DNA from: Desulfobacterales bacterium
Lineage (GTDB): Bacteria; Desulfobacterota; DSM-4660; Desulfatiglandales; Desulfatiglandaceae
NCBI GenBank assembly: GCA_014382905.1
Contig: JACNIU010000166.1
Span: 1,877 to 41,473 of the forward strand
Direction of reading: 5' to 3'
Length of the DNA stretch: 39,597 bases
The notes beneath the pieces were generated by a model that was not told the origin of the DNA, ran no database searches, and saw only the letters and a list, made by a program, of their open reading frames with translations. The translations under genes and the position numbers were made by a program. Below are positions 1-39,597 of this stretch, piece after piece. Numbering within the stretch: position 1 is the first letter of the stretch; every line of letters begins with the position of its first letter.

Positions 1-15
1 ATCCAGTATCGAGAA

Positions 16-1698
16 TCAGAAGAGGGGCATATCCCATGTGCCGTAACACCCTTTGATGGTCCGAGATATCTCTCCCTCAGTGACAAACGTCTTCACGGAC
101 TTAACAATTACTTCCATCAGATTTCTATCTTCATCGCAACAACGGGCAATCTCGCCCAGAGCGCGCTCCACCTGAGATGCATCCCGCTCTTTCCTGATCT
201 TTTCCAGTCTTTCCTCCTGAATCCTGAGGGTCTCGGGAACCTCAAAGAGCTGGATGGGGAGTTCCTCATCCTCTTGCCGGCTGAAATTCACACCCACAAT
301 CGGTATCTCGCCAGACTCCACTCCCCGCTGGTATTCATACGCGGCATTTGAAATCTCCCGGTGTATCCATCCGTTTTCAGTTGCCTTGACAAGGCCGCCC
401 ATCCGGTCGATCTCCTCCAAGACTGCCCCGATCTTCTCCTCTAACCGGTTTGTCAGGGACTCCACAAAATAGGATCCACCCAAAGGATCGATGGTGTGTG
501 TCACCCGGGTCTCTAACTGAAGGATCTGGCTGGTCCTCAGGGCGGTAAGTGCAGAGAGCTCGGTGGGCGTGCAGAGCGCCTCATCGTATCCATCGATATG
601 GACGGACTGGGCCCCTCCGAGTACCGCTGAAAGTCCGTGGTATGCGGCCCGGGCGATGTTGTTGAGCGGCTGCTGGGCGGTCAGGGCCACACCTGCCGTC
701 TGGACGTGAAACCTGAAGGACAGGGAGCGGAGGTTCTTTGCACCGAAACGCTCCTTCATGACCCGGTTCCAAACCCTTCTTGCTGCACGGTACTTGGCAA
801 TTTCTTCAAAAAAATCGCTGTGGGCCGAAAGAAAGAAACTCAGACGGGGGGCAAAGCTGTCCACGTCGTAGCCCCTCTTTATCAGCTCCTCTGAACAGGC
901 AATGGCATTGGCAATGACAAATGCCACCTCCTGATCCGCAGTACACCCGGATTCACGGTAGTTGTAGCCGGCAAAACTCACCGGGTTCCAGCGCGGGACA
1001 TACTTGGTGCAAAATTCGATGGCATCACAGCTCAATTTAAAGGAAAACTGAGGAGGCAGGACCTCAGGGGCGATTGTGATGGCCGTCTCCATGAGAAAGT
1101 CGTTCTGGCTTGTCCCGGTCAGTCTGTCTAAGGGGATGCCTCTTAACCTGGCGTTGGCAAAATACATCGACTGAACGCTGATGTTGCAGATCGGCTGGCA
1201 GGTCACCAGTGAGGTGCTGATCTCCTGGACCGGTATGCCATCAAAGAGCAGACGCATGTCATCCAGGGTATCGATGGCAACTCCCCCGCGACCCACATCC
1301 GCACGGCACTCCGGGTCAATGGAATCGTACCCCCTGAGTGTCGGGTAATCAAAGACCCCGTTTATCCCTGTGGCACCCTCCGCGAGAAGGAGCTTGTAGC
1401 GCCTGTTTGTCTCTTCAGGGGGCCCAAAACCGGCTAACTGCCGTAGGGTCCACGTCCTGCCCCGGTACATGGTGGGATACACCCCTCGAACAAAAGGCTC
1501 CTCCCCTGGAAGACCTAAATCGCGGGAGTAGTCAAGTCCCGACACATCTCCAGGCGTATACAAGGGATCGATCGGAAGACCGGAAAGGGTCTTAAAACTC
1601 CCTAATCGTTCACGCCCGGCGTCGTACACATCCCCTTCCCACCTGTCCTTTTTCCGCCCTATTTCATCTATCGCATCATCACAAAACAGTTTAGACAT
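16..1698 (-). CDS. Methylmalonyl-CoA mutase large-subunit (catalytic domain) family protein, without B12-binding domain
   Basis: 560-aa ORF with mutase motifs (GVYPTMYRGRTWTLRQLAGFG, TGTSQNDFLMETA, AQQPLNNIARAAYHGLSAVLGGAQSVHIDGYDEA, THTIDPLGGSYFVE). Confidence 0.93.
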   Translation of the reverse strand: MSKLFCDDAIDEIGRKKDRWEGDVYDAGRERLGSFKTLSGLPIDPLYTPGDVSGLDYSRDLGLPGEEPFVRGVYPTMYRGRTWTLRQLAGFGPPEETNRRYKLLLAEGATGINGVFDYPTLRGYDSIDPECRADVGRGGVAIDTLDDMRLLFDGIPVQEISTSLVTCQPICNISVQSMYFANARLRGIPLDRLTGTSQNDFLMETAITIAPEVLPPQFSFKLSCDAIEFCTKYVPRWNPVSFAGYNYRESGCTADQEVAFVIANAIACSEELIKRGYDVDSFAPRLSFFLSAHSDFFEEIAKYRAARRVWNRVMKERFGAKNLRSLSFRFHVQTAGVALTAQQPLNNIARAAYHGLSAVLGGAQSVHIDGYDEALCTPTELSALTALRTSQILQLETRVTHTIDPLGGSYFVESLTNRLEEKIGAVLEEIDRMGGLVKATENGWIHREISNAAYEYQRGVESGEIPIVGVNFSRQEDEELPIQLFEVPETLRIQEERLEKIRKERDASQVERALGEIARCCDEDRNLMEVIVKSVKTFVTEGEISRTIKGCYGTWDMPLF

Positions 1699-2012
1699 CC
1701 TTTTCCTCCACGCGGTTCAACACATGATCAAATCGAATCAAGGCGCATATTTTTCGGGCGTAAGTATAGGGAATCGGGGCGTATGGGTCAAGTTCAAATA
1801 TGGCCTCGTGAAATTGTGCGGCATCACTGTCAGTGAGGGAATCGTTATGCCGGCAAGTTCTCCTTGTGGGGGGCGTTGATTCTGACACTGTGGTCAAGAT
1901 GGGACTATTTCAGACATTTCTACCAGGTTTTTGTCCCGGGCAAGACATAGCGATTTGCGTGAAGATTTCTGCAGCCTGCTGTAGCCGGACTGCAAAATCA
2001 TTGGATTTTTTA

Positions 2013-2040
2013 TTGACAAAGCATCTCTGTGTTGTAAAAT
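2013..2040 (+). promoter_or_regulatory. Sigma-70-type promoter for the tRNA-Gly/tRNA-Cys unit
   Basis: TTGACA (2013-2018), 16-nt spacer, TAAAAT (2035-2040), about 10 nt before the tRNA. Confidence 0.65.
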
Positions 2041-2049
2041 AGAAAATAT

Positions 2050-2125
2050 GCGGGAATAGCTCAGTTGGTAGAGCCTCACGTTGCCAACGTGATTGTCGCG
2101 GGTTCAAGTCCCGTTTCCCGCTCCA
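2050..2125 (+). tRNA. tRNA-Gly(GCC), CCA encoded
   Basis: GCGGGAA/TTCCCGC acceptor stem, anticodon loop TTGCCAA, GGTTCAAGTCC T-arm, terminal TCCA. Confidence 0.95.
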
Positions 2126-2130
2126 TAAAA

Positions 2131-2206
2131 GGCGGCATAGCCAAGAGGCTAAGGCAGCGGTCTGCAAAACCGTTATTCATCGGTTCGAATCCGATTGCCG
2201 CCTCCA
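2131..2206 (+). tRNA. tRNA-Cys(GCA), CCA encoded
   Basis: GGCGGCA/TGCCGCC acceptor stem, anticodon loop CTGCAAA, GGTTCGAATCC T-arm, TCCA end. Confidence 0.95.
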
Positions 2207-2214
2207 ATAAAATC

Positions 2215-2248
2215 AAGGACTTAGCCAACATTGGTAAGTCCTTTTTTA
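2215..2248 (+). terminator. Rho-independent terminator after tRNA-Cys (possibly bidirectional with the convergent DUF39 gene)
   Basis: AAGGACTTA...TAAGTCCTTTTTT: perfect stem followed by T-tract. Confidence 0.75.
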
Positions 2249-2291
2249 TTGGCAAAGCTTGCCACCCGTGTTTACTGGACGGGCGGTCTTT

Positions 2292-3464
2292 TTATCTGAC
2301 AGTAGGCAGCATCTCCTGGGGTTGTGTGAGCAGGAATTCACCCTTTTCTATCCAGTCCTTCAGTATGTTTGCAATCTCAAGGGCCCTTACATATGAAGAC
2401 ACGGGGATTGCCGCGATCTCATGGCCGTTAAGACTGATCGTACCGCTTTTCAACTCCCCATAGCTTACCTGCCCCAGGCTGACTGCCTCTCCCTTTGGAT
2501 AATCGTTGCCATAGTCGATTATCTGGGTGTAAATCTCTTCATCGGCAATACCTGTAAAACGGGCCATTTCAGAGTTGATGATAGGAATTGGGATGCCTAC
2601 ACCCACTGCAAGAGAACAGCCGTAGCCAAGCATGCTGACACCAACCACCCACTTGGGGTCCATCTGTTTCAGATCCCCCATAACCATAAGTGTGCCCGCA
2701 GGGCTCAATGGGACACCGTTCTCACCCCTCTTGACATGAGGATTGTGCTGCGTCCCGGGGCCTATGACATGACCCTTTGCTCCTCCAAGAAAGATCCTTG
2801 TGCCCACACCGATTGTCAGATAGTAGGGATCATTAAAGAGGGGGCTCAACTGCCCCGCGGTAGCATAATTGGCATTCCCCGCATTTGGCTTTAATACCCC
2901 CATGTATGTATATATGGTCTTGTTCGTTAGATTAACGGCGCAATTATAATTTTGATAAGCGTTCCTGGGGTTCAGCAGTATGGCATTAGGGAGATCCTCA
3001 AGGGAAACCTTCTTTTTGAGATCACGTCTTGGATAACAGTCGGTTCCGTAGGCGGTGGCCCTCAGCTCCACGCGCTTCCCCGCCACCAAATCCTGGATAA
3101 CATGCCCGCCGCCATACTTGAACTGCCCTGGATGCACTCCATTCAAAGGATCGTCTTCAGCCGGCTCAGTGGCCCCGATATAGACGTCAACGGCTGCAAT
3201 ACCGGCATATGCGGGAACATCATTCAGCCACACCCGGGACGCCTTGATGCCGGGTTTGGTATGCCCAAAGTTAATAAAGGACCCGGACGAACACATGGGA
3301 GAGAAGGTCCCGGTTGTGACCACATCAATTTCACGGGCTGCTTTTTCAGGGCCCTTTTTCTTGACAATGTCCGTCATTTCGCTGGCAGTAACCACCACGA
3401 CATTCCCTTTTTTGATCTTTTGATTTATTTCATCGATTGTCCTGGAAAACCTCTTTTTCGCCAT
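2292..3464 (-). CDS. DUF39 / homocysteine biosynthesis family protein (COG1900-like)
   Basis: 390-aa ORF with TTGTFSPMCSSGSFINFGHTKPGIK, LNDVPAYAGIAAVDVYIGAT and GYGCSLAVGVGIPIPI typical of the family. Confidence 0.88.
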   Translation of the reverse strand: MAKKRFSRTIDEINQKIKKGNVVVVTASEMTDIVKKKGPEKAAREIDVVTTGTFSPMCSSGSFINFGHTKPGIKASRVWLNDVPAYAGIAAVDVYIGATEPAEDDPLNGVHPGQFKYGGGHVIQDLVAGKRVELRATAYGTDCYPRRDLKKKVSLEDLPNAILLNPRNAYQNYNCAVNLTNKTIYTYMGVLKPNAGNANYATAGQLSPLFNDPYYLTIGVGTRIFLGGAKGHVIGPGTQHNPHVKRGENGVPLSPAGTLMVMGDLKQMDPKWVVGVSMLGYGCSLAVGVGIPIPIINSEMARFTGIADEEIYTQIIDYGNDYPKGEAVSLGQVSYGELKSGTISLNGHEIAAIPVSSYVRALEIANILKDWIEKGEFLLTQPQEMLPTVR

Positions 3465-3863
3465 CCCTGTTTCACCTCCCGCAGTTACCTAAAGTGAATA
3501 AATCAAAGGTCTCATAAGGGGTCTCACGCCCCAGTACGATCTCCCGGACCTACCCCAGAGGAATGGACTTCGTATTCCACAGGGCAGGCGGGGTAAACAA
3601 AAGCGCTCGAGGCACTGAGTTCCGGGCCTTTGCCTCTATTTATTGTAGATGCGCCTTTTTAAACGCCTGAAACGTTGCATGATACGGTTTATCGGCCTCC
3701 GTGACAAGCAAAAGTTTTTAAACCGCCCTGCAACAGACCGGGTTCACGTTTCTTGACTTTCAACCCGCCATGCTATAGGCTTCAAAATAAAGATCGGCAC
3801 CTTTGTTCACAGGGATGAGTTTGTACGGTCTCACGTTCCCAGTTTCCGGTTTCTCATAAGGTC

Positions 3864-4691
3864 TTGAACATGGAGCATAAAATCAAAATCGGTCATTTGA
3901 CTATTGACACAGATAGTCCCTTCTTCTTGATTGCAGGTCCTTGCGTGATTGAGGATGAGGCATCCACTCTGAGAATTGCCAGTTTCTTAAGGGAAATAAG
4001 TGAGAAGTTAAGGATTCCGACCATCTTTAAGGCGTCCTATGATAAAGCCAACCGGACCTCTTTGAATTCTTTCAGGGGGCCCGGCCTGGAAAAAGGACTT
4101 GAAATAATTCGGGAAGTCAAAGAGATGACCGGATTGCCGGTCCTTTCTGATGTTCACCGGATCCATGAAATAGATAGGGCGGCGACGGTCCTTGACGTGA
4201 TTCAGATCCCCGCATTTTTGTGCAGACAAACCGATTTGATCTTGGCTGCCGCCCGGCCGGGTTTACCCATTAACATCAAGAAAGGACAGTTTCTTTCTCC
4301 CCGTGAGATGGGTCCGACGATTGCGAAAGTAACTTCCACCGGCAATCGAAGCATAATTATTACTGAGCGGGGGACCTTTTTTGGTTACAACAATCTGGTG
4401 GTTGATATGCGGTCGATCCCCATCATGAAGGAATTCGGTTTCCCCGTTGTATTTGACGCCACTCACAGCGTACAACTTCCCGGTGGAGAGAAAACCAGTT
4501 CAGGAGGCCAGAGGGAGTTTGTCAGCCATCTTTCCAAAGCCGCAGTAGCGGCAGGCGCAGACGGGGTTTTTATTGAGGTACATCCTGACCCGGATTCAGC
4601 CCTGTGTGACGGGCCCAATTCACTGCCGCTTCATGAAGTTGAGCCGTTGGTACGCATGCTCAGGGATATACACAGCCTGATAAGATCCTGA
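3864..4691 (+). CDS. kdsA: 3-deoxy-8-phosphooctulonate synthase; start more likely ATG at 3870
   Basis: FLIAGPCVIE, IFKASYDKANRTSLNSFRGPG, FDATHSVQLPGG motifs. Confidence 0.96.
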   Translation: MNMEHKIKIGHLTIDTDSPFFLIAGPCVIEDEASTLRIASFLREISEKLRIPTIFKASYDKANRTSLNSFRGPGLEKGLEIIREVKEMTGLPVLSDVHRIHEIDRAATVLDVIQIPAFLCRQTDLILAAARPGLPINIKKGQFLSPREMGPTIAKVTSTGNRSIIITERGTFFGYNNLVVDMRSIPIMKEFGFPVVFDATHSVQLPGGEKTSSGGQREFVSHLSKAAVAAGADGVFIEVHPDPDSALCDGPNSLPLHEVEPLVRMLRDIHSLIRS

Positions 4692-4810
4692 TTTCCATCA
4701 TCTTCTTCACAAGGTTGACCTTCCAGTCAAAGTCTCCTGCGTCAGATCTACCGTCACGCCATATCTCAGGCGGGACAAGCCGGAAAGTGTGTCAGGAAAG
4801 GAATCGATTC

Positions 4811-5350
4811 GTGAAAGTAGAGGATTTGATAAAAGAAAAGGCTGCTAAAATCAAGCTGTTAATACTTGACGTTGATGGTGTTTTGACAAACGGGCGTATC
4901 ACCATGAACGAAAGAGGAGAAGAGGTCAAATCGTTTAATGTAAAAGATGGCTTCGGATTAAAGATGCTTATGTCTGCGGGGATAGAGGTTGTTATCATTA
5001 CAGGCCGGCAATCAATAGTAGTAGCGCACAGGGCCAGGGAACTGGGCATTAAGGAAGTATGCCAGGGAGTCACAGATAAGAGGGAAGTTTGCAGGCGCTT
5101 GATTGATAAAAAAGGGCTCGTGAAATTGGAGGTATGCTGCATTGGGGATGATCTTCCTGATCTGTCCATGTTTGTGGAAGCAGGTCTCCGAATAGCCGTT
5201 GCTGATGCCGTGAAAGAGGTCCGTGAAGAAGCTGATTTTGTTACCAGGAAAAAGGGGGGGTACGGGGCGGTAAGGGAGGCGTGTGAATTGCTACTAAAGA
5301 GCCAGGGGGCCTGGCCCAGAATTGGCTTTACAGAACAAAGCGCGGATTGA
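4811..5350 (+). CDS. kdsC: KDO-8-phosphate phosphatase (HAD family, KdsC); the track ORF starts at 4715 but GTG 4811 is the likelier start
   Basis: LLILDVDGVLTNGRI, IITGRQS, CCIGDDLPDLSMF; follows kdsA. Confidence 0.92.
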   Translation: MKVEDLIKEKAAKIKLLILDVDGVLTNGRITMNERGEEVKSFNVKDGFGLKMLMSAGIEVVIITGRQSIVVAHRARELGIKEVCQGVTDKREVCRRLIDKKGLVKLEVCCIGDDLPDLSMFVEAGLRIAVADAVKEVREEADFVTRKKGGYGAVREACELLLKSQGAWPRIGFTEQSAD

Positions 5351-5365
5351 TATAATGAAATTTCG

Positions 5366-5941
5366 ATGAAAGCCCTTTTCAAGAGACATTGGCCCCTCTT
5401 AGGATTGGGGGCGTTGCTGCTTTTGGTCGCCTTTTACCTTGCCAAATCTGGGAAGGAGCTTGCTAAAACAACGGCCCTTTTAAAAGGTGTTGTCTCAGGC
5501 GAGGGGCTTGCGCTCAAGGATATTCACTATCGTCATGACGACCCCGATGAGAAGATAAAATGGATCCTGGACGCTGAAGAGGTCCGGTTTTCCGGAGATA
5601 AGAAAACGATAAGGTTTTACGATTTTAACCTGAAGGTTGAATCTGAGGGGAGGCCCCGGATCAAAGTCAGTGGAAAAAGGGGGAATTATTTCCAGGATTC
5701 CGGAAGGATCGAGCTCTGGGGAAATTTGGAGGGGCTTTACGGCAAGCAGTACAAAATTCTTACGGATTACATGCTTGTCTCGGAAAAGCTTGGGCTTTTG
5801 AGTACAGAAAAACCGGTTGAAATATTTGGCCCGTTTTTTATCGTGAAAGGGACGGGACTCTTTGCAGACCTGGAAAAGGAACAATTCAAGATACTCTCAA
5901 ATGTTACTACCACCATAAACAAGGAACCTGCAAGCCCATGA
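5366..5941 (+). CDS. lptC: LPS export ABC transporter periplasmic protein LptC
   Basis: N-terminal TM segment plus LptC-like fold signature; synteny kdsC-lptC-lptA-lptB. Confidence 0.88.
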   Translation: MKALFKRHWPLLGLGALLLLVAFYLAKSGKELAKTTALLKGVVSGEGLALKDIHYRHDDPDEKIKWILDAEEVRFSGDKKTIRFYDFNLKVESEGRPRIKVSGKRGNYFQDSGRIELWGNLEGLYGKQYKILTDYMLVSEKLGLLSTEKPVEIFGPFFIVKGTGLFADLEKEQFKILSNVTTTINKEPASP

Positions 5942-6492
5942 GAATCGTGACATATCCTTTTTTTCTATTTTTTGCGATGCTACTGTCGCTGACCTTCTGG
6001 TCCGCTCCCGCTCAACCAGCAAGCCCGGAAAAAAAACCGGGAGAAAGCAGCCCAATGCCGATAGTTATTAATTCCAAAGCGTTGGAAGCGGATAACAAGA
6101 ATATGACGGTCACTTTTACGGGTGACGTTGAAGCCAAGAGAGAAGATTTTACCGTGTACTGCCAGCAGATGGTAGTCTATTATGAGAAGCAGGCTGACAA
6201 AAACAAGGGTGCGGACGAAGGAACCAGAATAGACAAGATCGTTGCCACAGGAGACGTTAAAATCGTTCGCAGCGAAGGCGGAGTCGCCACCGGAAAAAAG
6301 GCCGTGTATTATCAGCGGGATGAAAAGCTGGTCCTCACGGGGCAACCGGTTGTTAAACAGGGGGATAATTCGGTGGAAGGTGATCGAATCACGCTTTTTC
6401 TGAAAGAGGATCGAAGTGTTGTGGAAAGCTCAGGGGATAAGAAGGTGAGGGCCGTCATCTTTTCCAAGCAAAAGAAGCAACAGGGCCTTTGA
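5938..6492 (+). CDS. lptA: LPS transport periplasmic protein LptA (OstA family)
   Basis: Signal peptide, PIVINSKALEADNKNMTVTFTGDVEAKRED; overlaps lptC and lptB. Confidence 0.9.
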   Translation: MRIVTYPFFLFFAMLLSLTFWSAPAQPASPEKKPGESSPMPIVINSKALEADNKNMTVTFTGDVEAKREDFTVYCQQMVVYYEKQADKNKGADEGTRIDKIVATGDVKIVRSEGGVATGKKAVYYQRDEKLVLTGQPVVKQGDNSVEGDRITLFLKEDRSVVESSGDKKVRAVIFSKQKKQQGL

Positions 6493-7223
6493 CCGTGGCG
6501 AATGATATCCTTCAAGCAGAAGGCCTGGTCAAGATCTATAGTGGAAAACGGGTTGTCGATCGGGTCAACATAGTGGTTAAACGGCAGGAGATCGTCGGTC
6601 TTCTGGGCCCGAACGGGGCTGGCAAAACAACCACTTTCTATATGGTGGTGGGTCTTGCGCATCCTGATGAGGGAATGGTCTTTTTAGACGGCAAAGATAT
6701 CACCCGTGATCCCATGTATCTCAGGGCCAGGAGAGGGATTAGCTATCTGGCCCAGGAACCATCCGTATTCAGGAAATTGACTGTTGAGCAGAATCTGCTT
6801 GCAATTTTAGAAGTGTTAAAAGTCCCTGCCCATGAAAGGAATGTGCGTCTTGAGAAGGCCTTAACGGAACTTGGTATTCTCCATTTAGCCAAACAGAAGG
6901 CCATGTCCCTTTCTGGTGGAGAACGGCGAAGGTTAGAAATAACCAGGGCACTCATTACGAATCCAAGATTTATGCTGTTAGATGAACCTTTTGCAGGAAT
7001 TGATCCACTTGCCATAAATGACATCCAGCAGATTATCAGACAGTTAAAAGAACGGGGCATAGGGATCATCATCTCTGATCACAACGTCAGGGAGACATTA
7101 AGCGCATGTGATACCGCATATATTATAAACCAGGGGAGAATTATTGAAGAGGGACCACCTCAAAATATCGTACAGAGCAAAATTGCCCGGAGCGTTTATT
7201 TAGGAGACAACTTTAATCTATGA
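6489..7223 (+). CDS. lptB: LPS export ABC transporter ATP-binding protein LptB
   Basis: Walker A GPNGAGKTT, LSGGERRR, LLDEPFAGIDP, ISDHNVRETL. Confidence 0.97.
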   Translation: MTVANDILQAEGLVKIYSGKRVVDRVNIVVKRQEIVGLLGPNGAGKTTTFYMVVGLAHPDEGMVFLDGKDITRDPMYLRARRGISYLAQEPSVFRKLTVEQNLLAILEVLKVPAHERNVRLEKALTELGILHLAKQKAMSLSGGERRRLEITRALITNPRFMLLDEPFAGIDPLAINDIQQIIRQLKERGIGIIISDHNVRETLSACDTAYIINQGRIIEEGPPQNIVQSKIARSVYLGDNFNL

Positions 7224-7248
7224 GTTTACCTGTACCACCCGGTTCGTT

Positions 7249-8694
7249 ATGGCGTTAGAATTAAGACAATCATTGGGCCTATCCCAGCATCTTGTGATGA
7301 CCCCCCAGTTGCAGCAGGCAATTAAACTCCTGCAGCTGTCAAGGCTTGAACTCCTTGAGACCATTTCCCAGGAAATTGACGAAAACCCTTTATTAGATGA
7401 ACTTACGACCGGGGAAGTTGAACAGGATGAAGGGGAAGATGAGAGGGAAGAGACGTCAGGCCAAGAACCGCCCGAGCTACCCGAAGTGAAGGTTGAGGAG
7501 CGGATCCGTGATGACGTTGACTGGGAGGCCTATATTACAGAATATAATACCGGCTGGGCTGAAACCCGGTACGAGGAAAGGGATACCCCAACCTTTGAAA
7601 ATATCACCGACACCAAGACGAATCTCTCGACGCACCTTATCTGGCAGCTCAACATGAGCAACGTAGATGAGAAACAAAAAGAGATTGGGGTTCACATCAT
7701 CGGAAATCTGGATGAGGACGGATATCTGGACATCCCCCTGGAAGAGATATCACAGGCTACCGGGCATCCTTTTGAAAAAGTGCTGGAGACCCTCCAATTG
7801 ATTCAGAACTTTGATCCAGTGGGAGTGGCAGCCCGAGACCTCCAGGAATGTCTGCTCATTCAGACCAGATTCCTAAATCTCGGGGGCACCATCGTTGAAA
7901 AGATGATTCTGGATCACCTAAAGGCCCTGGAAGAAAAGAAGTATGATAAGATTGCGAGCAGCCTTTCATTGCCCATTCAGGATGTCATTTCGGCGGTATC
8001 GCTGATTCAGGGATTGGATCCGAGACCCGGCAGGGTTTACTCAAACGATGAGACCATCTACATAACTCCCGATATTTATGTTTTGAAAGTGGGTGATGAT
8101 TATGAAATAGTCCAAAATGAGGATGGACTGCCCAAGTTGAGGATCAATGCTTATTATAAGAGGATTTTGCAGAATAAATCCCCTTTATCAGAGGACACAA
8201 AGGCATACATCCAGGAAAAGCTGAGATCTGCGGCCTGGTTGATAAAGAGTATTCATCAGCGTCAACGGACCCTGTTTCGAGTCACAGAGAGTATTGTCCG
8301 CTTTCAAAGAGAATTTCTTGATAAAGGTATCACGCATCTCAAACCCCTCGTTCTTCGTAACGTGGCTGAAGATATTGAGATGCACGAGTCCACTGTTAGC
8401 AGGGTTACCACAAACAAATATGTTTATACGCCTCAGGGTCTTTTTGAGCTAAAGTTCTTTTTTAATAGTTCCATCAGCAGGCTTGACGGGGAAGCCCTTG
8501 CGTCTGAAAGTGTGAAAGAACAGATTCGAAAAGTCATCAAGAACGAAGACAAAGCAAAGCCCTACAGCGATAAAGAGATTGAAAAAATGATGAAGCGACT
8601 TAACATAAATATTGCCCGTCGTACAGTTGCAAAATACAGAGAATCAATGGGTATCTTGCCGTCGCGGAAGAGGAAGGATTTTCTGTTACAGTAA
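7249..8694 (+). CDS. rpoN: RNA polymerase sigma-54 factor
   Basis: LRQSLGLSQHLVMTPQLQQAIKLLQLSRLEL N-terminus; RpoN box ARRTVAKYRE. Confidence 0.98.
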   Translation: MALELRQSLGLSQHLVMTPQLQQAIKLLQLSRLELLETISQEIDENPLLDELTTGEVEQDEGEDEREETSGQEPPELPEVKVEERIRDDVDWEAYITEYNTGWAETRYEERDTPTFENITDTKTNLSTHLIWQLNMSNVDEKQKEIGVHIIGNLDEDGYLDIPLEEISQATGHPFEKVLETLQLIQNFDPVGVAARDLQECLLIQTRFLNLGGTIVEKMILDHLKALEEKKYDKIASSLSLPIQDVISAVSLIQGLDPRPGRVYSNDETIYITPDIYVLKVGDDYEIVQNEDGLPKLRINAYYKRILQNKSPLSEDTKAYIQEKLRSAAWLIKSIHQRQRTLFRVTESIVRFQREFLDKGITHLKPLVLRNVAEDIEMHESTVSRVTTNKYVYTPQGLFELKFFFNSSISRLDGEALASESVKEQIRKVIKNEDKAKPYSDKEIEKMMKRLNINIARRTVAKYRESMGILPSRKRKDFLLQ

Positions 8695-8853
8695 CCCCCC
8701 GTAAGAAGCTTGAGCATCGGTGCTTGTTGTTTTTAAGGGAATAGGAGTTTATTTTTCATATGATCTTCGCTATAGTTACAGGGTTTTCTAACGGGGCAAA
8801 CCTTTAACATAAAGTTATTTGGCGCTTTACACTTACCACCCGGAGGAACCTTT

Positions 8854-9393
8854 ATGGATATTACGGTAACATTCAGACACATTGAACCTATAGAGAGCCT
8901 TAAGGCCTACGCTGAAGAGAAGGTGTCTAAGATTAAGAAATACCTGGACACTCCCTTGGAAGCCAACATTGTATTGACCGTTGAAAAATTCAGACATATA
9001 GCAGATGTAACCCTCAGTCTAAACGGAACACCGATAAAAGCAGTTGAAGAAACCGGTGATATGTACTCGGCTATTGACCAGGTTATGGACAAGGTCGAAA
9101 ACCGGGTCAAGAAACATATCTCCAAGATCAGAAACCATCGGCAGGAAGGCGCAAAAGGTGAAGCTGATACTTTGAACGAAGAGGTAAATTACGCCGTCGC
9201 AATGGCTCATGATGAGCCCACGATCGAAGTCGAAGAAATGTTTGCCAAACCAATGGACCCGGAAGAGGCAGCGATGCAGCTTAACTTGATGAAACAGGAC
9301 TTCCTGGTTTTTAGAAATGCCAAATCAAGGGAAATCAACGTTATCTACAAGCGAAGCGACGGCAATCTCGGGCTCATCGAGCCCTCTAATTAG
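8854..9393 (+). CDS. hpf: Ribosome hibernation-promoting factor, long form
   Basis: MDITVTFRHIEPIESLKAYAEEKVSKIKKYLD plus C-terminal S30AE-type domain (DFLVFRNAKSREINVIYKRSDGNLGLIEP). Confidence 0.94.
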   Translation: MDITVTFRHIEPIESLKAYAEEKVSKIKKYLDTPLEANIVLTVEKFRHIADVTLSLNGTPIKAVEETGDMYSAIDQVMDKVENRVKKHISKIRNHRQEGAKGEADTLNEEVNYAVAMAHDEPTIEVEEMFAKPMDPEEAAMQLNLMKQDFLVFRNAKSREINVIYKRSDGNLGLIEPSN

Positions 9394-9476
9394 TTTCCAT
9401 CCGGAAAGGCCTTTTTCTCTCCGGGCAGGAGGGCCTGCGGATTGGAAGTGGGCATCTAAATTGGCTGGTTTATGGA

Positions 9477-9938
9477 ATGAAGCTTTCTGAAATCATCACA
9501 ATAGATAATATTATACCTGAGCTCAAGGCTAAAGATAAGAAAGGCGTCTTAGGAGAATTGGCTGAAGTAATCTCCAAGCATGATCCGAATATAGACAAAG
9601 GAACGCTTGTCAAGGTCCTTGTCGAGAGAGAACACCTTGGAAGCACAGGAATAGGCGATGGTGTTGCCATTCCCCACGGTAAGCTGAACTGTGTAGGACG
9701 TCCCATTGTATCATTCGGAAAGAGTAAGGAAGGGCTTGATTTTGACTCCATGGATGGACAGCCTGCTTATCTCTTCTTCCTGCTCTTGGCCCCCGAGAAT
9801 TCATCCGGTGTACACCTACAGGTCCTGACCAAGATCGCAAGGATTTTGAAAAACAGCGCTTTCCGGAAAGAGTTGATGCGTGCTCAGACTAAAGAGGAGC
9901 TTTACCAAACGATTATTCAATCTGACAGAGAATCTTAG
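9477..9938 (+). CDS. ptsN: PTS IIA-like nitrogen-regulatory protein
   Basis: TGIGDGVAIPHGKL active-site His motif; downstream of rpoN-hpf. Confidence 0.93.
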   Translation: MKLSEIITIDNIIPELKAKDKKGVLGELAEVISKHDPNIDKGTLVKVLVEREHLGSTGIGDGVAIPHGKLNCVGRPIVSFGKSKEGLDFDSMDGQPAYLFFLLLAPENSSGVHLQVLTKIARILKNSAFRKELMRAQTKEELYQTIIQSDRES

Positions 9939-10018
9939 GGCGAGCCCTTAGCTGTCCCTGCAGGATGAATCGAGCTCCCATCCGAAGAGCATCCAAACAC
10001 GTAACGAGGTTTGAGCCA

Positions 10019-10420
10019 ATGATCGGACTGCTAATCATCTCCCACTGTAACCTGGGAAAGGAATTCCTGAACGCCGCTGAACTGATTGTGGGACGGCTGG
10101 AGGCAGCCGATTCCATTGCCATCACGCAGACAACCGAAAGCGAGGAGATACTGAAGGAGATTTCCGAAAAGATACGTGCACTGAACCAGGGGCAAGGGGT
10201 CCTTGTGCTTACCGATATGTTTGGCGGAACTCCTTCCAATCTAAGCCTATCCTTTCTAAATGACGAGACGCTCGAGGTATTGACAGGGGTTAACCTCCCG
10301 ATGGTTATTGCCGTTGCCAAAGACCGGGATAACCTGACATTAAATGAACTAGGTGAAAGGGCCCAGCAGGCAGGCAAACGGAGCATCACTTTAGCCGGGA
10401 AATTACTTAAGACCGCATGA
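10019..10420 (+). CDS. PTS system mannose-family EIIA component; track ORF starts at 9965
   Basis: MIGLLIISHCNLGKEFLNAAELIVG..., VLVLTDMFGGTPSNLS. Confidence 0.88.
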   Translation: MIGLLIISHCNLGKEFLNAAELIVGRLEAADSIAITQTTESEEILKEISEKIRALNQGQGVLVLTDMFGGTPSNLSLSFLNDETLEVLTGVNLPMVIAVAKDRDNLTLNELGERAQQAGKRSITLAGKLLKTA

Positions 10421-10905
10421 TCTCCCTCGTTAACGTAACCGAGGAAAATTTTCCGAAATTTCAGGCTGATATCCTTTTTATTGAAAACTGCTCGTTCCCG
10501 TCTCCCTGGGACTTGAACTCCTTTTCAAGGGAGATCGAGAGATTGATCTCTCACCTCTGGACCCTCTCAGTCGATCAGGTCCTGGCAGGATATATCTGCT
10601 TTTGGATTTTTGCCGGCGAGACCCATTTGATGAATGTAGCTGTTCATCGCGAATGGCGCGGGAAGGGCATTGGGTATCGTCTCTTGTCCAAAATGTTTGA
10701 AGTCTCAATATTTACGGGGGCTCAAACAGCATGGTTAGAGGTTAGGCCTTCAAACCTTGCGGCGAGGTCTCTATATGAAAAGGCGGGTTTCAAGGAGGTG
10801 GGCCGCAGGCCGCATTATTACGACGACACGCATGAAGATGCTATTATCATGTCTGTGCCTGTCAAAGGTAACTCTTCAATATTCAGTGGCAGTATAAAAG
10901 GCTGA
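10417..10905 (+). CDS. rimI: Ribosomal protein S18-alanine N-acetyltransferase-like GNAT protein
   Basis: HLMNVAVHREWRGKGIGYRLL, LEVRPSNLAARSLYEKAGFKEVGRRPHYYDDTHEDAIIM; start overlaps the preceding stop. Confidence 0.88.
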   Translation: MISLVNVTEENFPKFQADILFIENCSFPSPWDLNSFSREIERLISHLWTLSVDQVLAGYICFWIFAGETHLMNVAVHREWRGKGIGYRLLSKMFEVSIFTGAQTAWLEVRPSNLAARSLYEKAGFKEVGRRPHYYDDTHEDAIIMSVPVKGNSSIFSGSIKG

Positions 10906-11084
10906 CGCCCAAATTCCCAACAGGACTTTACCTGTTAAGGTTTTATCCGCGGGATATTGAGAAGATACTGTCAAAGGGACCGAAGTAAGTTAAAGTCAGT
11001 AAAACGCTGCAGGTAGAAGGTTTCATTAGGCTACTGATTGATTATCGAACCCAGTATCAAGACACAGGGATAAGGAGGTGGAAG

Positions 11085-12086
11085 ATGTCTTTAAGAGTGG
11101 CTGTAAACGGTTTTGGCAGAATCGGAAGGATGGTTTTCAGGGCCGGTATCAACAATCCCGCAATTGAATTTGTGGCCATAAATGATCTCACCGACCCTCC
11201 AACTCTGGCCCATCTGTTAAAATATGACTCTGTGCATGGAGTTCTTGGCGCTGAAATTTCGAGCACGGATAATTCCCTCATTGTCAACGGGAAAGAGATC
11301 GAGATATTCACTGAAAGGGACCCCTCAAATCTACCCTGGGGGAATCTCGGTATTGAAACGGTATTTGAGTGCACCGGCCTTTTCAGAGACAGGGAGAAGG
11401 CTTCGGGGCATTTAAAGGCCGGGGCCAAAAAGGTGATTATATCCGCACCGGCCAAGGGGCCTGATCTGACGGTGGTTATGGGGGTCAACCAGGATGAATA
11501 CGATGCCAGGAAACATCATATCGTTTCCAACGCCTCCTGCACAACCAACTGCCTTGCTCCCCCCTGCAAGGTCCTCCTGGATCATTTTGGGATTGAAAAG
11601 GGACTGATGACCACGACGCATTCTTACACCGGTGACCAGCGGCTCCTGGATTTCCCGCACAAAGATCTGAGAAGGGCGAGGGCCGCAGCGCTTTCCATGA
11701 TACCAACCACGACCGGGGCGGCAAAGGCCGTCGCTCTGGTCCTACCACAACTGGAAGGCAAATTAAACGGAATGGCCATCCGGGTGCCCACCCCTAACGT
11801 CTCGTTAGTGGACCTTGTCGCTCAGTTGAAGAAACCCGCGACCGCCACTGAAATCAACGATACCATGAAAGAGGCTGCCGGGACCTATCTCAAAGGGATC
11901 CTGGCCTTCAGCGAAGAGCCCCTTGTTTCTATTGATTTTAACGGCACAGCGGTTTCGTCTACCATAGACGGGCCATGCACCATGGCCATCGGTGATATGG
12001 TTAAGATCCTGGCCTGGTATGATAACGAATTCGGCTATTCCAACCGGATGGTAGATCTGGCCCTTCACATGGCCGGCAATACTTAA
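11085..12086 (+). CDS. gap: Type I glyceraldehyde-3-phosphate dehydrogenase
   Basis: [42 protein letters not shown]. Confidence 0.98.
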
Positions 12087-12133
12087 GTGATGACTTTTTA
12101 TAAGATTTATTGATTCTTGGAGTGCGCTGACAA

Positions 12134-12904
12134 ATGCTTGAAAGAAAACCGATGATTGCCGGCAATTGGAAGATGAATCTGAGCTATACTCAGGCAGAAA
12201 ATCTTATAAAGAGTATCGCTGAAGGAATAGAAGGCCTTGAGGGGGTGGATATTTTAGTAGCCCCTCCATTCACCCACCTCGCCCACGTCAGACAGGCCAT
12301 GGGGAACTCCCGGATCTTTCTGGCGGGGCAAAATATGCATTGGGAGATGAGCGGGGCTTACACGGGGGAGATATCCGGAAGGATGCTTCAGGAGGCAACA
12401 TGCACCCATGTCATCTTAGGCCATTCCGAAAGGCGCATTATATTTAAAGAAACGAGCGAGATGATTGACCTTAAAGTCAGGGCCGCATCTTTCCTGAGTC
12501 TAATTCCAATTTTGTGTGTTGGGGAAACACTTGAACAGAGAGAGGCCGGCCAGACCTTCGCGGTGATTAAGGAACAATTGGATCTTTCATTCCAAAACTT
12601 CAGGGCAGACGAACTGATGCGTCCCTCCACTATTCTGGCCTATGAGCCGGTTTGGGCAATCGGAACAGGCCGTACTGCAACGCCCGATCAGGCGGAGGAA
12701 GTTCACCGTTTTATTCGACAGTGGATCGAGAACAACTTCAATACAGGGACAGCGGCCCTGGTACGAATCCTATACGGTGGCAGCGTAAAACCCGAAAACA
12801 TTGCCGAACTCATGTCACAGCCGGATATCGATGGGGCCTTAGTCGGTGGGGCGAGCCTTAAAGGAGATTCATTTGTTCAGATCGCCCGTTATAAAGAAGG
12901 ATGA
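12134..12904 (+). CDS. tpiA: Triosephosphate isomerase
   Basis: IAGNWKMNL, LGHSERR, AYEPVWAIGTGRTAT, YGGSVKPEN. Confidence 0.98.
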   Translation: MLERKPMIAGNWKMNLSYTQAENLIKSIAEGIEGLEGVDILVAPPFTHLAHVRQAMGNSRIFLAGQNMHWEMSGAYTGEISGRMLQEATCTHVILGHSERRIIFKETSEMIDLKVRAASFLSLIPILCVGETLEQREAGQTFAVIKEQLDLSFQNFRADELMRPSTILAYEPVWAIGTGRTATPDQAEEVHRFIRQWIENNFNTGTAALVRILYGGSVKPENIAELMSQPDIDGALVGGASLKGDSFVQIARYKEG

Positions 12905-12958
12905 TTGAAACACTTTTTTATTGCAAATTAATTCATATTGGTTTAAATAATAGGATTG

Positions 12959-13133
12959 GAGACCTTTGAAAAATGCTCAATTTTGGTCAAGGTCAAGGAA
13001 GGTGAAAATTTCAACCACAGGAATATATTGAATATTTCGAGGATTGAAATTTGAGTCTGACCCCAGTACCATCTTCCGGAGCTACGGGGCAGGCGCTGAG
13101 ATTGGCCAAAAGGGGGCGTTTTGCAAAGGTCTC
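12959..13133. mobile_element. MITE-like non-autonomous element (~175 bp) with imperfect TIRs and 5-bp TSD GATTG
   Basis: GAGACCTTTGAAAAATGCTCAATTTTGGTCAA ... TTGGCCAAAAGGGGGCGTTTTGCAAAGGTCTC; GATTG at 12954-12958 and 13134-13138. Confidence 0.75.
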
Positions 13134-13180
13134 GATTGGTGTTACCAAATCCTGTTCAATTGACAGAAAGAGGCCTTTAA

Positions 13181-13510
13181 ATGGTACCTATTATAATTAT
13201 TCTTCACGTCTGTGTATGTGTCGCTTTAATCCTGATCGTCCTCCTCCAGAAGGGTAAAGGAGCTGGCATGGGGGCGGCCTTTGGAGGTTCCAGCCAGACT
13301 GTTTTCGGGAGCGCTGGCGCAACAACCTTTCTCCATAAGGTGACGACGGTAATAGCTGTAGTATTTATGCTGACTTCTCTGGGTCTTTCCTTTTTCTTCG
13401 GGAGAGGAGGCCCTTCCTCCATCATGGAGGATGTTAATCCCTCACAGCCTCCGGCGGCAGAAACAGGTGCTGCGCCGGCGAAAACCGGCGGAACCCAGGA
13501 TAAGCAGTGA
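13181..13510 (+). CDS. secG: Preprotein translocase subunit SecG
   Basis: MVPIIIILHVCVCVALILIVLLQKGKGAGMGAAFGGSSQTVFGSAGATTFLHKVT. Confidence 0.95.
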   Translation: MVPIIIILHVCVCVALILIVLLQKGKGAGMGAAFGGSSQTVFGSAGATTFLHKVTTVIAVVFMLTSLGLSFFFGRGGPSSIMEDVNPSQPPAAETGAAPAKTGGTQDKQ

Positions 13511-13523
13511 TAGGGAGAGACTT

Positions 13524-13610
13524 GCCGAAGTGGTGGAAATTGGTAGACACGCTATCTTGAGGGGGTAGTGGGCCACGCCCGTGCGGGTTCAAGTCCCGCC
13601 TTCGGCACCA
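13524..13610 (+). tRNA. tRNA-Leu(GAG), CCA encoded
   Basis: GCCGAAG/CTTCGGC acceptor stem, long variable arm, anticodon loop TTGAGGG, ACCA end. Confidence 0.94.
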
Positions 13611-13787
13611 TAATAATATTGGGCTGATGACGTTTTGCCTTTTGCGGTTTGTATTTATTGCTGCTCTAAAGAGACCATAAGAAATCCCCACCTGTTTTAC
13701 CCTGCTAATAACATCTGCGACTTCTGATGGTCGTTAACTCTATCCGAGATCAACCCTTCGGTTTAAGGCTTAGCCTCAGGACACTCA

Positions 13788-15266
13788 GTGGACAAGACCC
13801 TAAGTTTATCTCACATCGAAAATACCCTTCACCACCTCAATTACCGGTGGACCCTGCAGGCCCTTGCCATGTGGAAGGGAGACGAGGCCCCCTTTAAGCT
13901 TTACCAGTTCTATGACACATATGAGGATTTCATCAGCCTGGAGACCTTAAAGAATATCGACGACCTTGATGAAGGGTCTGAGAAAATCCGGCTGAAACAC
14001 GCCCTGATTGATCATTACCTGCAACGCGCCCTTCTCCCCCATGAGACGGAAATGCGCACCTGGATGAAGGGTGCCTCGGCTCATGTGGATGAAAAGAGAA
14101 TCTATTTCAAAGATATCATCCCGTGGTGTCAAAAGTACAGCACCTACGAGAAACGGCAGACACTGCAAAGGGAAACCGGTCCTCTCTGTAAATTCCTGAC
14201 CCCCTTTGCCTTGAATTATTGGAATATTCTTCTGGAGATCCTCGCGGGTGAACTGGGGTTTGAAAACTACTTAGACTATTGCCATGAAAAAAAAGGTCTT
14301 GATTACCACTATTATTATCAATTTCTGGAGAATCTCCTTTTAGAGAGTGATGACCTTTATTTTCCGGCGATGGAGCGCTGGTGCAGGGAGCGATTCGGAC
14401 GTCCGTTAAAGGATCTCACCCGATTCGATGCCATTAATATCCTGGGATTAAGCCATCTGGACACCCTCTTCCCCGAGAAACCTGTAGCGGCGTTGACATC
14501 TTTTTTTGAGTGCTGGGGGATTAACATTGAAGACACACCCGGACTCAACCTGGAAATCGGACGGGACAAAGGAAAAAGCGCCCAGGCGATGAGTTTTGTT
14601 CTCCAGGTGCCGGAAGAGGTCTACATCTTGATGAATCCGGAGGGTGGATGGATTGACCTGGAAACCCTGTGGCATGAATTTGGACATGGTCTGTCCGCTG
14701 TTTTTACCTCACCCGATCTCTCGATTGTAAAGAAAGACCTGGCCACATCGTTCAGCCTGTCCGAAGCATTCGCATTTCTTAACCAGAACCTAACCCTCTC
14801 TCTCCCCTTTCTGACGGACTATCTGGGGTTTGCGCCTGGTGTTTCAGAGGAACTTCACTATTATAAAATCCTCAAAGATCTTTCCATGTTCAGACGATAT
14901 TCCGCCAAGTTCTTGGCCGAGTATAAGATGTTTTCAACAGGAAATCTCTCAGACGGTCGACCCTATGCAGAATTGATGGCCCGATATACCGGTTTTTATT
15001 ACCAACCAGAAAGCCACCTTTTCGATCTGGTCCCCGAACTCTACACCCTGGATTATGTCCTGGGATGGCTGGCAGAGACCGTAATGGAGAGCCATCTTAA
15101 AGAGCGCCTGGGGTCCGGGTGGATGTTTAGTCAGGGAGCGGGCCGGATTTTGAAGGAATGGTGGCAACAGGGAAACCAGCACGACATCCCCATGTTCTTA
15201 GAGGTAAATGGCCTGGAGCCGTTAAATGCAGACCGGATCATGAAGCGGTGGAAGGAAGTGCTGTAG
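13788..15266 (+). CDS. M3-like zinc metallopeptidase (oligoendopeptidase-like)
   Basis: HEFGH zinc motif (LWHEFGHGLSAVF) and M3-like downstream region. Confidence 0.75.
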   Translation: MDKTLSLSHIENTLHHLNYRWTLQALAMWKGDEAPFKLYQFYDTYEDFISLETLKNIDDLDEGSEKIRLKHALIDHYLQRALLPHETEMRTWMKGASAHVDEKRIYFKDIIPWCQKYSTYEKRQTLQRETGPLCKFLTPFALNYWNILLEILAGELGFENYLDYCHEKKGLDYHYYYQFLENLLLESDDLYFPAMERWCRERFGRPLKDLTRFDAINILGLSHLDTLFPEKPVAALTSFFECWGINIEDTPGLNLEIGRDKGKSAQAMSFVLQVPEEVYILMNPEGGWIDLETLWHEFGHGLSAVFTSPDLSIVKKDLATSFSLSEAFAFLNQNLTLSLPFLTDYLGFAPGVSEELHYYKILKDLSMFRRYSAKFLAEYKMFSTGNLSDGRPYAELMARYTGFYYQPESHLFDLVPELYTLDYVLGWLAETVMESHLKERLGSGWMFSQGAGRILKEWWQQGNQHDIPMFLEVNGLEPLNADRIMKRWKEVL

Positions 15267-15316
15267 GCGTTTTTCATAAGGTCTCAAAGCCGGCGACCGT
15301 GAGGGTGAGATATCAT

Positions 15317-15350
15317 GTTGCGGGTTACGAGTTACAAGTTGCGGGTCAGC
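15317..15350. repeat. Short degenerate heptameric repeat (GTTGCGG/GTTACGA/GTTACAA/GTTGCGG/GTCAGCG)
   Basis: Direct reading of period-7 units. Confidence 0.6.
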
Positions 15351-16713
15351 GTTTGAGGATGTCCAGTTTCTTCGTTATGTTATCCTGAATCCAGTGGCTG
15401 TCCCACCATTCAATCGGATCAACGAACAGACCGTTGACCATGACACCAAAATGGAGGTGGTCGCCCCCGGCCAATCCGGTTTGCCCGGTTGATCCGATGA
15501 CCTCGCCTTTCACAACTTCCTGACCGGGCTGGACGCCAATATTGCTGAGATGCGAATACGTCGAAGCAAGACCCTGACCGTGATCCAAGACCACTGTCAG
15601 CCCATAGATCCCGAGGCGATCAGCAAAAATCACACGCCCGTTGTTGGCGGCCTCGACACCGGAATTGGCCAAAGAAGCCAGATCCACGCCCATATGCACC
15701 TGTTCATCGATTTTCTCGCCGTTATAATAGTAGATTCGCTTTTCGCCGAATGTGGCCATATTCGCAGCGTTTTTCAGCCTCAACCAGACCCCGTCCCAGT
15801 ATCGTGTGGGGCTTGTTTTTGTCCTCAGGTTGTAGAAGACCAATGCATTTTCACGTCTCAAATCCTGATTGATCTTGAGAAATTTTCCAATCTCCTCCCC
15901 GGTAACGTCCTTGAGATAAGAAGAGAAATAGGGGAGTATTCGCTCCATAAACCGGTCCGTTATATTGATTTTTTCTGTCCGGAAATGACTCTTCCTGACA
16001 TGGCAATAAAAGTTGGCTTTTGAACGGTTGCCTGCCTTGTCTTCTGCCCAAAGATAGATTTCCGGATCCCTCTCGGTATCGATAGGAATGCCGAAATAAC
16101 AGACATGCATCCCTTCTTGCGAGCCTTGTGCCGCCGGAAACCCAGGGAAAAAGGAGTCCTTTACAAAAAGCCCGCTCTTTGCCGAATCAGAACTGGTCTG
16201 GTAAACCACAAGGCCGCTTCCGCCTCTGTTGACATAATGAAGCCTGCTCACCGCCCTGATGGCGGGAGGGATCGTGTCAACGATCATCTTATGTTCAAGA
16301 ATCGACAGATTCCCGTCTCCCCCGCTTCTTCTTGAATAATCCCATACATGTACATAGAGATCCACCCTCCCCTGCGCCAAATTGAGCGTCGAGGGATCAA
16401 TGGAAAACCGGGTCTCAAAGCGATGTGTGCCGTCACAATTGAGCAGGCCCTTAAACGGGAATATCTTCTCGAGAACAGTCATATTCCGGCCCGCCTGCTG
16501 CAAAGAGACCTTAATATTCCTGAGCCCTCTTTTCGCGTCGGTCGCAATGAGGGAAAATTCTTTTTTTTCTGTAAGAAACTCGGGTAACGGTTCTAACTGT
16601 ACCCGGGGTGTTTCTGACTCAAAAATGGTAATCAAGAACCAGCAGAGAAAGCCCAGGACAATTAATATGGAGCTGACAGTCAACGCCAGTCCTAAATTTC
16701 GTTTTTTTCCCAT
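15346..16713 (-). CDS. M23-family murein metallopeptidase
   Basis: Membrane anchor; MGVDLASLANSGVEAANNGRVIFADRLGIYGLTVVLDHGQGLASTYSHLSNIGVQPGQEVVKGEVIGSTGQTGLAGGDHLHFGV. Confidence 0.95.
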   Translation of the reverse strand: MGKKRNLGLALTVSSILIVLGFLCWFLITIFESETPRVQLEPLPEFLTEKKEFSLIATDAKRGLRNIKVSLQQAGRNMTVLEKIFPFKGLLNCDGTHRFETRFSIDPSTLNLAQGRVDLYVHVWDYSRRSGGDGNLSILEHKMIVDTIPPAIRAVSRLHYVNRGGSGLVVYQTSSDSAKSGLFVKDSFFPGFPAAQGSQEGMHVCYFGIPIDTERDPEIYLWAEDKAGNRSKANFYCHVRKSHFRTEKINITDRFMERILPYFSSYLKDVTGEEIGKFLKINQDLRRENALVFYNLRTKTSPTRYWDGVWLRLKNAANMATFGEKRIYYYNGEKIDEQVHMGVDLASLANSGVEAANNGRVIFADRLGIYGLTVVLDHGQGLASTYSHLSNIGVQPGQEVVKGEVIGSTGQTGLAGGDHLHFGVMVNGLFVDPIEWWDSHWIQDNITKKLDILKR

Positions 16714-16876
16714 TTGATCGTGTCACCTTGTATGATAAGTTATTGCGCCATAACGCAAAACCAAGAAAGGACTTGAGCCCATCCCGTTAAAATAGTATCT
16801 GTTGAATGGCCCCTTAGTAAATAGCAGCAAAGCACCCTCATGGCAATTGTTTTTATGAAATGGAAAGGAGGATTAT

Positions 16877-17347
16877 GTGAAAACGCCTAAATATATCGGT
16901 GTCATTGGTGCGGGAACGTGCCCTGCCAGTACATATAACGTCGCAAGAAATCTCGGTTTTGAGATAGGCAAAAGGGGATGGGCCATTGTCTGTGGCGGAC
17001 TCAAAGGTGTTATGGAGGGAGCTGCAAAGGGATGTCTGGAAGCGGGCGGCATGACGCTGGGAATCCTTCCGGGACTTGATAAGAATTCTGCCAACCCCTA
17101 TATCACGATTCCGATCCCCACAGGTCTGGGTGATGGGCGGAACCTGCTCGTGGTCAGATGTTCCGATGTGCTTGTTGCCGTTACAGGGGGGTATGGGACA
17201 CTTTCGGAAATAGCCCTGGCCCTTAAAGCAAACAGGCCGGTTGTCGGGCTTGAGACCTGGGAAGAAATCCCGGGGGTACACTATGCGCACGATTACCTTG
17301 AAGCCATTCACCTCATCGAGACCCTGCTCCCCCAATCCTCTGACTGA
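16877..17347 (+). CDS. TIGR00725-type (SLOG/LOG-like) nucleotide-binding protein
   Basis: IGVIGAGTCPASTYNVARNLGFEIGKRGWAIVCGGLKGVMEGAAKG; GGYGTLSEIALALK. Confidence 0.88.
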   Translation: MKTPKYIGVIGAGTCPASTYNVARNLGFEIGKRGWAIVCGGLKGVMEGAAKGCLEAGGMTLGILPGLDKNSANPYITIPIPTGLGDGRNLLVVRCSDVLVAVTGGYGTLSEIALALKANRPVVGLETWEEIPGVHYAHDYLEAIHLIETLLPQSSD

Positions 17348-18638
17348 TCTCCCTCACCTTCCCCATAACCTCATCCGCGTCTACTGTCATAAATTCCTTA
17401 TCCTTCATCAGGACCCTTCCGTTTACAATGACGTCCTTCACATCGCCGCCATTGGCAGAATAGACCAAGGCGGATACAGGGTCGTATACGGGGCAGAGGT
17501 GGGGACTTTTGAGGTCGACCACGATAATATCAGCTCTTTTGCCCTGCTCAAGGGTTCCTATCTCCTTTTCAAGGCCCAGAACGGCGGCGCCGCCGACCGT
17601 AGCCATCCTGAGTGTAACGCCCGCATTGAGGCTCATCGGATTCCGATCAAAGACCTTGGCTAATTTGGTTGCAGTATCCATTTCGCAAAAAAGATCGAGA
17701 TTGTTGTTGGACGAGCACCCATCCGTGCCCAACCCTACGGTCAGGCCGATTTCTATCATCTGGGATATTTCGGCCACGCCCGACCCTAATTTCATGTTAC
17801 TTTCGGGAACATGTGCGATTTTCGCCCCTTTTTCTTTAAGACGTGCCATCTCACTGCTGTCCAGGTGCACCCCGTGGGCCGCAATCAAAGAACCGTCTAC
17901 GAGGCCCAATCGATCTAAGTAGGGAACCGGCCTTGTGCCGTAGCGCTTGATGATCTCATTCACTTCTTCAACGGTCTCGGAAAGATGGATCTGAAGGGGT
18001 AGCTGGTGCTCTTTAGATATTTCCCATGCGTTTCTCAGGGTTTGCCCAGAACAGGTCAGAGGGCTGTGACAAAAAATTCCTGGAATGACACGGTCGGAAA
18101 ATCCAAGCCACCTTTCTATGAATTCCTTGGCAATCCGGATATTCTCCCTGGGGTCAGGGATGCCGGGGGCAGGGAAATCGATAACGCCCTGGGCAATAAG
18201 TCCCCTGAGTCCGGCAGCATGTGCAGCACGAATCGTCTGGTCCTGAAAAAAATATCCATCCGCAAAACAGGTGGTCCCCGACGCTATCATTTCGAGACAC
18301 CCGAGAAGTGCCCCCCAGTAAACCGTTTCCGGGGTCAGAAATTTAGCCTCTGCAGGGAAGATCTTTTTAAGAAGCCACTGCTTCAAAGGAAGGTCGTCGG
18401 CCATTCCTCTGAAAAGTGTCATGGCCGCGTGGGTGTGGACATTGATCAGTCCCGGCATGATAATGGCATCGTGGGCGTCTATGATTTCAAACTGGCCGTC
18501 TAAAGGGATTCTCACTTCTTCGACCTTGCCGATACCGATTATTCGTCCGTTGGACACAAGGACTCTCGCCTTCGGGATCGGCGCCTCGCCATTTACCATG
18601 GTAATAGCGACACCCCCTTCGATCAAGAGGTCCGGCAT
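17313..18638 (-). CDS. 5-methylthioadenosine/S-adenosylhomocysteine deaminase-like amidohydrolase; track ORF extends to 18881, ATG at 18638 preferred
   Basis: MPGLINVHTHAAMTLFRGMADDLPLKQWL; GTDGCSSNNNLDLFCEMDTATKLAKV. Confidence 0.92.
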   Translation of the reverse strand: MPDLLIEGGVAITMVNGEAPIPKARVLVSNGRIIGIGKVEEVRIPLDGQFEIIDAHDAIIMPGLINVHTHAAMTLFRGMADDLPLKQWLLKKIFPAEAKFLTPETVYWGALLGCLEMIASGTTCFADGYFFQDQTIRAAHAAGLRGLIAQGVIDFPAPGIPDPRENIRIAKEFIERWLGFSDRVIPGIFCHSPLTCSGQTLRNAWEISKEHQLPLQIHLSETVEEVNEIIKRYGTRPVPYLDRLGLVDGSLIAAHGVHLDSSEMARLKEKGAKIAHVPESNMKLGSGVAEISQMIEIGLTVGLGTDGCSSNNNLDLFCEMDTATKLAKVFDRNPMSLNAGVTLRMATVGGAAVLGLEKEIGTLEQGKRADIIVVDLKSPHLCPVYDPVSALVYSANGGDVKDVIVNGRVLMKDKEFMTVDADEVMGKVREISQRIGGAGSR

Positions 18639-18660
18639 CTGGCGCCCGATGGCATTTTTC

Positions 18661-18740
18661 CCCATTCCCAACTCCCCATTCCGTACTCCGAAGTCCAAAT
18701 CCCGACTCCTCACTTCCAACTCTGAACTCCTCGCTTCAGC
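18661..18740. repeat. Degenerate heptameric tandem repeat (consensus about ACTCCNA, ~10-11 units)
   Basis: ACTCCGA AGTCCAA ATCCCG ACTCCTC ACTTCCA ACTCTGA ACTCCTC ... Confidence 0.7.
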
Positions 18741-18858
18741 GTTATTTTTCTTGACACGTCCTGCCTGCTGACAGAAAATAAAAGTTTGTTTTTGGATCTG
18801 GATCTCATCACTAAATTCTAGCGCATTCCGGGTATCTTGTTTATCTAAGGAGTAAATT

Positions 18859-20214
18859 ATGGCTATTGTCGCCCCTTTCAAGGGCCTAATCTATGACTTT
18901 CACCGAATACAAAACCTTTCCTCTCTGGTAGCGCCTCCATACGATGTCATTTCCCAGGAAGAGCAGGATGCATATTATCAGGCAGACCCCCACAATGTCA
19001 TCCGATTAATTTTGGGGAAGAAGAAAATCGGCGACTCGGATTGGGATAACGTTTACACCCGTGCAGCAGATTATTTTCAGAGATGGCAATCTGACAGGAC
19101 CTTTATCCGGACGACTGAACCCTCACTTTACATCACCTCAATGACATACGATCCTGGCACCGGTGACCCTGAAAGGATCCGATGGGGCATCATCGCCTTA
19201 GTGCGGATAGAAGACCAGGGGTCCGGTGTGATTCTGCCCCACGAAAAGACCTTCTCTGCTCACAGGGATGACCGCCTGAAGCTTTACAGGGCGTGTAATG
19301 CCCAGTTCAGCCAGATATTCGGGCTTTATGAGGACCCGGACAACACGATACTGAATGCATGCAGGGAGGCATTGCCCCATACCCCGCAAATGGACTTTAC
19401 CCTTGAGAACGGAACCAGACACCGGTTATGGATACTAAACAGGAAGGCCACGTTCAATAAAGTGTCTGACGCCATGTCGCGTAAATCGATCTTTATTGCC
19501 GATGGGCATCACCGCTATGAAACGTCCCGGAATTACAGGGACATCATGAGGGCCAGGTTCGGGCAAAAACCCGCGAACAGGTCCTATGAATTCGTTATGA
19601 TGTACCTTTCCAACATGAGTGATGAGGGGCTTACCATCCTCCCTTCTCACAGGCTTCTGAAGAAGGTCTCCGGATTTCAGCCCGAGCCTTTCTTTGCAAA
19701 AGTGGGGAAATGGTTTGATATCAAAAAATTTCCATTTACGGGACAGAACATCCCCCAGGAATGCGCTGATCTGAAACAGGGACTTGAACAGGAAGGACAA
19801 CACAGGACAGCCTTTGGTTTGTATATGCATTCCAGTGATCACTATCTTCTGTTTTCGCTCAAACCGGGCGTGAGACCAGAGATGGGCGAAGACCTTCATC
19901 CGTCGCTCAGGAAACTTGACGTCCTCGTTCTTTCCCGGTTTATATTCCAGAAAGGTTTCGGCTTTAGCAAAGACGATCTTGATGATGAAGAGATATTTCA
20001 GTATCAGAGCAACATGTCAGCGGCTGTATCAGAGGTGAAATCAGGAAAATATCAGATGGTGTTTCTACTGAACCCTACAAAGATAGGGCATGTAAAGGAA
20101 GTGGCAGGGAACTCCCTTGTCATGCCGAGGAAATCGACCTATTTTTATCCCAAGGTGTTGACGGGACTGGTATTGAACAAGATAGACCCCTATGAAATCA
20201 TACAGGTCCCCTGA
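18859..20214 (+). CDS. DUF1015 family protein
   Basis: APFKGLIYDFHRIQNLSSLVAPPYDVIS; FIADGHHRYETSRNYRD. Confidence 0.93.
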   Translation: MAIVAPFKGLIYDFHRIQNLSSLVAPPYDVISQEEQDAYYQADPHNVIRLILGKKKIGDSDWDNVYTRAADYFQRWQSDRTFIRTTEPSLYITSMTYDPGTGDPERIRWGIIALVRIEDQGSGVILPHEKTFSAHRDDRLKLYRACNAQFSQIFGLYEDPDNTILNACREALPHTPQMDFTLENGTRHRLWILNRKATFNKVSDAMSRKSIFIADGHHRYETSRNYRDIMRARFGQKPANRSYEFVMMYLSNMSDEGLTILPSHRLLKKVSGFQPEPFFAKVGKWFDIKKFPFTGQNIPQECADLKQGLEQEGQHRTAFGLYMHSSDHYLLFSLKPGVRPEMGEDLHPSLRKLDVLVLSRFIFQKGFGFSKDDLDDEEIFQYQSNMSAAVSEVKSGKYQMVFLLNPTKIGHVKEVAGNSLVMPRKSTYFYPKVLTGLVLNKIDPYEIIQVP

Positions 20215-20920
20215 GATCAAACTGCTCCCTGAGGAGTGTATAGACCGTTTTCTGGAAGGCCGATTGAGACTGATCCAGTCAAAGGGTGGCTACAGGTTTT
20301 CTATCGATGCCATCCTCCTTTCCAAATTTGTGACCATCCGCCCTGGGGATGTCGTGATTGATCTCGGGACAGGGTGCGGGATAATCCCTCTTCTCTTGCT
20401 CCTCACAACACCTGTCAGCCACGTGTTCGGGTTGGAGATCCAGGAAGGATTAGCCTCTCAGGCAGTTCGGAATGCCCTGCTGAACGGAATGAGCAATAAG
20501 ATGGGGATTGTCCTGGGAGATATCAGATTTCCGCCCATGGCCGGTGGATCGGCCGAAGTCGTTATATGCAACCCTCCATATCGCAGGATCAGAAGCGGTC
20601 GTCTCAATCCTGATCCGCGAAAGGCCATCGCAAGACACGAAATCCTAACCTCCATCGATGACATCCTGCGTGCAGCCAGGCATCTGATGAGGAAGAAGGG
20701 GCGGTTTGCCTTGGTCTATCCATCCGTTCGCCTGACAGACATTCTTGTCCGTCTGAGGCGGTTCAACTTAGAGCCCAAACGAATTCAGCTAAATTATCCG
20801 AGTCTGGGATCGGGCGCCAAATTAGCGTTGGTAGAAGCGTCATTGGGAGGAAATCCCGGATTAGAAATCCTCCCTCCCCTCATTGGACAAGGAGATTTCT
20901 CTATCGCGGGCCAACCCTGA
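20192..20920 (+). CDS. TrmN6-like class I SAM-dependent methyltransferase
   Basis: VIDLGTGCGIIPLLLL, NPPYR motif; YRFSIDAILLSKFV. Confidence 0.88.
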   Translation: MKSYRSPEIKLLPEECIDRFLEGRLRLIQSKGGYRFSIDAILLSKFVTIRPGDVVIDLGTGCGIIPLLLLLTTPVSHVFGLEIQEGLASQAVRNALLNGMSNKMGIVLGDIRFPPMAGGSAEVVICNPPYRRIRSGRLNPDPRKAIARHEILTSIDDILRAARHLMRKKGRFALVYPSVRLTDILVRLRRFNLEPKRIQLNYPSLGSGAKLALVEASLGGNPGLEILPPLIGQGDFSIAGQP

Positions 20921-21209
20921 ATTCTATCTTGTCAACAACCTCCCTGCCCAATTTTCTATTTAGTTTTTCCCTTATCGTTGATTCCAGGAACTTGAGTTCC
21001 TGAAGCCAGATCGGATCTGACACAGTGACCATCAAACGCTTCTTCTTGATCTGTGAAGGCCGAGCGCTGTCTGAAATGGTCGGACCCACCACCTCATCCC
21101 ATACCTTCCAGATATCTACGTCATCTGGATTGAAGGGGAGTGTTCCGCCGGTGAAGAGATTGGCGATAATATCCCCTATCGGGGTCATTTCTTTCTGATG
21201 CCTGCCCAT
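20901..21209 (-). CDS. DUF721 (DciA-like) protein
   Basis: VWDEVVGPTISDSARPSQIKKKRLMVTVSDPIWLQELKFLESTIREKLN. Confidence 0.85.
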   Translation of the reverse strand: MGRHQKEMTPIGDIIANLFTGGTLPFNPDDVDIWKVWDEVVGPTISDSARPSQIKKKRLMVTVSDPIWLQELKFLESTIREKLNRKLGREVVDKIEFRVGPR

Positions 21210-21210
21210 A

Positions 21211-21477
21211 TTATTCGCGTTTTAGACTGAAGACCACCGAGTTGGTGCTGTCAGGGCACTGAAGCTCCTGGATCACGTTAATCCAGTCATCCTCGGGCGT
21301 GTTGCGGCATAAGGCGGTGAGATACGGAACCATTGCCGTCAGGGCGTGCAGGCAGATCCCCTTGGGCTTACCCGCTTCAATCATGGCCATATCCTTGACC
21401 AGAAAATAGTCGCCGACGCCATACCCGGCAGGACATTCTCCCTTAATAGACTTGACTGTGCACCTGATGTTGTACAT
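21211..21477 (-). CDS. TIGR04076 family protein; track ORF start 21579 runs into the repeat element, ATG 21477 preferred
   Basis: MYNIRCTVKSIKGECPAGYGVGDYFLV...KGICLHALTAMVPYLTALCR. Confidence 0.8.
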   Translation of the reverse strand: MYNIRCTVKSIKGECPAGYGVGDYFLVKDMAMIEAGKPKGICLHALTAMVPYLTALCRNTPEDDWINVIQELQCPDSTNSVVFSLKRE

Positions 21478-21543
21478 ATAAGCCTCCCTTTTTAAATTCT
21501 TGTATCCGTTTAGTGTTTTGAAAACGGTTATGATTAGATTGCC

Positions 21544-21766
21544 GGACCATGAGGGTCTCTTTCCCAAAGGACGTAACAAAAATTCTCAACAGGCGGTAGA
21601 ACGCCCCCTTGACGTTGAATACAGGTTCCGGGCAGGCAGGGGATGTGTCCGTTTAAATGGATACTTTCTCCTGGGGCTGTCCTGTGACAAATATCAAGGC
21701 CTCACTGCCGTTCCTATGAAATGAGGGCCTTATTTACGTCCTTTGGGAAAGAGACCCTCATGGTCC
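21544..21766. mobile_element. MITE-like element, copy 1 (223 bp, 33-bp perfect TIRs)
   Basis: GGACCATGAGGGTCTCTTTCCCAAAGGACGTAA at 21544-21576 and its exact reverse complement at 21734-21766. Confidence 0.85.
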
Positions 21767-21804
21767 TTAGCTTTGTTTCAAACCGCGAAAGTGTTACAAA
21801 TGCT

Positions 21805-22752
21805 TTAACTTTTTTTAACAGGGCTCTCAATAGATGTAAAGGCCTTCTTTATAAAATGCCTTGAAGCCTTAAGTGTACTCCCAAGCAGTTCATGGTCTGC
21901 TTCTTTGCTTTGAATCACACGTACGAAGGGCCCCAGCGGTGCCCATTGAGCCGGATCGCTTTCCCTGAAAAGTGCAACCGTGGGGGTGCAGAACATGGCG
22001 GACAGGTGTGTTATACCGCTGTCGTGGCCCACGCATAAGGCGGCCTTATTGAGTGTCTCCATGAGCTGTTCCTTGTTCGGAGAAGAGAGGATCTGCACGT
22101 CACCAGGGCGAAGGTTATCTCTAAAATATGGATGAAGTCGTTCTTCAGCCGGCCCCAAAAGAATTACAGGTTCCAGATCTCTGAATTCGGTTTCCCGGCA
22201 AATGGTGTCAAACAGATTCAGCCAGAAGTCTGGAGGATGGTTCTTTTCTAAAGAGCCTGATCCCGGGTGGAATATGATCTTGCTCCTCTTCCCTGATCGC
22301 CCCAGTCCTTCCTTCAAACGACCGCTTCTTATAGTCTCGATCGACCTGACAGGATCAACAGGGAGCCCGGCAGATTTCAGGCAGCGTCCCAGGTACTGGG
22401 CCACATGGATATCCTCACCCTTGAGTGGAAAGGACCGGCACAGATGAACAGAGGCGTAGGGCATATAAGATCGCAGGTTACGATAAATGACGCCGCTTTC
22501 ATCACTGAAAAACGCCACTACAACCTCTGCGCCCGACACAGGCAGACGCTTATCGTCCGGCTCATCTGCAAACAATCTGTGCCATCCGGAGGTCTCTAAA
22601 TCCATCGCCTCATGCACATAAGGCCGGATAAATTCGAGGCCAGGCTGCCTCCCCACAAAGGTGATGGCGGCCTTGTCAGAGAGGTCTGAGAGCGCCGGGA
22701 GCAACATAAGGGTGTCTCCCAGGGCGCCGGGCCTGATGATAAGGACGTCCAA
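21805..22752 (-). CDS. Glycosyltransferase family 9 (heptosyltransferase-like)
   Basis: MDVLIIRPGALGDTLMLLPAL; HPGSGSLEKNHPPDFW; VGHDSGITHLSAMFCTPTVALF. Confidence 0.92.
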   Translation of the reverse strand: MDVLIIRPGALGDTLMLLPALSDLSDKAAITFVGRQPGLEFIRPYVHEAMDLETSGWHRLFADEPDDKRLPVSGAEVVVAFFSDESGVIYRNLRSYMPYASVHLCRSFPLKGEDIHVAQYLGRCLKSAGLPVDPVRSIETIRSGRLKEGLGRSGKRSKIIFHPGSGSLEKNHPPDFWLNLFDTICRETEFRDLEPVILLGPAEERLHPYFRDNLRPGDVQILSSPNKEQLMETLNKAALCVGHDSGITHLSAMFCTPTVALFRESDPAQWAPLGPFVRVIQSKEADHELLGSTLKASRHFIKKAFTSIESPVKKS

Positions 22753-22761
22753 AGGATCCTC

Positions 22762-23103
22762 CTACCATGCAGGGGATGCAACAACCAGGATCACACACTC
22801 CTTTTCGCCGTTGTTGAAGAGTGCGTGGCTGGAGCCCACCTGAATCCAGATGGCATCCCCCGGCTTTACCTGCCTTGTCTCATCATCCACCCTCATTTCG
22901 CCCGATCCGTTTAGAACAAAATAGATCTCTTCCATCGGATCCACATGGGACGCAATTTCCTTGCCAGGCTTCAAACTGGCAATCGCCAGAAAACCGATCT
23001 CTTTCAGGGTTCGCCGGTCTAAAATCATCTGGGCAATCGCTCCGCCATGGGCAAGATAGGTGGTTTCCAAAACCTCCTTATCATTAACATTCCGCACAAT
23101 CAT
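22762..23103 (-). CDS. Cupin-domain protein
   Basis: HVDPMEEIYFVLNGSGEMRVDDETRQVKPGDAIWIQVGSSHALFN. Confidence 0.9.
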   Translation of the reverse strand: MIVRNVNDKEVLETTYLAHGGAIAQMILDRRTLKEIGFLAIASLKPGKEIASHVDPMEEIYFVLNGSGEMRVDDETRQVKPGDAIWIQVGSSHALFNNGEKECVILVVASPAW

Positions 23104-23250
23104 AATCCGAACTCCTTCTTGCGAAAGTCAAACCACGTATCAAAGTTCAAGAACTATGTTGACTTTTTGTCCCTATTCAGTAAGAGTAAAATTTTCAAGT
23201 GAGACCCTAAGTCGCCTAGATCTTATAATCCAAATCGTGGAGGATTCCAA

Positions 23251-24561
23251 ATGGAAAAGGGCAAGCTGGATCCCCGTCTGAGACTCATACAACAAGCCCC
23301 CATGAAAGGAAAGGTCGTCCTGTTAAGGGTGGATCATAATGTGGTTAAGAAAGGCCAGATTAAAGACCCTTACCGGATTGATGCCACTATAGGCACCCTT
23401 TACGCCATTGCCGCACAAGGGGGGAAGCCTGTCCTGATGACCCATATTGGGAGGCCTAAAGACAAGAAAACCGGAAAGATCGTATGCCGCGAGGACCAGT
23501 CGGTAATCCCCATTGTTCGGTATCTGGAACAGAAGCTGCCCGTCACCATACATGTCCAAGGGTTCCCCATAGATCCTGAAAAGGGGATCATCCATACAGA
23601 CAAATCCATCGGGCCGGCCATTGAAGCGCTGCGAGAGGGGAAGATCGACATGATCTACCTGCCCAATTCACGCTGGTTCCAGGGTGAGCAATCAAAGGGG
23701 CCGGAGAGACAGGATCTGGCGGACGAACTCGGGTCCATTGCGGACATTTATGTCAATGATGCATTCGGTTCCTGGCGCGCCCATGCATCAACTTACGATA
23801 TTTCTCACAGGCTACCCTCCTACGCCGGGATCCTTCTCCAGAAGGAGTTAATGAATCTCCACAGGGTGCTTGAACCTGAAAGGCCATTTATTGCGGTGGT
23901 TGCCGGGGCGAAATACGATACCAAAATCGGCCCGTTAAAGGCCCTTTACAAGAAGGTGGATCACCTGATTTTAGGAGGGCTGATGTATAACACCTTTCTT
24001 TCTGCCAAGTATGGGGCAGAAATTGCCGGCGTCTCAGAGGAAGACAGGGCCCTTGCAATGGAACTTGTAGAATTGGACAGAGACGAGAAAAAGATCCTGG
24101 AAATGCCCTATTTTGTGGAATCGGAGAGGACAGAAGAGAAGGCTGAAGGGCAATATCGAACCATAGGAATCGAAAACCTGAAAGAGCGAGGGAAAATCAA
24201 ATATATCCTCGATATAGATCCCGCGTCTTTTCAGGAACAGAGGGTTGTAGATGCCATCACGACTGCCAGGACCATTTTTGTGAATGCGGTCATGGGACTT
24301 ATGCCCCTCTTTTTTGAGGGTTCCCAGGCCCTGTATCGTCTGATTGCTGAGAATGAAGCTGCGTCCAAGCTTTTTGCCGGCGGAGATACCCTTCAGGAAC
24401 TCCGGAACCTCTGCCCGGGGATCTACATGGCGGGCCTCGACGACCCTGCCACCTACTACTTCACCGGCGGGGGGAGTGTACTTGCGGCCATAGAAGAGGG
24501 AACCCCGTATCACCTCAAACCGGTTGAGGCATTGATGAATGGTATCACTTTAGCTTGTTGA
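23251..24561 (+). CDS. pgk: Divergent phosphoglycerate kinase
   Basis: VVLLRVDHNVV, LMTHIGRP, YVNDAFGSWRAHAS, VAGAKYDTKIGPLKALYKKVDHLILGG, GGGSVLAAIEEG. Confidence 0.9.
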   Translation: MEKGKLDPRLRLIQQAPMKGKVVLLRVDHNVVKKGQIKDPYRIDATIGTLYAIAAQGGKPVLMTHIGRPKDKKTGKIVCREDQSVIPIVRYLEQKLPVTIHVQGFPIDPEKGIIHTDKSIGPAIEALREGKIDMIYLPNSRWFQGEQSKGPERQDLADELGSIADIYVNDAFGSWRAHASTYDISHRLPSYAGILLQKELMNLHRVLEPERPFIAVVAGAKYDTKIGPLKALYKKVDHLILGGLMYNTFLSAKYGAEIAGVSEEDRALAMELVELDRDEKKILEMPYFVESERTEEKAEGQYRTIGIENLKERGKIKYILDIDPASFQEQRVVDAITTARTIFVNAVMGLMPLFFEGSQALYRLIAENEAASKLFAGGDTLQELRNLCPGIYMAGLDDPATYYFTGGGSVLAAIEEGTPYHLKPVEALMNGITLAC

Positions 24562-24584
24562 AACAATCATTCGTTTGTTGTCTG

Positions 24585-24808
24585 GGGCCATGAGGGTCTC
24601 TTTCCCAAAGGACGTAAATACGGGGATCGTTTCATAGGAACGGCAGCGAGGCCTTGAAATTCGTCACTGGACAGGCCCCAGAAAAAGGTATTCATTTAAA
24701 CGGACATCGCCGCTGCCTGCCCAGGAACGGTATTGAACGTCAAGGGGGCGTTCTATACGCTCCGGAAAAATTTCGTTACGTCCTTTGGGAAAGAGACCCT
24801 CATGGCCC
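24585..24808. mobile_element. MITE-like element, copy 2 (224 bp, 33-bp perfect TIRs), interior inverted relative to copy 1
   Basis: GGGCCATGAGGGTCTCTTTCCCAAAGGACGTAA at 24585-24617 and its exact reverse complement at 24776-24808. Confidence 0.85.
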
Positions 24809-24857
24809 TACGCTTTGTCTCAAACGGCTAATCTGTTACCATGAGTGAGGATTCGGC

Positions 24858-25655
24858 ATGACCATCACACCCATTTTTGACCCTGAAAAAAAAGGGGGGG
24901 CGATGCGAGTGGCCGCTTTTATGTCGGGTTCGGGCACAAATATCATGCGGCTGTTGGAACATGAAAAGGGGATAGCGGCCCAGGAAGGGAGATCGCCCTT
25001 TGAAACCATCTTTATATTCAGCGACCGCTCGGACGGTCACTGCGCCGGAGAGAGGATTGCATTGGAAAATGGTCTTGCCTATTTCAGCTACGACATAAGG
25101 ACGTTTCATCAAAAGAGGTCCATCAAGAGATCCGTTCTGACTGCCGAGGGCCTGGCTGCCAGAAAAGAATATGACCGTGTGGCCGAGAGACTGGTAGCGG
25201 CATTTGAGATAGATGTAATCGCCCTGGGCGGGTATATGAGTTATATCACGCTGAACAGATGCGTTAACGTACATCCTGCGGACCTTTCCCTATCTCTCCC
25301 TGATGGGAGACGAAAATACGTGGGCGACCACACAGTTAAAGACGCTATTTCTGCCGGGGAAAATGAGCTGCGATCCTCAACGCTCTGGACAGATGAGGGT
25401 GTTGACACAGGCCCTCTACTGATGGTGTCGAACGCACTCCCTGTAGCACTCCCTGAATCTCTGGAAACCCTGAAAAAGGACAGTGAAAGGCTTGCAGGAG
25501 TGTCGGACGAACATCAGGAGCGACTAAAAGAGGCGGGGGACTGGAAAATCTTTCCCAGGACCATAGAGATGATAGCGAGAGGCCGGTTCGCCCTTGACGA
25601 GCAAAACCGGGTGTATGTGGACGGCCGACCAGTTCCAGGCGGTTACAGAGAATAA
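24858..25655 (+). CDS. PurN-like formyltransferase-family protein
   Basis: VAAFMSGSGTNIMRLLE; VNVHPADLS; WTDEGVDTGPLLM. Confidence 0.82.
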   Translation: MTITPIFDPEKKGGAMRVAAFMSGSGTNIMRLLEHEKGIAAQEGRSPFETIFIFSDRSDGHCAGERIALENGLAYFSYDIRTFHQKRSIKRSVLTAEGLAARKEYDRVAERLVAAFEIDVIALGGYMSYITLNRCVNVHPADLSLSLPDGRRKYVGDHTVKDAISAGENELRSSTLWTDEGVDTGPLLMVSNALPVALPESLETLKKDSERLAGVSDEHQERLKEAGDWKIFPRTIEMIARGRFALDEQNRVYVDGRPVPGGYRE

Positions 25656-25667
25656 GGAGATCTTGCC

Positions 25668-26114
25668 ATGTCAGAATTGATCCCCTGGATGGGTAAAGAG
25701 ATGAATAAAATGAGGAGAGACATAGATCGCCTCTTCAACCGGTGTTGGGCCGATATAGGGGCAGACCTGTTCATGAAAGATGTGTCAGGCGGCATTTCCA
25801 TAGAGACACTCATGACGGAAGAAGCCTTTATGATTACGGCGGTGCTCCCGGGGATAAACCCTGAAAGCCTGGATATCTCTGTCACCGACGACAAGCTTAC
25901 CATCAAAGGGAGCAAGAAAGAGGTGTCTGTCGAGGGGACCGGGTATTATCAACGGGTTGAGAGAAAACTGAGTTCCTTTTCTCGCACCATCCCCCTCCCC
26001 TTCCGGGCAAGAATCGATGAAATCAAGGCCACCCTCAACAGGGGAAGACTCAGCATTGTCGTGCCTAAATGGAAACCTCAAAAGGCCCGATGCATAAAGA
26101 TTGAAACAGGTTGA
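25668..26114 (+). CDS. Hsp20/alpha-crystallin small heat-shock protein
   Basis: FMITAVLPGINPESLDISVTDDKLTIKGSKKEV...RVERKLSSFSRTIPLPFRARIDEIKATLNRGRLSIVVPK. Confidence 0.93.
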   Translation: MSELIPWMGKEMNKMRRDIDRLFNRCWADIGADLFMKDVSGGISIETLMTEEAFMITAVLPGINPESLDISVTDDKLTIKGSKKEVSVEGTGYYQRVERKLSSFSRTIPLPFRARIDEIKATLNRGRLSIVVPKWKPQKARCIKIETG

Positions 26115-26213
26115 AACTGGAAATTGGGGAGTCGAAACCTGGGCTCCCGGAAGACGCTGTGTTCGGTTACTCCTCAAGCCGATACTCCTCTTTGCTTTCG
26201 ATGTAACGGAGGT

Positions 26214-26344
26214 TTGATGGTCTCGTAAAAAGTCTCCAAGGCCGTCACTCCCGCGAAAGCGGGAGTCCAGAACGGGTTGATTTTACTGGATTCCCGCGGG
26301 AATGACGATAACGGGTGCTTTCCGACTTTTTACGAGTTTGTCAA
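26214..26344. mobile_element. Non-autonomous repeat element with dRS3-like palindromic core
   Basis: TTGATGGTCTCGTAAAAAGTC ... GACTTTTTACGAGTTTGTCAA imperfect TIRs; internal CACTCCCGCGAAAGCGGGAGTCC and GGATTCCCGCGGGAATGAC. Confidence 0.65.
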
Positions 26345-26371
26345 GTTTGATTATGAATAAGGAGATCAATA

Positions 26372-28852
26372 ATGCCCAAGAAAAGCGCTTATCCGGAAAT
26401 AGCTGTTGAGAATCTCAGGTGGAGGCTTGACCCGGCAACGTTGCCTTTTGAAACCACCGACGATCTGAAACCCTTGAAGGAGATCATTGGACAGAAGAGA
26501 GCGGTTGAGGCCTTCAAATTCGGGATGGGGATCGACCGGCAGGGATACAACGTCTTTGTCACCGGGAGGGCAGGAAGCGGCAGGATGTCCACGGTCAAAA
26601 AACTGCTTGAAGGGATATCAAAGAAGGACAAGGTTCCGGACGACCTCTGCTACGTGAACAATTTCAAGAACCCTGAAGCCCCCATCCTGCTCCGCCTCAA
26701 AGAAGGACGCGGCAGTTCCTTCAAGAAAGATATCAATGCTTTTGTGGAGACACTGAAAAAACAGATCCCTCAGCTTTTCGAGAGCCAGGAATACATTAAC
26801 ATGAAAAAGGAAATCCTGGAGACGTATGAATCAAAGGGGAAAGGATTTTTCAAGAGTCTGGACGAAAGGGTAAAGGCTGAAGGCTTTGCCCTTGTCGATG
26901 TCCAGATCGGGCAGATCAAGAGACCGGAAGTCATGCCCCTGGTTGACGATAAGCCGACCCACATCGATCAGGTGGAGGCGATGGTTGAAAAGGGGAGATT
27001 CCCCAAAGACGAATTTGGGGCGATGAAGGAGAAGTACAACAATCTGCGGGCCCAGATTGAGCAGATCTTCCTTGAACTCAGGGATCTTCAGAAAGAGATC
27101 CAGGAAAAGGTAGAGGAGATGGACCGGCTCATGTTCATGAAAAATGCGTCTGCCCTGGCAGCCCCTCTTGTTAAGAAGTACGACATACAGGCAATCAAAA
27201 AATACCTGGAAGACATGCAGGAAGACATGGCCGATAACCTTCAGATTTTCATGCCCCAATCACAACCTCAGATACCGGGCCTTCCTGTCATGATGCCTGA
27301 AGGGGATCGCTTTCAGCCCTACAAAGTCAATCTCCTGGTGGATAACAGCGAACAGAAAGGGCCGCCGGTCATCATAGAAAGCTACCCTACCTATCGAAAT
27401 ATCTTCGGGACCATTGAGAAGATCGTTGACAGGTCCGGGGTGTGGCGCACCGATTTCACCAAGATCAAGGCAGGCTCCTTCATCAAGGCATTGGGCGGCT
27501 ATCTGGTGATCAACCTCTTGGACGCCGTGTTGGAGCCCGGCGTGTGGCAGGCGCTCAAAAGGGCCTTAAAAAGCGAACAACTTGAAATCCAGACTTACGA
27601 TCCCTTTTATCTGTTCACTACGAGCGGCCTGAAACCGGAACCGATCGATATAGACGTCAAGGTTGTGGTTATTTCCGATCCCTATCTGTATCACCTCCTC
27701 CTGAGCTTTGACGAAGATGTCAAAAAGATATTCAAGGTAAGGGCCGACTTTGACACCTCCATGGACAAAAACGAAGAATCTATCCAGCATATTGCGAGCT
27801 TCATCAAGATGAAAACAGAGGAAGAGGGACTGAGGCCTTTTGACAGGACCGGTGTAGCCGCTCTGGTGGAACAGGCAGTGCGAATGACCGGACGGCAGGA
27901 GAAGGTCTCCACCAGTTTTCCGGAAATAACCGATCTCATCAGGGAGGCGGATTTCTTTGCAGGCCAGGAGAACCAAATGACTGTGAAAGAGAGCCATGTG
28001 GAAAAGGCCCTTTCAGCAAGGATCTTCCGGTCCAGCATGATGGAAGAGCATATCCAAGACATGATCGATCGAGGAACCCTTATGATCGATATTGACGGCG
28101 AGGTGGCCGGGCAGGTAAATGGCCTTGCTGTTTATTCCCTGGGTGACTACATGTTCGGGAAGCCTTCCCGAATCACCGCTTCTACTTCCATGGGCCGCGC
28201 AGGAATCATCAACATTGAGCGGGAAGCAGATATGTCGGGAAATACGCACAACAAAGGGGTGCTCATCCTGAGTGGATATTTACGTAAGAAATATGCCCAG
28301 GACAAGCCCCTGAGCATCAGCGCCAGCATCGCCTTCGAACAGTCCTACGGCGGCGTGGACGGGGACAGCGCGTCTTCCACTGAGATCTATGCCCTCCTCT
28401 CAAGCTTAAGCGGAACCCCTATCAGGCAGTATATCGCAGTGACCGGTTCAGTCAACCAGAAGGGAGAAGTCCAGGCCATCGGGGGCGTCAATGAAAAGGT
28501 TGAAGGATTTTTTGATTGCTGTCAAAAAATGGGGGCCACAAATTACCAGGGCGTCATGATCCCCCAGAGCAATGTCAAAGACCTGATGCTCCGAAAAGAC
28601 GTGGTGGAGGCCGTGGAGAAAGGTCGATTTCACATCTATCCGGTGAAGACAATCGATGAAGGAATCGAAATCCTGACCGGGAAAAAAGCCGGGGCAAGGG
28701 ATGCCAAAGACTCCTATCCGAAAGGGAGCATCAACTACCTGGTCGACCAGAAGTTAAAGGAATTGGCCGAGGGGCTCAAAAATTTCGGTAATGACCAGAA
28801 AGAAGAGGAAAAAGAGAAAGGGACCAGGGCCAAGAAAAAGAAGAGTAAATGA
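26372..28852 (+). CDS. Lon-like ATP-dependent protease (AAA plus C-terminal Lon proteolytic domain)
   Basis: 826 aa; GYNVFVTGRAGSGRMST; Lon Ser site region ASIAFEQSYGGVDGDSASSTEIYALLSSLSG; TGSVNQKGEVQAIGGVNEKVEGFF. Confidence 0.93.
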   Translation: MPKKSAYPEIAVENLRWRLDPATLPFETTDDLKPLKEIIGQKRAVEAFKFGMGIDRQGYNVFVTGRAGSGRMSTVKKLLEGISKKDKVPDDLCYVNNFKNPEAPILLRLKEGRGSSFKKDINAFVETLKKQIPQLFESQEYINMKKEILETYESKGKGFFKSLDERVKAEGFALVDVQIGQIKRPEVMPLVDDKPTHIDQVEAMVEKGRFPKDEFGAMKEKYNNLRAQIEQIFLELRDLQKEIQEKVEEMDRLMFMKNASALAAPLVKKYDIQAIKKYLEDMQEDMADNLQIFMPQSQPQIPGLPVMMPEGDRFQPYKVNLLVDNSEQKGPPVIIESYPTYRNIFGTIEKIVDRSGVWRTDFTKIKAGSFIKALGGYLVINLLDAVLEPGVWQALKRALKSEQLEIQTYDPFYLFTTSGLKPEPIDIDVKVVVISDPYLYHLLLSFDEDVKKIFKVRADFDTSMDKNEESIQHIASFIKMKTEEEGLRPFDRTGVAALVEQAVRMTGRQEKVSTSFPEITDLIREADFFAGQENQMTVKESHVEKALSARIFRSSMMEEHIQDMIDRGTLMIDIDGEVAGQVNGLAVYSLGDYMFGKPSRITASTSMGRAGIINIEREADMSGNTHNKGVLILSGYLRKKYAQDKPLSISASIAFEQSYGGVDGDSASSTEIYALLSSLSGTPIRQYIAVTGSVNQKGEVQAIGGVNEKVEGFFDCCQKMGATNYQGVMIPQSNVKDLMLRKDVVEAVEKGRFHIYPVKTIDEGIEILTGKKAGARDAKDSYPKGSINYLVDQKLKELAEGLKNFGNDQKEEEKEKGTRAKKKKSK

Positions 28853-29370
28853 CTTCAAGAAAGATATCCCTTTCAAGTCCCATTGAAGAAAAGATTGCCT
28901 GGGCCCGGTACTATTACGAAGCCTTTGGAGAAGCCCTCCTCGAACAAGAAAGAATCGGTAACCTCCTGGAGAGCCTGAAGGGCGACATCCTTGCTTCGCG
29001 CAGGGAGATGGCCCTGACAGGGATTGTGGACATATGCAGACACTGTGACCGGGAGGAGGGTGGTTCCTGCTGCGGGGCCGGGATAGAAAACAGATACGAC
29101 GGGTGGCTCCTTCTCATCAATCTCTTCCTCGGCGTCGATCTTCCAAAAAAGAGGTGGCAGGATACCGGCTGTTTCCTCTCAGGTGAAAACGGTTGCCTCC
29201 TGATGGCCCGCCATGTGATCTGCATCAATTATACCTGTAAGAAAGTGACTGATCGAATTGCCCCCTGCGCAATAAGAGAACTCCGAGAAAACGAGGGCAA
29301 AGAAATAAACACCCTGTTCATGCTCCATGAAAGCATAAAAAAAGCTCTGAGGCAATGGACCAACGACTGA
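28849..29370 (+). CDS. Uncharacterised Cys-rich protein
   Basis: 173-aa ORF overlapping the lon-like stop; CRHCDREEGGSCCG, plus further Cys at GCF, GC and INYTC. Confidence 0.65.
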   Translation: MTSRKISLSSPIEEKIAWARYYYEAFGEALLEQERIGNLLESLKGDILASRREMALTGIVDICRHCDREEGGSCCGAGIENRYDGWLLLINLFLGVDLPKKRWQDTGCFLSGENGCLLMARHVICINYTCKKVTDRIAPCAIRELRENEGKEINTLFMLHESIKKALRQWTND

Positions 29371-29966
29371 GGAAAAGCCTCTCTAAGGTTGCCGAATTCT
29401 ATGACCGGAGAAAGGTGGGTGATGCTGGCCCTCTGGGCTTCAGGAGATCTACCGATCTGAAGACGCTTTTTGCCTGCACAGATCGATTGATTCATGAAAA
29501 GATTATAGACCCGGGAGAAACCGCTTTTCTGGACTTGGGATGCGCTGACGGAAGGGTGAATCTCTTTTTCAGTTATCTTGTCAAGCTCTCGGTCGGTATA
29601 GAACTCGACGAATGGACCCTCGACGAATATGGCCCCTTGCGAACCGAATTGGAAGGCGCCCTCAAAAATGAGGGGTTCTTGTCTCCCCCTGAAAACATTT
29701 TTCTCTTCCTCGGAGATTCAACTGATGAGAGCCTCCATGACGCGATCATGCGCAAGACAGACATAGGCCTTGATGCGTTTGATCTCTTTTACACCTATCT
29801 TGTGATGCATGAAGAATTTGCGGAAATGCTGGCAGAAAAAGCCAAACCGGGCTCCATATTTATGATCTACGGCCTCCAGAAAATCCTGCCCCGGTATCCC
29901 GGGTTTCGGCTGTTGCAACACCTGAGTCCTATGGAAGGGATATTGGCGCTTTATCAGAAGGTATGA
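29355..29966 (+). CDS. Class I SAM-dependent methyltransferase-like protein
   Basis: FLDLGCADGRVNLFFSYLVKLSVGIELDEW. Confidence 0.65.
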   Translation: MDQRLRKSLSKVAEFYDRRKVGDAGPLGFRRSTDLKTLFACTDRLIHEKIIDPGETAFLDLGCADGRVNLFFSYLVKLSVGIELDEWTLDEYGPLRTELEGALKNEGFLSPPENIFLFLGDSTDESLHDAIMRKTDIGLDAFDLFYTYLVMHEEFAEMLAEKAKPGSIFMIYGLQKILPRYPGFRLLQHLSPMEGILALYQKV

Positions 29967-30016
29967 TTTGCTCGGAATGATCGCCGGATTCCCTTCTCAA
30001 TGCCGCTGCCCCCTTT

Positions 30017-30688
30017 TCATTCTTCTCCGCACACTCTTCCTTTCAGATGGAAGAAAAACTTCAGCCCTTTCCGGACCTTGTCGGAAAAAATCTTTGGTGA
30101 AAGGTAGGCGCCTGCCACACGCTTGTTGATTTCCCCAAGGGTTGGGTAGGGATGAACCGCGGAAGCCAGGGTGGAGAGCTTCACCTTTCCATTCAGGACG
30201 GCGACCCACTCGCTCCCCAGATCCCTTACCTCGAGAACCGAAGCATTCAAGTGAAAAGTGACCCCCTCAGCGGCCAGAACCTGCATGATCTGATCGGCCA
30301 TGTCCTTATCTTCTTTGCTAAGGATCTGTCCGCTCCGCTGTATGACTGAAACCTTAGTCCCAAGACTGCAAAATCTTTCTTCCGAATCATGTTTCTGAAT
30401 GGTTGCGATCACCGACTGGATTCTCTCTCTCACTTTCGTGAAATCAACTGGCGGAATTTCTACTATGGGAAGTCCGAAGGCCCGGGAGTTTTTCATGGTG
30501 TGATAGGCCTGGGCGGTTCGGATTAGGGTCTTGCTGGGCACGCATCCGAAGTGAAGACAGTCCCCACCCAAATCCTTCTCTTTTTCAACAAGAAGGGTTT
30601 TAGCGCCCAACTGGGCCGCACCGGATGCCACTGTCAGGCCTGCCGCCCCTCCGCCGATAATTCCTATGTCATAGTCATACGTTGCCAT
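30017..30688 (-). CDS. Internally deleted FAD-dependent pyridine-nucleotide disulfide oxidoreductase (MerA/Lpd family remnant or miniaturised form)
   Basis: DIGIIGGGAAGLTVASGAAQLGAKTLLVEKEKDLGGDCLHFGCVPSKTL N-terminus, then a partial NAD-domain fragment, then the C-terminal tail HPYPTLGEINKRVAGAYLSPKIF in 223 aa. Confidence 0.85.
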   Translation of the reverse strand: MATYDYDIGIIGGGAAGLTVASGAAQLGAKTLLVEKEKDLGGDCLHFGCVPSKTLIRTAQAYHTMKNSRAFGLPIVEIPPVDFTKVRERIQSVIATIQKHDSEERFCSLGTKVSVIQRSGQILSKEDKDMADQIMQVLAAEGVTFHLNASVLEVRDLGSEWVAVLNGKVKLSTLASAVHPYPTLGEINKRVAGAYLSPKIFSDKVRKGLKFFFHLKGRVCGEE

Positions 30689-30758
30689 AACGCTTCCCCC
30701 ATTTTTGAGGTACGCCCATTTACAAGAGAACCGTCATTCCGGCCTTGACCGGGAAGGC

Positions 30759-31256
30759 CTATTTCTGTGCCCGGCTTTTGTAGAATCTGACGAGGCCCAG
30801 GACATCCTGCGGAACGAAACGGCCTATCGGGCCTGAGCTGTAGGCTGCAACCTCTATGGTTTTGTTCGGACGGATCAGAAAGCACGTAGGTTGAATAAAT
30901 TTTCTATCCTTTTCATAGAACGCACCTGTCTTCACGCAGGTGGTTTCCATATCCATACCATAGGCAACGGGGTAGGAGATTTCCAGTTTTTGCACAAGCC
31001 CTTCTGTTTTGTTCAGGGGGTCCACGGAACCGGCAACGATTTTCATTCCTTCGCCCTCAAAATCCTTTAGGGCCGACTGAAAGCCAGCTAACTGCTGACT
31101 GCAAAATGGTCACCAGTATCCACGATAAAGCAGAAAAACGCCGTATCCGTCACCGAGCCCTTCAGGAATTCTCAGAAGTTCTCCGGAAATGAGGCGCAAT
31201 TCCATCTGGGGAAAAAAATCATTGGTGTCCAAAAATTTAGAATCGAATCTGGCCAT
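30759..31256 (-). CDS. Predicted selenocysteine-containing peroxiredoxin-like (AhpC/TSA) protein; UGA at 31110-31112 read as Sec49
   Basis: MARFDSKFLDTNDFFPQMELRLISGELLRIPEGLGDGYGVFLLYRGYW-U-PFCSQQLAGFQSALKDFEGEGMKIVAGSVDPL...; same frame as track ORF 30759-31046; RBS AAGGAGGA before ATG 31256. Confidence 0.87.
31082..31100 (-). promoter_or_regulatory. Candidate bacterial SECIS hairpin
   Basis: AGTCAGC-AGTTA-GCTGGCT, 7-bp stem with one G-U; apical loop begins 17 nt after the UGA with G in loop position 2. Confidence 0.65.
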
Positions 31257-31286
31257 GGTGTCCTCCTTAATGAATTATTTTGATAT

Positions 31287-31315
31287 ACAATATTTTTCAC
31301 TATTATAAATGTCAA
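31287..31315 (-). promoter_or_regulatory. Candidate sigma-70-like promoter of the predicted selenoprotein gene
   Basis: TTGACA (31310-31315), 17-nt spacer, TATTGT (31287-31292), upstream of AAGGAGGA RBS. Confidence 0.5.
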
Positions 31316-31415
31316 GTGCCGATCGCCTTGGAGCTGTCCAAACGGCTTGGCATTTCATAACCTATGGCCAGCCAATCGGCAAAACGGGGCGAAAACATCG
31401 TGAAAGAAAAGCAAC

Positions 31416-33125
31416 TCAAGATGACGATTCGAGGAAGTATACGCCGTAAGGTTCAATGCTTCCCTCAAACAGCATCTTTCTGATAAGATCGGTCTTCCCC
31501 TGGTATTGGGGGAGTTTTATCATATCGTCACTCACGTTTACCACAGCCACCATGCTTCTCCCTTCGGTCCGTCTCTCCATGATAAACAGCCGTTTGTCTG
31601 ACTGAATTACATCTCTCTTCACGGAATGGTGAAATGCAGGAATCTCTTTTCGCACCATCAGAAGGTGAAGGAATTGCCCCAGCACCCGATATCTCAACGA
31701 CTCCGGGTTCGCGAGATCGTGAAAGAGTTCCTCGGCTGGAAGTTTTTCACGATTGATCGTGCGATTCATCCCGGTCTCTTTCACGCCTTCCAGGTAATTT
31801 CTGGATCCCAGGAGGGAATGGATATAGATACCGGGGACCCCCTTGTCCGCAAGCATAATCGAATTGGCGGCCATAAAACGCCTGACATCGATTTCCGGAT
31901 CCGGGTGTGAAGGATCGTTGATTGCATCATAGTAACTGATGTTCAGTTCATAGGGAACTTTTCCGTCCCGGGTTGTCTTGCAGGATATCAGTCCTCCGTG
32001 CCCAGCAGTGGTTTTGAGCAACGCCTTGAAACGGGAGGGAGGGAGAATCACTTTTGCACCCAACAGCCCGATGCCATCATGGGAGGCAAGAAAGTTCAGA
32101 AAGGGGAGGTCCTGCCGGATCCGAGCTGTTTCTTCCTGCAGGAACGACGTATCCTTGTGAACGAAACTATCAATCACAAGCGGCGGCAGTGAAAAATGAT
32201 ACGCCATGGTCGCCTCGTGTCTTGCCTCTATATAGGAAAGATTATCCTTATAGGGAAAATTGACCTCGGTCACAACAATCGCGTAAGGGGCAATATATTC
32301 GGTTACGGTCCTTAACAGTTTAACCATCTCGTGTGTCTGGGGCAGGTTTACACAACCGGTTCCCGGCTCCTTCCATACATATCCGACCGCATCTAAACGG
32401 ATGAACTCAATCCCCCGGGACAGGTAAAACAGAAAGACTTCGAGGATCTCCAGAGTAACTTTCGGATTGTGAAAGTTGAGATCTATCTGGTCCTCACTGA
32501 ACGTTGTCCAAACAAACTTCTTCCCCATCGCAGTGTCAAACTCGGTCAATAAGGGGTGTACGCGAGGTCGAAATACCTTAGATGTGTCAACCGGTTCGTC
32601 ATGGCTGAAGAAATAGTCGCAATATCGTTCATCGCCGGCGAGAAACCCCTGAAACCAGTCTGACCGGCTCGAAACGTGGTTCATGACAAGATCGGCCATT
32701 AAACGGTAGTCGTTTCCAATATTCTGAATATCATCCCAGTTGCCGAATTCAGGGTCAACCTTCCTGTAGTCAATGACGGAAAAACCGCCATCTGAACTGC
32801 TCGGAAAAAAAGGGAGTATATGCACACAGGTAACGGCAGATGTTACGTAGTTTCTCAAAAACCTGAGAAGGGTGCGAAGCGGCTTTTCCCCTTCTTCACG
32901 GATAGAGTCCGCATAGGTAATCAAGATCGCATCGTCTTCGTTGAGCACAATTTTATCATCATATTTTTTTCTCTTATCAAGAATTGTCCCATTGTTTTCA
33001 TACCTCTCGATAATCCTTTCTATGTCTTTGAAAGTTTTATCTACATCCTCTTCTGGATAGAGCATTCCCAGAATTTCTCTCATACGATTCGAGAACTCGC
33101 TAAAATTCATCCAAAGAACCTCCAT
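31416..33125 (-). CDS. GH13 sucrose phosphorylase-like enzyme (GH13_18-type sugar phosphorylase)
   Basis: HILPFFPSSSDGGFSVIDYRKVDPEFGNWDDI; LMADLVMNHVSSRSDWFQ; IEFIRLDAVGYVWKEPGT; LNFLASHDGIGLLG. Confidence 0.9.
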   Translation of the reverse strand: MEVLWMNFSEFSNRMREILGMLYPEEDVDKTFKDIERIIERYENNGTILDKRKKYDDKIVLNEDDAILITYADSIREEGEKPLRTLLRFLRNYVTSAVTCVHILPFFPSSSDGGFSVIDYRKVDPEFGNWDDIQNIGNDYRLMADLVMNHVSSRSDWFQGFLAGDERYCDYFFSHDEPVDTSKVFRPRVHPLLTEFDTAMGKKFVWTTFSEDQIDLNFHNPKVTLEILEVFLFYLSRGIEFIRLDAVGYVWKEPGTGCVNLPQTHEMVKLLRTVTEYIAPYAIVVTEVNFPYKDNLSYIEARHEATMAYHFSLPPLVIDSFVHKDTSFLQEETARIRQDLPFLNFLASHDGIGLLGAKVILPPSRFKALLKTTAGHGGLISCKTTRDGKVPYELNISYYDAINDPSHPDPEIDVRRFMAANSIMLADKGVPGIYIHSLLGSRNYLEGVKETGMNRTINREKLPAEELFHDLANPESLRYRVLGQFLHLLMVRKEIPAFHHSVKRDVIQSDKRLFIMERRTEGRSMVAVVNVSDDMIKLPQYQGKTDLIRKMLFEGSIEPYGVYFLESSS

Positions 33126-33422
33126 GAAATGGCATTAAGAGTTCAAAGCTTCAGGGTTTCCCGCTGAAGCGGGATTCACGATTGTTTTTTCGTTTACGTC
33201 TGCTTGCGAGGGCTGGGACGTGCGAAGGTATAAAAAACAATGTGGAATAAGATAAACAAATCAGCGAGCTTAGACAAGATTTTTTTGGAAATGGCCCCCA
33301 CAGAATCAGTTTCACAGATGCGTTGCCTATAAAGACAGAATATGCTATAAAAAAATCATGCATCTATCGTAGCCGTTCATGTGCCCAATCTATCTATCTG
33401 ACCCATCTTTCGGAGGGACTTC

Positions 33423-35075
33423 ATGACTGTCTCCCAACTTGCCGGGAAACCGGCTCCCCGCTCACTCCTCGTGAATATCCCCAGGCTCATCACTGCCTAT
33501 TACACCCGGAGGCCGGATGTTTCTGACCCGGCGCAAAGGGTTGCTTTTGGCACATCCGGTCACAGGGGATCCGCTTTCAAAAACAGCTTCAATGAAGACC
33601 ATATCCTTGCCATTAGCCAGGCCATTTGCGATTACAGAAAGGCCAAGGGCTTCAGCGGGCCCCTTTACATGGGGATGGACACCCACGCCCTGTCGGAACC
33701 GGCCATGGCAAGCGCCCTGGAAGTTTTTGCCGCCAATGGGGTGACCGTGATGATCCAGAAAGGAGGCGGTTACACGCCCACACCAGTCATCTCTCACGCC
33801 ATCCTGACGTACAACCGGGGAAAGAAAAGCGGATTCGCAGACGGCGTGGTGATGACACCTTCCCACAATCCACCAACAGATGGCGGCTTCAAATACAATC
33901 CCCCCCATGGCGGCCCGGCAGACACGGATACCACCCGTGTCATCGAAGAGAGAGCCAACGAAATTTTACGCGGTGGCGCCCGGCATATACGCCGGATATC
34001 CTATGAGAAGGCGATTTCCTCGGGGACCACGCACGAATACGACTATGTCGCCCAGTATGTAGATGACCTGGCGAACGTCATCGACATGGATGCCATCGCC
34101 AAATCAGGGCTCAAGGCAGGCGTCGACCCGTTAGGCGGCGCGGGCATCAACTTCTGGAACCCCATCAGAGAACGGTACGGGCTTGACATAGAGGTGGTCA
34201 ACCGGCTTGTTGATCCCACTTTTGGATTCATGACCGTTGACAAGGACGGCCAGATCCGGATGGACTGCTCCTCACCGTACGCAATGGCAAACCTCATCGG
34301 ACTCAAAGACAAATTTGATATCGCCTTCGGCAATGACACCGACGTGGACCGTCATGGCATTGTGACCCGCGGGGCCGGACTGCTCACGCCCAACCACTAT
34401 CTTGCCGTGAGCGTCTGGTATCTTTTCCAGCACCGTCCCGGCTGGAATTCCGAGGCCGCCGTCGGGAAAACATTGGTATCAAGCTCCATGATCGACCGTG
34501 TGGCCTCGTCCCTGAAACGGAGGCTCTGCGAGGTCCCTGTGGGTTTCAAATGGTTCGTGGACGGTCTCATTGACGGTTCCTATGGGTTTGGGGGCGAAGA
34601 AAGCGCCGGGGCTTCTTTCCTGCGGAAAGACGGTGGTGTCTGGACAACGGACAAGGACGGTATCATCATGGACCTTCTTGCCATGGAGATCACCGCGAAG
34701 ACGGGCCGCTACCCCGATGAGCTCTACAGCGACCTGGAAGAGAAATTCGGAAAGGCGGTTTACGAACGTAACGACATACCTGCAACTCCCGCGCAGAGGG
34801 CCGCCCTCAAAAGGCTCTCGCCGGACATGGTGACGGAAAAAGAGCTGGGCGGAGAAAGGATTATGGCCAAACTCACCCACGCCCCGGGGAACGGGGCTCC
34901 CATCGGCGGTCTCAAAGTGGTTGCAAAAAACGCATGGTTTGCGGTGCGCCCCTCGGGAACCGAGGCCATTAATAAGATTTACGCGGAGAGCTTCAAAGGG
35001 GAAGAACACCTGAAAACCGTCATTGAGGAGGCGGTGGCGATTGTTCATAAGGCCTTTAAGTGTGCAGGGCTTTAG
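33423..35075 (+). CDS. pgm: Alpha-D-glucose phosphate-specific phosphoglucomutase
   Basis: [87 protein letters not shown]. Confidence 0.97.
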
Positions 35076-35101
35076 CGAGTACAAGAAAAGGAGGTCACTC
35101 G

Positions 35102-37627
35102 GTGGAGATGCAGCAGATCAGCAGTGAAAAGGCCAAAGGAATGAGTCCTGAAGCGCTTTTTAAAGCGCTGTCGTCAAGCAGTGACGGGCTGACGGTCGGG
35201 GAGGCCGGGAAACGTCTTGATCAGTATGGCCCGAACGCCTTGGAGGAAAAAAAAGAGCGCCCCCTCCTTAAGTTCTTAGGTTACTTCTGGGGACCGATCC
35301 CTTGGATGATCGAGGTGGCCCTGATCCTCTCCCTTATTGTAAAGCGTTGGGTGGACGCTGTGATCATCGGCGTGCTTTTGGTCTTCAACGCCGCCATCGG
35401 GTTCTGGGAGGAGCATAAGGCCTCCAACGCCCTGGCCGCCCTCAAGGCTGGATTGGCGCTGAAGGCCCGGGTCCTGCGGGGGGGGAAGTGGCAGGAGGTG
35501 GATGCCGCAGACCTGGTACCGGGAGATATTGTCCGGCTGCGGTTGGGAGAAATCATCCCCGCAGACGTCAAGCTCATTGAAGGAGAATACCTTAGCGTAG
35601 ACCAGTCTGCGTTGACAGGTGAATCGCTGCCGGTGAACAAGAAGGTGGGAGACATCGCCTATTCAGGATCGGCGGTCAAACAGGGGGAAATGGTGGCCCT
35701 GGTGACCGGGACCGGGGGCAATACCTTTTTTGGACGAACCGCTAAATTGGTGGGGGAAGCCGGGGCCGTATCCCACTTCCAGAAAGCGGTGATGCGGATT
35801 GGCGACTTCTTGATTTTTGTTGCTGTGGGCTTGAGTATCATCCTGATTGCCGTGGAGCTTCATCGCGGGGAACCGGTCCTTGAGCTTATCCAGTTCGTCC
35901 TGATCTTGGTGATCGCTTCGATTCCGGTGGCCATGCCCGCCGTGCTTTCCGTAACCATGGCGTTGGGGGCGCTGTCTCTCTCTAAAGAGAAGGCCATCGT
36001 CTCGCGTCTCCAGGCCATTGAGGAGATGGCAGGCGTTGACATCCTTTGCTCAGACAAGACAGGCACCCTTACGAAAAACGAGCTGACCTTGGGTGAGCCT
36101 GTTCTGTTTGGGGCAAAAGATGCCGAAGCGTTGATCTTAGCCGGCGCGCTTGCATCCAGGCCAGAGGATAAGGACGCAATCGACATGTCTGTTATCAACG
36201 GTCTCAAAGACAGGTCCCTTCTTGACAAATACAACCAGACGAAATTCATCCCTTTCGATCCGGTGGGGAAGCGCACCGAGGGTACGGTGACAGGCCCTGA
36301 CGGCCAGACAAGCAAATATACAAAAGGCGCACCGCAGGTGATCCTGGACCTGTGTGATGTGGATGGCGAGACCCGGACAAGGGCCGAAAAGGTCGTTAAT
36401 GATCTGGCGGCCAAGGGGTATCGCACGCTGGGGGTAGCGGGGTCCCGGGCAGACGGCGGCTGGCACTACCTGGGTATTTTGCCTCTGTTTGATCCCCCAC
36501 GGGATGATTCTGCCGAAACCATTGCCCAGGCCAAACAGCATGGGCTCAAAGTCCACATGATCACCGGCGACAATGTCGCCATTGCCTCGGAAATCTCCGG
36601 CCAGTTAGGTATGGGGACGCGTATCCAGGCGGCCACGGAGTTGTTTAAAAGCAACGTGGACCCGACCCACCTGTCCCCGGAAGCAGCCCAAAAAGTAGAA
36701 AACGCCGACGGATTTGCCCAGGTATTCCCGGAACATAAATACGGGATTGTCAAAGCGTTCCAGGATCGGGGACATTTGGTTGCCATGACCGGCGACGGCG
36801 TCAACGATGCCCCTGCCCTGAAACAGGCAGACACAGGCATTGCCGTATCGGGCGCCACGGATGCAGCCCGTGCCGCGGCTGCCCTGATACTGACCGCGCC
36901 GGGCCTGTCCGTTATCATCAAGGCGATCGAAGAGGCGCGCCAGATCTTTGAGCGGATGATGAGCTATACCATCTACCGCATCGCAATGACGATCGATATC
37001 ATGTTCTTTGTGGTATTGGCCGTGTTATCGTTCGATTTCACGCCCCTCACAGCGGTCATGATCATCATCCTGGCCCTGTTGGATGATATTCCGATCATGA
37101 CGATAGCCTATGACAACACCCGCATCGACCCCAAGCCGGTGCGCTGGCAGATGAGCCGCGTGCTTTCCGTCTCTTCGGTACTCGGCCTACTTGCCGTAGC
37201 TGAGACCTTTGGCCTGCTTCTCATCGGATGGGAGTGGCTCAAAAACCCCGAATGGCAGCAATGGATAGAGATCGACAAGCCCCATATCCAGACCATGCTC
37301 TTCCTGCAATTGGTCGCGGGCGGGCATCTCATGCTCTTCCTGACACGCACCAAGAAACTTTTTTTCATACCGCCGTTCCCTTCCCCTGCACTCTTCTGGG
37401 CCATCGTGGGCACCCAGATTTTCGCAGTGCTCATGTGTGCCTTGGGGTGGCTGGTTCCGCGCTTGCCATGGAGCCTGATCGGCCTGGTCTGGGTCTATAA
37501 CATCGTATGGATGTTCATTCAGGACGTTGTCAAAGTAGGGGTGTACTACCTGATAGAGGACCGGCCCATGCACAAACAGAGATATCTCAAGACCGTTAAT
37601 CAATCCTTGCATACCCATGGGTACTAA
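35102..37627 (+). CDS. Plasma-membrane-type proton-efflux P-type ATPase; GTG 35102 after AGGAGG preferred over track start 35060
   Basis: VDQSALTGESLPVNKKVGD, ILCSDKTGTLTKNEL, MTGDGVNDAPALKQADTGIAVSGATDAARAAA. Confidence 0.93.
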   Translation: MEMQQISSEKAKGMSPEALFKALSSSSDGLTVGEAGKRLDQYGPNALEEKKERPLLKFLGYFWGPIPWMIEVALILSLIVKRWVDAVIIGVLLVFNAAIGFWEEHKASNALAALKAGLALKARVLRGGKWQEVDAADLVPGDIVRLRLGEIIPADVKLIEGEYLSVDQSALTGESLPVNKKVGDIAYSGSAVKQGEMVALVTGTGGNTFFGRTAKLVGEAGAVSHFQKAVMRIGDFLIFVAVGLSIILIAVELHRGEPVLELIQFVLILVIASIPVAMPAVLSVTMALGALSLSKEKAIVSRLQAIEEMAGVDILCSDKTGTLTKNELTLGEPVLFGAKDAEALILAGALASRPEDKDAIDMSVINGLKDRSLLDKYNQTKFIPFDPVGKRTEGTVTGPDGQTSKYTKGAPQVILDLCDVDGETRTRAEKVVNDLAAKGYRTLGVAGSRADGGWHYLGILPLFDPPRDDSAETIAQAKQHGLKVHMITGDNVAIASEISGQLGMGTRIQAATELFKSNVDPTHLSPEAAQKVENADGFAQVFPEHKYGIVKAFQDRGHLVAMTGDGVNDAPALKQADTGIAVSGATDAARAAAALILTAPGLSVIIKAIEEARQIFERMMSYTIYRIAMTIDIMFFVVLAVLSFDFTPLTAVMIIILALLDDIPIMTIAYDNTRIDPKPVRWQMSRVLSVSSVLGLLAVAETFGLLLIGWEWLKNPEWQQWIEIDKPHIQTMLFLQLVAGGHLMLFLTRTKKLFFIPPFPSPALFWAIVGTQIFAVLMCALGWLVPRLPWSLIGLVWVYNIVWMFIQDVVKVGVYYLIEDRPMHKQRYLKTVNQSLHTHGY

Positions 37628-37661
37628 AGGGTCGGGGGGTAGGTGTTAAGGAGACAACCTT

Positions 37662-39101
37662 ATGAAACTGCCTTTAAAAAAGACCAAGATCGTCTGCACC
37701 ATCGGTCCGGCATGCCAGTCCAGAAAGATTTTGGAGCGGATGATCAAAAACGGGATGAACGTGGCACGCCTTAATTTTGCCCATGGCGATTTTGAAAGTC
37801 ACAGGGAATTGATATCAGATATCCGCGCCGCAGCAAAAAATGTCGGTGAGCGGGTGGCCATATTGGCCGATCTGCCCGGTCCCAAAATGCGGATCGGCCA
37901 TTTGGTCGAAGAGCCAATCGAACTGGAACGCAACCAGCCCTTCACACTTGTGCCCGGGGATATCGAAGGCAATTCAAAAGGTGTCTCAATAAGCTTTTCA
38001 GGGTTGCCCGGAGCTGTACGCCGGGGGAATATCATTTTTCTCAATGACGGACTTGTTCAGCTTAAAGTAAAAAAAATGAAAGGCGAAGAGGTGCACTGCA
38101 AGGTCTTGGTGGGAGGCCAGCTCCGTTCCTACAAGGGGGTCAACTTTCCCGGGATTGATCTCGGTATCAGTGCGTTTACGGATCGAGACCGGGAATGTCT
38201 CAACTTCGCTTTGGAGCAGGGAGTAGACGCGGTGGGCGAATCCTTTGTCCAGTGCCGGGCTGATATCGAGGCCGTGAGGAAGGCTGCGGCCAAGGCAGGA
38301 CACAACCCCTTTATTATCGCCAAGATCGAACGTTCCCAGGCCCTGAAAAATATCGATGACATCATCGATGCAGCCGATGGAATTATGGTCGCAAGGGGTG
38401 ACCTTGGCGTAGAAGTCCCGATCGAGGAAATTGCCGTCGTGCAAAAAACGCTTATCCGGAAGGCCAACCTGGTGGGAAAGCCGGTGATCACCGCCACCCA
38501 AATGCTCGAATCGATGGTCAACAACCGGCGCCCGACCCGTGCCGAAGTAACCGACGTGTCTAATGCGATCCTTGACGGCACAGATTGTGTCATGCTGTCC
38601 GAGGAATCGGCCTCGGGCGCGTATCCTGTTGAAGCCGTGGGGGTGATGGCCCGCATTGCCCGGGTCACCGAGGCACACCTGAGTGCCCTCCCGGTGCGCG
38701 AGGCCCTTACGGCCGCTGAGACACATGGCAACATAACCGTGGAGGACCTCATATCCATAAGTGTCCATGCCACCGTGAGACGCCTTACCCCTGCGGCCGT
38801 AATCACCCCGACCGAGACCGGAGCAACCGCCAGGCGTATCACCCGTTTCCGCCTCCCGGTCTGGATCGCCGGAGTGAGTGCCAATGAGTCCACATGCCAG
38901 AGACTTCAGTTCTCTTACGGGGTCTATCCTGTCCATGAACCGGAACTCCCTGATAACTGGGAAACCTACACCCGCGACGGGCTTGGGATGCTCGGCATCA
39001 ACAAGGGGCTCGTCATCCTCACACAGGGACCTTCTAAGGGTCGTGGGGGTGGCACCACCAACCGTATGGAGATCATCGATCTGGGTCGGCCGTCCGGGTA
39101 A
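37662..39101 (+). CDS. pyk: Pyruvate kinase
   Basis: KTKIVCTIGPACQS, NVARLNFAHGDFESH, DGIMVARGDLGVEVP, VITATQMLESMVNNRRPTRAEVTDVSNAILDGTDCVMLSEESASGAYP. Confidence 0.97.
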   Translation: MKLPLKKTKIVCTIGPACQSRKILERMIKNGMNVARLNFAHGDFESHRELISDIRAAAKNVGERVAILADLPGPKMRIGHLVEEPIELERNQPFTLVPGDIEGNSKGVSISFSGLPGAVRRGNIIFLNDGLVQLKVKKMKGEEVHCKVLVGGQLRSYKGVNFPGIDLGISAFTDRDRECLNFALEQGVDAVGESFVQCRADIEAVRKAAAKAGHNPFIIAKIERSQALKNIDDIIDAADGIMVARGDLGVEVPIEEIAVVQKTLIRKANLVGKPVITATQMLESMVNNRRPTRAEVTDVSNAILDGTDCVMLSEESASGAYPVEAVGVMARIARVTEAHLSALPVREALTAAETHGNITVEDLISISVHATVRRLTPAAVITPTETGATARRITRFRLPVWIAGVSANESTCQRLQFSYGVYPVHEPELPDNWETYTRDGLGMLGINKGLVILTQGPSKGRGGGTTNRMEIIDLGRPSG

Positions 39102-39208
39102 ACGACCGGTGAAAACCGGATCCGTGTTCAGGTTCTTCCTCATTTCCTGCAAGGCGTAATAACCCGTTAGCCTGCTGCAAAAGAAGGTTGTCAGGCCCAG
39201 GTGAGAGT

Positions 39209-39424
39209 ATGCAGCGATTTGCAGTGCTTCAACTTACAGGATGTGCCGGTTGCGAGGTATCCCTTCTCAACGCTGAGAAGTGGATCGATGAGTACCAGTT
39301 GGTCTACATGTCCCTCGTTACCTCAGCGTATACGGTGCCGGAAGTTGATGTCCTGTTGGTGAGCGGGAGCGTTCAAAGCGATGAAGACCTCTTTAGACTT
39401 CGCCGTGCCGTTGGACAAGGATGA
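39209..39424 (+). pseudogene. N-terminal fragment of a F420-non-reducing/Mvh-type [NiFe]-hydrogenase small subunit; stops abruptly
   Basis: MQRFAVLQLTGCAGCEVSLLNAEKWIDEYQLVYMSLVTSAYTVPEVDVLLVSGSVQSDEDLFRLRRA then frame break. Confidence 0.7.
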
Positions 39425-39597
39425 CACAGCGGTTCCCCATACTCCCGTGGACGGAAAAGGATATGGTTTAGTTGAGGCCCCACGTGGTTCCCTGATCCAC
39501 CGTTACCGTATTGAGAACGGTCTCATCGCAGAGGAAAAGTTCATCATTCCCACGGTGCACAACGTGTTGGCCATTGAAAGGGCCCTGCAGGTGGCGG
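39411..39597 (+). pseudogene. C-terminal region of a [NiFe]-hydrogenase large subunit, in a different frame, running off the window
   Basis: LDKDDTAVPHTPVDGKGYGLVEAPRGSLIHRYRIENGLIAEEKFIIPTVHNVLAIERALQVA read at frame 39411. Confidence 0.7.

Follow-up and report, generated by a model that had tools for sequence, protein, structure and literature searches.

A nested hairpin core lies in either orientation between fixed outer ends in a family of IS66-type MITEs from a Desulfobacterales genome

When perfect inverted repeats carry matched changes in their arms, this is usually taken to prove that an RNA or DNA hairpin is under selection. The window analyzed here, a 39,597-nucleotide stretch of a draft Desulfobacterales genome (G000), holds two repeats that seem to invite this reading. 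Their four 33-bp arms lie exactly where a first-pass annotation of the sequence had placed them (none would be expected in shuffled sequence), the arms within each copy are 100% complementary, and where the copies differ, with A or G at arm position 3, the change is paired inside each copy. That annotation proposed intra-element gene conversion or selection on a long hairpin, acting as DNA or as structured RNA. Which process keeps the arms matched, and is the matching a sign of function? The position 3 change, although matched within each copy, is not a single event private to the window pair, as it recurs in about 10 copies across the genome.

Each window repeat is a non-autonomous MITE of ∼297 bp with the reported hairpin nested inside it. 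Each extends further than first described, the true ends lying 31 bp and 42 to 43 bp outside the arms. The interiors had been judged roughly three-quarters identical; the figure is close (125/157, 79.6%), but it is reached only when one interior is reverse-complemented, because the two copies are in opposite states relative to their outer ends, a mutual inversion that had been overlooked. In window coordinates, the elements are laid out as follows.

21494-21501, no strand: copy 1 left target duplication AAATTCTT, 7 of 8 bases equal to 21798-21805
21502-21797: copy 1 whole element, flanked by target duplication AAATTCTT/AAATGCTT
21502-21543, minus strand: copy 1 outer B end, GTATCCGTTTAGTG...GATTGCC, by alignment to family B ends
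21544-21576, plus strand: copy 1 left 33-bp arm, by sequence match
21577-21733, no strand: copy 1 invertible interior, 157 bp, state R relative to the outer ends
21734-21766, minus strand: copy 1 right 33-bp arm, exact reverse complement of the left
21767-21797, minus strand: copy 1 outer A end, plus strand reads ...CGCGAAAGTGTTAC
21798-21805, no strand: copy 1 right target duplication AAATGCTT
24542-24839: copy 2 whole element, with a decayed target duplication
24542-24584, minus strand: copy 2 outer B end GTATCACTTTAGCTTGTTGAAACAATCATTCGTTTGTTGTCTG
24585-24617, plus strand: copy 2 left 33-bp arm
24618-24775, no strand: copy 2 invertible interior, 158 bp, state F, opposite to copy 1
24776-24808, minus strand: copy 2 right 33-bp arm
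24809-24839, minus strand: copy 2 outer A end, plus strand reads ...GGCTAATCTGTTAC
24840-24847, no strand: copy 2 decayed target duplication CATGAGTG, 6 of 8 bases equal to its left partner at 24534-24541, GATGAATG

The phosphoglycerate kinase (PGK) frame at 23251-24561 takes its last codons and stop from the B end of copy 2 (24542-24561).

The two elements belong to a large family. The genome is a 4.56-Mb draft in 500 contigs (97.9% complete, 7.7% contamination), and a genome-wide search allowing up to three mismatches found 67 arm matches on each strand, from which at least 52 complete copies were extracted. The core consists of two near-perfect 33-bp arms around a 157-bp interior, and the outer element ends read GTAACACTTTAGC..GTTTGAAACAA and GTATCACTTTAGC..CTTGAAACAA. 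Nearly every complete copy has one A end (31 bp, GTAACACTTTAGC[C/G]GTTTGAAACAAAGC..) and one B end (∼43 bp, GTATCACTTTAGC..CTTGAAACAATCATTCGTTTGTTGCC or a variant), and the outer terminal repeats start with GTAAC or GTATC. Most copies with both ends intact are flanked by 8-bp direct repeats, e.g., TTATTATT, GAAATATC, and CTTATTGA. With outer inverted ends, 8-bp duplications, and this copy number, the earlier term "MITE-like" was apt. ISDge4, of the ISBst12 group in the IS66 family, has the TIR GTAACTGCTCAGCA and an 8-bp repeat (PMC12898284); ends starting with GTAA and an 8-bp target duplication, both IS66-family features, mark the element as an IS66-type MITE. Elements of the REP/REPIN kind, moved by IS200/IS605-type enzymes, leave no target duplication, and this class was rejected given the 8-bp duplications present here.

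What moved these elements? None of the complete copies contains a transposase gene, and the autonomous transposase with the same termini that the first-pass annotation proposed to look for did not turn up. The only IS66 transposase in the genome (L124, contig C209) sits beside an unrelated second reading frame. In the stretch read, the likely end of this transposase is GTAATGCCTGAAAAAAAT, unlike the ends of the MITE, and no matching end was found. Following unpaired ends in other genomes reached no autonomous partner, and viral contigs gave no arm matches. Two kinds of insert were also seen. In five loci (L016, L024, L076, L079, and L137), the B-side arm is flanked by a second hairpin insert of ∼107 bp (GGCCTGCCCGCC...GGCGATGGCAGGCGGGC), which adjoins the core or what remains of it. 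A 32-bp stem-loop (GCCTCCGGCTCGTAGAGCCTACGCCTCGGAGAGG) lies within the interior of L002, L006 (two copies), L069, and L086, at one fixed place, in unrelated interior clades and in both orientation states.

When the A and B ends are held fixed, the interior lies 25 times in the F state and 24 times in the R state; that is, inverted repeats enclose a spacer found both ways around across copies. On a maximum-likelihood tree of the interiors, the state changes at least 16 times, against a mean of 16.6 for shuffled labels. Pairs of copies with less than 1.5% interior difference share the state in 4 of 9 cases, about as often as distant pairs, and the same-orientation fraction stays near one half across all interior distances. 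Orientation thus does not follow interior phylogeny, even where interiors are nearly identical. Copies of some well-supported subfamilies all share a state (R in L033/L037/L064/L089, F in L073/L085/L090). Mixed strains might have supplied duplicate loci with both states at one site, but the copies retrieved included none. The inversion of the core is the strongest evidence for exchange between the arms.

The arms carry the second signature. Across 51 copies, arms within a copy mismatch at 35 positions, compared with a mean of 87.5 and a minimum of 70 when arms are re-paired between copies (5,000 shuffles, relatedness ignored), and in this wide copy set, the earlier proposal of intra-element gene conversion fits. 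Independent mutation of the arms, named at the outset as the observation that would count against covariation, does occur, but each such change is limited to a single copy: when changes are placed on the interior tree, all 35 one-arm changes fall on single tips, and 21 matched changes include some on deep branches. Some of this contrast is to be expected if mutations build up in dead copies and perfect copies alone spread. Matched changes private to one copy, as in L015, where both arms went from C to G, point to one arm being copied from the other, not to compensation in steps; transversions of this kind can have no G-U pair intermediate. Arms have also changed in step between genera, both being 84.8% identical between this genome and G034, where the interior is 62% identical. 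Between copies, arms diverge by 5% and interiors by 11%; at about half the interior rate, the arms are probably also under some direct sequence constraint.

Is the hairpin also selected as an RNA? The first-pass annotation allowed for this, and it is now unlikely: Rfam gave no match in either window element, even at a relaxed E value, and consensus folds across three genera, on either strand, keep essentially the arms only, with no conserved covarying fold beyond them. About fifty copies here combine matched arms with randomly oriented spacers and lack a conserved fold, so covariation by itself is no evidence of function.

Related genomes provide a useful comparison. The core is shared with MAGs of the same family of Deltaproteobacteria/Thermodesulfobacteriota, HyVt-30, which is apparently G023, and a sediment MAG from WHONDRS that is apparently G034. 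Of 46 genomes in the family, 16 have ends of the GTAAC type. In other genera, GTAAC-type shells enclose different, unrelated hairpin cores of ∼190 to 200 bp (L152-L153 and L209-L238 in G065 and G012; L156-L208 in G036, G066, G025, and G004). The G065/G012 type (arms GGGGAATGGGGRTTCCGTTTT) lies in one orientation in 18/18 copies, and the G036 type (arms GCAAGGGTGAGGTGTTTTTCAAGGCGATATCT) does so in 15/16, with L179 flipped; in the latter type, the two arms differ at fixed positions and would form G-T pairs on one strand. G023 carries the window-type core in another shell with ends CGACCTGTGCGGTTA (L097, L099, L101, and L102), with 8-bp duplications at some copies, and as read from the sequences, 8/8 junctions are in one orientation, with 32 matched arm bases. 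In a fourth genus (G019), L155 and L177 hold more distant forms of both the arm (CATGRGGGTCTCTTTTCAAAAG) and part of the interior. As the hairpin elements of relatives lie mostly in one orientation, near-random orientation is special to this genome's family. Several shells in the set have lost the core and kept arm stubs: GGACCATG (L125), GGACCATGAGGGTCC (L134, L137, and L138), GGACC (L135), and GAGACCCTCATGGTCC (L136). Three of these share one join at a GGTC repeat, so some may stem from a single deletion.

We favor, with somewhat better than even confidence, the explanation that hairpin-mediated template switching or arm-arm recombination both inverts the spacer and homogenizes the arms. Spacer flips and matched arms are probably by-products of DNA copying across the hairpin, in which the arms would exchange strands with each other. 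The element would fold back during replication, and the polymerase would switch template between the arms, or the arms would recombine in a cruciform. A switch that copies one arm off the other would erase differences between them; a switch in one arm with return in the other would invert the spacer. Repeated over the lifetime of the family, such events would yield random orientation and nearly perfect arms, and slippage across the same hairpin could remove the core and leave the arm stubs. An IS66-family (ISBst12-like) transposase may have moved the MITE by acting on the outer ends; if these alone suffice for transposition, both orientations would persist. Template switching at inverted repeats has been reported to homogenize arms and to invert spacers reversibly (PMC8604942) and to restore stem pairing in a single event (PMC8794818), so this single process covers both signatures. 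Several observations stand against the hairpin explanation. Arms diverge more slowly than interiors, and no transposase with ends like those of the MITE was found. Natural spacer inversions reported for template switching involve short spacers with 2 to 5 changed bases (PMC8604942), compared with 157 bp here. In addition, G023 has nearly the same arms and a uniform orientation, which this explanation does not predict unless the copies are younger.

Could an enzyme do the flipping instead? In an inverton, short inverted repeats enclose a spacer that is one to a few hundred bp long, and the core resembles this in size and layout. The arms might then be recognition sites of a site-specific recombinase, the copies transposon-borne invertons, and the family a set of dispersed switches. 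Orientation that is random here and nearly fixed in relatives looks as if an enzyme were present only in this genome, a dedicated invertase would account for the unflipped copies of G023, and an interrupted dyad (GTC-T-CTTTCCCAAAGGAC) can be seen where the arm is conserved. However, none of the complete copies contains a recombinase gene, and the assembly has only two serine recombinases, both in frames above 500 amino acids, with none the size of a small invertase. Nor is a promoter role obvious from the neighboring genes (31 tandem, 7 divergent, and 3 convergent; raw counts). We consider this reading unlikely. Its more specific form, with a host or phage recombinase that recognizes the arms and keeps inverting the fifty or so transposon-borne cores scattered through one genome, is less likely still; if true, it would describe a mobile set of genetic switches that spreads itself.

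RecA-dependent homologous recombination between the arms, within or between copies, with mismatch repair homogenizing them, is about as doubtful as the general recombinase reading, and perhaps slightly more so. It differs from our preferred explanation solely in the enzyme used, and recombination in a cruciform would leave the same record. The 33 perfect bases of the arms are near the minimum length for RecA recombination, and the families with mismatched arms hardly flip (0/18 and 1/16). Yet G023, with its 32 matched bases, has 0/8 flips. Exchange between copies is also suggested by three loci, L005 (C12), L023 (C353), and L027 (C460), whose interiors are identical (157/157) within shells that differ by 11 to 31% and whose orientations differ, but these interiors stem either from conversion of one copy by another or from assembler collapse. 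We therefore make no claim for an exchange of cassettes between copies: the distances of shells correlate with those of interiors (Mantel r = 0.45) at a level not clearly below the correlations within each part, and assembler collapse could produce the identical interiors.

Orientation that appears random at every interior distance, in a 500-contig draft where many contigs terminate in MITE repeats, also raises the concern that a short-read assembler linked shells and interiors in random orientation. Stretches shared between contig ends are most often 55 bases long, which indicates a graph word of ∼55, so that one word covers shell, the 33-bp arm, and the first interior bases. Where the 20 shell bases beside the arm are unique in the set, the F:R split is still 8:7 (both sides) or 12:14 (one side). 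Some well-supported subfamilies hold a single state, and no such scrambling is seen in comparable hairpin elements from other drafts. Mis-assembly is therefore a very unlikely source of the split. From the word longer than the arm, the even split in copies with unique shells, and the unscrambled drafts of relatives, we conclude that the inversion of the core is real, as read across copies at separate loci. Least credible, and close to negligible, is a core that is a separate small transposon and entered each shell independently in either orientation: the different shell in G023 and the other cores in GTAAC shells would suit it, but the core position within the shell is constant, cores free of a shell or flanked by their own target duplications were not found, and shell and interior distances are correlated.

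This family records spacer inversion and arm homogenization in nature many times over, and with its large copy set, a normally rare process, probably copying across the hairpin, becomes countable. By comparison with hairpin relatives that stay unflipped, it can be tested which arm length, perfection, or enzyme flipping requires.

How does the family compare with known systems? Like ISDge4 of the IS66/ISBst12 group, it has ends starting GTAAC..CT.AGC and an 8-bp target duplication; it differs as a MITE without a transposase gene, and a resident IS66 copy sharing its ends was not found. Quasipalindrome template switching jointly predicts arm homogenization and spacer inversion (PMC8604942, PMC8794818), but the reported spacers are very short, and here a 157-bp spacer is involved in about 50 copies. 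Invertible promoters (invertons) likewise have inverted repeats enclosing a short invertible spacer; the cores here, in contrast, are transposon-borne, number in the dozens, and come with no dedicated serine invertase that we found. In the literature searched, which mostly excluded subscription papers, no bacterial MITE with an invertible core is described. A further parallel is offered by the Correia repeat enclosed elements of Neisseria, short bacterial MITEs which, in the accounts cited in PMC10969869, are reported to invert. There, as far as those accounts go, the element itself inverts, and here only the nested core does so between fixed outer ends, a comparison made on descriptions rather than sequences. 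MITE inversion, as in these accounts of Correia elements, and the exchange mechanism are thus already known. What appears to be new, as we did not find it described, is a nested core that inverts independently of its transposon ends and has reached an apparent equilibrium across some fifty copies.
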